From contig NZ_JAIVFP010000001.1 in assembly GCF_022760755.1 (NCBI RefSeq), positions 3,142,001 to 3,206,000 on the forward strand: 64,000 nt of DNA. Reading direction: 5' to 3'. This stretch comes from Candidatus Rhodoblastus alkanivorans (GTDB taxonomy: Bacteria; Pseudomonadota; Alphaproteobacteria; Rhizobiales; Beijerinckiaceae). Within the stretch, counting starts at the first letter, position 1; every line of letters starts with the position of its first letter. The position numbers and the translations under genes are program-made. This document shows, piece after piece, positions 1-64,000 of this stretch. The notes under the pieces are model-generated. The model did no database searches. It saw only the letters and a program-made list of their open reading frames with translations, and had not been told where the DNA came from.

Positions 1-1152
1 CAGCTCCAGCATGTCGCCCAGAACGGCGATCCGGCGGCCGGCGCCGGACGGTTGCGCCGCTCCAAGCAGTTGAAACGCGGCGCGCATCGAGGCCGGATTG
101 GCGTTGTAGCTTTCGTCGATCAGCAGGAAACTGCTTTCGGGATCGTCGCGGTCGCGCTGCAGGGTTTCGCGCGCCCCGCGTCCCTGCGGCGGCGCGACGC
201 CGGCGAGCGAAGCCGTGATCGCGCTGAATTCGACGCCGACGGCGCGCGCCGCCAGCAGCACGGCAAGGGCGTTGATCGCCATGTGCCGCCCCGGCGCGCC
301 GACGCGGAAATGAAGCTCCTGACGAAGCACGCGCGCCGAAACGCGCGAAAAGCTCTCCTCCGGGTCGAACTTGGTCAGATGAGCGTCGGCGGCGATATTT
401 TCGCCGAAGCTGAGGAGATAGCCCGCGGGCGAGGCCTTGGCCGCCGCTTCGAGGATGGGAAAGGTCTCGACGTCGCGGTTGACGATGGCGACGCCGCCCT
501 TGACGATTCCGGAAAAAATTTCCGCCTTGGCCTGCGCGATTTCCTCGACATTGGCGAAATGTTCGAGATGGACCGGCGCCACATTGGTGACGACCGCGAC
601 ATGGGGCCGGACCATATCGACCAGAGCCGCGATCTCGCCCGCATGGCTCATGCCGATCTCGAACACGGCGTAGCGCGCCGTTTCGGGCAGGCGGGCCAAA
701 GTCAGCGGCACGCCCCAATGATTGTTGTAGGATTTGTCCGAGGCATGGGTCGGCCCGGCGTCGGAGAGGACCTTGCGCAGCATTTCCTTGGTCGAGGTCT
801 TTCCCACCGAGCCGGTGACCGCGACGATCCGCGCCCGGCTGCGCTTGCGCGCCGCGCGTCCCAGACCCTCCAGCGCCTTGAGCACGTCATGGACGATGTA
901 AAGCGTCCCGAGATGTTTGAGCGCGTCGGCATGGGCTTCGTCCACCACCGCCGCGACCGCGCCGCGGTCGAAGGCCGCGCCGACATAATCGTGGCCGTCG
1001 CTGCGATCGCCCTTGATGGCGAAGAACAGCTCGCCCGGCAGGAGGGTGCGGGTGTCGATCGAAATTCCGGTCGCGCCCTCGGGCGGAAGCCCGAGAACCC
1101 GCGCCCGCAGGGGCGCGACGAGACCGAGACCGCTCCAGAGAATTTCGCTCAT
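1..1152 (-). CDS. murF: UDP-N-acetylmuramoyl-tripeptide--D-alanyl-D-alanine ligase (MurF), 3' part missing
   Basis: MurF adds the D-Ala-D-Ala dipeptide to UDP-MurNAc-tripeptide in the cytoplasm, the last soluble step of murein precursor synthesis. Translation of the minus strand gives 384 codons with no stop before the window edge. The Mur-ligase ATP-binding loop VTGSVGKTSTKE is near residue 115, followed by the SYNNHWGVPLTL substrate-binding stretch. The ATG at 1152 overlaps the murE stop in an ATGA junction, so translation is probably coupled. The usual length is about 460-480 residues, so roughly the last fifth is outside the window. The frame is open through the edge, with no sign of damage. 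Confidence 0.95.
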   Translation of the reverse strand, partial: MSEILWSGLGLVAPLRARVLGLPPEGATGISIDTRTLLPGELFFAIKGDRSDGHDYVGAAFDRGAVAAVVDEAHADALKHLGTLYIVHDVLKALEGLGRAARKRSRARIVAVTGSVGKTSTKEMLRKVLSDAGPTHASDKSYNNHWGVPLTLARLPETARYAVFEIGMSHAGEIAALVDMVRPHVAVVTNVAPVHLEHFANVEEIAQAKAEIFSGIVKGGVAIVNRDVETFPILEAAAKASPAGYLLSFGENIAADAHLTKFDPEESFSRVSARVLRQELHFRVGAPGRHMAINALAVLLAARAVGVEFSAITASLAGVAPPQGRGARETLQRDRDDPESSFLLIDESYNANPASMRAAFQLLGAAQPSGAGRRIAVLGDMLEL

Positions 1153-2594
1153 GTGGCGCACTCCGCCAGCGCCGCGCGCGCCTCGTCGTGATCGGAAAAG
1201 GGCAGCAGGGTCTTGCCGACGAGCTGCCCGGTCTCGTGGCCCTTGCCAGCGATGAGGAGAAGATCGCCCTCCCCCAGCATCGCCACGCCCGCCCTGATGG
1301 CCGAGGCGCGGTCGCCGATCTCCCGCGCGCCTGGCGCCGCGGCGAGGATTTGCGCGCGGATCGACGCCGGCTCCTCGCTGCGCGGATTGTCGTCGGTGAC
1401 GATGACCACATCGGCGCAGCGCGTCGCAATCCCGCCCATGATCGGCCTTTTGCCCGCGTCGCGGTCGCCGCCGCAGCCGAAAACCACGATGAGCCGGCCT
1501 TTTGCGAAAGGACGCAAAGCGGCGAGCGCCTTTTCCAGCGCGTCCGGCTTGTGGGCGTAATCGACGAAAACCGGCGCGCCCTTCCGGTCGCCGACCCGCT
1601 CCAACCGGCCCGGCGCGCCGCGCAAGATTTCGAGCGCGGCGAAGACTTTTTCCGGCGGCGCGCCGGCGGCGAGCGCGAGGCCCGCCGCGACCAAAGCGTT
1701 CTCGGCCTGGAACTGGCCGGCGAGCGGCAGTTTTACAGCGATCTCGCGGCCCTCGAACACAAGCTCAAGCCGCAGCGCAAAACCTTCCGCGCGCGCCTCT
1801 TTCAGGCGCAGGCCTTCGCCTTTGGCGCCGACAGTGAACAGCTTCAAGCCGTGCGCGCGGCAGGCCTCGATCACCCGCCCCGCATAGTCGCCGTCGGCCG
1901 CGACCACCGCGGTCTGGCCGGGCTTGAGCAGATCCGTGAACAACCGCAGCTTGGCGGCGAGATAGTCGTCGAGGCTGGCGTGATAATCGAGATGGTCGCG
2001 CGAGAGATTGGTGAAGCCGGCGGCCACAAGGCGCACGCCGTCGAGCCGGCGCTGGTCGAGGCCGTGCGAGGAGGCCTCCATCGCCAGATGGGTCACGCCC
2101 TCGCCTGCCAGGGCGTCGAGCGTTTGGTGCAGGGTCACGGGATCGGGCGTGGTCAGCGAGCCATAGACCGCGCCCCCCGGCTGCACCACCCCGATCGTGC
2201 CGAGCGAGGCGGCTTCAAGGCCGCAGAAGGCGAAAATCTGGCGGGTGAAATCGGCGACCGAAGTCTTGCCCGAGGTCCCCGTTACAGCGACGATTTTCTC
2301 CGGCTGACGGGGAAAGAGCGCGGCCGCCGCCAGCGACAGGCTTTGGCGCGCATCCGCCGCCTGGATATAGGGCGCGCCCGCGAGCGCCGCAGGCGCCGGC
2401 CTGTCGCCGACCACGGCTACGGCCCCCGCCGCAAGCGCCTGGGCCGCGAATTGCATGCCGTCGGCCTTGCTCCCGCTCAACGCGAAAAACAGCGCGCCGG
2501 GCGCGACGGCGCGGCTGTCGGCCGTCACGCTTGTGACGTCGAGGCCGCGCCATGTCGAAGGCGCATCGGGCAGCAAGGCGGCAAGGCGCATCAA
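1149..2594 (-). CDS. murE: UDP-N-acetylmuramoyl-L-alanyl-D-glutamate--2,6-diaminopimelate ligase (MurE)
   Basis: MurE adds the third amino acid of the murein stem peptide. The protein has 481 residues, a normal MurE length. The ATP loop VTGTSGKTSVADF lies near residue 105. The motif DDNPRSE near residue 400 is the hallmark of meso-diaminopimelate specificity, so the organism should have DAP-type murein. The gene lies between ftsI and murF with 4-base ATGA overlaps on both sides. It starts with two consecutive ATG codons; the first forms the overlap with the ftsI stop and was chosen. Confidence 0.97.
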   Translation of the reverse strand: MMRLAALLPDAPSTWRGLDVTSVTADSRAVAPGALFFALSGSKADGMQFAAQALAAGAVAVVGDRPAPAALAGAPYIQAADARQSLSLAAAALFPRQPEKIVAVTGTSGKTSVADFTRQIFAFCGLEAASLGTIGVVQPGGAVYGSLTTPDPVTLHQTLDALAGEGVTHLAMEASSHGLDQRRLDGVRLVAAGFTNLSRDHLDYHASLDDYLAAKLRLFTDLLKPGQTAVVAADGDYAGRVIEACRAHGLKLFTVGAKGEGLRLKEARAEGFALRLELVFEGREIAVKLPLAGQFQAENALVAAGLALAAGAPPEKVFAALEILRGAPGRLERVGDRKGAPVFVDYAHKPDALEKALAALRPFAKGRLIVVFGCGGDRDAGKRPIMGGIATRCADVVIVTDDNPRSEEPASIRAQILAAAPGAREIGDRASAIRAGVAMLGEGDLLLIAGKGHETGQLVGKTLLPFSDHDEARAALAECAT

Positions 2595-4516
2595 TGGTCT
2601 CCGGCGCCGGTGATCGGAGGCGCGTTGGCGAAGCCATAGCCCATGCGCGCCAGCAGAGGGAAGGGCTCGGTCGGCAGCTTAAGGCGCGGCGCCAGGCCGA
2701 GCAGAGGCGTGACGCGCTCGATCAACCTGCCGGTGACATAGCCGGAATTATAGGCGGCGGTGTTCCAGTTGCCGTCCTGCTTCAGGCCTTTCGGCTCGTC
2801 CATCACCGTCATGAACAGATAGCGCGGCTTGTCGGCCGGCACGACCGCCATGAACGTGGTGAAAACCAGGTGCTTGGAGTAACGCCCATTGACCACCTTT
2901 TCCGCCGTGCCAGTCTTGCCGCCGACGAAATAGCCGGGAATATTAGCTTTTTTCGCCGTGCCGATGACCGCGTTGAGGCGCAGGATGTAGCGCAGGGCCT
3001 CGCTGGTTTCGGGCTTGACGACCCGCGGCTCGCTCGTCTTGCTGAAACCGGGCGGCCGCTTGAGGAAAGTGGGCGTGATGAGATAGCCGCCATTGACCAA
3101 GGCGCCGACCGCCATCATCGCCTGCAACGGCGCGACCGCCAGACCATGGCCGAAGGCGATGGTCATGGTCGAGATGTCGCTCCAATGGCGCGGCAGGATC
3201 GGCTCGGCGTTTTCCGGCAGTTCGGTGCGCATGCGCGTCAGCTGGCCCATCTTGCGCAGGAAGGCCTGGTGACCTTCGACGCCGACCATCAGCGCCAGTT
3301 TCGCCGAGCCGATATTGGACGAATAGGTGAAGATTTCGGGCAGGGTCAGCGGGTGATGCTGCGGCTCGAAATCGTGGATGTAATTGTGGCCGGCGCGCAG
3401 GGGATTGCTCACATCCACGCGGGTGTTCAGCGTGGCCTTGCCCGAATCCAGGGCCATGGCGAGCGTCAGCGCCTTGAAGGTCGAGCCCATTTCATGGACG
3501 CCGACGGTGAGCTGGTTGATGGCGCCGGGTTTGAGCGCGTCAACCGGATTGCTCGGATCGTAATCGGGCAGCGAGGCTTCGGCGACCACCTCCCCGGTGT
3601 TCACATCCAGGATCGCGGCGGCGGCGGCCTTGGCCGAAAAGCGCTGCATCGCCTGCTCGAGTTCGTCGCGCAGGGCATGGGTGGCGCGCATGTCGAGCGA
3701 GAGGGAGATGGGCTTGAGATTGTCCGGCGTGAGCTTGAAACCGGCGTCGTGAAGGTCGGAAAGCCCCTGCCCGTCAATATATTTCTCGATTCCCGCGATG
3801 CCTTGATTGTCCGAATTGGTGAAGCCCAGCGCATGGGCGGCGAGCGGGCCGTTGGGATAAATGCGCTTGTTTTCCGGCAGGAAGCCGACGCCCGGCAGGC
3901 CCAGGCGGAAGATCGCCTGCTGCTGGGCGGGCGTGACGGCGCGCTTGACCCAGACGAAACCTTTGCGCGAGCCGAGCTTGGCGCGCAGCTCGCGGGCGTT
4001 GAGGTCCGGCAGGATGGCGGTGATCAGCTCGGTCGCCTCGTCCTTGTCGATGATGTTGCGCGGCTCGGCGAAGACCGACATCACCTTGACGTCCATGGCG
4101 AGCAGTTCGCCATTGCGATCGACGATTTCCGGCCGCGCCGCGGAAATCGCCTCGGACGCCTCGCGGCGCAAGGATTCCGGGTCCGGCTTCGTGCCGAGAT
4201 AGGCCAGACGGCCGACGAAAAGCAGGAAAAGCCCGGAGAAGGCGAGGGCCGTCAGCCGGATACGGAAGCGGCTTTTCGACATATGGGTGCCGAAGATCGC
4301 GCGCAGCGCCTTTTTCAGGTTGAACCGCCGGCGTGGCGGCGGCGGCGCGGGCGGGGCCTCGGGCGCGGGCGCGGCGGCGGGCGGCGGCTCGACCGGCGCG
4401 AAAGCCGGCGCTTCGGCGGGCGCGAAAGCCGGCGCCGCATGAACCTGCGACGCATTCATGGGCGCCGGATACTCCGTCTCAAATTCGGGTTCGATCCGCG
4501 CGGGCGCTCCTGCCAT
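2591..4516 (-). CDS. ftsI: Division-specific peptidoglycan transpeptidase FtsI / PBP3
   Basis: FtsI is the class B penicillin-binding protein that crosslinks septal murein. The 641-residue protein has a long proline/alanine-rich cytoplasmic tail (about 90 residues), one membrane helix near residues 105-125 (LTALAFSGLFLLFVGRLAYL), a PBP dimerisation region, and a transpeptidase domain with the catalytic SxxK in GSTFKAL, SxN in YSSNIGS and KTGT in GGKTGTAEK. The start at 4516 has a good ribosome-binding site (GGGGAG at about 4523-4528) overlapping the ftsL stop. An internal ATG at 4459 would shorten the tail by 19 residues. The Pro-rich tail is longer than in enterobacterial PBP3. Confidence 0.96.
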   Translation of the reverse strand: MAGAPARIEPEFETEYPAPMNASQVHAAPAFAPAEAPAFAPVEPPPAAAPAPEAPPAPPPPRRRFNLKKALRAIFGTHMSKSRFRIRLTALAFSGLFLLFVGRLAYLGTKPDPESLRREASEAISAARPEIVDRNGELLAMDVKVMSVFAEPRNIIDKDEATELITAILPDLNARELRAKLGSRKGFVWVKRAVTPAQQQAIFRLGLPGVGFLPENKRIYPNGPLAAHALGFTNSDNQGIAGIEKYIDGQGLSDLHDAGFKLTPDNLKPISLSLDMRATHALRDELEQAMQRFSAKAAAAAILDVNTGEVVAEASLPDYDPSNPVDALKPGAINQLTVGVHEMGSTFKALTLAMALDSGKATLNTRVDVSNPLRAGHNYIHDFEPQHHPLTLPEIFTYSSNIGSAKLALMVGVEGHQAFLRKMGQLTRMRTELPENAEPILPRHWSDISTMTIAFGHGLAVAPLQAMMAVGALVNGGYLITPTFLKRPPGFSKTSEPRVVKPETSEALRYILRLNAVIGTAKKANIPGYFVGGKTGTAEKVVNGRYSKHLVFTTFMAVVPADKPRYLFMTVMDEPKGLKQDGNWNTAAYNSGYVTGRLIERVTPLLGLAPRLKLPTEPFPLLARMGYGFANAPPITGAGDH

Positions 4517-4519
4517 GGC

Positions 4520-4948
4520 CTATCTCCCCGTCCGTGACGACGCCGAGGCGCCCGGTCCCGTCTGCGCCGGGACCGTGGCCGGCGTGGCAGTGGCGCCCGC
4601 CGCGCCCGGCGTCGTGACCGGCGAGCCGAGTCCGAGTTGCTTGAGTTCGGCGCCGATCTCGTCTGTGCTCGGCCCCCGGTCGGGCAGGCTGGCGAGCGAG
4701 GCGATCTGCGACAATTGCATCACCTGACCGCCGAGATATTGGTCGGCCAGGGCCTCGATGCGCACCGGCGCGGCGACATGCGCCCATTCAGCCCGCGCCA
4801 TGGCCAGTCCGTTCTTTTCGGCTTGCAATTCGCGCTTCAGCCTGGCCACTTTCTCGACCTGGTAGAGCGTCGCATATTTGATCGAATAGGCGTAAACCGC
4901 CGATCCGATCAGCACGACGATCGCGAGGACATTCATCAAGCGCAGCAT
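4520..4948 (-). CDS. ftsL: Cell division protein FtsL
   Basis: Small bitopic divisome protein of 142 residues. An N-terminal membrane helix (about residues 5-24) is followed by a heptad-like coiled-coil region (YQVEKVARLKRELQAEKN), as expected for FtsL, which forms a complex with FtsB and FtsQ and helps activate FtsWI. The C-terminal third is low-complexity (Pro/Ala/Thr) and variable in the family. Identification rests on topology plus position between rsmH and ftsI, because FtsL sequence is poorly conserved. It starts one base after the rsmH stop. Confidence 0.88.
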   Translation of the reverse strand: MLRLMNVLAIVVLIGSAVYAYSIKYATLYQVEKVARLKRELQAEKNGLAMARAEWAHVAAPVRIEALADQYLGGQVMQLSQIASLASLPDRGPSTDEIGAELKQLGLGSPVTTPGAAGATATPATVPAQTGPGASASSRTGR

Positions 4949-4949
4949 G

Positions 4950-5918
4950 TCAGCGGCCCTCCTCTCGCGGCGCGGGCGGCGCCTCCGTCCGTTCGGCCCA
5001 GCGTAATTTGGCTGAGCGGGCGCGCGGATTGCGGATGCATTCGGCGGCGCCCGGTGCGACCGGCTGAGGCCCGAACAGCCTGAAGGTCGGCGTCGGCGGC
5101 GGTTCTTCGCCCGGCAGCAGCCGCGACGGCGCGCGGCCGCGCCCGGAGCGCGCGGCGAAGAAATGCTTGACGATGCGGTCTTCCAGCGAATGGAACGTCA
5201 CCACCGCGAGCCGTCCGCCGGGGCGCAGGAGGCGCTCGGCCGCTGCGAGCGCGCGGGTCAGTTCGTCGAGTTCCTCATTGACCGCGATGCGCAGCGCCTG
5301 GAAGGAGCGCGTCGCCGGATGGATGTCCTGCGGCCGGCCGGGATTGGCCCGGGCGATGATCTGCGCCAGCGCGGCGGTGGTCACGATCGGCGCCTTGGTC
5401 CGCTCGGCGACGATGGCCCGCGCGATGCGGCGCGAGGCGCGCTCCTCCCCGAAATGATAGAGCAGGTCGGCGAGCGCGCCCTCCTCCATCTCATTCACCA
5501 GATCGGCGGCGCTGCGGCCCACCTTTTCCATGCGCATGTCGAGCGGGCCGTCGAAGCGGAAGGAGAAGCCCCGCTCCGGCTCGTCGAACTGCATCGACGA
5601 CACGCCGATGTCGAGGACGATTCCATCGAAGGGCCCGAGCCCTTTTTCGCGCGCCGCCGCCTCCATCCGCGAGAAGCGGGTCTGGACCAAAGTCAGCCGG
5701 CCGCCGCTTTCCGCGACGAGGCCCGCGCCGCCCTGGATCGCGGTCGGGTCGCGATCGAGCGCAAGCACCCGTCCGCCGGCGGAGAGAATGAGGCGGGAAT
5801 AGCCGCCGGCGCCGAAAGTTCCGTCGAGATAAAGGCCGCCGGGCGCGACCGCCAAAGCGTCCATCGCCTCGGCCGCGAGCACCGGAACATGGGGCGTTTC
5901 GGGCGCGATCTCAGTCAT
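4950..5918 (-). CDS. rsmH: 16S rRNA (cytosine1402-N4)-methyltransferase RsmH (MraW)
   Basis: RsmH methylates C1402 of 16S rRNA in the ribosomal P site. I start it at the ATG at 5918, giving 322 residues beginning [14 protein letters not shown], which matches the family start (PHVPVL). An upstream in-frame extension to 6044 is arginine-rich and looks non-coding. The SAM-binding loop GTFGAGGYS is near residue 35, and the DIGVSSMQ and FHSLEDR motifs typical of MraW are present. It leads the rsmH-ftsL-ftsI-murE-murF operon. The mraZ gene that usually precedes it is absent between 5919 and rnpB. Confidence 0.96.
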
Positions 5919-6139
5919 CCGCGCCCTCGCGTGTCGGCGGCGCGCGCCGATGCGCCAGAAGGCCGTTCCGCCTGCGTGACGGCGCGGCGGCGCGAGACCG
6001 CGGGGATCGCGAATTCGGTTGGCATGGGGCGTTTGGAGCGTCAAGGCGGCGACGGGCTTGGAGAAAATACATTTGGCCCGATTAAAGCATCGTTAGCGTT
6101 AAGAACCCATTTACGCGACGAAAGGGTATCGCGTTGGGA

Positions 6140-6507
<368 letters not shown>

Positions 6508-6513
6508 GGGTCC

Positions 6514-6541
6514 GGCATAGCAGCGAAAAGCGGCCCGTCAA
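6514..6541 (-). promoter_or_regulatory. Sigma-70-type promoter of rnpB
   Basis: On the minus strand TTGACG (6541-6536) and TATGCC (6519-6514) are separated by 16 bases. The predicted start, seven bases beyond the -10 box, falls at 6507, exactly where the RNase P P1 helix begins. The agreement of two independent criteria supports both calls. Confidence 0.75.
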
Positions 6542-6689
6542 GCCTTTTGGCGTCACAAAGTAGCAACACGGCGGCACAACCTGATGATTAAGCCGAAATT
6601 GCGCTTGAATGGCCTCGCCAACTGTTCAATGTTCGTTGTGTGTTTTCGTCGGCGCCGTCTCGGACGCGCAGGGCGGTGCGGAGGTTTGA

Positions 6690-6977
6690 ATGAAGAAAGT
6701 CGTGATTCCAGTGGTCGCCCTGGCGGCCTGTCTCGGCCTCTCGGGCTGCAATACGCCCCAGGATCGGGCGGTCGGCGGCGCGCTGCTCGGCGGCGCGACC
6801 GGCGCGACGATCGGCGGCCTCGCCACGGGCCGGGCCGGCGGCGCGGTCGCCGGCGGCGTTCTGGGCGCGGCGGCCGGCGGCATCATCGGCGCCAACACGG
6901 CGCCGCCGCCGCGTCGGCGCTGCGCGGAATTCGAGGTTGACGCCTATGGCGACCGCCACTGCGTCGCCTGGTACTGA
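6690..6977 (+). CDS. Small glycine-zipper outer-membrane-type lipoprotein
   Basis: A 95-residue protein with a lipoprotein signal ending in the lipobox LSGC (Cys20), then a glycine-zipper segment of about 45 residues rich in GGA and GGI steps (GGATGATIGGLATGRAGGAV) resembling glycine-zipper 2TM/OmpA-like lipoproteins, and a short tail with two cysteines. The likely role is an envelope structural or stress lipoprotein; the exact partner is unknown. The start has a strong ribosome-binding site (GGAGG). A rho-independent terminator follows directly, so it is probably monocistronic. Confidence 0.85.
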   Translation: MKKVVIPVVALAACLGLSGCNTPQDRAVGGALLGGATGATIGGLATGRAGGAVAGGVLGAAAGGIIGANTAPPPRRRCAEFEVDAYGDRHCVAWY

Positions 6978-7000
6978 ACTGCTCCCAATTCTGGACGCGA

Positions 7001-7025
7001 GGCGGCCCTGCGCGGGCCGCCTTTT
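7001..7025 (+). terminator. Rho-independent terminator after the glycine-zipper lipoprotein gene
   Basis: A perfect 8-bp stem GGCGGCCC/GGGCCGCC with a 5-base loop (7009-7013) is followed by TTTT at 7022-7025. It lies 24 bases after the stop at 6977 and before the amidase start. Confidence 0.8.
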
Positions 7026-7041
7026 CGATTCCCCGAGATCC

Positions 7042-7797
7042 ATGTCGCCTGATAGCCCGCTCGCCGGAAAATTCCACCCCTCGCCCAATCACGGCGCGCG
7101 CCTGGGCTCCCCAACCGACATCATCGTCCTCCATTACACCGGCATGCCGACGGGCGAGGCGGCGCTGGAGCTGCTCTGCGCGCCGGATTCCCAGGTTTCC
7201 TGCCATTATGTGATCTGGGAGGACGGGCGCATCTGGCAACTGGTTCCGGAATCGCGCCGCGCCTGGCACGCCGGGAAAAGCTTCTGGGCCGGCGAGAAGG
7301 ATCTGAACTCCCGCTCCATCGGCATCGAATTGGTCCATCCCGGCCATAGAGGCGGCTCCCCGCCCTATGCGCAAGCGCAGATCGCCGCCACGATCGCCCT
7401 GGTGCGCGACATTTCGGACCGGCTGAAAATACGGCCCGAGCGCATCCTCGCCCATTCCGACATTGCGCCCGCGCGCAAGCGGGACCCCGGCGAATTCTTC
7501 CCCTGGGACCGGCTCAACGCCGCCGGCCTCGGCCATTGGGCCGCCGCCGCCCCGATCCGGCCCGGCCCGGCCTATGAGCAGGGCGCGATGGGGCCGCCGG
7601 TAGCCGCGCTGCAATCCCTGCTCGCGGCCTATGGCTATGAGGTGGCGCCGAGCGGGGCTTACGACGAGGCGACGCGTGACGCCATCGCGGCCTTTCAGCG
7701 CCATTTCCGGCCGGAAAAGGTCGATGGAATCGCCGACCTTTCCACCGTCGAGACCCTGCGGAATCTGCTTCAAAGCCTGCCGGGCGCCGCCGCCTGA
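7042..7797 (+). CDS. N-acetylmuramoyl-L-alanine amidase, AmiD type, with C-terminal peptidoglycan-binding domain
   Basis: The product cleaves the amide bond between MurNAc and the stem peptide. From the ATG at 7042 it has 251 residues: a PGRP/amidase-2 domain with candidate zinc ligands in VLHYTG, RAWHAGKS and LAHSDIAPARKRDPG, then a PG_binding_1 domain (YEQGAMGPPVAALQSLL) near the C terminus. Neither the upstream extension nor the chosen start encodes a clear signal peptide, so cytoplasmic murein recycling (AmpD-like) or unusual export are both possible. The amidase-rnpB-rsmH neighbourhood is typical of Rhizobiales. Confidence 0.9.
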   Translation: MSPDSPLAGKFHPSPNHGARLGSPTDIIVLHYTGMPTGEAALELLCAPDSQVSCHYVIWEDGRIWQLVPESRRAWHAGKSFWAGEKDLNSRSIGIELVHPGHRGGSPPYAQAQIAATIALVRDISDRLKIRPERILAHSDIAPARKRDPGEFFPWDRLNAAGLGHWAAAAPIRPGPAYEQGAMGPPVAALQSLLAAYGYEVAPSGAYDEATRDAIAAFQRHFRPEKVDGIADLSTVETLRNLLQSLPGAAA

Positions 7798-7867
7798 ATT
7801 TCCTTGAACCCGAACGCCTCCCGCCGCGACCAATACGCAAAGGTCGCAAGCCGACAGGGAGGAAGCC

Positions 7868-8101
7868 ATGGAAAAGTCGCGGGACACCGGAATCGTTCGG
7901 ATTTTCGAACAGGCCGTGGACGTCGTCGAGGACATTGGCGACAACGTCATCAACTGCGAAGTTTTTCGCGCCTGGGACGAACTTACCTATCCCCTGCTCT
8001 ATACGACCAGCGCGCTCTGGTCCGGCGCGGCGGCGGCGATGATCCAGTCGGCGACGCAAATCATGGCGCCTGCCGCCGACGGGGGCGCCCGATTGCATTG
8101 A
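7868..8101 (+). CDS. Small hypothetical protein, 77 aa
   Basis: I do not recognise this gene. It is supported by a good ribosome-binding site (AGGGAGGAAG) just before the ATG and a composition unlike random frames. The N-terminal half is acidic and amphipathic; residues 45-70 (LLYTTSALWSGAAAAMIQSA) could form one membrane-associated helix. It lies alone on the plus strand between the amidase gene and the convergent DUF2853 gene. No cysteine or metal-binding motif is evident. Confidence 0.6.
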   Translation: MEKSRDTGIVRIFEQAVDVVEDIGDNVINCEVFRAWDELTYPLLYTTSALWSGAAAAMIQSATQIMAPAADGGARLH

Positions 8102-8170
8102 CACGAGCGGAAGCAACGAGGCTATCCGCGTGTTCTTTCAATAGGTTGAAACGTGGATGGTTTCGGCATG

Positions 8171-8190
8171 GCCCGGCGCAAGCGCCGGGC
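8171..8190. repeat. Perfect 9-bp palindrome, REP-like intergenic element
   Basis: GCCCGGCGC-AA-GCGCCGGGC forms a perfect hairpin in the convergent gap between the 77-aa gene and the DUF2853 gene. The flank reads GGCATG before the hairpin, as in the abundant GGCATGACCC-type palindromic repeats of Rhizobiales. It may also end transcription from both sides, although there is no clean T tract. Confidence 0.6.
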
Positions 8191-8238
8191 GCAAATTCAA
8201 CGCGCCCGCAATGAACGCGTCGATTGTCCGACAGGTCC

Positions 8239-8547
8239 TCAGAAGGCGTCGAGCTTGCCCAGTTCCTCGGCGACCAGATAATAAAAGGCCGCGCGGGACT
8301 TGTGGTTGTTGCCCTTCATCTTTTCGACGGTGCTTTTGATGGCGGCGTCGATCGCGGCGTCGTCGGTCACGCCGAGCTTTTTCTTGGCCCAATTGTTGTG
8401 GACCGTCTTCAGCTCATCGGGGTCCGACGAGGAGACCAAGGCCGAATCGCGATTGTGCAAGGCGATGTTGAGATATTTCAGCAGGGCGTTCACCTTGGCC
8501 TCATCGGCTTCGGGCGCGTATTTCTTGATTTCGGCGGCGTGGTCCAT
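8239..8547 (-). CDS. DUF2853 family protein
   Basis: A 102-residue, charged, cytoplasmic, all-helical protein that matches the DUF2853 pattern: an ALLKYLNIALHNRDSALVSSS block near residues 21-41, then WAKKKLG and a conserved KSRAAFYYLVAEEL C-terminal helix. Function is unknown; the family is common in alphaproteobacteria. It is monocistronic as far as visible, with a ribosome-binding site (GGGAGGATTCG) before the ATG. Confidence 0.88.
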   Translation of the reverse strand: MDHAAEIKKYAPEADEAKVNALLKYLNIALHNRDSALVSSSDPDELKTVHNNWAKKKLGVTDDAAIDAAIKSTVEKMKGNNHKSRAAFYYLVAEELGKLDAF

Positions 8548-8653
8548 CGAATCCTCCCGACTTCGGCGCGGCCCGGCGGGAAATGGGCCGCGCGGCTCAA
8601 GTTAGTCCTTTCGCGGCGAAAACCAAGCTGACGAAAATCACTTCCCGCAAATA

Positions 8654-9736
8654 TCAGTCGCTTGTTTTCAACGCGCGCATCGCCGCCGCCAGCATGTCGG
8701 TCTGGGTGATGAGTCCGAGGATGCGGTAATCGGGATCGACCACCACCACTTCATAGGCCCGCCCGCTCGACAGCGCCGGCGCGAAAGTCAGGGCCGGCGC
8801 ATCGGGTCGCGCCACGGGGGCCGAGGTCATGACCGCCGCGACCAACGCGGCGTCGCCTATCAGGTGGCGCGCCTCGACCATGCCGATATAGACGCCGAGC
8901 CGGTTGACCGCAGGCAGGCAGCGCAGGCGGCGCGCCAGCATCATCTCGCGCGCCTCCGCCACCGTCGCGTCATAGGGAATGGTGACCACGTCCTTCGACA
9001 TAACGTCGGCGCAGCGCGGCGAATCGGGCGCGCGCGCCAAAGCCCGCTCCTCCAGACGCCACAGCAGTTCTTCCAGATCGTCCCGGTCGATATCGAAGGT
9101 CTCGCGCATGTCGCCGAGCACTGCGTCGAGGTCGCTGGAAAGGAAGCTGTCGCGCCGCGATGGCGGCGCATCGGCCGTTCCGTGAGGATTTTGCGGCGGC
9201 GGGGCCGGAACATGCGGATAGGAATGGCCGGAAAAGCGGTGGAAGATCAGGCCGACCATCACCAGCAGCAGCGAATTGGCGCCGACGGGAAGAAAGGCGA
9301 ACAAGAAACCCGGCGGAACCGCCTTGTGGGCGGCGAGCGAGGTCAGAAGCGCGACCGCGCCGCCGGGCGGATGCAGGCAGCGAAAGGCCGACATCAGCAC
9401 GATGGCGCCGCCGACCGCAATCGCCGTCGCGAGAAAGGGATTGGGGACGAGCTGGATGACGGCGAGAGCGACGAGACAGGAAATGATATTGCCGCCGACC
9501 ACCGACCAGGGCTGCGCCAAGGGACTGGACGGCACGGCGAAGACCAGCACGGCCGAAGCCCCGATCGGCGCCACGATCAGCGGTGAATGGGCGCCCGCGA
9601 CGCCGCTCGCCACGAAATAGCCGGTCAGCCCGATGCCGAAAAAGGCGCCGAGTCCGGCCAGCAGGACGTCCTTTGGCGTTGACCCGGCAAGCGCCGGCGC
9701 CAGCCGATCGAATGTGGCCTTCAAGCCTTCCCCCAC
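8654..9736 (-). CDS. HPP-family membrane protein with C-terminal CBS pair
   Basis: 360 residues. The N-terminal half is an HPP domain with four to five membrane helices and the signature FRCLHPPGGAVALL near residue 117. A charged linker (SSDLDAVLGDMRETFDIDRDDLEELL) follows, then two CBS motifs (CADVMSKDVVTI and a second ending GLITQTDMLAAA). HPP proteins include chloroplast nitrite transporters; CBS pairs usually sense adenine nucleotides, so a nucleotide-gated anion or nitrite transporter is a reasonable inference. No nitrogen genes lie beside it. Confidence 0.85.
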   Translation of the reverse strand: MGEGLKATFDRLAPALAGSTPKDVLLAGLGAFFGIGLTGYFVASGVAGAHSPLIVAPIGASAVLVFAVPSSPLAQPWSVVGGNIISCLVALAVIQLVPNPFLATAIAVGGAIVLMSAFRCLHPPGGAVALLTSLAAHKAVPPGFLFAFLPVGANSLLLVMVGLIFHRFSGHSYPHVPAPPPQNPHGTADAPPSRRDSFLSSDLDAVLGDMRETFDIDRDDLEELLWRLEERALARAPDSPRCADVMSKDVVTIPYDATVAEAREMMLARRLRCLPAVNRLGVYIGMVEARHLIGDAALVAAVMTSAPVARPDAPALTFAPALSSGRAYEVVVVDPDYRILGLITQTDMLAAAMRALKTSD

Positions 9737-9795
9737 CTGTCTGCCTGTTTTTTGTGCTTTCTGTCACATGAAAAGGCGGCCGGCAAGGGGCGGCT

Positions 9796-10539
9796 TCAGC
9801 GCAGATCCCATTCGCAGATCTTTCCGCCGTGACGACGCGGTTCGAGATCGAAATGGACGTGGCTCTCGTGCGCGCCATCGGCGCCCGGACCGAGCACGGT
9901 GGAAAAAAGTTCGCAGGCGCTGGCGCGAAGTTTCGACGCGAGGACGAGATCGTTGGCGCGGCTCGCCAGTGAAAACACGCGGCCGTCGGCGAAGACGACC
10001 GAGGTCAGGTCGATCGCGTCGCCATGCGCATGTTCGGACATTGGGGCGCCGGGCTGGCGATCGCGCGTCCGGCATTCATAACCCCCAACGCCGGCAAGGC
10101 GGACGACCCGCTCGCCCCCGGCTTCGAGGGACGGAACAAGGTCCTGCGCGATCCAGCGCGCCGCCTCGGCCGCAAAGTCGCAGCGAAGCACGGGCGGCGG
10201 CTCAATCGGAACGCGCCTTTTATCGGGGAGGATCACCGCGTCGAGCGCCACCGGCGCTTCGACGCCGCAGCCGTTCGGACCGGCGATCGGCGCGCGCCGC
10301 GTCGCCTCGACCTCTCCACTCGCGAGCCATGAGTCGCAGGCCGCCGGATTTTCCGGTCGCTCGGCCACGGGCGCCGGCGGCGGCGCGGGAGGCGGCGACA
10401 GCTCGGTGGGTCGTGGCGGCGGCAAGGGCGGCGCCACGGCCGTCAGAAAATCCGCGGGCCGTCGCGGCGGCGCCGGAACCGCCGCGACGGCTGACCCCGC
10501 CGTCAGCGCGAAAGCGCAGATCGCCCAAGACACCCGCAT
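9796..10539 (-). CDS. Extensin-like C-terminal domain protein, secreted
   Basis: 247 residues with a signal peptide (about 1-19, cleavage near AVA), a proline-rich linker (residues 20-60, PPLPPPRPTELSPPPAPPPA) and the bacterial extensin-like domain. The domain shows GPNGCGVEAPV, RWIAQDLVPSLEA, GVGGYECR and the metal-binding-like pair SEHAHGDAIDL and ESHVHFD. The His/Asp pattern resembles D-Ala-D-Ala carboxypeptidase/VanY-type folds, so a murein-processing role is plausible but unproven. Many alphaproteobacteria carry one such gene. Confidence 0.85.
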   Translation of the reverse strand: MRVSWAICAFALTAGSAVAAVPAPPRRPADFLTAVAPPLPPPRPTELSPPPAPPPAPVAERPENPAACDSWLASGEVEATRRAPIAGPNGCGVEAPVALDAVILPDKRRVPIEPPPVLRCDFAAEAARWIAQDLVPSLEAGGERVVRLAGVGGYECRTRDRQPGAPMSEHAHGDAIDLTSVVFADGRVFSLASRANDLVLASKLRASACELFSTVLGPGADGAHESHVHFDLEPRRHGGKICEWDLR

Positions 10540-10603
10540 TCATTCCTCCCGAGACGCCTTCAACTTGGCGCTCTCCGAAACGTAAACCGGGCTGACGGCA
10601 ACA

Positions 10604-10625
10604 GTTCCCGCCCAATCGCGGGAAC
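10604..10625 (-). terminator. Hairpin downstream of metH
   Basis: GTTCCCGC-N6-GCGGGAAC is a perfect 8-bp stem located 15 bases after the metH stop (minus strand). The following bases (TGTTGCC) are not a true T run, so termination is likely but weak. The divergent extensin-like gene starts at 10539, so the hairpin may also isolate that promoter. Confidence 0.5.
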
Positions 10626-10639
10626 GTGAACGGCGCAGG

Positions 10640-13600
10640 TCAGCCGGTCGCCGGCCGGTAATTCAGCACCGGCCCCAGCCAGCGCTCAACCTCGGCCATG
10701 CTCATGTTTTTCCGCGCGGCGTAATCCTCGACCTGATCGCGCTCGACCTTGGCGACGCCGAAATAATGCGCTTGCGGGTGGGCGAAATAAAGCCCGCTGA
10801 CCGAGGACCCCGGCTGCATGGCGAAGCTTTCGGTGAGCGAGACGCCGATGCGGCGCGTGGCGGCGAGGAGATCGAAGATCGTCTGCTTCTCGGTATGGTC
10901 GGGCTGGGCGGGATAGCCCGGCGCCGGGCGGATGCCGCGATATTCCTCGGCGATCCGCGCGTCATTGCTCAGGGCCTCATCGGGCGCATAGCCCCAGAAT
11001 TCCCGGCGCACGCGCTCGTGCAGAAATTCGGCGAAAGCTTCGGCGATGCGGTCGGCGAGCGCCTTGACCATGATCGAGCCGTAATCGTCATTGGCCCGCG
11101 CCAGCTTGTCCGCGATCTTGCCCTCTTCCGCGCCCGCGGTGCAGACGAAGGCCCCCACGTAATCGGCCTTGCCGCCCTCCGGCGCGATGAAATCGGCCAA
11201 AGCGACATTGGCCTTGCCGTCATGGCGGGCGAGCTGCTGGCGCAAAGTGTGGAAGGTCGCGAGCTTCTCGGTCCGCGACTCGCCGGTATAGAGCGCGATG
11301 TCGTCGCCTTGTCGATTGGCCGGCCAGAAGCCGATCGCGGCCTTGGGGTTGAACCAGCGCTCGTCGACGACGCGCTTGAGCATTTTCTGCGCGTCCTCGA
11401 ACAATTGGCGCGCGGCCTCGCCCTGTTTCTCGTCTTCGAGAATTTTCGGGAAGCGGCCTTTCAGCTCCCAGGTCTGGAAGAAGGGCGTCCAGTCGATATA
11501 GGGGATCAACTCGGCGACATCCTGCGACGACAGCACCCGCACGCCGGTAAAGGTCGGCTTGGGCGGCGCATAATCCGTCCAGTCGATCTTAAAGGCGTTG
11601 GCGCGCGCCTGCGCCAGCGGCACGCGCTTCTTGTCGCTTTCGGCGCGGGCATGGGCCTCGGCGACATGGGCGTATTCGTCGCGCAGCCTGGCCTTGTAGG
11701 CGTCGCGATCAGCGCCGATCAAAGCCTGAGCCACGCCGACAGCGCGGCTGGCGTCGGTGACATAGACCGCCTGATCGTTGGCGTAATTGGGCGCGATCTT
11801 CACCGCGGTGTGGACGCGCGACGTGGTGGCGCCGCCGATCAGCAGCGGCATATCGAAACCCTCGCGCTGCATTTCGGCTGCGACAAAGGCCATTTCGTCG
11901 AGCGAGGGCGTGATGAGGCCGGACAGGCCGATCATGTCGACCTGGTTGTTCTTCGCCTCTTCGAGAATCCGCCGCGCCGGAACCATCACGCCAAGATCGA
12001 CGATCTCGAAATTGTTGCAGGCGAGCACGACGCCGACAATGTTCTTGCCGATGTCGTGAACGTCGCCCTTCACGGTCGCGAGCAGGATTTTTCCGGCGGT
12101 GCTGCGCGCGCCTTCCGCCTTCGCCGCCTCGATATAGGGCAGCAGATAGGCCACCGCCGCCTTCATCACCCGCGCCGATTTCACCACCTGCGGCAGGAAC
12201 ATCTTGCCGGAGCCGAACAGGTCGCCGACCTTGTTCATGCCGGCCATGAGCGGGCCTTCGATGACGTCGAGCGCGCGCGGCGATTTCTGCCGCGCTTCCT
12301 CGACGTCGGTTTCGATATGGTCGGTGACGCCATTGACGAGCGCATATTCGAGCCGCCCCTCGACCGGCTGCTCGCGCCAGGCGGCGTCCTTCTCGCGCGC
12401 CTCGGTCGTCTTGCCCCGATATTGCTCGGCGAGCGCGAGCAGGCGCTCGGTCGCATCGGGACGGCGATCCAGCACCACATCCTCGCAGGCCTCGCGCAAA
12501 GCCGGATCGATCTTTTCATAGACCGCGAGCTGGCCGGCGTTGACGATGCCCATATCCATGCCGGCGGCGATGGCGTGATAGAGGAACACGCTGTGCATCG
12601 CCTCGCGCACCGGCTCGTTGCCGCGGAAGGAGAAGGAGAGGTTCGAAACGCCGCCCGAGATATGAGCGTGCGGCAGATTTTTGCGGATTTCGTGCGCGGC
12701 CTCGATGAAATCGACGCCGTAATGATTGTGCTCCTCGATGCCGGTCGCGACCGCGAAAACATTGGGGTCGAAAATGATGTCCTCGGGCGGAAAGCCGATT
12801 TTTTCGGTGAGGATTTTATAGGCCCGGGCGCAAATTTCGACCTTGCGCTGGAACGTGTCGGCCTGGCCCTTTTCGTCGAAAGCCATCACCACCGCCGCCG
12901 CGCCGAAGCGGCGAACGATCTTGGCCTGTTCGACGAATTTTGCCTCGCCTTCTTTCAGCGAAATCGAATTCACCGCCGGCTTGCCCTGCAAACATTTCAG
13001 GCCCGCCTCGATTACCTCGAATTTCGAGGAATCGACCATGACCGGCACGCGCGCGATGTCCGGCTCGGCGGCGACGAGATTCAGGAACTCGACCATCACC
13101 TTCTGCGAATCGAGTAGGCCCTCGTCCATATTGATGTCGATGATCTGGGCGCCGTTGGCGACCTGATCGCGCGCGACATCGAGCGCGGCGGGATAGTCGC
13201 CGGCCTGGATCAATTTCCGGAACTTGGCTGAGCCGGTGACATTGGCGCGCTCGCCGATATTCACGAAATTGATGTCGGGCGTCAGGGTGAAAGGCTCAAG
13301 CCCCGAGAGCCGCAGCAAAGGCTCGATTTTCGGAACCGCGCGCGGCTTTACGCCCGCCACCCTTTTCGCAATGGCCGCAATATGCGCGGGCGTGGTGCCG
13401 CAGCAGCCGCCGACGATATTGACGAGGCCGCTGTCGGCGAATTCGCCGACCATCTCCGCCATGGCCTCCGGGCTTTCGTCGTAAAGGCCGAACTCATTGG
13501 GCAGTCCGGCATTGGGATAGGCGCAGACGAAAGTGTCGGCGACGCGGGAAATTTCCGCGATATGGGCGCGCATTTCGCGCGCGCCGAGCGCGCAATTGAG

Positions 13601-14353
13601 GCCGATCGAAAAAGGCTTCGCATGGCGCAAAGAATGCCAGAAGGCGGTCGGAGTCTGGCCTGAAAGGGTGCGTCCCGAAAGATCGGTGATCGTGCCGGAG
13701 ATCATCACCGGCAGCGTGACGCCGGCCTCCTCGAACGCCTCGTCAATGCCGAAGAGCGCCGCCTTGGCGTTGAGCGTGTCGAAAATCGTCTCGACCAGCA
13801 GTAGATCGGCGCCGCCCTCGATCAAGCCGCTCGCCGCTTGCGCGTAGGCGACGCGCAATTCGTCGAAGGTCACCGCGCGAAAGCCGGGATTGGACACGTC
13901 CGGCGAGATCGAGGCGGTGCGGTTGGTCGGCCCCATCGCGCCGGCGACGAAACGTTTCCTGCCGTCGCGTTTTTCCGCCTCCATGGCGGCCTCGACCGCC
14001 AGCAGCGCGCCCTGGACGTTCATTTCGCGTGCGAAGGCCTCCATACCGTAATCGGCCTGAGCGATGGTCGTGCAGGAAAAAGTGTTGGTCTCGACAATAT
14101 CCGCGCCCGCCGAAAAATAAGCGAGATGGATGTCGCGGATCGCGTCGGGCTGCGTCAGGATCAGCATATCGTTATTGCCGCGCAGATCGCGCGGCCAGTC
14201 AGCGAAACGCTTGCCGCGGAAATCGCCTTCCGTGAATTTGCGCTGCTGAATCATCGTGCCCATGGCGCCGTCGAGCACGAGAATTTTTTCCCGCGCCGCG
14301 TCCTTGAGGGCCTCAAAAACCGTCTTGCCGCCGAAGCGATTGGTCGAAGTCAT
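10640..14353 (-). CDS. metH: Cobalamin-dependent methionine synthase MetH
   Basis: MetH transfers the methyl group of 5-methyl-THF to homocysteine via methylcobalamin. From the ATG at 14353 the protein has 1237 residues (E. coli has 1227) and all four modules: homocysteine-binding barrel ([10 protein letters not shown] at the start, zinc site GGCCGTTP near 335), pterin-binding domain ([14 protein letters not shown]), B12 cap and binding domain ([16 protein letters not shown], giving DxHxxG), and activation domain with [16 protein letters not shown]. An in-frame extension to 14431 includes an intergenic palindrome and looks non-coding. It is the last gene of the regulator-metF-metH operon. No riboswitch is visible before it. 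Confidence 0.97.
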
Positions 14354-14374
14354 TTCACGATCCCGTTGGTCACT

Positions 14375-14390
14375 TCCCCGTTTTCGGGGA
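14375..14390. repeat. Small palindrome in the metF-metH spacer
   Basis: TCCCCG-TTTT-CGGGGA is a perfect 6-bp hairpin with flanking GAGAGGGAGT, resembling the CTCTCCCCG...CGGGGAGAG repeats scattered through alphaproteobacterial genomes. It lies in the 44-base gap within the operon and could stabilise the upstream metF mRNA or partly terminate. Confidence 0.5.
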
Positions 14391-14397
14391 GAGGGAG

Positions 14398-15288
14398 TCA
14401 GGCATGCGCCCTTACGCCCAGCAGATGGCAAACCGCATAGACCAGATCCGCGCGGTTCATCGTATAAAAATGGAACTGCTCGACGCCGCGGTCGAGCAGA
14501 TCGAGAACCTGTTCCGCCGCCACCGCCGCCGCGATCAGGCGGCGGGTCGGCAGATCATCGTCAAGGCCCTCGAAGCGCTCGGCCAGCCATTGCGGCACGC
14601 TCGCTCCCGCCCTTTTCGCGAAATTGGCGGTCTGTTTGAAATTCTGGACCGCCGTTACGCCGGGCACGATGGGAATCGTGATCCCCGCCGCCCGCACCCG
14701 GTCGAGAAAGCGGAAATAGATGTCGTTGTCGAAGAAGAATTGCGTGATCGCGCGGGTCGCGCCGGCGTCGATCTTGCGCTTGAGCACGTCGATGTCCTGT
14801 TCGAAACTCGCGCTCTCGGGATGTTTTTCCGGATAGGCCGAGACCGAAATCTCGAAATCGCCGATGGCGCGCAGGCCCGCGATGAGATCGGTCGAAAAAG
14901 CGTAGCCGCCCGGCGTCGGCGCATAGACGCCGCCCAACCCGCCCTGGGGATCGCCGCGCAAGGCCACGATATGGCGCACGCCGACATCCCAATAGGCGCG
15001 GGCGACCTCGTCCACCTCGCCGCGCGTCGCGCCGACGCAGGTGAGATGGGCGGCGGGCTTGATGTCGGTCTCGCGCAATATGCGCGCGACGGTGGCGTGG
15101 GTGCGCTCGCGCGTCGAGCCGCCGGCGCCATAGGTCACCGACACGAAGGTTGGCCTGAGAGGCGCGAGACGCGATATCGCCTCCCACAAGGCCACCTCCA
15201 TTTCCGGCGTCCTGGGCGGGAAAAATTCGAACGACACGTCGATCGGCCGGTGATGGTTGCGGCTGGGCCTGGGCTCGTGCATGTCCAA
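14398..15288 (-). CDS. metF: 5,10-methylenetetrahydrofolate reductase MetF
   Basis: MetF is a flavoprotein making 5-methyl-THF, the methyl donor for MetH encoded next. 296 residues, normal for bacterial MTHFR. The family motifs [13 protein letters not shown] (with the catalytic Glu), [30 protein letters not shown] and [11 protein letters not shown] are all present in order. It starts three bases after the regulator's stop, so the two are cotranscribed. Confidence 0.97.
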
Positions 15289-15291
15289 CTC

Positions 15292-16278
15292 TCAGTGCAA
15301 GGCCGCGCGCGGGTCGCGCGCCAGCCAAAGGGAAACGGTGAGCTTGTCGTCGCCGGCCGCGTCGCCCGGCGCGAGGTCGCGATGGAGGCAAGGCTCGAGC
15401 CCCGCCTGCCGCAGATAATCGTCAACCTCCTCTGCGGCGAAGCCGAGGCGGCGGTGTTCGTGTTTCTCGCGCAGCATCTCGCAATGATGGGGCGCAAAAT
15501 CGACCACGATCAACCGCCCGCCGGGGGCGAGCGTCAGCGCGGCCTCGCGCAAAGCGCGGGCGGGATTGTCGAGATAATGCAGAACCTGATGCACGACGGC
15601 GAGATCGACCGAGCCACGCTCGACCGGAAGCGCGTAAATATCGCCCTGGCGGAGCTGGATATTGCGCAAGCCCGCCTGTTCGACGCGCGCCCGCGCCACG
15701 CCGAGCATGGCGGCCGACAGATCGACCCCGACCGCGCCTTCCGCGCGGGGGGCGAGCAATTCCAGCATGCGGCCCGCGCCGCAGCCGATGTCGAGCAGGC
15801 GCTTCACAGGCGGCGCCTTGTCGAGCGCGGCCGAGAGGATCGCGGCCTCCACCTCTGCTTCCGGCGCATGCAGGCGGCGGGTTTCGTCCCAGACCGGCGC
15901 ATGTTCGGCAAAATATTTCTGGGCCCGTTCGGCGCGGGCGGCGCGCGCCTCCGCCAGACGGCCGCGGTCGGCTGCAAGGACGGAATCGCCGGCGTCGAGC
16001 CTCGCCAGAACCGCGCGCCCCAAAGCCGCCGCCGCGCCCTTTTCCGGCGCATGGAAAAACGCCCAGGCTCCCTCCCGGCGCCGTTCGACCAGCCCGGCTT
16101 CGAGCAGAAGCTTGAGATGACGCGAGACGCGCGGCTGTGATTGGCCGAGAATCGTCACCAATTCGCTGACGGCAAGCTCGCCTTCCGCCAACAGCGCATA
16201 GAGGCGCAGGCGCGATTCCTCGCCAAGCGCGGCAAGCCACGCTAGAGCATCGTGCAGAGGGGCGGAGGTCTCGCTCAT
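15292..16278 (-). CDS. ArsR-family regulator fused to a SAM-dependent methyltransferase domain
   Basis: 328 residues. Residues 1-95 form a winged-helix ArsR domain (LAALGEESRLRLYALL and a recognition helix region ILGQSQPRVSRHLKLLLEAG). Residues about 140-310 are a class I methyltransferase fold with the SAM motif LLDIGCGAGRMLELLA. No ArsR metal-site cysteines are seen. It leads metF-metH, so by context it is a SAM/SAH-sensing repressor of methionine synthesis in the manner of the SahR/SamR group of ArsR proteins; whether the C-terminal domain still methylates or only senses cofactor is unknown. An inverted repeat just upstream suggests autoregulation. Confidence 0.88.
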   Translation of the reverse strand: MSETSAPLHDALAWLAALGEESRLRLYALLAEGELAVSELVTILGQSQPRVSRHLKLLLEAGLVERRREGAWAFFHAPEKGAAAALGRAVLARLDAGDSVLAADRGRLAEARAARAERAQKYFAEHAPVWDETRRLHAPEAEVEAAILSAALDKAPPVKRLLDIGCGAGRMLELLAPRAEGAVGVDLSAAMLGVARARVEQAGLRNIQLRQGDIYALPVERGSVDLAVVHQVLHYLDNPARALREAALTLAPGGRLIVVDFAPHHCEMLREKHEHRRLGFAAEEVDDYLRQAGLEPCLHRDLAPGDAAGDDKLTVSLWLARDPRAALH

Positions 16279-16294
16279 TTCAGGTCCAGAAGGA

Positions 16295-16312
16295 TATAAA
16301 CATATCTTTATA
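16295..16312. promoter_or_regulatory. Probable operator of the methionine operon regulator
   Basis: TATAAA-N6-TTTATA is a perfect 6-bp inverted repeat 17-34 bases before the ArsR-methyltransferase start codon. The AT-rich dyad stands out in this GC-rich DNA and has the size and position of an ArsR-family autorepression site. The binding protein is inferred from adjacency only. Confidence 0.6.
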
Positions 16313-16425
16313 CGTCATTTGAGGCCGGCGCAATCCTTCCTCGCCAAATCGGCGCGGGAACCCAGGCGGCGATATCCGACGTTTTGCGCGCGATCCCGCA
16401 TGAACCCGAGAACGGTTCGCCAATC

Positions 16426-16953
16426 TCAAAGGTTGCAGGGATTCAGGGTCTCGAACGTGACGCTGGCGGGCTGCTGGCGAAATAATCGGCCCTGGTAGAG
16501 ACGCCAATCGAAAGCGGAAGCCATCGAGACGCGGTCCGCGCCTCTCGCCCACAGGGTATTTCCCGTGGCGCGGAAAGCTCCTGCGGCGATTCCCGGCTCG
16601 ATGTCGCCGCTGAACTGCATTTTGCCTGGCGCGCCATAAACGCTGAATATGCCCGCCAATACGCGCGCGTAATCGACGTCGGACTGGATATTGCGGCTAT
16701 AGGAGACCAGAATGTCGCCGCAAAAACCGACCCTGCTCAGGATGAGCGGCGGGAAGGCGGAGCCGAGATAGAAGTATCCAGGCTCGCCCGGCTGCGCCAT
16801 CAAGCCTTGAGCCGACGCCGCAAAGACGAACTGCTGCATGGACATGCCGCTCCAGAAGCCGTCAATATAAAAAGCTTGAGCTTCACGGGGCGTAACCATA
16901 CAGAATTGCAGGAAAATGAGAGCGGCGATCCTTCGCGAGCGAATTGGCCTCAC
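16426..16953 (-). CDS. Hypothetical secreted protein, 175 aa
   Basis: I do not recognise this protein. It starts with GTG, supported by GGAAGG ten bases upstream. Residues 1-27 look like a signal peptide (AALIFLQFCMVTPREAQA, cleavage after AQA). The mature part has two cysteines (in GFCGD and near the C terminus) that could form a disulfide, and a start FYIDGFWSGMSMQQF reminiscent of small periplasmic proteins with an SmpA/BamE-like fold, but that is weak. It is monocistronic, divergent from mobA. Confidence 0.65.
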   Translation of the reverse strand: MRPIRSRRIAALIFLQFCMVTPREAQAFYIDGFWSGMSMQQFVFAASAQGLMAQPGEPGYFYLGSAFPPLILSRVGFCGDILVSYSRNIQSDVDYARVLAGIFSVYGAPGKMQFSGDIEPGIAAGAFRATGNTLWARGADRVSMASAFDWRLYQGRLFRQQPASVTFETLNPCNL

Positions 16954-17142
16954 TTTCTCGCCCTTCCGAAATGATATGCTTCACACCCTGCGCCGGTCTG
17001 CCTAGTCGCCATAAATAATCTTTATGAATCGTAATTGAAATAGACCGCTCCGGCCGAACCGCCGTTAGATGCGTTTTGGTCCTGAACATGATGAGCAACA
17101 TGCGGCAGGCATCGGATTTCGACCGCGGGTGTGCGTGTGCAA

Positions 17143-17778
17143 ATGATTGAGAAAACGCCGGATATTCTCGCCCTGATCCTCGCGGGAGGCCTGTCCCGGC
17201 GCATGGAGGGCGCCGCCAAGCCGCTGTTGCGCCTCGGCGGCCGACGGCTGATCGACTGGGCGATCGAGAAAGCGCGGGCGCAATGCGGCGCGGTCGCGCT
17301 CAATCTGCATGACGATGCGCCTGAAACCACAGCGCCTTTCGCCGACCTCGGCCTCGCCATCGCGCCGGACGCCGCGCCCGGCCGGCTGGGGCCGCTCGCG
17401 GGCGTGCTTGGCGGGCTCGATTTCGCCGCCCGTCATGATCCCGGCGCCGAATTCGTGTTGAGTCTGCCCTGCGACAGCCCCTTCCTCCCGGACGATCTCG
17501 CCCAGCGTCTACGCGACGCCGCGAGCGAAACCAGATCGGGCCTTGCCTGCGCCGCTTCGGGCGGGCGCGTCCATCACGTCGTGGCGCTCTGGCCGCTCAG
17601 GCTTCGGGAAGACTTGCGCCGCGCTTTGCTGGAGCGGGACATGCGCGCGGTCGGCCAATTCCAGCGCGCCTATGACGCCGCGATCGTGGATTGGCCGGCG
17701 GCGGCGCGCGACCCGTTCTTCAACGTCAATACGCCGGACGATCTCGCCCGCGCCGAAATGCTGATGGGAAAAGCGTGA
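17143..17778 (+). CDS. mobA: Molybdenum cofactor guanylyltransferase MobA
   Basis: MobA attaches GMP to molybdopterin to make the MGD form of the cofactor used by DMSO-reductase-family enzymes. 211 residues from the ATG at 17143 (a GTG at 17131 is also in frame). The N-terminal signature LILAGGLSRRMEGAAKPLLRL is the GTP-binding loop, followed by LGPLAGVLGGLDF and the metal-binding SLPCDSPF. The C terminus ends FFNVNTPDDLARAE, as usual. It is translationally coupled to the following DUF2478 gene through a TGATG junction. Confidence 0.94.
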   Translation: MIEKTPDILALILAGGLSRRMEGAAKPLLRLGGRRLIDWAIEKARAQCGAVALNLHDDAPETTAPFADLGLAIAPDAAPGRLGPLAGVLGGLDFAARHDPGAEFVLSLPCDSPFLPDDLAQRLRDAASETRSGLACAASGGRVHHVVALWPLRLREDLRRALLERDMRAVGQFQRAYDAAIVDWPAAARDPFFNVNTPDDLARAEMLMGKA

Positions 17779-18293
17779 TGAACCCTCTCGCCGCCATGAT
17801 TTTCGCTGAAGGCGAGCCGGTGGACGCGATCTTCGCGCGCCTGCGCGAGATCGTCGCGCAGAAAGGCTTTCGCGTCGGCGGCCTGCTGCAGGAGCCCTGC
17901 GGCGAGTCGGTCTTCGTCACCCAAATCGAAAGCGGCAAACGCATCGATCTTATGCAGGATCTCGGCGCCTGCGCCGAAGGCTGCCGGCTGAACACCGCCG
18001 CTCTGGCCGAGGCCGCCGGCCTGCTTGCGCAAAGCCTCGACGCCGCGCCGGATCTGCTTCTCGTCACCCGCTTCGGCCGCGCCGAGATCGAAGGCGGCGG
18101 CTTCCTCCAGGAGATCGGCGCGGCCGCCGCCGCCGGCGTTCCAACCCTGATCGGCGTCGGCGCGAAGCGCGCGCCGGACTGGCGCGATTTCGCCGGCGAC
18201 TGCGCCGAGAATCTGCCCTGCTCGCTCGACGCCGCGCTCGGCTGGTGGGACGCGCTGATTGAGGCAGAAGACATTGGCCGGCTTGAGCGCTAA
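17778..18293 (+). CDS. DUF2478 family protein, probable nucleotide-binding partner in molybdenum metabolism
   Basis: 171 residues starting MNPLAAMIFAEG at the ATG that overlaps the mobA stop by one base; an in-frame upstream extension inside mobA is not used. The pattern LAAMIFAEGEPVDAIFARL, DLGACAEGCRLNTAAL and LLLVTRFGRAE matches DUF2478 (NTPase-like fold without a clear P-loop). The family typically sits with molybdate transport or MGD genes. The inferred role is in molybdenum cofactor delivery; there is no biochemical assignment. Confidence 0.85.
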   Translation: MNPLAAMIFAEGEPVDAIFARLREIVAQKGFRVGGLLQEPCGESVFVTQIESGKRIDLMQDLGACAEGCRLNTAALAEAAGLLAQSLDAAPDLLLVTRFGRAEIEGGGFLQEIGAAAAAGVPTLIGVGAKRAPDWRDFAGDCAENLPCSLDAALGWWDALIEAEDIGRLER

Positions 18294-18359
18294 AATCGGC
18301 GCTGGCGGCGTCGCATGGATTCCGCCCAATCCCATCGGACCAGGTTCCGGAGGCGTATC

Positions 18360-18668
18360 ATGAAAATCATCAATTCCATTGCCGTCCTGTCTTTCCTCGC
18401 CTTCTCCGGCGCAGCCTATGCGCAATCCCCTGCCGACGCGGTCGGCGGAGCCGCCGGCGCCGTCGGCGGCGCCGTCAGCGGAGCCGCGGGCGCAGCGACC
18501 GGCGCCGTGAGCGGAGCCGCCGGCGCGGCGACCGGAACCGCCGGCAAGGCGATGAAAAGCGCCAAGCCGCGTTCGACGAAATCGATGGAATGCTCGAAAA
18601 AGGCCGACACCCAGAAGCTGCACGGCAAGGAGCGCAAGCATTTCATGAGCAAGTGCAAGAAGATGTGA
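18360..18668 (+). CDS. PsiF-repeat small periplasmic protein
   Basis: 102 residues from the ATG at 18360 (MKIINSIAVLSFL). Signal peptide of about 20 residues ending AYA, a Gly/Ala/Val repeat segment of about 40 residues with four GAAGA-type units (AVSGAAGAATGAVSGAAGA), and one PsiF motif (MECSKKADTQKLHGKERKHF with the paired cysteine in SKCKKM). PsiF proteins are phosphate-starvation or stress associated, of unknown function. The alanine-rich linker is the odd part; the psiF unit is usually present twice. Confidence 0.8.
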   Translation: MKIINSIAVLSFLAFSGAAYAQSPADAVGGAAGAVGGAVSGAAGAATGAVSGAAGAATGTAGKAMKSAKPRSTKSMECSKKADTQKLHGKERKHFMSKCKKM

Positions 18669-18696
18669 CGCCAGCCATCACGAAAGCAGGCCGGTG

Positions 18697-19515
18697 CTAG
18701 AACCGGCCCGCGAACTTCTCGTCCATCGCGCGCGACAAAGTCGCGGCGATCTGCTCGGCAAGACAGCGGTAGCCCTTGTCGTTCAGATGCACATGGTCGG
18801 GGCCGGTGAAGTCCTCCCGCCCGGTGGCCTTGCTATATTGCTGCATCGCCTCATAGCGCGGGACCAGCGTGACGTCCTCCTCCCGCGCCACTCGCGCGGT
18901 GGCGTCGCGAATGGCGCTGTAATCGGGCCTGGCCGCGAGCCGGCGCGTCCATTGCATGCCGACCAGCACGACATCGGCGTCGCCGTGTTTGAGGAAACGC
19001 AGCGCGTCGCGCAAAGTCGCCTCATATCGTTTCGGCGGCACGCCCTTCATCCCGTCATTGGCGCCGACCTGCCACAATACGAGATCCGGTCCGAGGCGCG
19101 GAATCTCCTCGCGCAGGCGGGCGACCGTCTCCGCCGAGGTTTCGCCGCCGACGCCGAGATTGACCACCTCGACCGCCTCGACGGGAAGGGCGTTGTCCAG
19201 CATTTCGCGCAATTGCGAAGGGTAATTGTCGGTCGGTTCGCTGGCGCCGACGCCCTCGGTCGAGGACGAGCCTATGGCGACGATCCGAACCCGCCCGTCC
19301 TGGCGCAAAGCCTCGGAAAAATGCGGCAAGGGCGCAATATGCGCGGGCACGAAAGCCGCGCCCCGGCAAACGCGGTCGCTGGCGACGCGGAACCGTTCGG
19401 TCGTCCGGCCCGCATGAAATGCGAGCGGCAGCGACGCTCCGAGGGCCACGGCGGCGGCCAATGTGACAAGCGGCCTGCGCATGCGAAATATCCGAACCTT
19501 GCTGAGCGCGACCAT
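18697..19515 (-). CDS. SGNH/GDSL-type lipase or esterase, exported
   Basis: A serine hydrolase of 272 residues from the ATG at 19515. An N-terminal membrane/signal helix (RRPLVTLAAAVALGASLPLA) is followed by block I VAIGSSSTEG (catalytic Ser), block II (Gly in NLGVGGETS), block III VGANDG (Asn) and block V DHVHLNDKGY (Asp/His). Close to TesA/ArsR-type esterases by layout. Alternative starts are a TTG at 19539 and an ATG at 19482. Its substrate cannot be inferred from neighbours. Confidence 0.85.
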   Translation of the reverse strand: MVALSKVRIFRMRRPLVTLAAAVALGASLPLAFHAGRTTERFRVASDRVCRGAAFVPAHIAPLPHFSEALRQDGRVRIVAIGSSSTEGVGASEPTDNYPSQLREMLDNALPVEAVEVVNLGVGGETSAETVARLREEIPRLGPDLVLWQVGANDGMKGVPPKRYEATLRDALRFLKHGDADVVLVGMQWTRRLAARPDYSAIRDATARVAREEDVTLVPRYEAMQQYSKATGREDFTGPDHVHLNDKGYRCLAEQIAATLSRAMDEKFAGRF

Positions 19516-19535
19516 CGCCCGGGTCTCGGCCCCGG

Positions 19536-20465
19536 TCAACCAAGGCTCTCGTCTAAAATCGGGGGCGCGTCTTGTTCAGCGCCGAATTTGTCGCGCAATG
19601 CGCTCGCCGCCTTGTCCATGAACAGGGCCGTCTTGCGCGCGGCGCGGCCGGGGGGGCGAACCAGATGAATCGGCACGGCCGGCGGTTCAAACGCGTGCAA
19701 TATACGGACCAGCCGCCCCCGCGCGACGCCCTCGGCCACCTGGTAGGAAAACAGCCGCACCACGCCCAGACCCGACATCGCCGCGTCAAGCGCGGCGTCC
19801 ACCGAATTGACGGTGAGGCGCGGCCGGAAGCGGATCATCCTGTCCTCCTCCGCGCCAAGGCTCCAATGGCTCGGCGACGAAGCGATTCCAAAGGTCGAGA
19901 TGAAAGCGTGATCGGCCAGTTCATCGGGATTTTGCGGCGTTCCGGCCTGGGCCAGATAGTCCGGCGCGGCGACCAGCACGCGCCGCACCGAACCGACGCG
20001 CAAAGCCATCAAGGACGAATCCGGCAGATGGCCGATACGCAGGCCAAGATCGATCCCCTCATCCACCAGCGACAATATGCGGTCGAACAGCAGCAGATTG
20101 ACGTCGATTCCTGGATATTCGCGGAGGAAATCGCGCACGATCGGCATGAAGTGCAGCCGGCCGAACATGACCGGCGCGGTGAGGGTGAGCACGCCGCGCG
20201 GCGCGCCGCCGCCCTGAAGCGCGTCGGCCATGTCGTCGTAATCGGCAAGCAGCTGGCGCCCGCGCTCCAGCAGCTTTTCGCCTGCTTCGGTCAGCGACAA
20301 TGCCCGCGTCGTCCGGTTGAACAGGCGCTGGCCCAGAACCTCCTCCAGCGCGGCGATGGCGCGGCTGACGCCGGCGGGCGAGCGCCCGGTCTTGCGCGCC
20401 GCCGCGACAAAACCTTGCGCTTCGGCGACAGCGATGAAAAGGGCGATCGTTTCGAGCCGGTCCAT
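19536..20465 (-). CDS. LysR-family transcriptional regulator
   Basis: 309 residues: N-terminal winged helix-turn-helix (FIAVAEAQGFVAAARKTGRSPAGVSRAIAALEE) and a substrate-binding domain of the CrgA/AaeR-like subgroup (MFGRLHFMPIVRDFLREYPGIDVNL). It is divergent from the glutathione S-transferase gene across 153 bp, the usual arrangement of a LysR protein and its target, so it probably controls the GST/PNPOx-like pair. Confidence 0.92.
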   Translation of the reverse strand: MDRLETIALFIAVAEAQGFVAAARKTGRSPAGVSRAIAALEEVLGQRLFNRTTRALSLTEAGEKLLERGRQLLADYDDMADALQGGGAPRGVLTLTAPVMFGRLHFMPIVRDFLREYPGIDVNLLLFDRILSLVDEGIDLGLRIGHLPDSSLMALRVGSVRRVLVAAPDYLAQAGTPQNPDELADHAFISTFGIASSPSHWSLGAEEDRMIRFRPRLTVNSVDAALDAAMSGLGVVRLFSYQVAEGVARGRLVRILHAFEPPAVPIHLVRPPGRAARKTALFMDKAASALRDKFGAEQDAPPILDESLG

Positions 20466-20618
20466 GGGATTATTGCGGATTCTGCAAAAGTCAGATGAGA
20501 TTTTTGCTCATTAACGCGCATTTCAAAAGGATTAATTTAGCCGAACCGGGCCGCGACGGCCCTGATCCAAGGAAAAAACTCCTTGAAACTGGAAAGCGCC
20601 CTGAAACTGGAGAACGCC

Positions 20619-21254
20619 ATGAAACCGCAAAAGCCGATCCTGTTGCACGGCTTCGACAAATCGGGCCATTCGCACCGCGCCGAACTGATGCTCCGCCTGC
20701 TTGATCTGCCATTCGATTTTCATCAGGTCGATCTCGCCGGCGGCGAACAGCGCAGCGAAGCCTTTTTGACGCTCAACCCCTTCGCAACCGTGCCGGTGAT
20801 CGAGGACGACGGATTCGTGCTTGCCGATTCCTGCGCCATTCTCGTCTATCTCGCGACCAAATATGACCCCGACGGAAGCTGGCTGCCGCGCGACGCCGAA
20901 GGCGCGGCGCGGGTCCAGCGCTGGCTTTCCGTGGCGCAGGGCCCGGTCTTCAACGGCCCCTGCCGCGCGCGCCTCGTCACCGTCTTCGGCGCCGATTTCG
21001 ACCACGCCCTCGCCCGGGCGACCGCCGAAAAGCTGTTCGCGACCCTCGACAGCGTGCTGGCGGACAAAACTTTTCTCGTCAACGAGCGGCCGACCATCGC
21101 CGATGTCGCGCTCTATTCCTATATCGCCCATGCGCCGGAGGGCGGCGTCGCGCTCGATCCGCACCGGCATATCGTCGCCTGGCTCAAGCGCATCGAGGGC
21201 CTGCCCGGCTTCAAGCCGATGCCGGCGACCAAGGCCGGCCTGCTGGCGGCGTGA
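20619..21254 (+). CDS. Glutathione S-transferase family protein
   Basis: 211 residues from the ATG at 20619. Thioredoxin-like N domain with SGHSHRAELMLRLL and the GSH-binding NPFATVPVIEDDGFVLADSCAI (cis-Pro and ADS motif), then an all-helical C domain ending SYIAHAPEGG and LPGFKPM. A TTG at 20583 is also in frame, but the ATG is preceded by GGAGAACGCC. An 18-bp imperfect duplication (TGAAACTGGA...) lies just before it at 20583-20618. Followed by the flavin-oxidase-like gene, which starts almost at its stop. Confidence 0.92.
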   Translation: MKPQKPILLHGFDKSGHSHRAELMLRLLDLPFDFHQVDLAGGEQRSEAFLTLNPFATVPVIEDDGFVLADSCAILVYLATKYDPDGSWLPRDAEGAARVQRWLSVAQGPVFNGPCRARLVTVFGADFDHALARATAEKLFATLDSVLADKTFLVNERPTIADVALYSYIAHAPEGGVALDPHRHIVAWLKRIEGLPGFKPMPATKAGLLAA

Positions 21255-21256
21255 AA

Positions 21257-22084
21257 ATGACCGACGCTCTCCCCGACCGCCGGCCGTGGAGCGAGGGCGA
21301 GGCCAAAGCCCAAGGCCTGGCCGGGGCGGCGGCGCCGCCGGCGCTCATCCGGACCTTTGCGACCGAGCAGCATCGCGAATTCTTCCCCCGCCTGCCGATG
21401 CTTTTCGTCGCCGGTCTCGACGCCTCGGGCGCTCCGGTCGCCTCGCTCTTACGCGGCGCGCCCGGGTTCCTGTCGCTGCCGGAGCCCCGCCGTCTGGAAA
21501 TTGCGGCGGCCTTTCCCGAAGGCGACGCCATGACCCGCGAAAAGGGCGCGCCCTTTGGCGCGATCGGCGTGGAATTCGCGACGCGCCGGCGCAACCGGAT
21601 CAATGGCCGCATCCTGGCCGCGAGCGCGGACAGGATGACCGTCGCGGTGGAGGAGGCTTTCGGCAATTGCCCGAAATATATTGTTCCGCGCGCGCTTTTG
21701 CTGGGCGACGCCGGGGCCTGGACCGACCTGCCGGCGTTCGACGCGCAAGCGCAAGCCATGATTGCCGGCGCGACGGTCTTTTTCGTCGCCACGCGCGGCC
21801 CGGACGGCGTGGATATGTCGCATCGCGGCGGACCGCCGGGCTTCGTCCGGATCGAAACAAATGGCGCGCTGCGCATTCCCGATTTTCCGGGAAACCGCTT
21901 TTTCAACACGTTCGGCAATCTGCTCGCCGACCCGCGCGCCGCTTTGCTCTTCCTCGACTTCCCCGCCGGCCGCGCCCTGCAGCTGACCGGCGCGGCGCGG
22001 GTGGAATTTACCGGCGAAGAAAGATTCTGGACTTTCACGCCGCGCGCCGCGCGCCTCCTCAGCGCCGAGCCTTTCGGGACATAG
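21257..22084 (+). CDS. Pyridoxamine 5'-phosphate oxidase-like FMN-binding protein
   Basis: 275 residues. Two split-barrel FMN-binding segments can be seen: one near residues 45-70 (FVAGLDASGAPVASLL) and one near 175-220 (FFVATRGPDGVDMSHRGGPPGF, then NRFFNTFGNLLADPRAALLF). This is the pattern of PNPOx-family oxidoreductases found beside GST genes, not of PdxH itself. The start ATG is three bases after the GST stop, so the two genes are an operon, presumably for detoxification. Confidence 0.85.
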   Translation: MTDALPDRRPWSEGEAKAQGLAGAAAPPALIRTFATEQHREFFPRLPMLFVAGLDASGAPVASLLRGAPGFLSLPEPRRLEIAAAFPEGDAMTREKGAPFGAIGVEFATRRRNRINGRILAASADRMTVAVEEAFGNCPKYIVPRALLLGDAGAWTDLPAFDAQAQAMIAGATVFFVATRGPDGVDMSHRGGPPGFVRIETNGALRIPDFPGNRFFNTFGNLLADPRAALLFLDFPAGRALQLTGAARVEFTGEERFWTFTPRAARLLSAEPFGT

Positions 22085-22099
22085 TCCTCGTAAAAACCT

Positions 22100-22765
22100 T
22101 CAGCGCCCGACCACCACGGCAATGGCGGCATATTGGCACGCGGCGGCGGCGGTGACGAAACTGTGCCAGATGGCGTTCTGGAATTTGAGGCTGTTCCAGA
22201 GATGGAACACGACGCCAACGGAATAGAGCAGGCCGCCGATGACGAGAAGGAGCAGGCTTTGCGGCGGCAGTTTGGCCATCAGTGGCCGGAAAGCCGCCAC
22301 CCCGGCCCAGCCGAGCGCCAGATAAAGGCCGACCGCGGCGCGGTCGAATTTTCCGGGATATAAAATCTTGAACGTCGCCCCTGCAAGCGAGGCCGCCCAG
22401 ATCACGGTGGCGAGCGCCCATACCTGGAAACCGTCCGGCAATTGCGACAGGATCGCGGTGTAAGTGCCGGCGATCATGAGAAAGATCGCGGCGTGGTCGA
22501 ACCGCCGCAGCATGAATTTCACATGCGACGGCGGGGTCAAATTATAGGCGCAGGAAAAGCCGAACAGCAGGAAAAAGCCGGTGGCGTAAACGCTCATGGC
22601 CAAAGCGTCGCCGGTCCCGCCGTGAAGCGCGATCCGAACGAACAGGACGGCGAAAGCGATCAACCCAGCAATAATGGCGACGCCGTGGACGACGGCGTCG
22701 GCGATTAATTCGGCCGGGCTATAGGCGCGCTTGAAAAGGCGCGGATAATCGTCGGGCGAGGACAT
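22100..22765 (-). CDS. PAQR / hemolysin III family membrane protein
   Basis: 221 residues with seven predicted membrane helices and the PAQR signature residues: AELIADAVVHGVAIIAG (His in helix 1 region), a second SCAYNLTPPSHVKFMLRRFDHAAIFLMIAGTY block with RFDH, and a C-terminal WHSFVTAAAACQY. The Ser/His/Asp set forms a zinc site in adiponectin-receptor relatives (ceramidase-like). Bacterial role uncertain (membrane lipid homeostasis). Converges with the PNPOx-like gene. Confidence 0.88.
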   Translation of the reverse strand: MSSPDDYPRLFKRAYSPAELIADAVVHGVAIIAGLIAFAVLFVRIALHGGTGDALAMSVYATGFFLLFGFSCAYNLTPPSHVKFMLRRFDHAAIFLMIAGTYTAILSQLPDGFQVWALATVIWAASLAGATFKILYPGKFDRAAVGLYLALGWAGVAAFRPLMAKLPPQSLLLLVIGGLLYSVGVVFHLWNSLKFQNAIWHSFVTAAAACQYAAIAVVVGR

Positions 22766-22822
22766 GCCTGGCTAACGCTTGAAGGTCGAAATGGTTTCCG
22801 CTCCGCGCACAAATTCCCCACC

Positions 22823-22852
22823 GTCATGGCTGGGCGTCGTCCCGGCCATGAC
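22823..22852. repeat. Intergenic palindromic repeat (Rhizobiales type)
   Basis: GTCATGGCTGGG-N6-CCCGGCCATGAC, twelve-base arms with one G-T mismatch, between ettA and the PAQR gene. The CCGTCATG...CATGACG flanks match the very common alphaproteobacterial repeat that surrounds GTCATGCCCGGG-like sequences. Possible mRNA-stabilising or DNA-bending element. Confidence 0.6.
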
Positions 22853-22909
22853 GTCCGAGGAATGCGGGGCGCGCGACAGAAACCAGCCGCAAAGACCGGC
22901 CCGCAAACC

Positions 22910-24562
22910 TCAACGCGAAAACTTCTTGTATTTCAACCGGTGCGGGATGACGCTGTCCACGCCGAGGCGGCGCTTTTTGTCTTCCTCGTAATCGGCGAAA
23001 TTGCCCTCGAACCATTCCACATGGCTGTCGCCCTCGAAGGCCAGCATGTGGGTGGCGATGCGGTCGAGGAAGAAGCGGTCGTGGCTGATAATCACGGCGC
23101 AGCCGGCGTAATCGTTCAGCGCCTCTTCCAGCGCGCGCAGGGTGTCGACGTCGAGATCGTTGGTCGGTTCGTCGAGCAGCAGGACATTGGCGCCCTTTTT
23201 CAGCATCTTGGCGAGATGCACGCGGTTGCGCTCGCCGCCCGAGAGCATGCCGACCTTCTTCTGCTGGTCGGCGCCCTTGAAGTTGAAGGTCGAGCAATAG
23301 CCGCGCGAGTTGATCTCGCGTTTGCCGAGATAGATCACGTCATTGCCGCCGGAAATCTCTTCCCACACGGTCTTCTTGCCGTCGAGCGTGTCGCGCGACT
23401 GATCGACATAGCCAAGCTGCACGCTCTCGCCGATCTCGATCGTGCCGCTGTCGGGCTTGTCCTGGCCGGTGATCATGCGGAACAAGGTGGTCTTGCCCGC
23501 GCCGTTGGGGCCGATGACGCCAACGATGCCGCCCGGCGGCAGCTTGAAGGAGAGATCGTCGATCAGCAGCTTGTCGCCGAAACCCTTCGACAGATGGTTG
23601 AAGTCGATGACGTTCTGGCCCAGCCGCTCAGCGACCGGAATGATGATCTGGGCGGTCGTCGGCGCCTTGTCGTTCTGCTTGGCGACGAGATCCTCGTAGC
23701 GCTGGATACGGGCCTTGGACTTGGCCTGACGCGCCTTGGGGCTGGAGGCGATCCACTCGCTTTCCGCCTCGATCGCGCGCTGGCGGGCCTCTTCCTCGCG
23801 GCCTTCCTGGGAGAGGCGCTTCTGCTTCTGCTTGAGCCAGCTCGAATAATTGCCCTCGTAGGGGATGCCCCGGCCGCGATCGAGTTCGAGAATCCAGCTC
23901 GTCACATTGTCCAGGAAATAGCGGTCATGGGTGACGATCAGGATCGCGCCGGGATAGGCGCGCAGATGGCCTTCCAGCCAGTTCACGGTCTCGGCGTCGA
24001 GATGGTTGGTCGGCTCGTCGAGCAGCAGCAGTTCGGGCTGCTCCAGCAGCAGCTTGCACAAGGCGACGCGGCGCTTTTCGCCGCCCGACAGCTTGCTGAC
24101 AGGCCAATCGTCGGGCGGGCAGCCGAGCGCCTCCATCGCCTGATCGACCTGGCTGTCGAGATCCCACAGGCCCTTGGCCTCGATCTCGTCCTGCAGGCTG
24201 GTCATCTCGTCCGCCGTCTCGTCCGAATAATTCATGGCGAGTTCGTTGTAGCGGTCGAGCACGGCCTTCTTTTCGGCCACCCCCAACATGACGTTGCCGC
24301 GCACGTCGAGGCTCTCGTCGAGCTTGGGCTCCTGCGGCAGATAGCCGACCCGCGCGCCGTCCGCCGCCCAGGCCTCGCCCGAAAAATCCTTGTCCATGCC
24401 GGCCATGATGCGCAGCAGGGTCGACTTGCCCGCACCATTGACGCCGAGAACGCCGATTTTCGCGTCCGGATAGAACGACAGATGGACGTTATCGAGAACC
24501 TTCTTGCCGCCGGGCCAGGCTTTCGAGAGGCCCTGCATATGGTAGATGAATTGCCGCGCCAT
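22910..24562 (-). CDS. ettA: Energy-dependent translational throttle protein EttA (ABC-F)
   Basis: EttA binds the ribosomal E site and gates the first elongation step according to ADP/ATP ratio. 550 residues from the ATG at 24562 (an upstream in-frame extension to 24688 looks non-coding). Two ABC domains: Walker [13 protein letters not shown] and [12 protein letters not shown], signature [12 protein letters not shown] and [12 protein letters not shown], Walker [12 protein letters not shown] and [11 protein letters not shown]. The arm insertion and the basic PtIM linker ([20 protein letters not shown]) between domains are present. No membrane domain. Monocistronic, with a palindromic repeat between it and the next minus-strand gene. 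Confidence 0.96.
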
Positions 24563-24782
24563 GGGCGTGAATGCTTTCCAATGGTTTGCGCCCGCCGCTC
24601 GCGCGCGGGCCATCTTCCGTGGCGGACTTTTAGAGCAAGGGCCGCGAAGAGGAAACGGCTTTTTGCGCGAGCTTGGCCTTTGCCGCAATGTCGCAGAAAA
24701 AATGCCTTTCGGCCCTATCGTCGCTCCCGATTTGCTTTATTCAGGCTAGAATGGTCGGCGCGCCGCAAAAAGGAGCTCAAAC

Positions 24783-26729
24783 TTGTCCGCATCCCAGCCC
24801 GAACGTCGCGAGTCCGATCTTGCCGCCCTCGCGGCCGTCCGCCGGAAGGAGCCGCAATTGTCCTGGACGACGGATGAGAGCCCGGCGCCGGCCCGGCCCG
24901 CCCCTGCCCCTGCCCCTGCCTCTGCCCCTGCGCCCGCCGAAAAAGCCTTGTTCGAGCCGGACGCTCCGGCCGCCCCGGCCAAGGCCGTGTTCGCGGCGCA
25001 GACCCAAGGACTGCTCAAACGCCTCGCCGAGTTGTTGCGCCGGCCCGACGCGCCGACGCCCTTCGCGATCGGCCTGTTCGCCTCGCCCGGCGGCGGCAAG
25101 AGCAGCGCGCTCAACTGGCTGACCGAGAATCTGGCCGCGGCGGGCGCGCCGGTCGTTTCCCTGCGCGCCGCCGACCTCGCCTCGGAGCCGGAGCGCGCGC
25201 TCGCCGGGGCCCTTTATCGCGCGCTCTCGCCGCGCCATGGCGCGCTCGCGCAGGAGGCGGCGCAGGAGGCCGTTCATTACGGGGCCGACCCCGGGGCGCT
25301 GGCCCGCGCCGCGCGCGATCGTCTCGACAATCTGCGCCGCAAGCTGATCACCGAGAAACAGGCCCTCGCCCAGTCGGAAACGCGGCGCGCCGCGCTCAAG
25401 GAAATCCTGCTTTACGAGACGCCGGGAACCCGCGTGGACACCTATGCGCGCAAGATGCGCAATACATTCGAACCGCGCCTGCGCCGCTTCGGCTTCACCG
25501 GCGAGCCTTTGGCCGCCTTCAAGGATCTCGCCCGCGACGTCAACGAATCGGGCGGCCTCGTCCGCCGCCTGCTGAGCTCCCTGCGCGGGCTCTATGCCTT
25601 CAGGGGCCAGAAGCGCCTGCTGCTGCTGTCCGCCCTGAGTTTCGCCGCCAACCAGGGTTTCGCCTGGCTCGCCGCCAACAAGGCGGCGGTTCTCGGGCTG
25701 ATCGCCAGCGGCGGCTCGGTCGGCGCCCAGACCGTCGAATTCCTGCAAAGCCGGCTGGACTGGCTGCCGGCGGCCGCGCAGATTTTCGCGCTGATCGCCC
25801 TCGCCCTTCTGGGCCTCAACGTCTGGCGCGCCTTCGATTTCATGCATCCTTTGATCCATGCCGCCGGCCTGCTCGACCAGGACGTCGCCGACAGGCGCCA
25901 TGAGGTCGAGCAGACCCTCGCCCATCAGGCGCGCAACGTCGAACAGCTCGGAAGCGAAGCCGACGCCCTCGCCCGCAAAGCGGCGGACGCGGAGCGCCGG
26001 GCCAAAGCGGCCGGGGCGAGCCGCAATCCGCCGTCGTTTCTGGAAAGCGACGAGGCCGCCCAGAAGCGCAACCATGCCCTGGGATTTCTCGAATCGCTCT
26101 CCGACCTGCTGACGCGCGGAACGATGCCCGGCGCGCCGCGCCGGTTCGTCGTCGCGGTGGATGGCTATGACGGCGCCGAAGCGCCCGCCGTCCTGTTCCG
26201 CCGCGCCCACGACCTGCTTGCGCGTCCCGGCTTCCTCGCCATTCACGCGCTCGACCCGGCGTTGTTCGGCGGCGTCGCCGACGACCTCGCCCGCCGCGTC
26301 CAATTGCCCTTGCGGCTCGATGGCCCCAGCCTCGGCGATCCGATCGCCCTGGCGCCGCTCGACGCGCCGCTGTCGCCGCTTGAAGCGCGTCTGACCGGAG
26401 CGATGACGCCGCTCGCCGGCGACAATCCGCGCGCGCAGAAGCGCCTGCGTAACCTGTTCCGCTTCCTGCGTCCGGCCCCGGGCGCGCCCTCCGGCCTGAT
26501 CGCCGCGCTCGCCCTCTTCGTCGCGGCCGAGGTCGGCGGCTCGGCCGGCGACCGTCAGGCGCTGGCGCGCGCGCTCGGCCCGGAACACAAGGATTTCAGC
26601 CCGGCGGGCTCGCCCGCCTTGCAGGAGTCCTTTTCCAACGCCGCGGCGATCGACGGACCGATCGGGCTGCAGGACGCCCGGCGGGCGGCCGCGCTCGCCC
26701 GTCGGATCGCGGTCGATCCAACGGACTGA
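24783..26729 (+). CDS. KAP-like membrane-associated P-loop NTPase
   Basis: 648 residues from a TTG start supported by AAGGAG seven bases upstream. An N-terminal linker contains PAPAPAPASAPAPA. Walker A is GLFASPGGGKSSAL near residue 98, followed by two membrane helices near 275-300 and 330-350 placed inside the NTPase region, a coiled coil (about 375-405), and a Walker B-like strand RFVVAVDGYDG near 456. Membrane segments inserted in a P-loop NTPase are the defining feature of the KAP family. Function unknown; KAP proteins organise membrane-associated complexes in animals and occur in bacterial phage-defence contexts. The neighbours give no defence gene. Confidence 0.7.
   Translation: MSASQPERRESDLAALAAVRRKEPQLSWTTDESPAPARPAPAPAPASAPAPAEKALFEPDAPAAPAKAVFAAQTQGLLKRLAELLRRPDAPTPFAIGLFASPGGGKSSALNWLTENLAAAGAPVVSLRAADLASEPERALAGALYRALSPRHGALAQEAAQEAVHYGADPGALARAARDRLDNLRRKLITEKQALAQSETRRAALKEILLYETPGTRVDTYARKMRNTFEPRLRRFGFTGEPLAAFKDLARDVNESGGLVRRLLSSLRGLYAFRGQKRLLLLSALSFAANQGFAWLAANKAAVLGLIASGGSVGAQTVEFLQSRLDWLPAAAQIFALIALALLGLNVWRAFDFMHPLIHAAGLLDQDVADRRHEVEQTLAHQARNVEQLGSEADALARKAADAERRAKAAGASRNPPSFLESDEAAQKRNHALGFLESLSDLLTRGTMPGAPRRFVVAVDGYDGAEAPAVLFRRAHDLLARPGFLAIHALDPALFGGVADDLARRVQLPLRLDGPSLGDPIALAPLDAPLSPLEARLTGAMTPLAGDNPRAQKRLRNLFRFLRPAPGAPSGLIAALALFVAAEVGGSAGDRQALARALGPEHKDFSPAGSPALQESFSNAAAIDGPIGLQDARRAAALARRIAVDPTD
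24901..24930 (+). repeat. CCCCTG hexamer run encoding a Pro-Ala linker
   Basis: Five tandem CCCCTG/CCTCTG units encode alternating Pro-Ala in the KAP-like protein. Because the unit is two codons long, slippage would lengthen or shorten the linker without a frameshift. Confidence 0.7.
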
Positions 26730-26747
26730 GCGGCTCTGATCAGCGGC

Positions 26748-27467
26748 TCAGATCCCTTCGGCCTTGTTGATGGCCATGCCGGAGAAAGGCTCGATCCACA
26801 TCAGCTTGTCCACCACGCGGGTCACGCCGGGGATGTTTTCCGCGGCGACGATCAGCGCCGGGCGCTGCCGCTCGTCGAAAATCTCCCCGCTGAGGGTCAC
26901 AACGCCACGCTCGACTGTCACGTCAAGCGATTTGGGCGAGGCGAAGCCCTGCTGCTGGAGTTCCGCCAGCAGCTTGTCGAGAATGGCCTGATCGGTGGTT
27001 TCGGCCGGGCTGACCGGCTTGGAGCCAAGGTTCCTGGCCAGGGCGCGCAACAGATCGGAGCGGGTGATGATGCCGACGATCTGGTCGCCGGTCATCACCG
27101 GCAGGCGTTTCACCCCGCGGCGGTCCAATAGCGCGACGACTTCGTTGACCGACGCGGTAGAGCCAACGGTGACGACGTCATGCGTCATCACTTCGCGGAC
27201 CTTGCGGCCGTGGCTCATCACATAGGATTCGGCAGTCTCGCCCGGGCCGAGCAGGAATTCGATCCAGCGCGGCTTGCGCTTCGAAGTGCCGAGTTCAGCG
27301 CGATGGAGGAAGTCGCCCTCGCTGATCACGCCAAGCAGCCGCCCGTCGGCGTCCGCGACCGGCAGGCCCGAGACATGCAGCGATAGCAGCATTTCTATGG
27401 CTTCCTCGATGGTGGCGTCCGGCCCGATCGTCTTGACGGGGCTGGTCATGATTTCCGACGCTTGCAT
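26748..27467 (-). CDS. CBS-pair plus BON domain protein
   Basis: 239 residues: CBS1 (MTSPVKTIGPDATIEEAIEMLL), CBS2 (MTHDVVTVGSTASVNEVVALL, GIITRSDLLRAL) and a C-terminal BON domain (LQQQGFASPKSLDVTVERGV, GVVTLSGEIFD). CBS pairs bind adenine nucleotides; BON domains bind membranes or other macromolecules. The combination is common in alphaproteobacterial stress or micro-oxic regulons, but its partner is unknown. The upstream gap holds an FNR-like box and a large palindrome. Confidence 0.88.
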   Translation of the reverse strand: MQASEIMTSPVKTIGPDATIEEAIEMLLSLHVSGLPVADADGRLLGVISEGDFLHRAELGTSKRKPRWIEFLLGPGETAESYVMSHGRKVREVMTHDVVTVGSTASVNEVVALLDRRGVKRLPVMTGDQIVGIITRSDLLRALARNLGSKPVSPAETTDQAILDKLLAELQQQGFASPKSLDVTVERGVVTLSGEIFDERQRPALIVAAENIPGVTRVVDKLMWIEPFSGMAINKAEGI

Positions 27468-27571
27468 TGTCGCCTCCCGACATTCCTATCGTTTCCGCGA
27501 TATTGCTCCACAATCCGCGGCAACGCCATGGCGCGAAAATCCTGGTTTCACGCACGGATTTTCGCCCGAGC

Positions 27572-27603
27572 GGAAATGAATTCCACCCGTGGAATTCATT
27601 TCC
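27572..27603. repeat. Perfect 15-bp inverted repeat (32 bp palindrome)
   Basis: GGAAATGAATTCCAC-CC-GTGGAATTCATTTCC, with no mismatch in 15 bp and a centre of two bases, in the gap between the CBS-BON gene (start 27467) and tetR (27753). It lacks a T run and is AT-rich relative to the genome. It could be a cruciform, a strong operator or a repeated element; no second copy was spotted in this window. Confidence 0.8.
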
Positions 27604-27674
27604 AGGCGCCGCACCCCTTTTTACAGAGCGTCAAGGCCTTTGACGATAATTTAAGCCTCATCTGCGGCCGAACC

Positions 27675-27688
27675 TTGACTCGGATCAA
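27675..27688. promoter_or_regulatory. FNR/FixK-like box
   Basis: TTGAC-TCGG-ATCAA matches the TTGAT-N4-ATCAA consensus of FNR/FixK-family regulators in nine of ten positions. It lies 208 bp upstream of the CBS-BON gene and 65 bp upstream of tetR. Regulation by oxygen is inference only. Confidence 0.45.
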
Positions 27689-27715
27689 AGCTTGGGAAAT
27701 TGTTGCGCACCTTTA

Positions 27716-27729
27716 TGACTGGACAGTCA
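27716..27729. promoter_or_regulatory. Probable operator of the TetR-controlled exporter operon
   Basis: TGACTG-GA-CAGTCA is a perfect 6-bp dyad, 24 bases before the tetR ATG at 27753, extended on the right by GTCACT. Palindromes of the form TGACTnnnnAGTCA are typical TetR-family sites. The position overlapping the presumed promoter fits autorepression. Confidence 0.65.
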
Positions 27730-27752
27730 GTCACTCTTGGGCGGGAAAGACC

Positions 27753-28376
27753 ATGGCGCGACAGGCGCGCACCGAAGCCGAGCGCGAAAACCGCATGCGC
27801 GCGATCCGCAAGGCGGCGCTCGATATTTTCTCGGCAAAAGGCTTTTCGGCGGCGCGGCTCGACGACGTCGCCGCCGCGGCCGGCGTCGCCAAGGGCACGA
27901 TCTATCTCTATTTCGCCTCCAAGGAAGACCTGCTCGAAGCCATCGTCACCACCACGATCGGCGCGACCCTCGCCGAGGTCGAACAGGCCGTTGTCGCCTC
28001 GCCGGCGCCGGCCGGGCAGCTCCTGCGCCTTGTCGTCCAGGCGATCGCGGCCGGGATCCAGGATCCCGAGCGCCGGCGCGTGCTCCATCTCGTCCTGTCG
28101 GAGGGCGCACGCTTCCCGGCGATCGGCGATTTCTACCATCGCGAAATCATCGCGCACGGCCTGCGGCTGGTGCGCGCCATCGCCGCAAAAGGCCATGCCA
28201 GCGGCGAATTCGTCTCGGACGAAATCGAGCGCTTTCCCCAGCTCGTCTTCGCGCCCGCCCTCCTCGCCATCATCTGGAGCGTCATTTTCGAGCGCATCGA
28301 GCCGCTCGACGCCCATGCCCTGCTGGAAGCGCATCTCGACCTTCTCACCCGCGCGCTGACCAGGAGGCCGGCATGA
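27753..28376 (+). CDS. TetR-family transcriptional repressor
   Basis: 207 residues from the ATG at 27753 (in-frame codons upstream are not part of the gene). N-terminal helix-turn-helix: RKAALDIFSAKGFSAARLDDVAAAAGVAKGTIYLYF, then a C-terminal TetR_C domain (LHLVLSEGARFPAIGDFYHR). Stop and the next gene's ATG overlap as ATGA. It heads the HlyD-ABC exporter operon and is preceded by a dyad, so it most likely represses that operon until a toxic compound binds. Confidence 0.92.
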   Translation: MARQARTEAERENRMRAIRKAALDIFSAKGFSAARLDDVAAAAGVAKGTIYLYFASKEDLLEAIVTTTIGATLAEVEQAVVASPAPAGQLLRLVVQAIAAGIQDPERRRVLHLVLSEGARFPAIGDFYHREIIAHGLRLVRAIAAKGHASGEFVSDEIERFPQLVFAPALLAIIWSVIFERIEPLDAHALLEAHLDLLTRALTRRPA

Positions 28377-29374
28377 AAAAGGTCCGCAAACTTCTTGCCG
28401 CGCTTGTCGTCCTGGCGATCATAGGCTGGGCGGCGGGCAAGGTTTTCGCCCCGGCCAAGCCGCAGAATATTTTCGCCGGCTATGTCGAGGGCGACCTCGT
28501 CCAGATCGGCCCGGTCGAAGGGGAAAGGCTGGCGAAACTCGACGTCGAACCGGGGGACAATGTCACCAGGGATGAGACATTGTTCACCATGGCGACGCCC
28601 GTTCTCGACGAGCAATGCGCCGAGGCCAGGGCGAAGGTCGCGCAGGCCCAGGCCAATCTGAAGAATCTTCAGGCGGCGCTGCAGCGGCCCGAGCAGATCG
28701 CCGTGCTTCAGGCCGCTGTCGCGTCCGCCAAGGCGGCGCTCGTGCTGTCGCAGACGGAATATGACCGGCAGCAGACGCTGCTGAAAAAGGGCTTCGCCTC
28801 GGCCGCCGCGCGCGACCAGGCCAAATTCGCGCTCGACCGCGACAAGGCGAATCTCGCCCAGGCCGAGCGTCAGGTCGAAGCCGGACTGATCCCGGCGCGC
28901 CATCAGGAAATCGCGGCGGCGCAGGCCGCCATAACCCAGGCGCAAGCCGAGCTGAACCAGATCGAAGTCCGCATCGCGCGGCAGACCGTCCACGCGCCCG
29001 CCAAGGGAATCATCCAGGACGTCTATTTCTGGCCGGGCGAAATCGTCCCGTCCGGCCAGCCGATTCTGGCCCTGCTGCCGCCCGAAAACCGCAAGATCCG
29101 CTTCTACGTCCCCGAGCCGCAGCTTGCACGGTTCAGACTGGGCGCAAAGGTCGCGGTCTCCTGCGACAATTGCCGGCCCGGCCTTAAAGCCCGGGTGATC
29201 TACATTTCCCAGCAGGCCGAATATACCCCGCCGGTGATCTTCTCGCTGCAGGAGCGCGGCAAGCTGGTGTTCCGCGTGGACGCCCGACTGGACGATCCGT
29301 CCGTCCTGCTGCCGCTCGGGCTTCCGATCAGCGCGAAACTCGTCGCGTCCCAGGCCGTGGAGGCGGCGAAATGA
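28373..29374 (+). CDS. HlyD-family periplasmic adaptor (membrane fusion protein)
   Basis: 333 residues from the ATG at 28373. One N-terminal membrane helix (KLLAALVVLAIIGWAAGKV), biotinyl-lipoyl-like halves around residues 45-75 and 210-250 (RQTVHAPAKGIIQDVYFWPGE), and a coiled-coil hairpin in between (residues 85-205). Links the inner-membrane ABC exporter encoded downstream to an outer-membrane channel that is not in this window. ATGA overlaps at both ends indicate one operon. Confidence 0.92.
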   Translation: MKKVRKLLAALVVLAIIGWAAGKVFAPAKPQNIFAGYVEGDLVQIGPVEGERLAKLDVEPGDNVTRDETLFTMATPVLDEQCAEARAKVAQAQANLKNLQAALQRPEQIAVLQAAVASAKAALVLSQTEYDRQQTLLKKGFASAAARDQAKFALDRDKANLAQAERQVEAGLIPARHQEIAAAQAAITQAQAELNQIEVRIARQTVHAPAKGIIQDVYFWPGEIVPSGQPILALLPPENRKIRFYVPEPQLARFRLGAKVAVSCDNCRPGLKARVIYISQQAEYTPPVIFSLQERGKLVFRVDARLDDPSVLLPLGLPISAKLVASQAVEAAK

Positions 29375-30297
29375 ACGGGGCCGACGTCGTCATCGACGTG
29401 CGCAACCTGAGCAAGAGTTTCGACGGCAAGTTGGTGGTCGAAAATCTGACGATGCAGGTGCGGCGCGGCCGCATTCACGGCTTTCTCGGGCCCAACGGCA
29501 GCGGCAAGACCACCACCATCCGCATGTTGTGCGGACTACTCACGCCCGACAGCGGCGACGGCTTCTGCCTCGGCTTCAACATTCTCACCCAGCAGCATGA
29601 GATCAAGCGCCGCACCGGCTATATGACCCAGCGCTTCTCCCTCTATTCCGATCTCACCATCCGCGAGAATCTCGAATTCATCGGCCGCGTCTATGGGCTC
29701 GACGACCCTTCGCAAAGCGCGCGCGAGGCGATCGAGCGCCTGGGGCTCGCCGGCCGCGCCAATCAGCTCGCCGGCGAATTGTCGGGCGGCTGGAAGCAGC
29801 GCCTAGCGCTTGGCGCCTGCATCATGCCCAAGCCCGACCTTCTGCTGCTCGACGAGCCGACCGCCGGCGTCGATCCCAAGGCGCGGCGCGATTTCTGGGA
29901 CGAGATTCACCAGCTCACCCATGAGGGCCTCACCGTGCTGGTCTCGACCCATTACATGGACGAGGCCGAGCGCTGCCACGAGATCGCCTATATCGCCTAT
30001 GGCCATCTGCTGGCGCAGGGAACGACCGCCGAAATCGTGGCGCAATCGCATCTCTCGACCTATGTCGTCTCCGGCCCCGATCTCGCGCCTTTGGCCGAAA
30101 AGCTGAAACAGAATCCCGGCGTCGAAATGGTCGCGCCCTTCGGCGCCAAGCTGCATGTCGCCAGCCGCGACGCCGGCGCGCTCGACCGCATCGCCCGGGA
30201 ATTCTCGAGCCCGGACGTCGTCTGGTCGCGCGACGCGCCCACGCTCGAAGACGTGTTCATCGACATGATGAGCCGCGCCGAGGACAATTATGCATGA
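29371..30297 (+). CDS. ABC exporter ATP-binding protein (drug/YbhF-like)
   Basis: 308 residues: Walker A FLGPNGSGKTTTIRML, signature LSGGWKQRLALGACI, Walker [14 protein letters not shown] and the H-loop STHYMDEAERC. A C-terminal extension of about 85 residues is typical of DrrA/YbhF-type subunits. It overlaps HlyD and permease genes by four bases on either side. Confidence 0.95.
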   Translation: MNGADVVIDVRNLSKSFDGKLVVENLTMQVRRGRIHGFLGPNGSGKTTTIRMLCGLLTPDSGDGFCLGFNILTQQHEIKRRTGYMTQRFSLYSDLTIRENLEFIGRVYGLDDPSQSAREAIERLGLAGRANQLAGELSGGWKQRLALGACIMPKPDLLLLDEPTAGVDPKARRDFWDEIHQLTHEGLTVLVSTHYMDEAERCHEIAYIAYGHLLAQGTTAEIVAQSHLSTYVVSGPDLAPLAEKLKQNPGVEMVAPFGAKLHVASRDAGALDRIAREFSSPDVVWSRDAPTLEDVFIDMMSRAEDNYA

Positions 30298-31508
30298 ACG
30301 CCGACGTGAGCCCCACCCGGCCGCCGTCCGGCCCCCCCACTCCCCGCAAGGGCGAGGAATCCAGCCGCATTGCGCGCTTTTTCGTCTCGCTGGAGCGGCT
30401 TTACGCCGTCTTCGTCAAGGAACTGATCCAGCTGCGCCGCGACCGCCTGACCTTCGCGACCATGATCGCCATTCCCGTGATGCAGCTCGTCCTGTTCGGC
30501 TTCGCGATCAATTCCGACCCCAAGCACCTGCCGACCGCCGTGCTTGACAACGACCACAGCGCCTTTTCGCGGCTGTTTATCACCGCGCTCAAGGCGACCG
30601 ACTATTTCGCCATGGACTACAGCCTTTCCAGCCCCGAACAGATCGACCCGCTGATCCTGTCGGGCAAGATCAATTTCGCGGTGGAGATTCCGCAGAATTT
30701 CGCCCGCGATCTGGCCCGCGGCGAAAATCCCGCCATTCTGGTCATCGCCGACGCCGCCGACCCCACCGCGGTCAACGGCGCCTCCATGGCCCTCACCGGC
30801 ATGGCGGCCCAGGTCTTTACGCGGGAATTGCAAGGGCCGCTGCAGAGACTGGCGTCCAAACCCGCGCCCTACGAGGTGCGCCTGCAGAAGCGTTACAATC
30901 CGGCCGGCGAGACGCGGCTCAATATCGTGCCGGGCCTTGTCGGCACCATCCTGACACTGACCATGCTGATCTTCACCGCGCTTTCGGTGACCCGCGAGGT
31001 CGAGCGCGGGACAATGGAATCGCTGCTCGCCATGCCGATCAATCCGGTCGAGATCATGCTCGGCAAGATCATGCCCTATGCGGCGGTCGGCTTCTTCCAG
31101 ATGGCCCTGATCGCCGGAGCGGCGCGCTTCATCTTCAACGTGCCCGTGGTCGGCAATCTCGGCACGTTCGTCGTCCTGACCATGCTTTTCATCGTGGCGA
31201 ATCTTTCGGTGGGATATACCTTTTCGACCATTGCCAAGAATCAGCTACAAGCGATGCAGATGAGCTTCTTCTTCTTTCTGCCGAGCATTCTGCTGTCGGG
31301 CTTCATGTTTCCCTTCCGCGGCATGCCGGACTGGGCGCAGGACATCGGCTCGATTCTTCCGCTCACCCATTATCTGCGCATCGTGCGCGGCGTGATGCTC
31401 AAGGGCGCGGGCTTCTCCGACCTTGCCGTCGACACCGCCGCGCTCGGCGCCTTCACGCTCGCGGCGATGACGGTGGCGGTCCTGCGTTTCCGCCAGACGC
31501 TGGACTGA
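30294..31508 (+). CDS. ABC exporter permease (YbhS/YbhR-like, ABC2_membrane_3)
   Basis: 404 residues, six membrane helices: one near residues 40-60 (FATMIAIPVMQLVLFGFAI), a periplasmic domain of about 170 residues, then five from about residue 205 (VPGLVGTILTLTMLIFTALSVT). The segment VTREVERGTMESLLAMPINPVEI is the classic ABC-2 permease motif. A single permease with one ATPase implies a homodimer. Confidence 0.93.
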   Translation: MNADVSPTRPPSGPPTPRKGEESSRIARFFVSLERLYAVFVKELIQLRRDRLTFATMIAIPVMQLVLFGFAINSDPKHLPTAVLDNDHSAFSRLFITALKATDYFAMDYSLSSPEQIDPLILSGKINFAVEIPQNFARDLARGENPAILVIADAADPTAVNGASMALTGMAAQVFTRELQGPLQRLASKPAPYEVRLQKRYNPAGETRLNIVPGLVGTILTLTMLIFTALSVTREVERGTMESLLAMPINPVEIMLGKIMPYAAVGFFQMALIAGAARFIFNVPVVGNLGTFVVLTMLFIVANLSVGYTFSTIAKNQLQAMQMSFFFFLPSILLSGFMFPFRGMPDWAQDIGSILPLTHYLRIVRGVMLKGAGFSDLAVDTAALGAFTLAAMTVAVLRFRQTLD

Positions 31509-31512
31509 GCGC

Positions 31513-32739
31513 ATGACCGACATGCATATGGCCGAAAACCTGCAAGACGTCCTCTGGATGCTCAGCATCGCCATGCTGGTCGCCATGGCGGCGCGGCGCC
31601 TCAAGCTACCCTATACGATCGGGCTCGTCTTCATCGGCGCTTTGCTCGCCCTGACGCCCATCAATGTCGGGCCGACGCTGACGTCGGAGCTCATCCTCGA
31701 TCTGATCCTGCCGCCGCTGCTGTTCGAGGCGGCGCTGGCCCTGAAATGGCCCAATCTGCGCGCCGAGCTTACGCCCATCCTGACCTTTTCCGTGCTCGGA
31801 ACGCTGCTCGCCCTGGCCGCCGTCGCCGCGGGACTGATCTATCTGCTGCACTGGCCGCCCGGCTCGGCCCTGGTGTTCGGCGCGCTGATCTCCGCGACCG
31901 ATCCGGTGGCGATCATCGCCATGTTCAAGGACAATAATTTCCACGGCCGGCTCAGCCTGCTGGTGGAGGCGGAAAGCCTGTTCAACGACGCCGCCGCCGC
32001 CGTTCTGTTCGCCATGGCGCTGTCCTGGGCGCTGGCTTCGGGCGAGGCGGGCGGCCACACGCCCGACACCGCCGAAACCGTTCTCACTTTGGCCCGCATC
32101 GTGCTCGGCGGGCTCGGCGTCGGCGTGATCGCGGGCGCGGGGGCCATCCTGCTCTCCCGCGGCACTTCGGAACATCTGGTCGAGCTGACCTTTTCCACCA
32201 TCGCCGCCTTCGGCTCCTTCCTCGCCGCAGAACATATCCGGGCCTCCGGCGTGCTCGCCACGGTGACCGCCGGATTGATCGTCGGCAATTTCGGCATTTT
32301 CAGCGCCAACGACCGCTCTCTTTTAAGCGCGCGGGGCCGCGAGGCCATGGTCAATTTCTGGGAATTCGCGGCCTTTCTCGCCAATTCCGTGATCTTCCTG
32401 CTGATCGGCGCCAATGTCGCCGTCATGGATTACAAGGTCTCTGGCGTCGTGGTGATCGCGGGCGTCATCGGCCTCGTGCTCGCCGCGCGCGCCGTCGCCG
32501 TCTATCCGCTGAGCCTGCTTTTCCATTGGTCGCGCCATGCGATTTCCCTGTCACAGCAGCTCGTTCTGTGGTGGGGCGGCCTGCGCGGCGCCCTCGGCCT
32601 CGCCCTCGCGCTGTCGCTGCCACCGACTCTGCCGCTGCGCGAGGAGATCGTGGTCGTGACTTTCGCCGTTGTCGCCTTTTCCATCGTCGTCCAGGGCATG
32701 ACCATGCCCTGGCTGCTGCGGCGGCTGGGGCTTTTGTGA
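31513..32739 (+). CDS. Na+/H+ or K+/H+ antiporter of the CPA1 family
   Basis: 408 residues with eleven to twelve membrane helices. The CPA1 ion-binding motifs are ISATDPVAIIAMF near residue 137 and AESLFNDAAAAVLF near residue 155. Compared with long NhaP/NHE proteins it has no cytoplasmic regulatory tail. It starts four bases after the permease stop and so may share the TetR operon, which would be unusual for an antiporter. Confidence 0.9.
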   Translation: MTDMHMAENLQDVLWMLSIAMLVAMAARRLKLPYTIGLVFIGALLALTPINVGPTLTSELILDLILPPLLFEAALALKWPNLRAELTPILTFSVLGTLLALAAVAAGLIYLLHWPPGSALVFGALISATDPVAIIAMFKDNNFHGRLSLLVEAESLFNDAAAAVLFAMALSWALASGEAGGHTPDTAETVLTLARIVLGGLGVGVIAGAGAILLSRGTSEHLVELTFSTIAAFGSFLAAEHIRASGVLATVTAGLIVGNFGIFSANDRSLLSARGREAMVNFWEFAAFLANSVIFLLIGANVAVMDYKVSGVVVIAGVIGLVLAARAVAVYPLSLLFHWSRHAISLSQQLVLWWGGLRGALGLALALSLPPTLPLREEIVVVTFAVVAFSIVVQGMTMPWLLRRLGLL

Positions 32740-32756
32740 CGGGATCCGCCTCGGTT

Positions 32757-32890
32757 CAGATTTCGGCTTGCGCCCGAGCTTTCGCCGCAATGACCGCAGC
32801 AACGCCCTCAGCGGTCAATTCGTGGGCCAGCGGAATGCCGCGCTCATGACCCCTGAGCGGCCAGTCGCGAACCTCGCCCGAAGCATCAAG
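32757..32890 (-). pseudogene. Possible C-terminal remnant of an unidentified gene
   Basis: The minus strand is open for about 45 codons with a coding-like composition and a TGA near 32757 (residues such as GIPLAHELTAEGVAAVIAAK), but no start codon lies in frame before an upstream stop. It fills part of the 216-bp gap between the antiporter and the membrane protein gene. I cannot name a family; it could equally be chance. Confidence 0.25.
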
Positions 32891-32955
32891 GGGCGACTCG
32901 AAGCAGAAGTTCGATCATTTCGAACTTGAACCGAAAGTCCTATCGCAAACGCAAA

Positions 32956-33303
32956 TCACCCTCTGGTTCGATTGACCGCGGCGCGCGCCAAAAACGCGCT
33001 CAACATCAGGTGCAGAACAACCGCCGGCCAGAGCAATATGCCGGTCATGCGCTCGACAATGCCGAGATAGGCCAGAAGCAGCGCAACCGAGGCGCCGTAA
33101 ATCAACATGCCGACGAGCGGCGGACCCGGCCAGCAAGCGACTCCCAAACCGATCAGGGCGACGCCCGCCACGCGCGCAACCGACGCCGCGGCGCCGGCAA
33201 GCTCCTGACCCAACAGCAGCCAGCCGACCATCGACGGGACGGTCAGCAAGGCCAGGCCCGTCACAATTTCGGCCACGGCGGCGAAGACCAAAGCTTTCTT
33301 CAT
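32956..33303 (-). CDS. Small four-helix membrane protein, unknown function
   Basis: 115 residues, mostly hydrophobic: helices at about 3-27, 38-57, 63-83 and 88-108. No charged motif in the membrane and no catalytic residues. I do not recognise the family. It lies 50 bases upstream-side of the arylsulfatase stop, same strand, so it may be cotranscribed with that gene. Confidence 0.7.
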   Translation of the reverse strand: MKKALVFAAVAEIVTGLALLTVPSMVGWLLLGQELAGAAASVARVAGVALIGLGVACWPGPPLVGMLIYGASVALLLAYLGIVERMTGILLWPAVVLHLMLSAFLARAAVNRTRG

Positions 33304-33353
33304 CTTCCGCCGCAGCCTCCTGCTGTCGTCTCACGGAGCGGGTCGGCGCCCTA

Positions 33354-35804
33354 TCATTTCTCCGCCGACAGGTCAGGACCGAGATCAAAGGCCAGGTTGT
33401 CGATCTTGCCGGTGAACTTGAACGGAACATCGTAACGATATTCCAGCATGGCGACGCCCGTGCGGGTGTCCTCGCCGACATCGAAGCTTTCATCCTCGGG
33501 GAAAGTGATCGGGGTCGAGTGTTCCATGGATTTTCTGGACACTTCCTGTCCGTCCACGGAGAGCACGCCCGTGCCGCCCTTGCCGAGGCCCGGTCCATCC
33601 GGCTTGTAGTCGAATACGATGGTGTGTTTTCCCGCTCCCAGTTCGGGGCCATCCCAGATGGTGCGCTGGAGGTCGAGCAGGTTATAGAGAAACACCACCT
33701 TGCCCCGACGGATATCCCCTATGCCGTGGCTCAGGAACAGGCCGTAGCCGCCGAAGCGCCCGCCTTGCGTGACGATCATGCCTTCCGCGCCGCCCTCGGG
33801 GATTTCCACCTCGGCTGTGATCTTAAAGGCCTTGTTCAGAATGCTCGGGGCCGCGGCGGCCGGCACGCCGGTCAGGACGCCCGAATAGGTGAATTCCTTC
33901 CGCCCCGCCGTGAGGCTCGGACGTGGCGTGTTCCAGCGCGCTAAGGTCGAATTGTCGAGCGGCAGAACATCGTATTTCTTCGCCTCCGAATAGAACAGTT
34001 CCTGCATCTCCTTGAGCTTTTCAGGCATTTTCGCGGCGAGATCGGCGTATTCTGTCGGATCGTCCTTGACGTTATAAAGTTCCCAATTGTAGCCGGTGAT
34101 CACATCCGGCGGCTTCGCCGTGCTGAGTTCCCAGGGCAGGGTCGCCGGCGTCGTGGCCGCGATCCAGCCGTCGTGGTAGATGGCCCGGTTTCCCAGCATC
34201 TCGAAATATTGCGTCGTGTGGCGGCTGGGCGCGTTCGCGTTCGCCTTGTCGAATGTGTATGCCATGCTCACGCCTTCGATCGGCTTTTGTTTGATGCCGT
34301 CGATCGTATCCGGCGCTGGGATGCCGGTCGCGTCGAGAATGGTCGGCACGATATCGATCAGGTGGTGGAACTGACGGCGGACGCCGTCCGGATCATTGAT
34401 GTGGCCGGGCCACGATATGACCATGCCCTGGGCCGTGCCGCCGTAATGCGACGCCACCTGCTTCACCCATTTGAATGGCGTGTCCATCGCCCAGGCCCAT
34501 TCCGCCGCATAATGCGGGAAAGTCCGGTCCGATCCCCAGAACGGATACCAGAGGAACTGGTCTTTGACCGGCACCGCGACGCCGTTGAACGTCGTGAACT
34601 CGTTCGGCGTACCGTTGAGCATGCCCTCGGCGCTCGCGCCATTGTCGCCGCCGATATAGATGATCAGCGTGTTGTCGAGTTCTCCCAGGTCCTGCACCTC
34701 CTGGATGACGCGTCCAATCTCGTTGTCGGCGTAAGCGAGATAGGCCCCGTAGATATCCGCCTGCTTGATAAAGAGCTTCTTCTCGTCCCAGCTCAGCGAA
34801 TCCCACGACGGCAGTTCTTTCGGCCAGGGCGTCAGCCTGGCGTTTTCGGGCATGACGCCCAATCGCTTCTGGTTGGCGAAAATCGTCTCTCGCACCTTGT
34901 TCCACCCCTCGTCGAAGAGGTGCATCTCGCTGATCTTCTTGGCCCATTCGGGCGTGGGATGGTGGGGGGCATGCGTGGCGCCTGGCACGTAATAAACGAA
35001 CCACGGCTTGCCGGGCGCGATCTCCTTGAGTTGCTTGATATAATGGATAGCCTCGTCGGCCATCGCCGTTTCGAGGTTCCAGCTCGGGTTGTTCCGGAAA
35101 GGGTAGATCGCGGTCGTGTTGCGGAAAAGGTTCGGCTGCCATTGGCTGGCGTCGCCGCCGACAAAGCCGTAGAAATAATCGAAACCCATACCGTTGGGCC
35201 ATTGATTGAAGGGCCCGGCCTGGCTCGACTGGTATGACGGCGTGTTGTGGTCCTTGCCGAACCACGCCGTTGCGTACCCGTTCTCCTTCAGGATTGTGCC
35301 AATGGTTCCCTTGTCAATCGGGATGATCGAGTCGTAACCGGGGTATCCCGTCGCTACTTCGCCAACGACTCCGTACCCCACGGAATGATGGTTGCGACCC
35401 GTAATGATCGCCGCCCTTGACGGCGAACACAGCGACGTCGAATGGAAATTCGTGTAACGCAGGCCTTCCCTGGCGAGGCGATCCATCGTCGGCGTGGGTA
35501 TGACGCCGCCGAAGGTGCTCGGCGCGCCGAAGCCCTGGTCGTCCGTCATGATGAGCAACACGTTGGGCGCGCCCTTCGGCGGCACGACGCGGGGCGGCCA
35601 CCAGGGGGTCGATTCCGAGGCCTTCTCCTTGATGACGCCGCCGAACGGCGGCGGCGGCGGCGGAAGCTGTTTCCCGTCGATGGTGGTGGTGGCCTCCGGT
35701 GAGCCCAACTCGCTGGCGGCCGCGGTACAGCAGGTCAGAGACGCCGCGACTAGGCAGGCCAAAAAATTGGCGAGCCAGTATGTTTTGTTTGGTTTTCGTT
35801 GCAC
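33354..35804 (-). CDS. Exported arylsulfatase (type I sulfatase, Cys-type)
   Basis: Type I sulfatases hydrolyse sulfate esters using formylglycine. I start at the GTG at 35804 (AGGAA ten bases upstream), giving 816 residues with a signal sequence (WLANFLACLVAASLTCCTAAAS); a longer frame to 36263 is not credible. Metal-binding MTDDQGFG is near residue 70 and the formylglycine site LCSPSRAAIITGR has the C-x-P-S-R core. Later motifs include GDNGASAEGML and a substrate-side His-rich YVPGATHAPHHPTPEWA. A C-terminal beta domain of about 170 residues is present as in large arylsulfatases. No formylglycine-generating enzyme lies nearby. Confidence 0.92.
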   Translation of the reverse strand: MQRKPNKTYWLANFLACLVAASLTCCTAAASELGSPEATTTIDGKQLPPPPPPFGGVIKEKASESTPWWPPRVVPPKGAPNVLLIMTDDQGFGAPSTFGGVIPTPTMDRLAREGLRYTNFHSTSLCSPSRAAIITGRNHHSVGYGVVGEVATGYPGYDSIIPIDKGTIGTILKENGYATAWFGKDHNTPSYQSSQAGPFNQWPNGMGFDYFYGFVGGDASQWQPNLFRNTTAIYPFRNNPSWNLETAMADEAIHYIKQLKEIAPGKPWFVYYVPGATHAPHHPTPEWAKKISEMHLFDEGWNKVRETIFANQKRLGVMPENARLTPWPKELPSWDSLSWDEKKLFIKQADIYGAYLAYADNEIGRVIQEVQDLGELDNTLIIYIGGDNGASAEGMLNGTPNEFTTFNGVAVPVKDQFLWYPFWGSDRTFPHYAAEWAWAMDTPFKWVKQVASHYGGTAQGMVISWPGHINDPDGVRRQFHHLIDIVPTILDATGIPAPDTIDGIKQKPIEGVSMAYTFDKANANAPSRHTTQYFEMLGNRAIYHDGWIAATTPATLPWELSTAKPPDVITGYNWELYNVKDDPTEYADLAAKMPEKLKEMQELFYSEAKKYDVLPLDNSTLARWNTPRPSLTAGRKEFTYSGVLTGVPAAAAPSILNKAFKITAEVEIPEGGAEGMIVTQGGRFGGYGLFLSHGIGDIRRGKVVFLYNLLDLQRTIWDGPELGAGKHTIVFDYKPDGPGLGKGGTGVLSVDGQEVSRKSMEHSTPITFPEDESFDVGEDTRTGVAMLEYRYDVPFKFTGKIDNLAFDLGPDLSAEK

Positions 35805-36251
35805 GCTCAGCGTTCCTGTGAAAATGCGGAAAACCGATGGGCAATACGAGGCCCTGCGACCTCCCATCCGTCTTGGAAACCACCTGGCCACGAATTCAAT
35901 CCGATCCATACGCCCTGCGTCGAAGCTAATCGGCTTCATTGCGAAGTCAATTTTATTGAGTGCGCGTGACGCCACGATGATCCAAAACAAAGTGTGGCGA
36001 GACATCGATAAATCGGGAATTTTGAAATTGATCGGCAGTTGGGAAGGGCAGCTTTCCCGACGATTCTGCGCCATGCCTTTCGCGCCCGGCGATGTCCGCC
36101 TCTGGCGCACCCCTGCCCATGCCATTATGACCGCCGCCGATCCTTGACCAGTCCTTCGACCTGAGACCGGACTCCGCCCCTCGTTGCCTCTCCGACCTCG
36201 ACCTCGCGGGCGAAGCCCAAACGCCCTCTGGCGTGCGTTGAAGGAGACGTT
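35805..36251. other. Non-coding divergent gap, 447 bp
   Basis: No coding frame with a credible start is visible between the arylsulfatase and the 138-aa gene. Local AT-rich patches at about 35930-36020 may hold the sulfatase promoter. I see no RNA motif or strong palindrome. Confidence 0.5.
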
Positions 36252-36668
36252 ATGCTGTGCCACGCAGCGCAGGCGTCGGTTATGGGTGGAATGATCATGT
36301 CTGAATTCAGCGAGCTGTTTCTGGAACTGAGAACGATCCTCGATGATCCGGAATCCTTCGATTCAAGAATAGGCGCGTGGCTCGAACCGGATCTCGTCGA
36401 TCAATTGAGCGCCTACGCCGCGGCGCGAAATGAATCTCTGCCGGAAGCCGTCATGGCGGCGTTGCAGCTCTTCATGTTTTCGGCGGCGGAAGACGCCTGG
36501 CGGGAACTTGCCGGCGGAAAGGAGCGGACGGAGAATTTCAGCGCGGCGCCGCTGAACATCATTCTTGAGCGTTTCATGAATATCGCTCTCGATCCGTCGC
36601 GGCAAAGAGCGATCGAAGGGCCGGCGCCGGCGATCCTCAATCAATTTTGCCGAATCCGCGAAGACTGA
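36252..36668 (+). CDS. Hypothetical protein, 138 aa
   Basis: Not recognised. The ATG at 36252 has a strong AAGGAG five bases away; further ATGs at 36291 and 36297 would remove a short hydrophobic lead. Residues 40-75 (LEPDLVDQLSAYAAARNESLPEAVMAALQLF) look like a short DNA-binding or helix-loop-helix domain of the CopG/RHH kind, but this is a weak resemblance. The rest is helical and acidic. Possible regulator of the divergent sulfatase, inferred only from adjacency. Confidence 0.6.
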   Translation: MLCHAAQASVMGGMIMSEFSELFLELRTILDDPESFDSRIGAWLEPDLVDQLSAYAAARNESLPEAVMAALQLFMFSAAEDAWRELAGGKERTENFSAAPLNIILERFMNIALDPSRQRAIEGPAPAILNQFCRIRED

Positions 36669-36761
36669 ATTCCGCGAGGGGCCGCTTTCCGACCCAACCG
36701 GGACACGACGGATGATTGACCGGCGCTTGAAGGCTTTCCTCCGGGAAGCTATGGACTCGTC

Positions 36762-38855
36762 ATGCGGCCATCGCTTCTCGATCCCCTTTTCGCCAGTGCG
36801 AGCGCCTTGCCCGGCGTCGGCCCCAAGACGGGGAAATTGCTCGACCGGCTGCTCGGCGACGCGGACCGCCCGGCCCGCGCGCTCGACCTGCTGCTGCACA
36901 TTCCCTTTTCCTGCATCGACCGCCGCAACCGGCCGAAAATCGCCGAGGCGCCGATCGGCGCCGTCTCGACCCTCAAAGTTCGGGTCGCGGAACATCGCCC
37001 TCCCCGTGCGAAGGGTCCTTATCGCGTTCTCACCGAGGACGAGACCGGCGACCTGACCCTCGTCTTCTTCCGCGCCAATTCCGGCTGGATCGAAAAGGCC
37101 TTGCCGCTTGGCGAAACGCGCTGGGTCTCTGGCCTGGTGGAGCTCTACGACGCTTATCGCCAGATCGTCCATCCCGACCGCATTCTCGACGAGGCGGGCC
37201 TGGCCGCTCTGCCCCCGGTCGAGCCTGTCTATGGCCTGACCGAAGGCCTGTTCCCCCGCGTCATGGCCAAGGCGGCGGCGGGGGCGCTCGACCGCCTGCC
37301 GCCCCTGCCGGAATGGCAGGACGGGAAACTTTCGCGCGCGATGGGGTGGGAGAGTTTCGGCGCCAGTCTTGCGCGCCTGCATCGCCCGCAGACGCCGCAG
37401 GACATTGCGCCGGAGGGAAAATTTTTCACCCGCCTCGCCTTCGACGAATTGCTGTCGCATCAGCTCGGCCTGCGTCTGGTGCGCGCGCGCATGCAGGTTC
37501 TGCGCGGGCGGCCACAGAAATCCGACGGAGCGCTGGCGGCAAGAATCCTTGGTCAGCTGCCCTTCGATCTGACCGGCGACCAGAAGAAGGCGGTCGCGGA
37601 AATTTCCGCCGATCTTGCCAGCGACAAGCGCATGCTGCGCCTGCTGCAGGGCGATGTCGGCTCCGGCAAGACGGTGGTCGCCCTGCTCGCCATGGCCCAT
37701 GTGGTCGAGGCGGGGCGCCAGGCGGCCTTGATGGCGCCGACCGAAATCCTCGCCCGCCAGCATTTCGCGACCATCGCCCCGCTCGCCCGCGCCGCGAACT
37801 TAAGCGTCGCCCTGATGACCGGCCGCGACAAAGCGAGCGAGCGCCGCGCCACGCTCGAAGCCCTGGCGAGCGGCGCGCTGGATATTGTGGTCGGCACCCA
37901 TGCTCTGGTGCAGGACGATGTCGCTTTCGCTCGTCTCGGCCTCGCCGTGATCGACGAGCAGCACCGTTTCGGCGTCCACCAGCGCCTCGCGCTGGGCGAC
38001 AAGGGCGAGGCCGTGGACGTGCTCGCCATGACCGCGACCCCGATCCCGCGCACTCTTGCGCTCGCTTTTTTCGGCGACATGGACCTGTCCACGCTGCGGG
38101 AAAAGCCGCCGGGACGCCAGCCCATCGACACCCGAGCGGTCAATGTCGAGCGCATCGACGAAGTCGTGGCGGGCCTTGCCCGGGCGCTCCGCGCCGGCGC
38201 GCGGGTCTATTGGGTCTGCCCTTTGGTCGAGGGCAGCGAGGACAGCGACCTCGCCGCGGCGCAAGACCGCGCCGAAGATTTGCGCAAGTTTTTCGGCGCC
38301 GAGGTCGGCCTCGTCCATGGCCAGATGAAAGGCCGCGACAAGGACGCGGCGATGGAGGACTTTTCCCGCGGCGCCACCAGAATATTGGTGGCGACGACGG
38401 TGATCGAGGTCGGCGTCAATGTGCCCGAGGCGACCATCATGGTGATCGAGCACGCCGAGCGCTTCGGCCTCGCCCAATTGCACCAGTTGCGCGGGCGGGT
38501 TGGACGCGGTGACCGGAAATCCTCCTGCATCCTGCTCTACGCCGGCCCGCTTGGCGAAACCGCCAAGGCGCGGCTCGAAATCCTGCGCGAAACCGAGGAT
38601 GGTTTTAGAATCGCCGAAGAGGATTTGCGCCTGCGCGGCGAAGGCGACGTGCTCGGCGCAAAACAATCCGGCGCGCCCGGCTTCAAGATCGCGCGCCTCG
38701 ATCTCCACGCCGATCTTTTGCGCGCGGCGCGCGACGAAGCGGAAAAGATGCTGGCGAGTGACCCCGAACTGACCAGCGAGCGCGGCCAAAGCTTGCGCCT
38801 GCTGCTCTATATTTTCGAACGCGACCAGGCGCTGAAACTGCTGCGCGCGGGTTAG
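36762..38855 (+). CDS. recG: ATP-dependent DNA helicase RecG
   Basis: RecG remodels stalled forks and Holliday junctions. 697 residues: N-terminal wedge domain with PGVGPKTGKLLDRLL, then SF2 helicase motifs: Walker A LLQGDVGSGKTVVALLAM, DEQHRFGVHQR, TATPIPRTLALAFFGDMD, and motif VI QLHQLRGRVGRGDRKSSC. The C-terminal brace LRLRGEGDVLGAKQSGAPGF is typical. Length is slightly below the 693-700 average, so it is complete. Confidence 0.97.
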   Translation: MRPSLLDPLFASASALPGVGPKTGKLLDRLLGDADRPARALDLLLHIPFSCIDRRNRPKIAEAPIGAVSTLKVRVAEHRPPRAKGPYRVLTEDETGDLTLVFFRANSGWIEKALPLGETRWVSGLVELYDAYRQIVHPDRILDEAGLAALPPVEPVYGLTEGLFPRVMAKAAAGALDRLPPLPEWQDGKLSRAMGWESFGASLARLHRPQTPQDIAPEGKFFTRLAFDELLSHQLGLRLVRARMQVLRGRPQKSDGALAARILGQLPFDLTGDQKKAVAEISADLASDKRMLRLLQGDVGSGKTVVALLAMAHVVEAGRQAALMAPTEILARQHFATIAPLARAANLSVALMTGRDKASERRATLEALASGALDIVVGTHALVQDDVAFARLGLAVIDEQHRFGVHQRLALGDKGEAVDVLAMTATPIPRTLALAFFGDMDLSTLREKPPGRQPIDTRAVNVERIDEVVAGLARALRAGARVYWVCPLVEGSEDSDLAAAQDRAEDLRKFFGAEVGLVHGQMKGRDKDAAMEDFSRGATRILVATTVIEVGVNVPEATIMVIEHAERFGLAQLHQLRGRVGRGDRKSSCILLYAGPLGETAKARLEILRETEDGFRIAEEDLRLRGEGDVLGAKQSGAPGFKIARLDLHADLLRAARDEAEKMLASDPELTSERGQSLRLLLYIFERDQALKLLRAG

Positions 38856-38891
38856 CTTGACCGCGCAAAAACTTTGGCGAAGGATGGCGGC

Positions 38892-39239
38892 ATGAAACCG
38901 AGCCTGCGTCTATTCTTTTCCGTTTCGCTGCTGCTGACGCTTGGCGCCTGCAACGCCAACCGGCCGGCGCCCGAAGTGCAGATCCCGCAGCCGCCGGTCG
39001 AGACCGCTGTGCGGGTGACGCCGCGCGCCCCGACCGAAGGGGGATGTGCGGCGGAGATCGCCCGCTATCGCGGGATCGTGGATCACGACGCCGCGACCGG
39101 CAATGTCGAGGCGAGCGTCTCCACGCAGATCCACACCGAAATCGGCGAGGCCGAACGCGCCTGCACTGCGGGCGACCAGCTCCGTGCGAAATATCTGCTG
39201 CGCGCAAGCAAGGAGCGTCACGGCTATCCGCAGGGCTGA
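38892..39239 (+). CDS. Small lipoprotein, 115 aa
   Basis: From the ATG at 38892, MKPSLRLFFSVSLLLTLGAC gives a type II signal with lipobox LGAC (Cys20). The mature part has a proline-rich linker (about residues 24-50) and a globular remainder with two cysteines that can pair. No family recognised. The end overlaps the 3' end of the convergent NUDIX gene by 16 bases. Confidence 0.75.
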   Translation: MKPSLRLFFSVSLLLTLGACNANRPAPEVQIPQPPVETAVRVTPRAPTEGGCAAEIARYRGIVDHDAATGNVEASVSTQIHTEIGEAERACTAGDQLRAKYLLRASKERHGYPQG

Positions 39240-39967
39240 GCCGCGAAGGCGTCGCGCAAAAAAGTCTGGATGAAATCCGGCATTCGGGCCGGGTCGATGT
39301 CCTTGAGCCCATATGCGGCGTGCAGCCGCGCCAGTTCCGGTTCTTCCTCGCGCGCCAGAAAATCCTCGGCCCGCGCCAAAGCCTCGTCCGCCGCGAGCGG
39401 CAGCAGCCTTTGCTGGATGCAGGCGATTTTCCGCCCGGCGACGATAACGCTCCATCCCGCCGCCGGCGGCGCCTCAACGGGCGAAAAGCCCGTCTCCTCC
39501 TCCATCTCGCGCGCGACGCTGGCGGCGAGATCGACTTTTTCGCCGAAAATGTCGCTGAGATCGGGCGTGCCGGCGGCGAAATAGATTTTTCCCGCATTCG
39601 CGGTATGGGCGCCCATCTCCACGAGCAGGAAGTCGCCGTCGCGCGTCCGCAGAGCCGCCATCGAAAAGCAATTATAGACCCCGCCCTCGGGTTCGCCCGC
39701 TGCGCCGAAGTCGGACCAGGCGAGGAAATTGCGGTAATCGGTGTCGAAAAAGGCGCCGCGCAAAACGTCGCCCTCCGGCGTCGCGACGATCTCCGGATCG
39801 CGCATCAACAGCACCCTGCCGTCGAACATCGCCGGCTTTTCGGCGCGTGCGCGCATCCAATGGGCGTTTATGCGCGCGACCTCGCTCTCCGCGAAGGCCC
39901 ATGGCGCGGGGCGAAAGAACGTTTCGAGCCGCGCGACGCGATAGTGGCCGTCGGAAATGCCGGGCAT
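39224..39967 (-). CDS. NUDIX hydrolase-like protein
   Basis: 247 residues from the ATG at 39967. The NUDIX core REMEEETGF is present near residue 158, preceded by an AASV helix; the glycine two turns before it is shifted (FGEKVDLAASVAREMEEE), so the canonical Gx5Ex7REUXEExGU is only partly met. The N-terminal 130 residues form an uncharacterised domain (APWAFAESEVARINAHW). Pyrophosphohydrolase activity is likely; the substrate is unknown. Confidence 0.75.
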   Translation of the reverse strand: MPGISDGHYRVARLETFFRPAPWAFAESEVARINAHWMRARAEKPAMFDGRVLLMRDPEIVATPEGDVLRGAFFDTDYRNFLAWSDFGAAGEPEGGVYNCFSMAALRTRDGDFLLVEMGAHTANAGKIYFAAGTPDLSDIFGEKVDLAASVAREMEEETGFSPVEAPPAAGWSVIVAGRKIACIQQRLLPLAADEALARAEDFLAREEEPELARLHAAYGLKDIDPARMPDFIQTFLRDAFAAQPCG

Positions 39968-40030
39968 GAGACACCTCGGGAATTGGCGCAATGCGCGAAT
40001 CCGTTATCCTGTTTTGGCTGGAGGACGCAA

Positions 40031-41797
40031 TTGGTCTCGCAATTCGATATGGAGCCCTATAAGGCGCCACTGCTCTTTCTGGGCGTGGCGGGCGTCGTCG
40101 TGCCCTTGTTCCGCCGCCTGCGGGTCAGTCCGGTGCTGGGCTTTCTCATCGCCGGCATGCTGATCGGCCCTCATGTCCTCGGCCGGCTCGACGCGCTGCT
40201 GCCTTTCCAGGTTCCGGTCCTCGCCAATACCGAAGCGGTCGCCGCCATCGCCTCCTTCGGCGTGGTGTTCCTGATGTTCAACATCGGGCTGGAGCTTTCG
40301 CTGGAGCGCCTCGTTCTGCTGCGGCGTTTCGTCTTCGGCCTCGGCGCGCTTCAGGTCACCGTCTGCGGCGTCGCGCTCTATCTCATCGCGCGGGCGCTCG
40401 GGCTCGCCCAGCCGGCCGCGATCGTCACCGGCGCGGCGCTGGCTCTGTCCTCCACCGCCATCGTCGTGCCGGTCCTGGCCGAATCGCGCCGCCTCAACAC
40501 CCTCACCGGCCGCGCGATCTTTTCGGTGCTGCTGTTCCAGGACCTGCTGGTGGCGCCGCTGCTGTTCATGGTTTCGATGTTCGGCGGCCAGTCCGGACAG
40601 GCTTCCCCGCTCCTGACTTTCGCGCCGGCGCTGGCCGCCGTCGCCGCGATCGTCGGAATCGGCCGCCTCGTGCTGAGGCCCTTGTTTCAGCTCGTCGCGG
40701 CGGCCGAATCGACCGAATTATTCATGGCCGCTTGCCTCCTGGTGGTGATTTCGACCGCCGTCGCCGCGGCTTATTCCGGCCTTTCCATGGCGCTCGGCGC
40801 CTTCATCGCCGGGCTGCTGCTGGCGGAAACCGAATTCCGGCGCGCCATCGAGATCGCGATCGACCCGTTCAAGGGGCTGCTGCTCGGCCTGTTCTTCGTT
40901 TCGATCGGCGCCAGCCTCGATCCCAGGGAAGTGGTCGCCCATCCCGGCGCGACGCTCGGCGTCGCCGTCCTGCTCACCCTGGTCAAGGCGCCTCTGGTCG
41001 CGGCGCTGGCGCGCGCCTTCGGGCTCAACTGGCGCAAGGCGCGCGAAATCGGCCTGCTGCTCGGGCCGGGCGGCGAATTCGCCTTCGTCATCCTGACTTC
41101 CGCCGTCGCGACCGGCATCCTGCCACCGGAACTCGGCGCCGAGCTTTTGATCGGCGTGACGCTTTCCATGGCCATGATCCCGCTGTTCGCCGCGCTCGCG
41201 GCGCGCGCCGACACGAAAATGGGTCCGGTCGCGACGGGCCCGGAGCCGACCGAACTCGCGCCCGCCTCGCGCGTGATCATCGTCGGCTTCGGCCGCGTCG
41301 GCCAGGTCGTGGCCGAACTCCTGCGCATTCACAAGATCGATTACCTCGGCGTCGACGACGACGCCCGCACAGCCTCGGAGGCGCGCAAGCGCGGCGAGCC
41401 GGTCTATTGGGGCGACGCGACGAACAAGGATTTTCTCGACCGCTGCGGCCTCGCCAACGCCCGGGCGCTGGTCGCGACCATGCATACGCCGAGCGCGGTG
41501 GACGACGTGGTGAAACTGGCGCGCGCGGCGCGGGCCGACCTCACCATCGTCGCACGCGCCCGCGACGCCGCCCACGCCCGCGCCCTCTACAAGCTCGGCG
41601 CCACCGACGCCGTCCCGGAAACCACGGAGGCGAGCCTGCAATTGTCGGAAGCGGCATTGGTCGATATCGGCGTGCCGACGGGCCTGGTCATCGCCTCGAT
41701 CCACGAACAGCGCGACATCTATCGCAAGACACTGATCGCCGACGAAAACCCGGCGGCGGCGCCGCGCGCATTCAAGGGGCGGCGGCGAAAAAGATGA
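40031..41797 (+). CDS. Kef-type K+/H+ antiporter with TrkA-N domain (CPA2)
   Basis: 588 residues from a TTG start supported by GGAGG six bases upstream (an ATG at 40049 is next). About twelve membrane helices (residues 5-380) of the Na/H exchanger domain, with LFQDLLVAPLLF in the middle, then a TrkA_N Rossmann domain whose nucleotide-binding signature is VIIVGFGRVGQVVAELL. It resembles KefB/KefC. Glutathione control as in E. coli KefC needs residues I cannot verify. Divergent from the NUDIX gene over 63 bp. Confidence 0.92.
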   Translation: MVSQFDMEPYKAPLLFLGVAGVVVPLFRRLRVSPVLGFLIAGMLIGPHVLGRLDALLPFQVPVLANTEAVAAIASFGVVFLMFNIGLELSLERLVLLRRFVFGLGALQVTVCGVALYLIARALGLAQPAAIVTGAALALSSTAIVVPVLAESRRLNTLTGRAIFSVLLFQDLLVAPLLFMVSMFGGQSGQASPLLTFAPALAAVAAIVGIGRLVLRPLFQLVAAAESTELFMAACLLVVISTAVAAAYSGLSMALGAFIAGLLLAETEFRRAIEIAIDPFKGLLLGLFFVSIGASLDPREVVAHPGATLGVAVLLTLVKAPLVAALARAFGLNWRKAREIGLLLGPGGEFAFVILTSAVATGILPPELGAELLIGVTLSMAMIPLFAALAARADTKMGPVATGPEPTELAPASRVIIVGFGRVGQVVAELLRIHKIDYLGVDDDARTASEARKRGEPVYWGDATNKDFLDRCGLANARALVATMHTPSAVDDVVKLARAARADLTIVARARDAAHARALYKLGATDAVPETTEASLQLSEAALVDIGVPTGLVIASIHEQRDIYRKTLIADENPAAAPRAFKGRRRKR

Positions 41798-41894
41798 AAA
41801 AGAATTCAAAACAACGAGAAGGACACCGCGCCGGTCGTCAAAGTGTCATTTTCGACCCCTCAATTAACCGTGATTGACGCATTGACGCTAACCT

Positions 41895-41926
41895 TTAATT
41901 AAGCATTTGCCTTAATGCTTAATTAA
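41895..41926. promoter_or_regulatory. Perfect 13-bp inverted repeat upstream of the RpfF-like gene, with embedded CtrA-type site
   Basis: TTAATTAAGCATT-TGCCTT-AATGCTTAATTAA is a perfect dyad (13-bp arms, 6-base spacer) in a GC-rich genome. Bases 41912-41926 read TTAA-N7-TTAA, the CtrA consensus of alphaproteobacteria. Two copies of ATTGACGC lie just before it. It is 44 bp upstream of the RpfF-like start, consistent with a regulatory site; it could also end the antiporter transcript, but no T run follows. Confidence 0.65.
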
Positions 41927-41969
41927 CGCTCTAATCGCGGGCGCAATCAACGGCGCGCCGACATAGAAA

Positions 41970-42899
41970 ATGACAATTTCAACTGCCGCATCACATTCAT
42001 CGCTCAGCGCCCTTACCGAGAAAAGCAGCGTCGTCGAAACACTTGAACGCGACGCCGCGCCACTCGACGGCATAGATCTGGACTTCAATCCGCGATTGTC
42101 GCTCCTCTGGATCACTTTGCGACCGAAACGGCACTGCATCAGCAGCGGCTTCCTCGCCGCCATGCATCGCCTCATCGATGCGATCAAGGCCAATTCCGGT
42201 GCCGGTCGAAACACGCGCAACCAGGCGATCAAATATGTCGCCTATCGCTCCGTCAGCCCCGACGTGTTCCTCTATGGCGCTGATTTCGACATCTTCCTGG
42301 AAAGCATCCGCACCAGGAACCCGAAGCCGCTGCGGGAATATGCCTACGGATGCATCGATCTGTGCTGGGAAAACCTCAACCTCATCGGCGGGAACATTCC
42401 AACCATCGCGGTCGTCGAGGGCGCGACCTATGGCGGCGGATTCGAAGCCGCCGCGTCATGCAATGTCGTGATCGCGCGGGATTCGGCCCAGTTCCAATTA
42501 CCGGAAATCCGCTTTTCGACTTTCCCCGGCCTCGCTTATTCCATCGTCGGGCGGCGCGCGCCGCTTCAGGCGCTTCATCAGCTCGTCATGACGGCGGGCG
42601 TCTGGAACGGCGAGACGGCGAAGGAGTTGGGCGTGGTCGATGTCCTTACGACCGGCGACCCGTCGCGAGCGGCCGAGGACTATGTCGCTTCCGTCCTCAG
42701 CCGCCACGCCGCTCACTGCGGGGCCCTGCGCGCCATGAACAGGGTGAGGAACATTACTCGAACCGAACTCAACGAAACCATCGACGACTGGATTAAATGC
42801 ACGATGGACATACCGGCCCAGGCCGTCCATGTGGTGACAAAGCTGCTTGAGGCCCAAAACGCCATGCGTCCGGCGACGATCTCGCGCACGGCGACCTGA
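41970..42899 (+). CDS. RpfF-like DSF-family synthase (crotonase superfamily)
   Basis: 309 residues. Crotonase fold with the RpfF-type motif GGGFEAAASC and a second block LPEIRFSTFPG. The two catalytic glutamates that define RpfF (Glu141 and Glu161 in Xanthomonas) map to Glu159 and Glu179 here, with the same 20-residue spacing. The YGADFDIFLESIR segment parallels the NLGGDLALF region. RpfF makes the cis-2-unsaturated fatty acid signal DSF from acyl-ACP. Followed after 172 bp by a membrane GGDEF-EAL protein, the kind of partner that senses or answers DSF. DSF production is inferred; an ordinary enoyl-CoA hydratase is less likely because of the conserved glutamates. Confidence 0.72.
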   Translation: MTISTAASHSSLSALTEKSSVVETLERDAAPLDGIDLDFNPRLSLLWITLRPKRHCISSGFLAAMHRLIDAIKANSGAGRNTRNQAIKYVAYRSVSPDVFLYGADFDIFLESIRTRNPKPLREYAYGCIDLCWENLNLIGGNIPTIAVVEGATYGGGFEAAASCNVVIARDSAQFQLPEIRFSTFPGLAYSIVGRRAPLQALHQLVMTAGVWNGETAKELGVVDVLTTGDPSRAAEDYVASVLSRHAAHCGALRAMNRVRNITRTELNETIDDWIKCTMDIPAQAVHVVTKLLEAQNAMRPATISRTAT

Positions 42900-43071
42900 T
42901 ACGCACTCCCGAAGGCGACGCGCGGCGCCGGCGATCCGCGGCGGCGGCGATTCACCGTACCCATTGGAGTTTTGTCAATAAACAGCCCTTAGAATGAAGG
43001 CGTTAGATAGCGTCAAGACTCGATCCATGACCGAGTGAGAACGCGGCTAGACCAGGGGGTTTTCGGCAAGA

Positions 43072-45384
43072 ATGCAGGATACGCGCCCTGGACGATTGGA
43101 CGCAAAACTCGTCGAGAGCCAGCATCAGGAGCTCGCGGCGCTCGCGCTCGGCACGATTGTCGCTCCGATCTTCTTGCTCTACATTTCACACCACGAGAAA
43201 CAGAACGCGCTCGTCATCATTGCCAGCCTCCTGCTCGTCGCCGGACTCATCCGCATCGGCGCGACCCTGCTCTATCGCAAATACCACGGAACGCACGCGC
43301 TGCACGCCACCAGGGCGTGGAAAGCCTTCACCGTCGCCACCGTGCTTCTGTTCAGCACCACGCTCGGCGTCTTCGCTTATGTCGCCATCGCCTATACCGA
43401 CGATACGCGCCTTCATCTCGCTTCTCTGGCCATCGTCAGCGCCTACGCCGCCGGCACGGTCGGACGGAACGCCGCCTTGCAGGCCGGAATCACCGGGCAG
43501 CTGGCGACCACAGTCCTGCTTGTCGCCATCGCCCTCATGCAAAAACACGATTACATTTACCAGCTTCTGGCGGTCCTGGTATTTCTTTACCTGATCTCCC
43601 TGCGGAATATTTCGAAATCCGTCTACGACCTCCTCGTTTCCGTTTTCAAGTCGAACGAGGAAAAGCAGGTGTTGATCGAAGCGATCACCGAGAAATCGGA
43701 GCGTTTCGACGCCGCCCTTTCCAACATGCCGCATGGGCTCGCAATGTTCGACGACAGTTGCCAGGTCGTCGTCGTCAACAGGAAATTCGGCGAACTTCTT
43801 CACATTGCGAAACTTGACGCCCCCCTGCCGACCATCGACAAACTCTTCGACTTGTCGGTCCCCGCGCTTTTTCTCGGCCGCAACGAGCGCGCGATTCTCG
43901 CGGCGCGGATGCGAGCGATCATCGCCAACCAACGGCAGCAGGAAATCGAGATCGAAACCAACGACGGGCATACGCTCGAAATGGCTTTCCAGCCGAAATC
44001 CCGGGGCGGCAGCGTCGTCATCGTCACGGACGTGACGGAGAAGAAAGCCGCCGAACGGCGCATCACCCATCTCGCGCACCACGACAAGCTGACCGAGTTG
44101 CCCAACCGCGGCTATTTTGAAGAAAAATTCAAGGAGACGCTCGAAGCCTGCCTCGGCGCCGACACCGGCCTCGCCGTCATGGCGCTTGACCTCGACCAAT
44201 TCAAGGCCGTCAACGACACGCTCGGACACCTCGTCGGCGACGAACTATTGATCGCCGTATCGAAACGCATCCGCAAAATCATCGGCGACGACGATTTTGT
44301 CGCGCGCTTCGGCGGCGACGAGTTCATGCTGACGCACCGCACCGCAAAGGATGGTGACGACGGACTGGACCTCGCCGCCCGCTTGATCGAGGGAATCAGC
44401 GCCCCCTACCGCCTTGGCGCACACGACATCAAGATCGGCGTGACGGTCGGCGTCGCCCATTTTCCCGCCGATGGAGCCGATCCCTCCAATCTGCTGCGGA
44501 ACGCCGATCTCGCCCTCTACAGGGCCAAGCATGACCGTCGCGGCACATTCCGCCTTTTCGAACCGGAAATGGACCGCGAAGCTTGCGAACGCTGGCAATT
44601 CGAAAGCGATCTCAGCGTCGCGCTCGAACTCGGCCAGCTTCATGTCTTTTACCAGCCGATCATCGATATTGATTCGCAAACGATCATCGGATGCGAGTCC
44701 CTTTTGCGCTGGCACCATCCGAAAAACGGCTGGATTTCGCCCGACCGCTTCATTCAGATCGCCGAAGAAACCGGCATGATTGTCGAAATCGGGCGCTGGG
44801 CGCTCGAAAAGGCGTGCAGGGACGCCGTCTCCTGGCCCAAAGACGCCAGCGTCTCCGTCAATCTTTCGGCCATCCAGTTCCGCCATCAGGACATTGTCGC
44901 GACCGTGCGCGACGCCCTCGCCGCATCCGGCCTGCCGCCCCAACGCCTCGATCTCGAAATCACGGAATCGATCTTGCTCGAGGATCGCGAGGCGGTGCGC
45001 CGATCCTTCACCGAATTGCGCAGCCTCGGAATATCCATCAGCCTCGACGACTTCGGCACCGGCTATTCGTCGCTGAGCTACCTCGTCGATTATCCCATTG
45101 ACAAGGTCAAGCTGGATCGCTCCTTCATCACCGCGATCACGACGTCTCGCGAAAAGCTGGCGATCGTGCGAACCGTGGCGATGCTCGCTCAGGAACTTGG
45201 CCTCATTCTGATCGCCGAAGGGGTCGAAACCATCGATGAGCTTCGCGCCATCGAGATGCAGCGGATTTCCCGCGTGCAAGGCTTTTTCTTCTCGAAGCCG
45301 GTTCCGGTCGATCAGATTCCCTGGCCCGGCGCGCTGAACGCTTTCGAAAAACGCTTGCGCGAGATCGCCCAGCGCTCAGCCTAA
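43072..45384 (+). CDS. Membrane PAS-GGDEF-EAL protein (c-di-GMP turnover)
   Basis: 770 residues: six membrane helices (about residues 25-185), a PAS-like sensor (SNMPHGLAMFDDSCQVVVVN) near 215-320, a GGDEF domain with RFGGDEF near residue 412, and an EAL domain beginning CESLLRW near 541. Key EAL residues are present (SVNLSAIQF, LEITES, LDDFGTGYSS, DKVKLDRSF, AEGVET); the motif itself is ESL rather than EAL. The product-inhibition I-site RxxD five residues before GGDEF is missing (GDDD instead), so the cyclase may not be feedback-inhibited. Which activity dominates cannot be told from sequence. Converges with the next gene with a four-base overlap. Confidence 0.9.
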   Translation: MQDTRPGRLDAKLVESQHQELAALALGTIVAPIFLLYISHHEKQNALVIIASLLLVAGLIRIGATLLYRKYHGTHALHATRAWKAFTVATVLLFSTTLGVFAYVAIAYTDDTRLHLASLAIVSAYAAGTVGRNAALQAGITGQLATTVLLVAIALMQKHDYIYQLLAVLVFLYLISLRNISKSVYDLLVSVFKSNEEKQVLIEAITEKSERFDAALSNMPHGLAMFDDSCQVVVVNRKFGELLHIAKLDAPLPTIDKLFDLSVPALFLGRNERAILAARMRAIIANQRQQEIEIETNDGHTLEMAFQPKSRGGSVVIVTDVTEKKAAERRITHLAHHDKLTELPNRGYFEEKFKETLEACLGADTGLAVMALDLDQFKAVNDTLGHLVGDELLIAVSKRIRKIIGDDDFVARFGGDEFMLTHRTAKDGDDGLDLAARLIEGISAPYRLGAHDIKIGVTVGVAHFPADGADPSNLLRNADLALYRAKHDRRGTFRLFEPEMDREACERWQFESDLSVALELGQLHVFYQPIIDIDSQTIIGCESLLRWHHPKNGWISPDRFIQIAEETGMIVEIGRWALEKACRDAVSWPKDASVSVNLSAIQFRHQDIVATVRDALAASGLPPQRLDLEITESILLEDREAVRRSFTELRSLGISISLDDFGTGYSSLSYLVDYPIDKVKLDRSFITAITTSREKLAIVRTVAMLAQELGLILIAEGVETIDELRAIEMQRISRVQGFFFSKPVPVDQIPWPGALNAFEKRLREIAQRSA

Positions 45385-45992
45385 TCTAACGGCGCGGTTC
45401 TGGCGCTCCTGCGGATGCGCGCCCGAACGCGGCCGAGCATGGCGATGAGGCCGCCCCGGCTCGCGGGCAGGCCGAAGGCCGCGCCCAACCGCGCGGCCTC
45501 GGCCCGCAGGGCGGCGAGCCGCGCCAGGACAGCCGCCTTATACGGCGCGATAAAGGCGTGAGCCCGTTCCCGCCACATCAGAACCCAATAGTAAAAGCGC
45601 GCGAACCAGCCGATCGCCAGCACTTTGTCGCGCGTGAGGTCGAAGACGAAAGCGAAAACGCCCAAACCGACGAATTTGAGCGCGGCGAGCACGAGCAGGC
45701 CGGAAAACAGATGGCCATGCGCCATCTGGCGGACGGCGACGACCTTCAGCGGCTCAACGACGGCGACCGGGATCACGAAGAGCAGCAGCGCGCCATAGGG
45801 CGGCAGACGCTCGATCAACCGCGCGACGGCGTCCTTGAACGCCTGCCAGGGTAGCAGGCGGACGAAACCGCGCCCCAGCGCGATCATCACATCCCACAGC
45901 CACGCCTCGATCAGGAAGATGATGGCGGCGAAGGTCAGCAGAGCATGTTTGAGGCGATGCGGCATCAACGGGTCCAGACCATTCCAACCCAT
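45381..45992 (-). CDS. Hypothetical membrane protein with basic tail
   Basis: 203 residues, two strong hydrophobic segments (residues 15-40 and about 70-110) and a long basic C-terminal region of about 70 residues (RARIRRSARTAPLD at the end). No recognised family. Its stop overlaps the GGDEF-EAL stop, and tRNA-Val lies upstream. Possibly topologically one to three helices. Confidence 0.65.
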   Translation of the reverse strand: MGWNGLDPLMPHRLKHALLTFAAIIFLIEAWLWDVMIALGRGFVRLLPWQAFKDAVARLIERLPPYGALLLFVIPVAVVEPLKVVAVRQMAHGHLFSGLLVLAALKFVGLGVFAFVFDLTRDKVLAIGWFARFYYWVLMWRERAHAFIAPYKAAVLARLAALRAEAARLGAAFGLPASRGGLIAMLGRVRARIRRSARTAPLD

Positions 45993-46066
45993 GGACTACA
46001 ACAGCGCCCCATGGCGGAATCAAGGTGAACCGGATGGATTTGCCCGCAGCGCCAACGCCCGAGCGA

Positions 46067-46142
46067 ATGGTGGGCGATATAGGGATCGAACCTATGACCC
46101 CACCCGTGTGAAGGGTGTGCTCTCCCGCTGAGCTAATCGCCC
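46067..46142 (-). tRNA. tRNA-Val (anticodon CAC)
   Basis: Cloverleaf visible on the minus strand: acceptor GGGCGAT pairing with ATCGCCC, D arm TAGCTCAGCGGGAGAGC, anticodon loop TTCACAC giving anticodon CAC for valine GTG codons, T arm GGTTCGAACC. A genomic CCA end is present (46069-46067). No integrase follows, so there is no sign of an integrated element. Confidence 0.97.
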
Positions 46143-46172
46143 GGACGCCGCAACGTCGGAGGCCTTCTTTAG

Positions 46173-46206
46173 AAAACCCGCGCCGCCCCGTCAAGGCTGC
46201 GCGGGT
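46173..46206 (-). terminator. Likely terminator of the NsrR-type gene
   Basis: ACCCGCGC (46206-46199 on the minus strand) pairs with GCGCGGGT (46183-46176) across a 15-base loop, and TTTTC follows. It lies 13 bases after the regulator stop at 46219, just before tRNA-Val. Confidence 0.6.
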
Positions 46207-46218
46207 CGAAACGTCGCC

Positions 46219-46695
46219 TCACGCGCGGGGCCGCAGTCTGGAGTCCTGTTTCGGGTCGGCCCAGGTCGGACTGAGGGTTTCGAGCACTTCCGCGCGGTTC
46301 GCGGATATGTCCGCGATCGTGGTCGAATCCAGCACTTCGAGGAAGGCGTTGCACGCCCGCTTGAACGTCTTGCCGAGACGGCACAGCCCGATCAGCGGAC
46401 AAGTGTTGGTCACCGCGTCGAAACATTCGACCAGATTGAGGTCGTCCTCGGTCTTGCGGACGATCTCGCCGACGGTGATGTCCTCCGCCCTTTTGGCGAG
46501 ACGAAAGCCGCCTTTCCGGCCCCGCACATTTTCAAGATAGCCCCAAAGCCCAAGCCGATGCACGCATTTCACCAGATGCGCCTTGGACACGCCGAATGTT
46601 TCGGCGACCTCCTGCACGGTGACGAGTTCGCCCCTGCGCATCGTCGCGATCATCAGGATCCGCAATGCGTAATTGGTGTAGCTGGTCAAACGCAT
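46219..46695 (-). CDS. nsrR: Rrf2-family transcriptional regulator, NsrR type
   Basis: 158 residues beginning MRLTSYTNYALRILM, the hallmark start of NsrR. Winged helix VQEVAETFGVSKAHLVKCVHRL and RGRKGGFRLAKR wing. The Fe-S region LVECFDAVTNTCPLIGLC supplies three cysteines with the C-x7-C-x5-C spacing of NsrR [4Fe-4S]/[2Fe-2S] proteins, so it probably senses nitric oxide. It lies at the 3' end of the dsr operon, 85 bp after the DsrC-like gene, with a hairpin and an AATGT-T-ACATT dyad before it. Confidence 0.82.
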   Translation of the reverse strand: MRLTSYTNYALRILMIATMRRGELVTVQEVAETFGVSKAHLVKCVHRLGLWGYLENVRGRKGGFRLAKRAEDITVGEIVRKTEDDLNLVECFDAVTNTCPLIGLCRLGKTFKRACNAFLEVLDSTTIADISANRAEVLETLSPTWADPKQDSRLRPRA

Positions 46696-46706
46696 GAGAA
46701 GGTTCC

Positions 46707-46731
46707 GCGCCGCGCGAGCATCGCGCGGCGC
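46707..46731. repeat. Perfect 11-bp hairpin before the NsrR-type gene
   Basis: GCGCCGCGCGA-GCA-TCGCGCGGCGC folds as an 11-bp perfect stem with a 3-base loop, 12 bases before the start codon. In mRNA it would sit directly over or next to the ribosome-binding site, and could block translation or act as an attenuator. There is no T run. Confidence 0.7.
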
Positions 46732-46733
46732 AA

Positions 46734-46744
46734 AATGTTACATT
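46734..46744. promoter_or_regulatory. Small dyad AATGT-T-ACATT, candidate Rrf2 site
   Basis: A perfect 5-1-5 dyad 39-49 bases before the regulator start, in an AT-rich patch. It is short and its binding protein is unproven; autoregulation by the adjacent Rrf2 protein is the simplest reading. Confidence 0.4.
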
Positions 46745-46779
46745 GTTTATCTATTTTTTCCAGTACGGAGTTTCCGCCC

Positions 46780-47118
46780 TCAATAGCCGCCCTTGCGCCG
46801 GCTTTCGGCGACGCCGGCGATCCGGCCGCCCTGCTTCGACGGATCGAGCGGGAAAAGATCGTAGAGCGTCTTCTGATCGACCCTTTCACCCCATTTGTCG
46901 GACATCGCCTTGATGATCGTCCGCGTATTGGGCGTGCTCTGGTTGTTTTCGAAATATTCCTCACGCAGGTAATCGATCACATCCCAATGACGAGGCCCGA
47001 GTTCGATCCCGTCAAGCTTGGCGACATATTCGGCGAGTTCGCGGCTCCAATCCTCGGGATCGCTCAGATAGCCGGTCGCGGTCGTCTGGATTTCCTTGCC
47101 TTGAAATTCATAGCTCAT
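46780..47118 (-). CDS. DsrC/TusE-fold protein lacking both C-terminal cysteines (RspA-like)
   Basis: 112 residues from the ATG at 47118 (upstream in-frame codons are not used). The DsrC fold is clear: WSRELAEYVAKLDGIELGPRHWDVIDYLREEYFENN and SKQGGRIAGVAESRRKGGY at the C terminus. Genuine DsrC ends in a penultimate Cys and carries a second one about ten residues before; this protein has neither. Cys-free homologues in sulfur bacteria are grouped as RspA-type and are thought to be regulatory or DNA-binding. It lies 20 bases after dsrN, so it is in the dsr transcript. Confidence 0.85.
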   Translation of the reverse strand: MSYEFQGKEIQTTATGYLSDPEDWSRELAEYVAKLDGIELGPRHWDVIDYLREEYFENNQSTPNTRTIIKAMSDKWGERVDQKTLYDLFPLDPSKQGGRIAGVAESRRKGGY

Positions 47119-47137
47119 GGATACGCCCCTGTTTAGA

Positions 47138-48574
47138 TCAAACGGCTCGCCGACGCCCCGCCAGGTTTTTTCCAGCCGGAGTTCCGCCGGACCCGACGCC
47201 CAGGCGTTTCCGCTTTTGCATCCTGACGAAGGCGACGAAGCGATCCGTCCAACGATGACGTGACGTGTCGCGCTGATGGGTGAAACTGGCGAAAAGATTG
47301 CCAATGACGATCCCATCTCGCTGACCGTCGACGCCATAGCCCCTCTTCACACGCCAGGCGTAGCGCAGATCGGGCGCAACATTTTCCAGGCGCGCGTAAT
47401 GGAATTCATGAGCGGCGACACTCGCCGCGCCTACGCCCTTTTCGCCGGGCCAGGGAAAATCCGCCGTTTCCTCGACCCGAACGAGGCCCCGCCCCTGCGG
47501 ACGATCGCCCATCACCGAGTCGGCTGGAATGACGCCGACCATTTCCTCCACCGCGCCGCGATAAAGGATCGAGCGGGTCAGATACATCATGCCGCCGCAT
47601 TCGGCATAAGTCGGCATCCCGCCTTCGATCGCCGCCTTGATGTTTTCCCGCAGCGGACGGTTGGCGGACAGAGCCTGGCTTTGCGTCTCCGGGAAGCCGC
47701 CGCCGATGAAGAATCCGTCGCAGGCGGGAAGCGCTCGGTCCCGCAGCGTATCGACGAAGACCAGTCGCGCGCCCGCTTCCTGAAGCGCCAGCAGGTCGTC
47801 GGCGTAATAGAAACCGAAAGCGGCGTCGCGCGCCACGGCGATGGTTACGTCAGGCGCCGGCAAAGCCCGCAGCGCCGGCGCGCTACGCGTTTCCTCCCGC
47901 TCCGTCGCGCGCAGGAGCGCGTCGAGATCGACCCCCTTCAGCACGGCTTCGCGGGCATGGGCGATGACATCGTCGCATTCGCCGGTCTCGTCGGGCGTCG
48001 TCAGGCCAAGATGGCGTTCGTCGATATTCAGGCCGCGGTCGCGGCCGATCGCGCCCAGAACCTTCAGATCGGTGTAATTCTCGATCGCCTGACGCAGCTT
48101 GCCTTCCTGGCGCGAGTCGCCGACCTTGTTCAGGATCACGCCCGCGAATTCGACGCCCGGATCGAAATTCCGGTAGCCGAGCAGAAGCGGCGCGATCCCG
48201 CGCGCCATGCCGTGAGCGTCGATCACCAGAACCACCGGCGCGCGCAAAAGCTTCGCCAGCGCCGCCGAGGAATCCGCGCCATGCGGATCGACCCCGTCAT
48301 GCAGCCCCTTGTTGCCCTCTATCAAGGCGAGATCGGCGTCGCCGAAGGCGCGGCGGTAGAGCCCGGCGATCTCGTCGGGGCTCTGGGTGTTGAAGTCCAG
48401 ATTGAAACTCGCGCGTCCCGACGCGCGCGCCAGCCACATCGGATCGATGTAGTCCGGACCCTTCTTATAGGTCTGGACCTTCAATCCGCGCGAAGCCAGC
48501 GCCGCCGCAAGACCGATCGAAATCGTCGTCTTGCCTGACGATTTGATCGCGGCCGAGACATAGAATCGAGTCAT
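47138..48574 (-). CDS. dsrN: DsrN, glutamine-dependent amidase for sirohaem (CobB-like)
   Basis: DsrN amidates the sirohaem of sulfite reductase. 478 residues: N-terminal P-loop VSAAIKSSGKTTISIGLAAAL, LALIEGNKGLHDGVD, and C-terminal class I amidotransferase triad region with nucleophile AECGGMMYLT and GFFIGGGFPETQ. It is homologous to cobyrinic acid a,c-diamide synthase, but its place between dsrP and the DsrC-like gene decides the assignment. The ATGA overlap with the dsrP stop shows coupling. Confidence 0.92.
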   Translation of the reverse strand: MTRFYVSAAIKSSGKTTISIGLAAALASRGLKVQTYKKGPDYIDPMWLARASGRASFNLDFNTQSPDEIAGLYRRAFGDADLALIEGNKGLHDGVDPHGADSSAALAKLLRAPVVLVIDAHGMARGIAPLLLGYRNFDPGVEFAGVILNKVGDSRQEGKLRQAIENYTDLKVLGAIGRDRGLNIDERHLGLTTPDETGECDDVIAHAREAVLKGVDLDALLRATEREETRSAPALRALPAPDVTIAVARDAAFGFYYADDLLALQEAGARLVFVDTLRDRALPACDGFFIGGGFPETQSQALSANRPLRENIKAAIEGGMPTYAECGGMMYLTRSILYRGAVEEMVGVIPADSVMGDRPQGRGLVRVEETADFPWPGEKGVGAASVAAHEFHYARLENVAPDLRYAWRVKRGYGVDGQRDGIVIGNLFASFTHQRDTSRHRWTDRFVAFVRMQKRKRLGVGSGGTPAGKNLAGRRRAV

Positions 48575-49785
48575 TCTTCGGCGACTCCATTCGCTACCGC
48601 CGGCTTCGGCAGGAACGGCAGCAGACGGAAGGCAAGGGCCGAAATCAGCATGGCGATGGCGACGCCGCTGACGCCGAGCAGAACCTCCGGCAGACTGGGC
48701 GTATAGGAATTGATCGCCCCGTCGAAGAACGAGCTCGACACTTCATAGCCGGGGAAGATGCTGAGCGGATAGGCCTGGCCGCCGATGATGATGACATACA
48801 TCTGGCTTAAGCCCCCCAACAGGATCAGGATCGAAGCGGCCTCCAGCATCTTCCGGCCCTTGGCCCCATTGTCCGCCAAGGCCAGCACCGCCATCGGGAG
48901 CAGCGACCCGACGAGAACCTGGCCCAGCCAGAACACCGCCGGATAGATTCCGCCATTGAGAAGCAGGAAGGCTTCGACGCTGCGCGTCGGCGCCGCATAG
49001 ATCTTGGCGAGGTGCGAAATCGCGGTCAGGAACAAGGTGCTCGCCACGAAGATGATGAGCAGGCCGCGGAACTTCCCGACCATCTCTTCCGGCATCAGCT
49101 CAGCGCTCGTCTCGTAGGACATGGTCGCGAGCACCAGGACGGTGAAGGCGAGGCCATAGGCGAGCGAGGCGGCGATGAACAAAGGCGCCATGATCGCCCC
49201 GTAATAGGCGTCGCGGGCGACCAGGAAGCCGAAGATCGAGCCGGTGCCGGTGGTGAGTATCAGGCGCCAGGCGAAAGCGGCGCCGCCCATGACCCGCCCT
49301 AGCGTGTAATTCTTCGAGGCGCGCCGGTCCATCATGGTGAAGAGATAGGCGACGACGATCGCCATGAAGCCCGTGTAGAGATAGATGTTCCAGGCGAAAA
49401 TCGAATGGAAATTATAGGTGGTCATCGCCACCAGCAGCCGGTCCGGCCGCCCCAGGTCGAGCACCAGCACGGAAAGCCCGCCGAGCAGCAAGGCGATCGC
49501 GAGAACGCCGGAGAGGCGCGCGAAAGGCTTGTAGTTCAGCCGGTTGAACACCGAGGACACCGAGGCGACGTTCAGGGCGCCGGAGGCCGAAACGATCAGG
49601 AAAACCGCGAAGACATGCGGCGTCCCCCAGACGATCTGGTTGGTCATCCCGCTGACGTGATGGCCATTGGTCTCCATATAGAACGCCGCCAGCATCCCCG
49701 CCGCGACGGCGACAAGGTTCAGACCGATCAAGGTCCAGTAGAGCGGCCTATGGGACGTCAGGCGGCAATATTTCTGCTGCGCCAT
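48571..49785 (-). CDS. dsrP: DsrP, NrfD-type integral membrane subunit
   Basis: 404 residues from the ATG at 49785, about ten membrane helices throughout. NrfD/PsrC-like quinone-linked protein of the DsrMKJOP complex. Characteristic segments: LTSHRPLYWTLIGLNLVAVAAG at the start, SASGALNVASVSSVF, and LVLDLGRPDRLLVAM near residue 110. It probably exchanges electrons between DsrO and the quinone pool. Spacing to dsrO is 17 bp. Confidence 0.94.
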   Translation of the reverse strand: MAQQKYCRLTSHRPLYWTLIGLNLVAVAAGMLAAFYMETNGHHVSGMTNQIVWGTPHVFAVFLIVSASGALNVASVSSVFNRLNYKPFARLSGVLAIALLLGGLSVLVLDLGRPDRLLVAMTTYNFHSIFAWNIYLYTGFMAIVVAYLFTMMDRRASKNYTLGRVMGGAAFAWRLILTTGTGSIFGFLVARDAYYGAIMAPLFIAASLAYGLAFTVLVLATMSYETSAELMPEEMVGKFRGLLIIFVASTLFLTAISHLAKIYAAPTRSVEAFLLLNGGIYPAVFWLGQVLVGSLLPMAVLALADNGAKGRKMLEAASILILLGGLSQMYVIIIGGQAYPLSIFPGYEVSSSFFDGAINSYTPSLPEVLLGVSGVAIAMLISALAFRLLPFLPKPAVANGVAEE

Positions 49786-49802
49786 CGGCGCTCCCTCCCC
49801 GA

Positions 49803-50579
49803 TTACAGATTGGCGTAGTTGATTGCGGGCGAGACTTTCAGGTCCGCGCGCAGCTGGGTGGTCGGCGTCTGGCGCAGGGCCTTGGAGACTTCGCTGTTCG
49901 GATCGTTCAGATCGCCGAACAGCAGCGCCCCGCCCTCCTTGGCGCAAGCCTCGACGCAGGCCGGCGACTGTCCCGCGTCGATGCGGTTGACGCAGAGCGT
50001 GCAGCCTTCGACCGTGCCCTTGCCGCTCGGGTTGCTGACCTTCTGATCGGTCTCGTTCTCGGCGATGAACGAACGCGCCTTGAAGGGACAGGCCATCATG
50101 CAATAGCGGCAGCCGATGCAGGTGTGCTTGTTCACCAGGACGATGCCGTCGGCGCGCTTCATCGAGGCGCCGGTCGGGCAGACGTCGACGCAGGGCGGCT
50201 CCGCGCAATGCTGGCACATGACGGGCGCCGAGCGTTCGAATCCGGTGTTGGGATCGCGCAGGGTCACCTTGCGGATCCACTGCGGGTCATCCGCCGGATT
50301 TCCCGTGTCCTGCCAGCCATTATAGTCCTTGCAGGCGGTGACGCAGGCGTTGCAGCCCTTGGAGCATTTGTTGAGATCGATCAACATGCCCCAGCGCTGT
50401 TTCGGCGACGCCGGATCCTGCGGCGGGCGCGCCGCGAAATCGGCCCGGGCCTCGCCGCCGCCGAAAGCGTAAAGCGTCACGCCCGGAGCCAGAACCGTCG
50501 CGGCGAAAGCGCCGGCGGTCTGCAACAATCCGCGCCGGTCGACGCCGGCCTTGTCATCATCGCGCGAACACGAGCTCAT
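49803..50579 (-). CDS. dsrO: DsrO, periplasmic ferredoxin-like iron-sulfur subunit
   Basis: 258 residues with a twin-arginine signal (DRRGLLQTAGAFAATVLA). Four cysteine clusters for [4Fe-4S] binding: CSKGCNACVTACK, CQHCAEPPCVDVCP, CIGCRYCMMACP and CTLCVN...ACVEACA. Electron-transfer subunit between DsrJ and DsrP on the periplasmic face. Overlaps the dsrJ stop by 4 bases (ATGA). Confidence 0.95.
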   Translation of the reverse strand: MSSCSRDDDKAGVDRRGLLQTAGAFAATVLAPGVTLYAFGGGEARADFAARPPQDPASPKQRWGMLIDLNKCSKGCNACVTACKDYNGWQDTGNPADDPQWIRKVTLRDPNTGFERSAPVMCQHCAEPPCVDVCPTGASMKRADGIVLVNKHTCIGCRYCMMACPFKARSFIAENETDQKVSNPSGKGTVEGCTLCVNRIDAGQSPACVEACAKEGGALLFGDLNDPNSEVSKALRQTPTTQLRADLKVSPAINYANL

Positions 50580-51100
50580 TTCTTCGTCTCCCGGAGAAAC
50601 TCCGCCATTTTCGCGGCGTCCGCCTTGTCCGAATCCAGGGCCGCGGCCTTGTCGGACGCTTGCGGCTTCGAGTTATGGCACTCGAAACAATCGATCTGGA
50701 CCGCCGCATAGGTATGGCAGGAGCGGCAGAAATGTTTCGGGTTGTCGAAGGAAACCGGCTGACCGTCGGGTCCCTTGACCGCATGGCAATTGACGCAGCC
50801 CTCGATGTTGAACTTCGTGGTCCTTATGCCATCCACGACCACATTTTGGCGGTGCGCATACATCATCTTCATGTGATTGCGCCGCATGAACTCCGTCGGC
50901 ATGACGCAGTGCTCGCCCTTGCCGGGAGGCGGATGCGGCACGGGCGTCCGCCCCGCGGCCTCGTCCGCCCAAGCGGCGGAGCCGCCTGCAAGCAAAGCGG
51001 CGGAGCCGCCCGCCAGCCAAGCGGCGGCGCCGCCCGGAAGCCACGCCGCGGCTCCGGTGAGGAGCAGAGCCGCGGCGAAAATGTTCCTCAGGAAACCCAT
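50576..51100 (-). CDS. dsrJ: DsrJ, periplasmic triheme cytochrome c
   Basis: 174 residues from the ATG at 51100. Signal peptide followed by three haem c sites CVNCH, CRSCH and CFECH, the DsrJ pattern. CVMPTEFMRRNHMKMM near residue 69 corresponds to the region that carries the unusual His/Cys-ligated haem in Allochromatium. The signal/anchor region holds three copies of an eight-residue unit (about AAWLAGGS) from a 24-bp DNA repeat. Follows dsrL by one base. Confidence 0.93.
   Translation of the reverse strand: MGFLRNIFAAALLLTGAAAWLPGGAAAWLAGGSAALLAGGSAAWADEAAGRTPVPHPPPGKGEHCVMPTEFMRRNHMKMMYAHRQNVVVDGIRTTKFNIEGCVNCHAVKGPDGQPVSFDNPKHFCRSCHTYAAVQIDCFECHNSKPQASDKAAALDSDKADAAKMAEFLRETKK
50971..51042. 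repeat. Three tandem 24-bp units in the dsrJ signal region
   Basis: Copies at 50971-50994, 50995-51018 and 51019-51042 share AAGCGGCGG(A/C)(G)CCGCC and each encodes an eight-residue hydrophobic/Gly unit on the minus strand. The period is a multiple of three, so copy number can vary without frameshift. It lies in the hydrophobic stretch of the signal/anchor. Confidence 0.8.
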
Positions 51101-51101
51101 T

Positions 51102-53057
51102 TTATTCCCCAAGACCCATCTGGATATAGCCGGTCGGGCAGACGTCGGCGCAGATGTGGCAGCCGATGCATTTCTTGTAATCGGTCTGCACATAGCGCCC
51201 GACGGCGCGATCCTTCTTCGGCACGCGGGAGACCGCCGTCTGCGGGCAGAAGATCACGCAATTGTCGCATTCGAAGCACATGCCGCAGGACATGCAGCGC
51301 TGGCCTTCCGCCTGCGCCTGCGCCTCGCTGAAGGCGACGATGCGCTCGGCGAAATCGCCCATCACCTGGTCGGCTTCGACGTGGCGTTCGTCACGCTTGT
51401 TGCGCGCGACAAAAGTGAAATGCCCCTTGAACAGCGCCTTGTGCGGGATGATCTGGCTCGCCCCGCGATCCTCGTAATTGTGGATCGCGAATTTCCCATC
51501 GGACGTCCCGCGGACCTGCTTGTGGTCGTAGGCCGTCGGATCGAGGTGGCGATGGTGGAGCTCCTCCAGCAGGTTGAACTGGTGGACGTCCACTTTCGGC
51601 CGCTTGTCCTCGAGCGCGCCGCCCAGGAAATGGTCGATCGTCTCGGCGGCGACGCGGCCATGGCCGATGGCGGTGGTCAAGAGATGCGGGCGCACGGCGT
51701 CGCCGCCCGCGAAATGCTTGCCCAGGCCCTTGACCTTGTAGAGGCCGTCGATGGCGATGGCGCTGCGGCCGCCGTCAAGCTTTTCCAGTCCTTCGGCAAG
51801 GTCGGCCATCTGGCCGATGGCCGAGATGATCATGTCGCATTCGATGACGAATTCCGTGCCCTCGACCGGCGTGGGCGCATTGCCCTTCACCGTGCATTGG
51901 CACATGCGCAGGCCGGTGGCGCTGCCGTCCATGCCCTTGATCACTTCGAGCGGCATGACGCCGCCCTTGATCTCGACGCCCTCGCGCTTGGCGTCCTCGC
52001 GCTCGCGCTCAGCGGCGGTCATCTGCTCGATCGGAAACAGCGAGGTCAGCACCGCCTTGACGCCTTCGCGGGCGAGCGCGCCGGTGACGTCATGCGCCGT
52101 ATAGCCGTGGGTCGCTGCGGTGGCGACGTCGTGCTCGTGCCTGGCGGTGATATGGCCGATACGGCGCGCGACCGAGGCGACGTCGATCGAGGTGTCGCCG
52201 CCGCCCACCACAACGATGTTCTTGGCGGTCGAGAGCACCCAGCCGTTGTTGAAAGCGTCGAGGAATTCGACGCCGGTGATGCAGTTCACCGCATCGGCGC
52301 CGGGAACCGGCAGGGGCCGGCCTTTTTGCGCGCCAATGCCCCAGAAGATCGCGTCGTAATCGCGCTCGAGTTCGTCCATCGAGACATCCACGCCGACGCG
52401 CGTATTGGTGCGGACCTCGACGCCGTCGAGCGACGTGATGCGCTCGATTTCGGCGTCGAGCATCTCGCGCGGCGTGCGGTAGCCGGGAATGCCGAAACGC
52501 ATCATGCCGCCGAGCAATTCATGCGCCTCGAAGATCGTCACCGCATGGCCCTTGCCACGCAGGAACCACGCCGCCGAAAGGCCGGCCGGGCCGCCGCCGA
52601 TGACCGCGATCTTCTTGCCGCTCAGCGCGGACGGGGTTGGCAGGGCGAGCTTTTGCTCGATCGCCCAGTCGCCGACATATTGCTCGACGCCGTTGATGCC
52701 GACGAAATCGTCGACCTCGTTGCGGTTGCAGCCGTCCTCGCAGGGCGCGGGGCAGACGCGGCCCATGGTCGCCGGGAAGGGATTGGCCTCCACCATGCGG
52801 TTGAAGGCGTATTCCTGCCAGGCCTGGCCGGCGACCGGCGGCTTGTCCATGCCGCGCGCGATGGAGAGCCAGCCGCGAATGTCATGGCCTGACGGACACG
52901 AACCCTGGCACGGCGGCGCGCGATGGACATAGGTCGGGCATTTGTAGCTCTTGTCCTGCTGGAAGATCTTTTCCGTCAGGTCCGGCCAATCCCACATCGT
53001 CTCGCCAGTCTTGAAGCGACGAAACGTGAGGTCTTTTTTCTGCGCCGTTTCATTCAT
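51102..53057 (-). CDS. dsrL: DsrL, NAD(P)H/acceptor oxidoreductase partner of DsrAB
   Basis: DsrL passes electrons from DsrAB to NAD(P)+ in sulfur oxidisers. 651 residues from the ATG at 53057 (Allochromatium DsrL has about 655). N-terminal Fe-S domain (CQGSCPSGHDIRGW, CPAPCEDGCNRNEVD), two Rossmann FAD/NAD segments AVIGGGPAGLSAAWFLRGKG and VVVGGGDTSIDVA, and a C-terminal ferredoxin pair CMSCGMCFECDNC and CIGCHICADVCPTGY. Overlaps the dsrK stop by eight bases. The linker between the core and the ferredoxin resembles sulfur-oxidation DsrL-1. Confidence 0.94.
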   Translation of the reverse strand: MNETAQKKDLTFRRFKTGETMWDWPDLTEKIFQQDKSYKCPTYVHRAPPCQGSCPSGHDIRGWLSIARGMDKPPVAGQAWQEYAFNRMVEANPFPATMGRVCPAPCEDGCNRNEVDDFVGINGVEQYVGDWAIEQKLALPTPSALSGKKIAVIGGGPAGLSAAWFLRGKGHAVTIFEAHELLGGMMRFGIPGYRTPREMLDAEIERITSLDGVEVRTNTRVGVDVSMDELERDYDAIFWGIGAQKGRPLPVPGADAVNCITGVEFLDAFNNGWVLSTAKNIVVVGGGDTSIDVASVARRIGHITARHEHDVATAATHGYTAHDVTGALAREGVKAVLTSLFPIEQMTAAEREREDAKREGVEIKGGVMPLEVIKGMDGSATGLRMCQCTVKGNAPTPVEGTEFVIECDMIISAIGQMADLAEGLEKLDGGRSAIAIDGLYKVKGLGKHFAGGDAVRPHLLTTAIGHGRVAAETIDHFLGGALEDKRPKVDVHQFNLLEELHHRHLDPTAYDHKQVRGTSDGKFAIHNYEDRGASQIIPHKALFKGHFTFVARNKRDERHVEADQVMGDFAERIVAFSEAQAQAEGQRCMSCGMCFECDNCVIFCPQTAVSRVPKKDRAVGRYVQTDYKKCIGCHICADVCPTGYIQMGLGE

Positions 53058-54591
53058 GGTGGGACTCCTCCAATTCCTTCTCCTGGACCGATCCAGTGAG
53101 GACGATTGCGTTCGAAACCATCTGATGGACGCTGACGATCGCCTCGCGATCCATGCCATAGTAGGGAAACACCTTCGAAAACTGCGTCTTGCAGATGGCG
53201 CAGATCGCGGCCATGTGTGTGACGCCATGGTCGTCGACGACCTCCTGGAGCGCGCGCATGCGCGGCAGCGCGCCCTTCTTGCGAAGGTCCATCAACTCGT
53301 CGGTCAGCAACCCGCCGCCGCCGCCGCAACAGAAGGTCTGATCGCGGATCGTCTCCGGCGCCATGTCGAAATAATGGTTGCAGGCGGCGCGCAGAATGGC
53401 GCGCGGAATGTCGAACTGACCGCCCTCCCAATCGCCCATGCGCGAGGCGCGGGCGACATTGCAGGAATCGTGGAAGGTCAGACGAAACTCGTCGTTCTTC
53501 GACTTGTCGAACTTGAGCTTGCCCTTCTCCATCAGGTCGTAGGTGAATTCACAAATATGCTGCGGGATCGGATAATTGGGATCGAGGAAGTCGAACGGTC
53601 CCGCGAGCGTATTCAGGAAGGAATAGGCGACGCGCCAGGCATGGCCGCATTCGCCGAAAACCAGACGCTTCACGCCGAGTTCGATCGCAGCCTCGCGAAT
53701 GCGCATCGCGACCTTCTGCATATTCTCCTGCGAACCGATGAAAAGGCCGAAATTGGCTGCCTCGGACGCATAGGACGAAATCGTCCAGGATACGCCGGCC
53801 TCGTGGAAGACCTTGGCGTAGCCCATCAGGCCTTCCATATGCGGCGAGGCGAAAAAGTCCGCGGAAGGCGTAACCAGAAGAACATCCGCGCCCTTGACGT
53901 CGAGCGGCAGCTTGATCGGCAGTCCCGTTTCTTCCTCGAGCTCCTCTTCGAGGCCCTCCAAAGTGGCGCGAAGAGCCTTGGGCGGCAGACCGAGGTTGTT
54001 GCCGACGGTATAGACCTTGCCGATGATCTCGTTCGAATATTTCGCGCCCATCCCGATCGAGTCGAGAATGTCGCGGCCGGCCATGGTGATTTCCGCCGTG
54101 TCAATGCCATAGGGGCAGAAGACCGAGCAGCGGCGGCATTCCGAACATTGATGGAAATAGGAATACCAGTCGTCCAGAACTTCCTTGGTCAGGTCTTCCG
54201 CCCCGACCAGCTTCGGAAAATATTTCCCCGCAAAGGTGAAGTGACGCCGATAGACCTTGCGAAGCAGGTCCTGGCGGGCGACAGGCATGTTCTTCGGATC
54301 GGCAGTCCCGAGGAAATAATGGCACTTGTCGGTGCAGGCGCCGCATTTCACGCAGGAGTCGAGATAAACCCGCAGCGCCCGCGAACCATTGACCAGTTCG
54401 CCAAGCCGCGCGATAGCCTTGTCGTGCCAGTCGGGAACAAGTTCGCCCGGGAAGCCAAGCGGCTCCTGGTGATTGGAGGCCGCGCCGAAGGGTTTGGACT
54501 CCGCCATCGCCCCGCAGCTCAGATGGGGCAATTCGATGGGATCGCCGTGAACCTTTTCGAGGGGATCGAAATCGCTGGACGCTTCTGCCAT
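53050..54591 (-). CDS. dsrK: DsrK, HdrD-like iron-sulfur subunit
   Basis: 513 residues from the ATG at 54591. Fe-S clusters CVKCGACTDKCHYF and CSECRRCSVFCPYG, then two CCG-type domains of the heterodisulfide-reductase kind (ECGHAW, DSCNVARASR, CCGGGGGLLTDEL). Thought to exchange thiols with the DsrC trisulfide/disulfide on the cytoplasmic side of DsrMKJOP. TTGA overlap at a longer TTG start (54606) would also be possible; the ATG has a TGAGG Shine-Dalgarno. Confidence 0.95.
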   Translation of the reverse strand: MAEASSDFDPLEKVHGDPIELPHLSCGAMAESKPFGAASNHQEPLGFPGELVPDWHDKAIARLGELVNGSRALRVYLDSCVKCGACTDKCHYFLGTADPKNMPVARQDLLRKVYRRHFTFAGKYFPKLVGAEDLTKEVLDDWYSYFHQCSECRRCSVFCPYGIDTAEITMAGRDILDSIGMGAKYSNEIIGKVYTVGNNLGLPPKALRATLEGLEEELEEETGLPIKLPLDVKGADVLLVTPSADFFASPHMEGLMGYAKVFHEAGVSWTISSYASEAANFGLFIGSQENMQKVAMRIREAAIELGVKRLVFGECGHAWRVAYSFLNTLAGPFDFLDPNYPIPQHICEFTYDLMEKGKLKFDKSKNDEFRLTFHDSCNVARASRMGDWEGGQFDIPRAILRAACNHYFDMAPETIRDQTFCCGGGGGLLTDELMDLRKKGALPRMRALQEVVDDHGVTHMAAICAICKTQFSKVFPYYGMDREAIVSVHQMVSNAIVLTGSVQEKELEESHHE

Positions 54592-54602
54592 TTGACTAAA
54601 CC

Positions 54603-55334
54603 TCAAGCGCGACGCGGGGTGGATTCAAGCTGGGCGCTGCCCGCATAGCGGCGCTCGCGGGTGTCATCGGCCTGGTTGCGGCTGGGGCTGAAGAAGACGC
54701 CCGGCGCATGCAGCAGTTTGGAAAAGGGGAACACGACCATCAAAGTCAGCACGAGCGTCAGATGAACGAGCAGGGCCGGGTCGGCGGGCAAGGGCCGCCA
54801 GTCGAAATAGATCAGGCCGAGGAAGAATTCCTTCACATCGACAATGTCGGTGTGGGCGAGGAATTTCATGGAGAGGCCGCTCAGGCCGATCGCCACCAGC
54901 AACCCGAGCATCAGGTGATCGGAAGGACGGGTGATGTAACGGATGCGCTCGACCAGGACGCGCCGCGCCCACAAAGCGAGAAGCCCGGCGACCATGGCGA
55001 ATCCAGCGATCACGCCGAAAGGCTGGATCAGGACGATGGGATAGGGAACCGGCTGCAGGAAGTAACGCAGGTGCCGCAGCAACACGACAGCGAGCGAAAC
55101 GTGGAAAATCCACCCGAACAGCCAGATCCATTTATTGGAACGAAACAGGCTTTCGAAAACCGTGACTTCGCGAAGCATCCGAAGGGCTACCCCGCCTCTG
55201 GTCATGGGAGCGGGAGTCGTCGGTATTTTCAGCGGCGCGGGAGTCGTCGCATAGAGCCAGATTCGCCTTCCAAGGCCAACAACCAGCAATAGCGACGCGG
55301 CGTAGAATGCCGTCGCGTAAACGAACGTTACCAT
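54603..55334 (-). CDS. dsrM: DsrM, NarI-like cytochrome b subunit
   Basis: 243 residues, five to six membrane helices with a haem b pattern: WIFHVSLAVVLLRHLRYFLQP contains paired histidines, and FAMVAGLLALWARRVLVERIRYI follows. Usual DsrM length is 243-245. It links DsrK to the quinone pool. It is followed by dsrK with a four-base overlap of the longer start. Confidence 0.94.
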   Translation of the reverse strand: MVTFVYATAFYAASLLLVVGLGRRIWLYATTPAPLKIPTTPAPMTRGGVALRMLREVTVFESLFRSNKWIWLFGWIFHVSLAVVLLRHLRYFLQPVPYPIVLIQPFGVIAGFAMVAGLLALWARRVLVERIRYITRPSDHLMLGLLVAIGLSGLSMKFLAHTDIVDVKEFFLGLIYFDWRPLPADPALLVHLTLVLTLMVVFPFSKLLHAPGVFFSPSRNQADDTRERRYAGSAQLESTPRRA

Positions 55335-55387
55335 TTTTTCCTCCCGATCCGGAGCTCTTCCCGGCCCTTCGGATCACGATGCCTTGA

Positions 55388-55723
55388 TCAGACGCAGCCG
55401 GTCGGCTTGGGAAGACCCGCGATTTTGCAGGCCTGCTTGGCCGGGCCATAGGGGAACAGGGCGTAGAGCGCCTTCTGGTCGCCTTTTTCCTTGCCGTATT
55501 TCTTGGTCATCTCTTTCACGAGAATGCGGACGGCCGGGGCAATCTGATATTCGTCGTAGTAATCGCGCAGGAAGTTGACCACTTCCCAATGCTCATCCGT
55601 CATATCGATGTTTTCGGCCTTAGCGATAATGCCGGCGACGTCCTTCGTCCACTGGCCGATATCCGTCAGGTAGCCCTCTTCGTCATGCTCGACGACGGAA
55701 CCATTCACATCATAACCCGACAT
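55388..55723 (-). CDS. dsrC: DsrC, sulfur-carrier protein
   Basis: 111 residues with an AGGGAGAAAAG Shine-Dalgarno. The C terminus carries both functional cysteines: Cys99 in QACKIAG and the penultimate Cys110 in KPTGCV, which together form the persulfide/trisulfide carrier loop. This separates it from the cysteine-free copy at 46780. Complete and standard; partners DsrEFH and DsrAB are in the same operon. Confidence 0.97.
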   Translation of the reverse strand: MSGYDVNGSVVEHDEEGYLTDIGQWTKDVAGIIAKAENIDMTDEHWEVVNFLRDYYDEYQIAPAVRILVKEMTKKYGKEKGDQKALYALFPYGPAKQACKIAGLPKPTGCV

Positions 55724-55746
55724 TCTTTTCTCCCTGAATTTGCCAG

Positions 55747-56055
55747 TTACAGCCACGCGCAAACGCGGGTCGCGTCCGCCGCAAGATCGACGAAACCGGC
55801 ATAATCGACGGTTTCGACTCCTTCGATTACGTCGCCGGAGGCGATCCCGCGCGCGGCGAGATCCGGACCCAGCGCGTAAAATTTGCAATTGCCCTTGGCG
55901 GCGTTGATAGCCTGGGCGAAGGCGCCGCCCCTGCGGGCCGCGAGGACGCCGTCCTCGATCAGGAGAACGAGGTCGCCTGCGCAAAGGTGATCGAGACAGC
56001 TCTTCAGCGCGTTGCGCTCGTAGGGCGATTTGTTGACAGTGTGCAAAGTGGACAT
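55747..56055 (-). CDS. dsrH: DsrH
   Basis: 102 residues, TusB-like. Third subunit of the DsrE2F2H2 sulfurtransferase hexamer. HTVNKSPYERNALKSCLDHL near the start and DLVLLIEDGVLAARRG are family patterns. The catalytic cysteine is not in this subunit (it is in DsrE). Gap of 23 bp to dsrC. Confidence 0.92.
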   Translation of the reverse strand: MSTLHTVNKSPYERNALKSCLDHLCAGDLVLLIEDGVLAARRGGAFAQAINAAKGNCKFYALGPDLAARGIASGDVIEGVETVDYAGFVDLAADATRVCAWL

Positions 56056-56064
56056 GGAACCGCC

Positions 56065-56481
56065 TTAGAAGCTCATGATGACGTCCTGGTCGGCGATGAT
56101 TTTCGTCATCTCCGACCGGTCGACCAGAATGATCGAGGGCTTTTCCGCATAATCCTCGTCTTCGTCCTCGTAAGTGATCGGCATGAGGTCCTCGACCGTG
56201 AGGCCGCGGGTCTCGAGCGATTCCTTCTCGACATAGAGCTTGCGCACCTCATAGTCGCCGAGCGCGCGATAGATCTTGGAAAAGGTCTTCATGCCGGCGG
56301 CGGTCGCATCCTGATCGTTCATCAGCTGGAACACGCCGTCGTCGACAAAGCCGAGGCTCACGTCCTGTTCGAACGCGGCGCCGATGAGCACGACCTCAAG
56401 AGACTCGAGGGCGTAAATCGTGCCGTAGGAGGCCCTTCGGTTCAGATAGAAGAATTTCTTTTTCGTCTGTTCGTCGCTCAT
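56065..56481 (-). CDS. dsrF: DsrF
   Basis: 138 residues, TusC-like subunit of DsrEFH. KKKFFYLNRRASYGTIYALESLEVVLIGAAFEQDVSL and GFVDDGVFQL are the recognised motifs. It sits nine bases before dsrH and ten after dsrE, so all three are made together. Confidence 0.93.
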   Translation of the reverse strand: MSDEQTKKKFFYLNRRASYGTIYALESLEVVLIGAAFEQDVSLGFVDDGVFQLMNDQDATAAGMKTFSKIYRALGDYEVRKLYVEKESLETRGLTVEDLMPITYEDEDEDYAEKPSIILVDRSEMTKIIADQDVIMSF

Positions 56482-56491
56482 GGCGCTCTCC

Positions 56492-56884
56492 TCAGTCGCC
56501 GAACACGACCAGACGGTCGGCCTGAATACCCGCCTCGATCAACTGACCAAGGCCCGAGATGCGGAAGCCGGGGGCGATATTGTCGCCGTCCTTGCCCTGC
56601 CTTTTCGCCTCATTGGCGTCGAGAATGCCGCGGCGCTGGGCCGCCGCGATGCAGACGACGAGGTCGAGTTTGTGCGCCTCGGCGAGATCGCTCCACAATT
56701 TCTGCAGATTGCGATCGTCCTGGGGCGGCACGGTGTAGCGCGTGCCGTTGTTGACGCCGTCGTGATAGAAGAACACGCGGAAGATTTCGTGCCCCTTGGC
56801 CAGCGCGGCCTTGGCGAATTGATAGGCCGTGTCCGACGCCTGGTGCGTGTAGGGGCCTTCGTTGATCTGTATGGCGAAGCGCAA
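56492..56884 (-). CDS. dsrE: DsrE, catalytic sulfurtransferase subunit
   Basis: 130 residues. The essential cysteine is in LVVCIAAAQRRG (near residue 78 in the TusD/DsrE alignment), the site of the persulfide handed to DsrC. Starts GPYTHQASDTAYQFAKAAL, a DsrE motif. A 160-bp gap with a stable hairpin separates it from dsrB. Confidence 0.95.
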   Translation of the reverse strand: MRFAIQINEGPYTHQASDTAYQFAKAALAKGHEIFRVFFYHDGVNNGTRYTVPPQDDRNLQKLWSDLAEAHKLDLVVCIAAAQRRGILDANEAKRQGKDGDNIAPGFRISGLGQLIEAGIQADRLVVFGD

Positions 56885-57008
56885 AGCGACCTCACTGGTT
56901 GAATGAGCGAGTCATGCTCGCTGCAACACATATTCGAATTTGAGCGCCCACCTGACAATGAACTGGGTCAAAGTCCCGGTCCGCTCGTCAGTCTTTCCGA
57001 AAAGCAAG

Positions 57009-57037
57009 CCGCCGCGTCGCCTGCCGACGCGACGGCC
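57009..57037. repeat. Hairpin between dsrB and dsrE
   Basis: On the minus strand GCCGTCGCGTC-N7-GACGCGGCGGC forms an 11-bp stem with one G-U pair, eight bases after the dsrB stop, followed by TTGCTTTTCGG. It may slow transcription or protect dsrAB mRNA, so dsrAB could be expressed above the rest of the operon. Confidence 0.6.
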
Positions 57038-57044
57038 CAGCCGA

Positions 57045-58124
57045 TCAGAAGTGAACGTGCGCCGACATGTTCATGGTCTTGCGCGCGCCGACCCAGGTAT
57101 CGAGGTGATGCTTGGTGAAGGCGAAGCCGGTCAGCTCGAAGAAACGCGGCCAGCCGATGCGCTCGATCCACTCGCCGAGACGCTCCCAATTCTTGGCGTT
57201 GTCCTTGTAAGCGTAGAGGATCTTGTGGACGACCTCTTCAACCTCCGGCCAGCGCGGCGGATTGTTCGGCAGATTGGCGACGACCAGCTTGTGGAACGTC
57301 GGCTTGGAGCGGGCGTTGGAATGTTTGCCGCCAACCCAGACCGCGATCTTGGTCGAATCCGCGCCATTGATCTGCATCGGCGGACAGGGCGGATAGCAAG
57401 CGCCGCAGCACACGCATTTCTGCTCATCGACTTCGAGCGACGGCTTGCCGTCGACCAAAGCCGGGCGGATCGCGGCGACCGGGCAGCGCGCGACGACGGC
57501 CGGACGTTCGCAGACCTTGGCCACCAGATCGTGATTGATCTTCGGCGGCTTGGTGTATTGCACGTTGATCGAAATGTCGCCCTGGCCGCCGCAGTTGATC
57601 TGGCAGCAGGAGGTGGTGATGCGCACGCGGTTCGGCATTTCCTCCTTGATGAATTCCTGATGCATCATGTCCATCAGGCTCTTCACCACGCCGGAAGCGT
57701 CGGTGCCGGGAATGTCGCAGTGCAGCCAGCCCTGGGTGTGCGAGATCATCGACACCGAATTGCCGGTGCCGCCGATCGGGAAGCCTTCCGCGTTCAGCGC
57801 GTCGATCAGGGGCTGAACCTTGGCCTGGTTGGAGACCATGAACTCGATATTCGAGCGGGTCGTGAAGCGGACATGACCCTCGGCGAATTTATCGCCGATG
57901 TCGCAGAGCTTGCGGATGGTGAAGATGTCCATCTGGCGCTGGGTGCCGGCGCGCACGGTCCAGATCTCGTCGCCGCTCTTGGCGACGTGATGGAGAACGC
58001 CGGGACGCGGGCGGTCGTGCCAGGCCCAGTTCCCGTAGTTCTTCTTCATCACCGGATGCATATACTGGAAGGGATCCGGAACGCCCGTTTCATCGGGGCG
58101 GCGCAAAGTGGGGGCGCTGCTCAT
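57045..58124 (-). CDS. dsrB: Dissimilatory sulfite reductase beta subunit (DsrB)
   Basis: 359 residues. Sirohaem/Fe-S site (TTSCCQINCGGQGDISINVQ), then ferredoxin clusters CERPAVVARCPVAAIRP and CVCCGACYPPCPPMQI. Catalytic partner of DsrA; in this operon it should work in the oxidative direction. A 71-bp gap separates it from dsrA. Confidence 0.97.
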   Translation of the reverse strand: MSSAPTLRRPDETGVPDPFQYMHPVMKKNYGNWAWHDRPRPGVLHHVAKSGDEIWTVRAGTQRQMDIFTIRKLCDIGDKFAEGHVRFTTRSNIEFMVSNQAKVQPLIDALNAEGFPIGGTGNSVSMISHTQGWLHCDIPGTDASGVVKSLMDMMHQEFIKEEMPNRVRITTSCCQINCGGQGDISINVQYTKPPKINHDLVAKVCERPAVVARCPVAAIRPALVDGKPSLEVDEQKCVCCGACYPPCPPMQINGADSTKIAVWVGGKHSNARSKPTFHKLVVANLPNNPPRWPEVEEVVHKILYAYKDNAKNWERLGEWIERIGWPRFFELTGFAFTKHHLDTWVGARKTMNMSAHVHF

Positions 58125-58195
58125 ACGTTGTCCTCCGAGAGAAAATTATGGCTTTTCGGCTCCGCTTCCGCGGGGCCGGATTGTTGCGGCGGCGA

Positions 58196-59503
58196 TCAGT
58201 CGGCGGCGACATCGAGGCCGGCTTCGCGGGCCTTGCGCTCGAAATATTTCTCCGCCTCGTCGGTGAAGTCGTCGGTGCGCACATAGCAGGACGTGCGCGG
58301 ATGATTGACCATGTTCGGGTCCGGCTCGATCTCCATCGCCTCGAGGAACATCGGCAGGCCGATGCGGTCGATGGTCTCGCCGATGCGCTCGTGCTCCAGC
58401 GCGTTGTCGGCGAAGAAGTCCAGCATCCGGCGGGCCAGCGCCACCAGATTCTCGTAATCCTCGTCGCTCTCGAGCTTGACGAAGGGAATGAGCATCGTGC
58501 CCATCAGGTCGCCGACCTTGAGCGCGCGCTTGCCGCCGACCAGGATCGAGGCGCCCTTGTCGTCGCCCGGCGCCAGCGCCTTGTTCATCACGTTCAGGCA
58601 GTGCATGCAGCGCACGCAGCTCTTGTTGTCGACATCGAGCGTGTCGTCGTCGTTGAGCGACAGCGCGCGGGTCGGACACATGGCGATGACATGGTCGATC
58701 GCATATTTGCGCCCGACCCGGCCGACATAGGCCTTCACCTCGTCCTGATTGACCTTCATGTCGTCGCGCCAGGTGCCGATCACCGCGAAATCGGCGCGAT
58801 GGATGGCGTTGACGCAATCATTGCCGCAGCCCGAGAACTTGAACTTGAACTTGTAGGGCAGCGCCGGACGATGCATCTCGTCCAGAAACTCGTTGATCAC
58901 CGAGCGATGCGCCTTGACCTCGTCATAGCAGGACATCTCGCAGCGGGCGTGGCCGACGCAGCTCATCGAGGTGCGCAGCGCCGGGCCGGCGCCGCCGAGG
59001 TCGAAGCCGATCTCGTTCAATTCGTCGAAGGCCGGCTGGACGTTCTCGCTCGAACAGCCCTGGAACATGATGTCGCCCGACTGGCCGTGGAAGGCGATCA
59101 GGCCCGAGCCGTGCTTCTCCCAGATGTCGCAGAGCTGGCGCAGGACATTGGTGTCGTAATGCATGCCGGCCGGGGGCTGGACGCGCAGGGTGTGGAATTC
59201 TTTGGAAGCCGGATATTTGTCGGCGACTTCGGAAAAGCGCGGAATGACGCCGCCGCCATAACCGAACACCGAAACCGTGCCGCCCTTCCAGAAGCCGAGG
59301 CGCTCCTCATAGGAATGTTCGAGCTGGCCGAGAAGGTCGTTCATCATCGGCGCATATTGCGCGTCGGCGTTGTCGCGCAGACGCTTCAGCCCCGACACGA
59401 AGCTCGGCCACGGACCGCTCTCAAGCTCGTCGAGCATCGGCGTGGGATGATGATCGGCGGGTGCGCCCTGCCCTTCCGTGCGAATGGAATCGTCTTGCGA
59501 CAT
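58196..59503 (-). CDS. dsrA: Dissimilatory sulfite reductase alpha subunit (DsrA)
   Basis: 435 residues from the ATG at 59503 (GGGAGGTACATA upstream). Sirohaem and [4Fe-4S] cysteines: CVGHARCEMSC and FSGCGNDC, and a C-terminal ferredoxin CPTRALSLNDDD and CVRCMHCLNVM. The tail DPNMVNHPRTSCYVRTDDF is typical. First gene of the 14-gene operon dsrABEFHCMKLJOPN; reverse (oxidative) rather than reducing type is inferred from DsrL, DsrEFH and DsrN being present. Confidence 0.97.
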   Translation of the reverse strand: MSQDDSIRTEGQGAPADHHPTPMLDELESGPWPSFVSGLKRLRDNADAQYAPMMNDLLGQLEHSYEERLGFWKGGTVSVFGYGGGVIPRFSEVADKYPASKEFHTLRVQPPAGMHYDTNVLRQLCDIWEKHGSGLIAFHGQSGDIMFQGCSSENVQPAFDELNEIGFDLGGAGPALRTSMSCVGHARCEMSCYDEVKAHRSVINEFLDEMHRPALPYKFKFKFSGCGNDCVNAIHRADFAVIGTWRDDMKVNQDEVKAYVGRVGRKYAIDHVIAMCPTRALSLNDDDTLDVDNKSCVRCMHCLNVMNKALAPGDDKGASILVGGKRALKVGDLMGTMLIPFVKLESDEDYENLVALARRMLDFFADNALEHERIGETIDRIGLPMFLEAMEIEPDPNMVNHPRTSCYVRTDDFTDEAEKYFERKAREAGLDVAAD

Positions 59504-59657
59504 TATGTACCTCCCTGGGGCGCTTAGCGGGAACTTGCATGCGCCACACATTAGACCGCGGACCTTGGCGGACTACCCCGCCTCCGGCCGCTCGTTTTCT
59601 TTAGTTGTTGCGATCATAACAGAAAATGCGAATATGAGAATAGGTGGAGGAAAAAAA

Positions 59658-59693
59658 ATGAAGATTTTCCAGTCAGGGGCAAAATGCAAATGA
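59658..59693 (+). CDS. 11-residue leader ORF coupled to the TauD-like gene
   Basis: ATG at 59658 after GGTGGAGGAAAAAAA, a very strong Shine-Dalgarno, encodes MKIFQSGAKCK and stops at a TGA (59691-59693) which overlaps the ATG at 59690 of the next frame (ATGA). This layout is typical of leader peptides or translational coupling; the Cys-Lys end is unusual. Below normal gene-calling length, so annotation programs would miss it. Confidence 0.5.
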   Translation: MKIFQSGAKCK

Positions 59694-60622
59694 GCGCAAT
59701 AGCTTACAAGGAGGAACCGCCCACCGGGGACAGATGGAGTCCCGCGGTCTTTTCGCTTGAGGACAGCGATTCCTGGCGCCGCTGGCGACAATTCAAGCTC
59801 GGTCGAGTCGAGGCGGCGCTCGGCTGCGCGCCGACGACGATCGAAAATCCGCGCGCGGTCTCGCAAGCGGAGCGCAAATCCCTGCTGGCGCAGGTCGCGG
59901 CGACCAATTTCGCGCTTTATCAATGGCGCGCCGCGGCGCCGGATGAAAACGCGCTCGACGAATGGCTGCTCGCTTTCACCAATTCCTTCGGCTTGCGCGC
60001 CCGCGAAGATCATCGCTCGGCCAATGGCAATGGCGTGGTGCGGATCGAAGTCGCCCGCGAAGGCGGCCGCGCCGGCTATATCCCCTACACCGACCTGCGA
60101 ATCGCCTGGCACACAGACGGCTATTACAATTATCACGGCCCGGCGAATTGCGTGCGCGGCATGATTCTCCATTGCGCGGCGGCGGCCTCGGAGGGTGGCG
60201 AAAATCGCGTGCTGGACCACGAACTCGCCTATCTGCGATTGCGCGACGCCGACGAACAGGCCCTGCGCCTGCTGATTCGCCCCGACGCCATGACCATTCC
60301 CGAGGCGACCGACGAATCGGGCCGGTTTCGCGCGACCAATTCCGGCCCGGTGTTTTTTCTCGACAATTCGGGCGCGCTGACCATGCGCTACACCGCGCGG
60401 AAAAAATTCGTCGAGTGGCGCGACGAGGAGACCCGCGCGGCGGCCGATCTTCTGCTCTCGCTCATCGACGCGGACCCGCTGGTCAGCCGCGTCAGGCTTG
60501 CGCCCGGCCAGGGACTTTTGTGCAATAACGTCCTGCACGACCGCACCGCTTTCCGCAACGACGAGAACAGCTGGCGGCGCCTGTGCCGGATCCGGTTCCA
60601 CAATCGCATCGACATGAATTAG
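59684..60622 (+). CDS. TauD/TfdA-family Fe(II)/2-oxoglutarate dioxygenase
   Basis: 312 residues from the ATG at 59684 (or 310 from the ATG at 59690 that overlaps the leader stop). Facial triad: AWHTDGYYNY (His and Asp of HxD) and the distal His in NNVLHDRTAF; the 2OG-binding Arg is probably one of those in RLCRIRFHNR. The family oxidises sulfonates, sulfate esters, betaines and others. Beside dsr and a YeiH exporter, an organosulfonate or organosulfur substrate is the tempting inference, because such oxidation releases sulfite, but substrate is unproven. Confidence 0.85.
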   Translation: MQMSAIAYKEEPPTGDRWSPAVFSLEDSDSWRRWRQFKLGRVEAALGCAPTTIENPRAVSQAERKSLLAQVAATNFALYQWRAAAPDENALDEWLLAFTNSFGLRAREDHRSANGNGVVRIEVAREGGRAGYIPYTDLRIAWHTDGYYNYHGPANCVRGMILHCAAAASEGGENRVLDHELAYLRLRDADEQALRLLIRPDAMTIPEATDESGRFRATNSGPVFFLDNSGALTMRYTARKKFVEWRDEETRAAADLLLSLIDADPLVSRVRLAPGQGLLCNNVLHDRTAFRNDENSWRRLCRIRFHNRIDMN

Positions 60623-60631
60623 GAGGAAACC

Positions 60632-60832
60632 ATGGCCCGAATCAGTGAACTCATCATCATGAATCCGGAAATGAACAGTTTCGCGGAACTGGAAAAGAAA
60701 GTCGTCCAGGCCGCGCGCGACGGCGAAATCCACCTTTATATGGACATCAAGCCGGAATATCCCGACACGCCCAACAAATGGGAGCACAGGCTGGAACAGG
60801 CGTTCTACGCCGCCGAAAGCCCGCGCCGATGA
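60632..60832 (+). CDS. Small acidic protein, 66 aa, in the TauD-like operon
   Basis: Not recognised. Starts after AGGAGGAAACC, 10 bases past the dioxygenase stop. Sequence ARISELIIMNPEMNSF then an amphipathic helix and EIHLYMDIKPEYPDT. No cysteine. Small soluble protein, possibly a regulator or partner of the dioxygenase. Its stop overlaps the ATG of the next gene (ATGA). Confidence 0.75.
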   Translation: MARISELIIMNPEMNSFAELEKKVVQAARDGEIHLYMDIKPEYPDTPNKWEHRLEQAFYAAESPRR

Positions 60833-61047
60833 CGACGGCGCCGAGACGGGAAGTCGGCGAGATCGAGGCGCCCTATCGGCGCCGGATCAAACTCGACGAA
60901 GTCGCCTATGACAGCGGCATGACCCTCCTGCGCCTGACCATCCGGGAGGGCGCGCGCTACACCATTCTCGAAATCGACGCCCCCGCCGCCGAGGCGTGGG
61001 GGCGGATGATGCTCGATTGGGCGCAGGCGCAGAAAACTGGCGATTGA
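60829..61047 (+). CDS. DUF6967-like small protein, 72 aa
   Basis: 72 residues from the ATG at 60829. IKLDEVAYDSGMTLLRLTIR followed by ILEIDAPAAEAWGRMMLDWA resembles the DUF6967 group (my recall; not searchable here). Beta-rich N half, helical tail. Coupled to the previous gene through ATGA. Function unknown. Probably the last gene of the leader-dioxygenase operon. Confidence 0.65.
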   Translation: MTTAPRREVGEIEAPYRRRIKLDEVAYDSGMTLLRLTIREGARYTILEIDAPAAEAWGRMMLDWAQAQKTGD

Positions 61048-61089
61048 TCGATAAAAACGAACGATTCGACCAGAAATATGCGATAGATT

Positions 61090-61106
61090 GAATGTACGAA
61101 ACATTC
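61090..61106. promoter_or_regulatory. Dyad before the YeiH-type gene
   Basis: GAATGT-ACGAA-ACATTC is a perfect 6-5-6 inverted repeat, 36-52 bases before the exporter ATG, in an AT-rich gap. Candidate operator; YeiH homologues are often controlled by LysR proteins, but no LysR gene is nearby. Confidence 0.5.
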
Positions 61107-61141
61107 GATAATGCGATGGTTTAGAGAGGGTAAACCGTCGC

Positions 61142-62170
61142 ATGAGCACCACATCCGCAACCAGTACGGCAATTCACAAGAAGCACCCTGTCCTCGCCCT
61201 GGCGCCGGGCCTCGCCCTGACCATCGGCATCACGCTGGTGGCCTATGCGTTGCGCCTGATCCCGGGCGTGGACAAGTTCAGCCCGATGATCCTCGTCATC
61301 CTGATCGGCGCGCTGGTCCACAACACCGTCGGCGTCATACCCGGCACGGGCGAAGGCGTCACCTTCTCGCTTAAGCGCATCCTGCGTCTCGCGATCATGC
61401 TGATCGGCCTTCAGATCACCGCCCAGGAGGCGGCGCAGGTCGGTTTCCACGGTCTCGCCATCATCATCACCGGCCTGCTCGCGACGCTGACGGCGACGAT
61501 CCTCATGGGCCGCTTTCTGGGCGTCTCGCGCGGCCTTTCGCTGCTGATCGCGGTCGGCACCTCGATTTGCGGCGCGTCGGCGATCGTCGCCGCCAAGGCC
61601 GCGACGGGCGGCGAGGACGACGACGCCGCCTATGCCGTGGCCGGCGTGACCTTGTTCGGCACCACCGCCATGTTCCTCTATCCGGCGCTGAAGGGCATTC
61701 TTCACCTGAACGGTCTCGATTTCGGCCTGTGGGCCGGCTCGTCGGTGCATGAAGTGGCCCAGGCGGTGTTCGCCTCCTCGCAGGGCGGCAAGGAAGCGCT
61801 CTATATCGGCACCATCGCCAAGCTGACCCGCGTCGCGATGATGGCCCCGGTGATCATCGTGCTCGGCGAAGTTTACGCCCGCATGGGCCTTTCCGGCGAA
61901 GGCGCGGGCAAAAGGCCGCCGTTCCCGTGGTTCCTCATCGGCTTCCTCGCCATGTCGGCGCTGAACAGCCTGGTCACGATCCCCCACGTCATCATGGACC
62001 CCGTCCGCGGCGCGACGACCTTCCTGCTGTCGATGGCCATGGCGGCCATGGGATTGCACACCAATCTCCGCCATGTCTTCTCGGCGGGCGTCAAACCGCT
62101 GGCTTTGGGCCTGTTCGCCTCGGCCTTCATCAGCCTCTGGGCGCTGGCCCTGATCAAGCTGACCATGTGA
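61142..62170 (+). CDS. YeiH / UPF0324 family anion exporter
   Basis: 342 residues, ten to eleven membrane helices across the length. UPF0324 motifs: FSPMILVILIGALVHN, LRLAIMLIGLQIT, VGTSICGASAIVAAKA and GSSVHEVAQAVFA. The family is annotated as sulfate or sulfite exporters. Placed beside an operon that forms sulfite in the cytoplasm, export of sulfite is the natural inference. Followed by a terminator hairpin. Confidence 0.9.
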   Translation: MSTTSATSTAIHKKHPVLALAPGLALTIGITLVAYALRLIPGVDKFSPMILVILIGALVHNTVGVIPGTGEGVTFSLKRILRLAIMLIGLQITAQEAAQVGFHGLAIIITGLLATLTATILMGRFLGVSRGLSLLIAVGTSICGASAIVAAKAATGGEDDDAAYAVAGVTLFGTTAMFLYPALKGILHLNGLDFGLWAGSSVHEVAQAVFASSQGGKEALYIGTIAKLTRVAMMAPVIIVLGEVYARMGLSGEGAGKRPPFPWFLIGFLAMSALNSLVTIPHVIMDPVRGATTFLLSMAMAAMGLHTNLRHVFSAGVKPLALGLFASAFISLWALALIKLTM

Positions 62171-62179
62171 TTTTCGGTC

Positions 62180-62208
62180 GGCGGCGAAGGAAAGCTTCGC
62201 CGCCGTCT
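62180..62208 (+). terminator. Terminator hairpin after the YeiH-type gene
   Basis: GGCGGCGAAG-GAAAG-CTTCGCCGCC is a perfect 10-bp stem with a 5-base loop starting 10 bases after the stop at 62170. The tail GTCTTG is only weakly T-rich. Confidence 0.6.
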
Positions 62209-62334
62209 TGACATCCGTCACGTGGCTGAAATGATACGAATGTGATAATGTGTTGCGCCATACCAGAGCGCAGCCTCATCAAGTTTCGCCGTCGGGGCGT
62301 TCAGCCCGGCGGCGGTTTTCTCAGGGGAGGAATC

Positions 62335-63117
62335 ATGACTGACGCTGTTTTGGGACGTAGAGACGCCATCCTGGCCATGGGCCTCGGGCTCACCGCCGCG
62401 CTCGCCGCCGACGGTTCGGCCAAGGCCGCCGAATCGATGGTCCTTCCCGCCGGTTCGAGCACGCTGGCGGATCTGGTCGCCAAGCTCGAAAAGGCGCCCC
62501 GCCGGCGCGATTTCAAGTCCGTCCCGATGATCCTCACCGACAAGAATTATTGGGACCATGAGGCGCTCGCCGACGTTCTGTCCTATCGCGGTTCGCCGCG
62601 GCAGGCCTGGGACAACACCGACATCGCCAGCCCGTGGCTGAACGGCATGCGCAATGCGCTCAACGCCCAGGTCTTCGGTTTCAAGCACGCGAACTTCCTC
62701 GTCGTCTCCGCGACCCATGGCACCGCGCATTTCGCCCTGCTCGACCAGGCGATGTGGGACAAATATCAGCTCGCCAAGCTGATCAAGGACAAGTTCGAGA
62801 AGAACACCTTCATTGCCGAGCAGCCAGGCGCCAAGGCCGATCCCAAGGATTTCGAGAACGCCGAAGGCGTCTTCTCCGGGCACAACGTCTCGATTCCTGC
62901 GCTGATGCGTCGCGGCGTCGTTTTCCTCGCCTGCCACAACACCATGTGGGAAGTCTCTGAGAAGCTGATGAAGGCCGGGATCAATCCCGACAAGCTTTCG
63001 CATGACGCGATGGCCGCGGAATTGACCAACCACATCATCCCGGGCTGCGTCCTGACGCCCGGCATCGTCGGCACTCTCCCCGAACTCGCCGCGGCCGGCT
63101 ATTCCTACGTGAAATAA
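62335..63117 (+). CDS. Tat-exported DsrE-fold protein
   Basis: 260 residues from the ATG at 62335 (GGGGAGG upstream; in-frame codons before are not used). Twin-Arg signal GRRDAILAMGLGLTAALAA ending AKAA. The C-terminal half has the DsrE/YchN-like core, including VVFLACHNTMWEV (single conserved Cys) and IIPGCVLTPGIVGTLPELAAAGYSYV. It is the periplasmic counterpart of a sulfur-transferase fold. Four bases of typical operon spacing are exceeded (11 bp) before the binding protein gene. Confidence 0.8.
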   Translation: MTDAVLGRRDAILAMGLGLTAALAADGSAKAAESMVLPAGSSTLADLVAKLEKAPRRRDFKSVPMILTDKNYWDHEALADVLSYRGSPRQAWDNTDIASPWLNGMRNALNAQVFGFKHANFLVVSATHGTAHFALLDQAMWDKYQLAKLIKDKFEKNTFIAEQPGAKADPKDFENAEGVFSGHNVSIPALMRRGVVFLACHNTMWEVSEKLMKAGINPDKLSHDAMAAELTNHIIPGCVLTPGIVGTLPELAAAGYSYVK

Positions 63118-63128
63118 GGATCGCAGAC

Positions 63129-64000
63129 ATGAAATTTCTTTCACGCGCGGCGTTCTTCGCCGCCGCGGCGCTTCTGGTCGCCGGCGCATCCGCCGGGGCG
63201 CGGGCGGAAAATGTGAAGCTGCGTCCTGATTTCGCTCCGCCGTGGCAGGGCGGCGCCAATAATGACGTCGCTCCGGCCCAGCGCGGCCTCGACTTCACCG
63301 AGCCGGACGCCGACAATCTCGCGGATTTTCACGGCTCGCCGCAGGATCCGAAACTGACCCTGTACTTCGGCGGCAATTATTTTTTCGCCACCGCAGAACT
63401 GGTTGACACTTTCGAGAAGCAGCATCCCGAGTTCAAGGGCCGCATCTATTGGGAGACGATCCCGCCGGGCCTGCTCGCCCAGCAGATCAAGGCGGGCGGA
63501 ACGATCACGGTCGGCAATATGACCTGGACCGCGCAGGCGGACGTCTATTTCGCCGGACTCAGAAGGATCAAGCAATCCATCGACGAGGGCATAGTCGAAG
63601 CGCCGGCCGTTCCCTATGTCACCAATACGCTGACGATCATGGTTCCCAAGGGCAATCCCGCCCACGTGACCAGTCTGTCGGATCTCGGCAAGCCGAGCAT
63701 CAAGCTCGTCATGCCCAACCCGGCCTATGAGGGCATCGGACGCCAGATCAAGGCGGCGCTCGGCAAGGCGGGCGGCGAGGCTCTGGTCAAGGCCGTTTAC
63801 GAGACCAAGGTCGCCGACGGCTCGACGATTCTCACCCACATCCACCATCGCCAGACCCCGCTTTATCTCATGCAGGGCCGTGCGCAGGCGGGCGTCACCT
63901 GGCAATCCGAAGCGATCTTCCAGGAGAAGGCCGGCCACCCGATCGAGAACGTCGATATTCCCGACGCCCATAATGCGACGGCGATCTACGCCGGCGCCGT
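63129..64000 (+). CDS. ModA-like periplasmic substrate-binding protein, 3' end cut by the window
   Basis: At least 290 residues. Signal peptide (FFAAAALLVAGASAGARA), then a two-lobe binding domain: LTLYFGGNYFFATAELVDTF, VGNMTWTAQADVY, VPYVTNTLTIMVPKGNP and VMPNPAYEGIGRQI. The pattern resembles molybdate/sulfate-type family 11 proteins, but the N-terminal half is unusual. Likely cotranscribed with the DsrE-fold gene. The ligand is unknown; the frame is intact to the window edge. Confidence 0.75.
   Translation, partial: MKFLSRAAFFAAAALLVAGASAGARAENVKLRPDFAPPWQGGANNDVAPAQRGLDFTEPDADNLADFHGSPQDPKLTLYFGGNYFFATAELVDTFEKQHPEFKGRIYWETIPPGLLAQQIKAGGTITVGNMTWTAQADVYFAGLRRIKQSIDEGIVEAPAVPYVTNTLTIMVPKGNPAHVTSLSDLGKPSIKLVMPNPAYEGIGRQIKAALGKAGGEALVKAVYETKVADGSTILTHIHHRQTPLYLMQGRAQAGVTWQSEAIFQEKAGHPIENVDIPDAHNATAIYAGA

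Follow-up and report, generated by a model that had tools for sequence, protein, structure and literature searches.

The window, by which we mean the whole stretch of DNA analysed here (64,000 nt of Candidatus Rhodoblastus alkanivorans, contig NZ_JAIVFP010000001.1, positions 3,142,001 to 3,206,000 of the forward strand), carries a dsr operon and, divergent from dsrA, a run of six plus-strand genes (Table 1). Reverse Dsr is a major microbial route of sulfur oxidation, and its core genes are well studied. A first-pass annotation had described the divergent block as six genes plus a leader ORF, tightly spaced at its beginning and spanning from 56885. The six genes are present, their TauD-family, UPF0324, and SBP assignments are borne out by Pfam, and the first three are indeed closely packed: the dsrQ stop at 60622 is followed by an AGGAGG site and the sm66 start at 60632, and sm66 and the DUF6967 gene overlap by ATGA (60829 to 60832). 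A gap of 94 bases precedes the YeiH gene. The leader ORF had to be dropped, as the identifiable candidate, 11 codons from an ATG at 59658, shows no conservation and the aligned ATG in Rhodoblastus sp. 17X3 opens the dsrQ reading frame itself. The start at 56885 falls inside the dsr operon; the block proper starts near 59660. Beyond the window end, the plus-strand genes continue with the rest of the SBP gene, a YeeE/YedE-type transporter, a multi-domain c-type cytochrome, and an SQR-like flavoprotein. The block is two things, a conserved dsrQ-sm66-DUF6967 unit and a separate local thiosulfate gene set.

Table 1. Features of the dsr region in the window (positions count from the first letter of the window).
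Feature	Position	Strand	Description
DsrC-family paralogue, presumably RspA-like	46783..47118	-	after dsrN; TIGR03342 92.6 bits
dsrA	58196..59503	-	first gene of operon dsrA-B-E-F-H-C-M-K-L-J-O-P-N
dsrA-dsrQ divergent intergenic region	59504..59683		shared stretch ~59616-59643
dsrQ (tauD-like)	59684..60622	+	Fe(II)/2-oxoglutarate oxygenase, 312 aa; PF02668 70 bits
sm66	60632..60832	+	conserved 66-aa protein without a named family
DUF6967 (PF22295) protein	60829..61047	+	72 aa, 84.9 bits
UPF0324/YeiH-family putative anion exporter	61142..62170	+	PF03601 262 bits
Acidithiobacillus-type thiosulfate dehydrogenase (Tsd)	62332..63117	+	NF052225 381.8 bits, cut-off 300
sbp, SBP_bac_11/ModA-like binding protein	63129..64000	+	runs past the window (L002:7130-8122)

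The operon holds dsrEFH and dsrL alongside dsrAB, the gene content of an oxidative (reverse) Dsr system; dsrL and dsrN are names that we assume from position together with matches to PRK12771 and to the cobyrinic acid a,c-diamide synthase family, respectively. Its A, B, E, H, C family, K, and O products score above the NCBIfam cut-offs (DsrE 167.5 bits against 89.25; DsrH 100.2 against 49.2), while DsrF (91.8, slightly below 94.15), DsrM, DsrJ, and DsrP have the expected NCBIfam best match yet remain under the cut-off. A search for DsrD, meant to separate the 53 dsrA-positive genomes of the phylum sample described below into oxidative and reductive ones, gave no match in any genome, nor in any control. 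The DsrC paralogue that follows dsrN lacks the C-terminal cysteines and is 50% identical to the copy in locus L093; its homologues lie in the divergent unit of beta- and gammaproteobacteria. Within the dsrA-dsrQ intergenic region, the stretch at about 59616 to 59643 is common to the window, Rhodoblastus sp. 17X3, and three other relatives. A weak sigma-70-like match for dsrA lies at 59640 to 59613, with 2 promoter-like sites against an expected 0.8 +/- 1.1. No general operator motif was found across the intergenic regions, where only lineage-wise k-mers recurred.

DsrQ appears to be an intact Fe(II)/2-oxoglutarate oxygenase, in that its sequence retains the HxD...H triad (H143, D145, H285) and the 2-oxoglutarate arginine (R298), all of which, together with R302 and R304, are invariant among 41 aligned sequences. 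We take H143, D145, and H285 to be the Fe ligands from knowledge of the family and alignment to Escherichia coli TauD. The nearest relatives of solved structure are TmpA, DfmD, and gamma-butyrobetaine dioxygenase. The block had been thought undescribed, which does not hold for this gene: a tauD-like gene transcribed away from the dsr cluster, as here, is already named dsrQ in the passage of PMC7596348 that cites Lenk 2012. The association of the first three genes with dsr, on the other hand, is strong.

The two small proteins are more obscure. In a codon comparison with Rhodoblastus sp. 17X3 (one species pair), both are under purifying selection (dN/dS 0.15 each; DsrQ 0.24, YeiH 0.20). Residues S5, L20, D38, P41, T46, P47, W50, E55, and F58 of sm66 are invariant in 52 sequences, and its AlphaFold2 model (mean pLDDT 91.6) gave no fold match. 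DUF6967, a name that does not occur in the literature searched, has invariant E40, R43, and T45 in 69 sequences and a predicted PUR-like beta-beta-beta-beta-alpha fold (model pLDDT 94). The top 9 PDB chains matching this model, from 4 entries, are all PUR-alpha, with probabilities of 0.98 to 1.00, Foldseek E-values of 0.2 to 0.6, and a TM of about 0.6. Its sequence profile retrieved no PUR protein from the PDB sequences, and sequence searches with DUF6967 and sm66 against PDB chains gave stray matches only. At the positions of the PUR contact motif, K-x-N-x-R-x-x-F (PMC4764581), DUF6967 has R or K at 39 (68/69) and R43 (69/69), G41 instead of N in 58/69, and F or I at the shifted position 44 in 65/69. 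Judged from this predicted fold, there is perhaps an even chance that DUF6967 is a nucleic-acid binder.

The dsr association of dsrQ, sm66, and DUF6967 was counted in order, phylum, and class samples. The order sample comprised 199 genomes, of which 26 had dsrA by search; in two more (G011 and G059), dsrA was seen only as a fragment where a contig ends. DUF6967 scored above the cut-off in 28/28 of these dsrA genomes and in 0/171 others (Fisher 1e-34, or 1e-30 if only the 26 are counted, relatedness uncorrected), and DsrQ was found in 25/28. Both dsrA and DUF6967 were on one contig in 24 of the 26, within 2.6 kb of each other in 22; in the other 2, they share a strand at a distance of about 14.7 kb. 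In the sampled order, DUF6967 follows rdsr more closely than DsrQ does and may serve as a marker there. The phylum sample (398 genomes, 53 with dsrA) contained DUF6967 in exactly the 10 genomes whose DsrA shares 65% identity or more with that of the window (3 of them also in the order sample); of the 43 with distant DsrA, none had DUF6967 and 14 lacked DsrQ. The class sample, 42 genomes that we chose from 75 with dsrA, had DsrQ in 40 and DUF6967 only in the 2 without DsrQ, which speaks against a mutual need of the two proteins. Because DUF6967 is absent from 40/42 class-sample genomes and from 43/43 distant-DsrA genomes, it is not a universal part of rDsr. Among the 42 class-sample dsr loci, dsrQ (31), a Cas6-like gene (34), and sm66 (28) were all divergent from dsrA; 6 loci had no partners beside dsrA (in two of them, the sequence stops 2.1 or 0.4 kb upstream of dsrA), and all six genomes have DsrQ elsewhere. 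Locus L142 retains sm66-DUF6967 without dsrQ. Genomes without DsrQ include G139 with its two genus-mates G073 and G190, as well as G582 and G628.

In beta- and gammaproteobacteria, the unit is rearranged. It gains two proteins there, one of the Cas6/Cmx6 family and one a DsrC paralogue that lacks the penultimate cysteine; beta units additionally carry a two-domain TusA. Two genomes of 1.1 Mb retain dsrQ-sm66-cas6L-rspA. The penultimate cysteine is missing from all 55 DsrC paralogues with a GGY terminus, 51 of which are cysteine-free over the last 26 residues. A local CRISPR connection of the Cas6-like protein was rejected, as four loci (L038, L093, L154, and L186) contain no CRISPR-like short direct repeats.

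The second half of the block tells a different story. What had been taken for a periplasmic protein of DsrE fold matches nothing in Pfam (E up to 1); its NF052225 score identifies it as a thiosulfate dehydrogenase of the Acidithiobacillus type, here next to the sbp gene known as its partner. Its N-terminus contains RR, compatible with export, and its start codon is uncertain (ATG at 62335, ORF open from 62242). The full SBP matches PF13531 with 181 bits. Among the 58 long loci, that is, those reaching at least 5 kb past dsrQ, YeiH was present in 2 and Tsd and SBP in none; YeiH adjoins the unit in close relatives (L029 and L143, the latter a relative additional to those counted) and not in most related loci. 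Tsd occurs in 2 order-sample genomes without a dsrA match, one of which, G087, has the Tsd-SBP pair alone.

These counts bear directly on the proposal that all six genes form one sulfur supply and export system, which had been expected to fall if its genes lay mostly away from dsr loci; this applies to the YeiH, Tsd, and SBP half. The six genes do share a strand with short gaps, and L029 and L143, too, have a UPF0324 homologue close to the unit. However, because YeiH is found in 2/58 long loci, Tsd and SBP in 0/58, and Tsd in 2 dsrA-less genomes, a single system is unsupported; Tsd and SBP are also paired in a genome that has no dsrA match, and the 94 bases before YeiH separate it from the preceding gene. 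We regard the proposal as largely refuted and very improbable. The related idea that DsrQ frees sulfite from sulfonates by oxygenolysis, so that the block would feed sulfur to or around rDsr, fits the PF02668 membership of DsrQ and the alignment of R298 and R302 with E. coli TauD R266 and R270, the last of which we take to be a contact of the taurine sulfonate. The same proposal was published, as speculation, in PMC7596348 citing Lenk 2012. However, the DsrQ profile matched TmpA, DfmD, gamma-butyrobetaine dioxygenase, GlaH, AsnO, and clavaminate synthase among PDB sequences, with TauD, TfdA, or AtsK named in 0 of 14 matches (E up to 10); hhalign gave DsrQ against TauD a probability of 3%, and tblastn with E. 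coli TauD retrieved no DsrQ at 1e-5. DsrQ thus fails to be closest to TauD, TfdA, or AtsK, as TauD proper should be, and lies nearer to gamma-butyrobetaine/TmpA-type enzymes. A linked sulfonate ABC transporter is likewise missing, with TauA and TauC in 0/115 loci (many of them short) and a TauB-like ATPase in 4/115, and DsrQ is retained along with relay-type genes in the two 1.1-Mb genomes. The sulfonate role therefore has little in its favor and appears distinctly unlikely.

We consider it highly probable that the first three genes are a conserved rDsr accessory unit rather than a sulfonate-to-export system. Comparison of sequences establishes its gene content, co-occurrence, and linkage, the intact oxygenase motif, and the retention of partners where DsrQ is lost. 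Our best reading, held with slightly less than even confidence and with its mechanism inferred, is an O2/2-oxoglutarate-dependent rDsr accessory or control unit, placed here beside a thiosulfate/sulfide cassette that is separate from it and specific to the lineage (YeiH exporter, Tsd and SBP, YeeE/YedE transporter, cytochrome, and SQR-like protein). DsrQ, using O2 and 2-oxoglutarate, would hydroxylate some component of the rDsr machinery, either a partner or a small molecule; the predicted PUR-like DUF6967 could bind nucleic acid in single-stranded form, the simplest target being dsr mRNA or promoter DNA; and DUF6967 with sm66 may adjust rDsr production or assembly to oxygen and carbon status, joined in beta- and gammaproteobacteria by the Cas6-family protein and the cysteine-poor DsrC paralogue. 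The oxygen link would derive from the enzyme class and a remark in PMC7596348, and a control role for the unit is tentative, somewhat more doubtful than the reading as a whole.

Alternatively, sm66 and DUF6967 could help to assemble or mature DsrQ, DsrAB, or the DsrC relay rather than act as regulators at the nucleic-acid level, which we think rather unlikely. Their close packing and overlap with dsrQ are consistent with this, and the DsrC paralogue in beta/gamma units and two-domain TusA in beta units point to sulfur relay; since both small proteins persist without DsrQ, they would serve DsrAB or DsrC. However, the predicted PUR-like fold and the Cas6-family membership of the extra protein point to nucleic acid, and the consistent lack of the penultimate cysteine in the DsrC paralogues also counts against this alternative. 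The accessory or control unit could, in its most specific form, be an O2/2-oxoglutarate control circuit at the nucleic-acid level: DsrQ would act as the O2 sensor through hydroxylation of a partner, dsr transcripts would be tuned by DUF6967 as a bacterial PUR-type protein, by a domesticated Cas6-family protein, or by both, and the cysteine-poor DsrC paralogue would report sulfur load. So detailed a scheme is improbable as it stands; if true, it would be the first case, as far as we know, of an energy-sulfur pathway with its own dedicated post-transcriptional controller. Small genes accompany reverse Dsr across alpha-, beta-, and gammaproteobacteria, even into 1.1-Mb genomes, and the naturally dsrQ-less loci and the partner list make the DsrQ substrate and the role of PUR-like and Cas6-like proteins in energy metabolism directly testable.

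Several known systems resemble parts of this locus. The window YeiH matches its family (PF03601) well above the cut-off and scores 175.3 bits, short of 232.6, for the YeiH subfamily TIGR00698. As in the part of the Acidithiobacillus tsd-sbp cluster described in PMC6335251, Tsd adjoins a sulfate/molybdate-type binding protein, whereas here the pair is followed by YeeE/YedE, cytochrome, and SQR-like genes and sits beside dsr. Two scanned Cas6-like proteins exceed both curated cut-offs of Cas6/Cmx6 (TIGR02807 and PF09559; 118 and 128, and 175 and 211 bits), but, unlike Cas6/Cmx6, the protein belongs to a dsr-linked operon, in beta/gamma loci only. DUF6967, with four predicted strands and one helix in a single short chain, would resemble PUR-domain proteins such as Borrelia Bpur, a 122-aa single-repeat nucleic-acid-binding modulator (PMC3764826), but differs in having no sequence-level match and a contact motif only partly kept. 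Compared with DsrQ as treated in PMC7596348, whose passage on it does not mention sm66, DUF6967, the Cas6-like protein, or the DsrC paralogue (Lenk 2012 may mention neighbours), what is new here are the DsrQ partners, the predicted PUR-like (ssDNA/RNA-binding) fold of DUF6967, and evidence against a taurine-dioxygenase role; the enzyme branch and the distribution of DsrQ were also tested.

The dsr operon runs on the minus strand in the order dsrA-B-E-F-H-C-M-K-L-J-O-P-N, followed by genes for a paralogue of DsrC and for a regulator of the Rrf2 type. Matches exceeded NCBIfam cut-offs for dsrA, B, E, H, K, O and the DsrC family, while F, M, J and P were best NCBIfam matches scoring below cut-off; the genes we take to be dsrL and dsrN are named from wider families and operon position. 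The plus-strand block that the first-pass annotation had placed divergent from dsrA was recovered, extending from dsrQ, which encodes a TauD-like Fe(II)/2-oxoglutarate (2OG) oxygenase, to a binding protein (SBP) gene. Past the window end, the plus strand goes on with genes for a Sulf_transp (YeeE/YedE-like) protein, for a c-type cytochrome of 684 aa whose several domains include one of the SoxA/TsdA type, and for an SQR-like flavoprotein. In a codon comparison with Rhodoblastus sp. 17X3 (locus L029), dN/dS was 0.15 for both sm66 and DUF6967 (PF22295).

Features at the dsr locus (window coordinates)
Feature	Position	Strand	Remark
dsrA	58196-59503	-	first gene of dsr operon
dsrQ	59684-60622	+	divergent from dsrA
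sm66	60632-60832	+	66-aa ORF
DUF6967	60829-61047	+	
UPF0324/YeiH homologue	61142-62170	+	
Thiosulfate dehydrogenase homologue (Tsd)	62332-63117	+	NCBIfam
SBP	from 63129	+	
Rrf2-family regulator	46219-46695		end of dsr operon, after DsrC paralogue; closest models RirA/NsrR, both below cut-off

A stretch, ATAACA-8 bases-GAATATGAGAATAG, at 59616-59643 is common to the window and four fetched loci (L029, L030, L047 and L143), and may be a shared operator or promoter; a similar stretch also precedes a solo dsrA copy in L119. Two such extra copies lie in the window's own genome (contig C1, near 2.256 Mb and near 3.565 Mb), with 98.8% DNA identity to the window dsrA over 1286 bases, within a 3,270-bp exact duplicate (L119:7222-10491 and L120:7569-10838) flanked by a 118-aa ORF and a gene for an Mrp/ApbC-like ATPase (316.8 bits, below the cut-off of 348). 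The genome gave a single match each for DsrQ and DUF6967.

The first-pass annotation had read six genes as one sulfur system, but comparison does not support that unity: among 58 loci reaching at least 5 kb past dsrQ, Tsd and SBP were found in none and YeiH in 2 (an SQR-like protein in 6). Of the 199 genomes sampled from the order, 3 encode Tsd, and in two of those dsrA gave no match. In G087, the one of these two whose locus was examined, Tsd again adjoins SBP. What had been called an exported DsrE-fold protein is assigned by NCBIfam to the Acidithiobacillus-type thiosulfate dehydrogenase, and its position next to SBP in the window resembles Acidithiobacillus, where tsd genes sit with sbp genes (PMC6335251). 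The second half of the block is thus a thiosulfate/sulfide cassette of a kind already known, placed next to dsr. An SQR-like flavoprotein recurs near the dsrQ unit in several alphaproteobacteria (L029, L030, L045, L047, L142 and L143).

For the first genes, a check of co-occurrence with dsrA gave a clear association. In the fixed order sample of 199 genomes, dsrA was present in 26 and as only a contig-end fragment in G011 and G059 (seen in L023 and L021); DUF6967 exceeded its cut-off in exactly these 28 (Fisher p = 1e-34, or 1e-30 for the strict 26, uncorrected for relatedness), with a match below cut-off in G061, which has no dsrA. DsrQ was found in 25, the window's own genome included; the three DsrQ-less genomes of the 28 belong to one genus, and the one fetched (L142) keeps dsrA<>sm66-DUF6967, where <> denotes divergent transcription. 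dsrA and DUF6967 share a contig in 24 of the 26 genomes (different contigs in 2), 22 pairs being divergent and at most 2.6 kb apart, whereas in the other two both genes are on one strand with roughly 14.7 kb between them.

The DsrQ query yielded 26 other loci of the order (L003-L028), to which named loci L029-L108 were added; as these are the best 80 of at least 589, the set leans to near relatives of the query. dsrA was within reach in 94 of the 106 loci, many of them just 3-4 kb long. Among 116 rows (L003-L118, which contain the same best 80 of at least 589, the window's genome and repeats of some genomes), three layouts predominate: the alpha layout dsrA<>dsrQ-sm66-DUF6967 in 44, the beta layout dsrA<>DUF6967-cas6L-rspA-(tusA2, Y)-dsrQ in 38 and the gamma layout dsrA<>dsrQ-sm66-cas6L-rspA in 9; 5 rows had DsrQ by itself. 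The additional beta/gamma proteins match PF09559/TIGR02807 (Cas6/Cmx6), the DsrC family and a double TusA (scan of one beta and one gamma locus). The penultimate cysteine is missing from all 55 DsrC paralogues with a GGY end; 51 lack any cysteine within the last 26 residues, and the upstream cysteine is kept in three (L049, L070 and L112). Cas6/Cmx6 family proteins, type I-MYXAN, occur in dsr-linked operons at L038:7939-8520, L093:11116-11799, L154:5792-6460 and other beta/gamma loci, two assigned by HMM and the remainder by homology; no CRISPR-like repeats were found in 4 checked dsr loci with the Cas6-like gene, so the CRISPR annotation may mislead here. Literature searches combining dsr with either Cas6/Cmx6 or divergent genes upstream gave nothing on point among the matches listed.

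Across 398 genomes of the phylum, DUF6967 was confined to 10, those whose DsrA shares 65% or more identity with the window's, and was absent from 43 further genomes with DsrA 47-54% identical, 29 of which have DsrQ; DsrQ was present in all 7 searched genomes with near-type DsrA (G000, G022 and G025 were covered by the order search). In two distant-DsrA genomes (L138 and L145), dsrQ lies downstream of dsrA-dsrB-dsrL in the same orientation, so the association of dsrQ with dsr does not require divergent transcription; in a further such genome, G203, DsrQ is far from dsrA. A class sample of 219 genomes (the class to which G396 belongs, treated as Gammaproteobacteria by similarity to named loci) held 75 with dsrA, of which 42 were searched further; these were selected on completeness, in most cases one from each family. 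DsrQ occurred in 40 and DUF6967 in 2, the two without DsrQ; the DUF6967 of L162, dropped from the locus count by an overlap filter, came from the genome-level search. At the 42 main dsr loci, dsrQ (31), Cas6-like (34) and sm66 (28) genes are divergent from dsrA; three loci have sm66-cas6L-rspA beside dsrA while DsrQ is encoded elsewhere, two combine a Cas6-like gene with DUF6967 or Y and lack DsrQ, and six have no partner (in two of these the contig ends after 2.1 and 0.4 kb), as is the case for four second dsrAB copies. Two genomes of 1.1 Mb retain dsrQ-sm66-cas6L-rspA. In thirteen of the 42 the DsrQ profile matched twice, the two matches lying on separate contigs or at a wide distance (G579, G602, G624, G649, G650, G659, G663, G686, G687, G688, G701, G710 and G718). 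DUF6967 thus closely accompanies rdsr in the alphaproteobacteria sampled, belongs to the beta-type layout as well, and is lacking from most of the gamma sample.

We read dsrQ-sm66-DUF6967 as an accessory/control unit of reverse Dsr (rDsr), in which DsrQ would carry out O2- and 2OG-dependent hydroxylation and, together with predicted nucleic-acid-binding proteins, would adjust rDsr; the chemistry and direction of control are what we infer from the observed parts and gene company. Sulfonate oxygenolysis by DsrQ is among the strongest rivals. The first-pass annotation had likewise proposed that the oxygenase could free sulfite from a sulfonate, in a block it did not know to be described; the gene had already been named dsrQ and sulfonate oxygenolysis guessed for its product (PMC7596348). 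The DsrQ motif is intact and invariant in the alignment, and hhalign against E. coli TauD gave 3% probability, yet aligned two iron ligands and placed DsrQ R302 on TauD R270, so DsrQ may still act on an anionic substrate. Against sulfite release, TauA and TauC homologues were found in none of 115 loci (1.42 Mb, with the E. coli locus recovered as positive control); a TauB-like ATPase occurred in 4. A 41-sequence DsrQ profile matched TmpA best in the PDB (1.9e-9), then DfmD, gamma-butyrobetaine dioxygenases, GlaH, AsnO and clavaminate synthase, with TauD, TfdA and AtsK not named among the 14 matches up to E 10.

The other of the strongest rivals to control of rDsr is that the small proteins serve in assembly. 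sm66 is predicted as three helices, and its model found no structure match. DUF6967, a name not met in the literature searched, has a high-confidence predicted fold of four strands and one helix. Its model matched PUR-alpha proteins in each of the nine best PDB chains (four entries, from fly, human and Borrelia); the probabilities were 0.98-1.00, but the E-values 0.2-0.6. PUR repeats share the layout predicted for DUF6967, and Bpur of Borrelia, a small regulator, binds RNA and DNA (PMC3764826); the PUR contact motif is only partly present in DUF6967.
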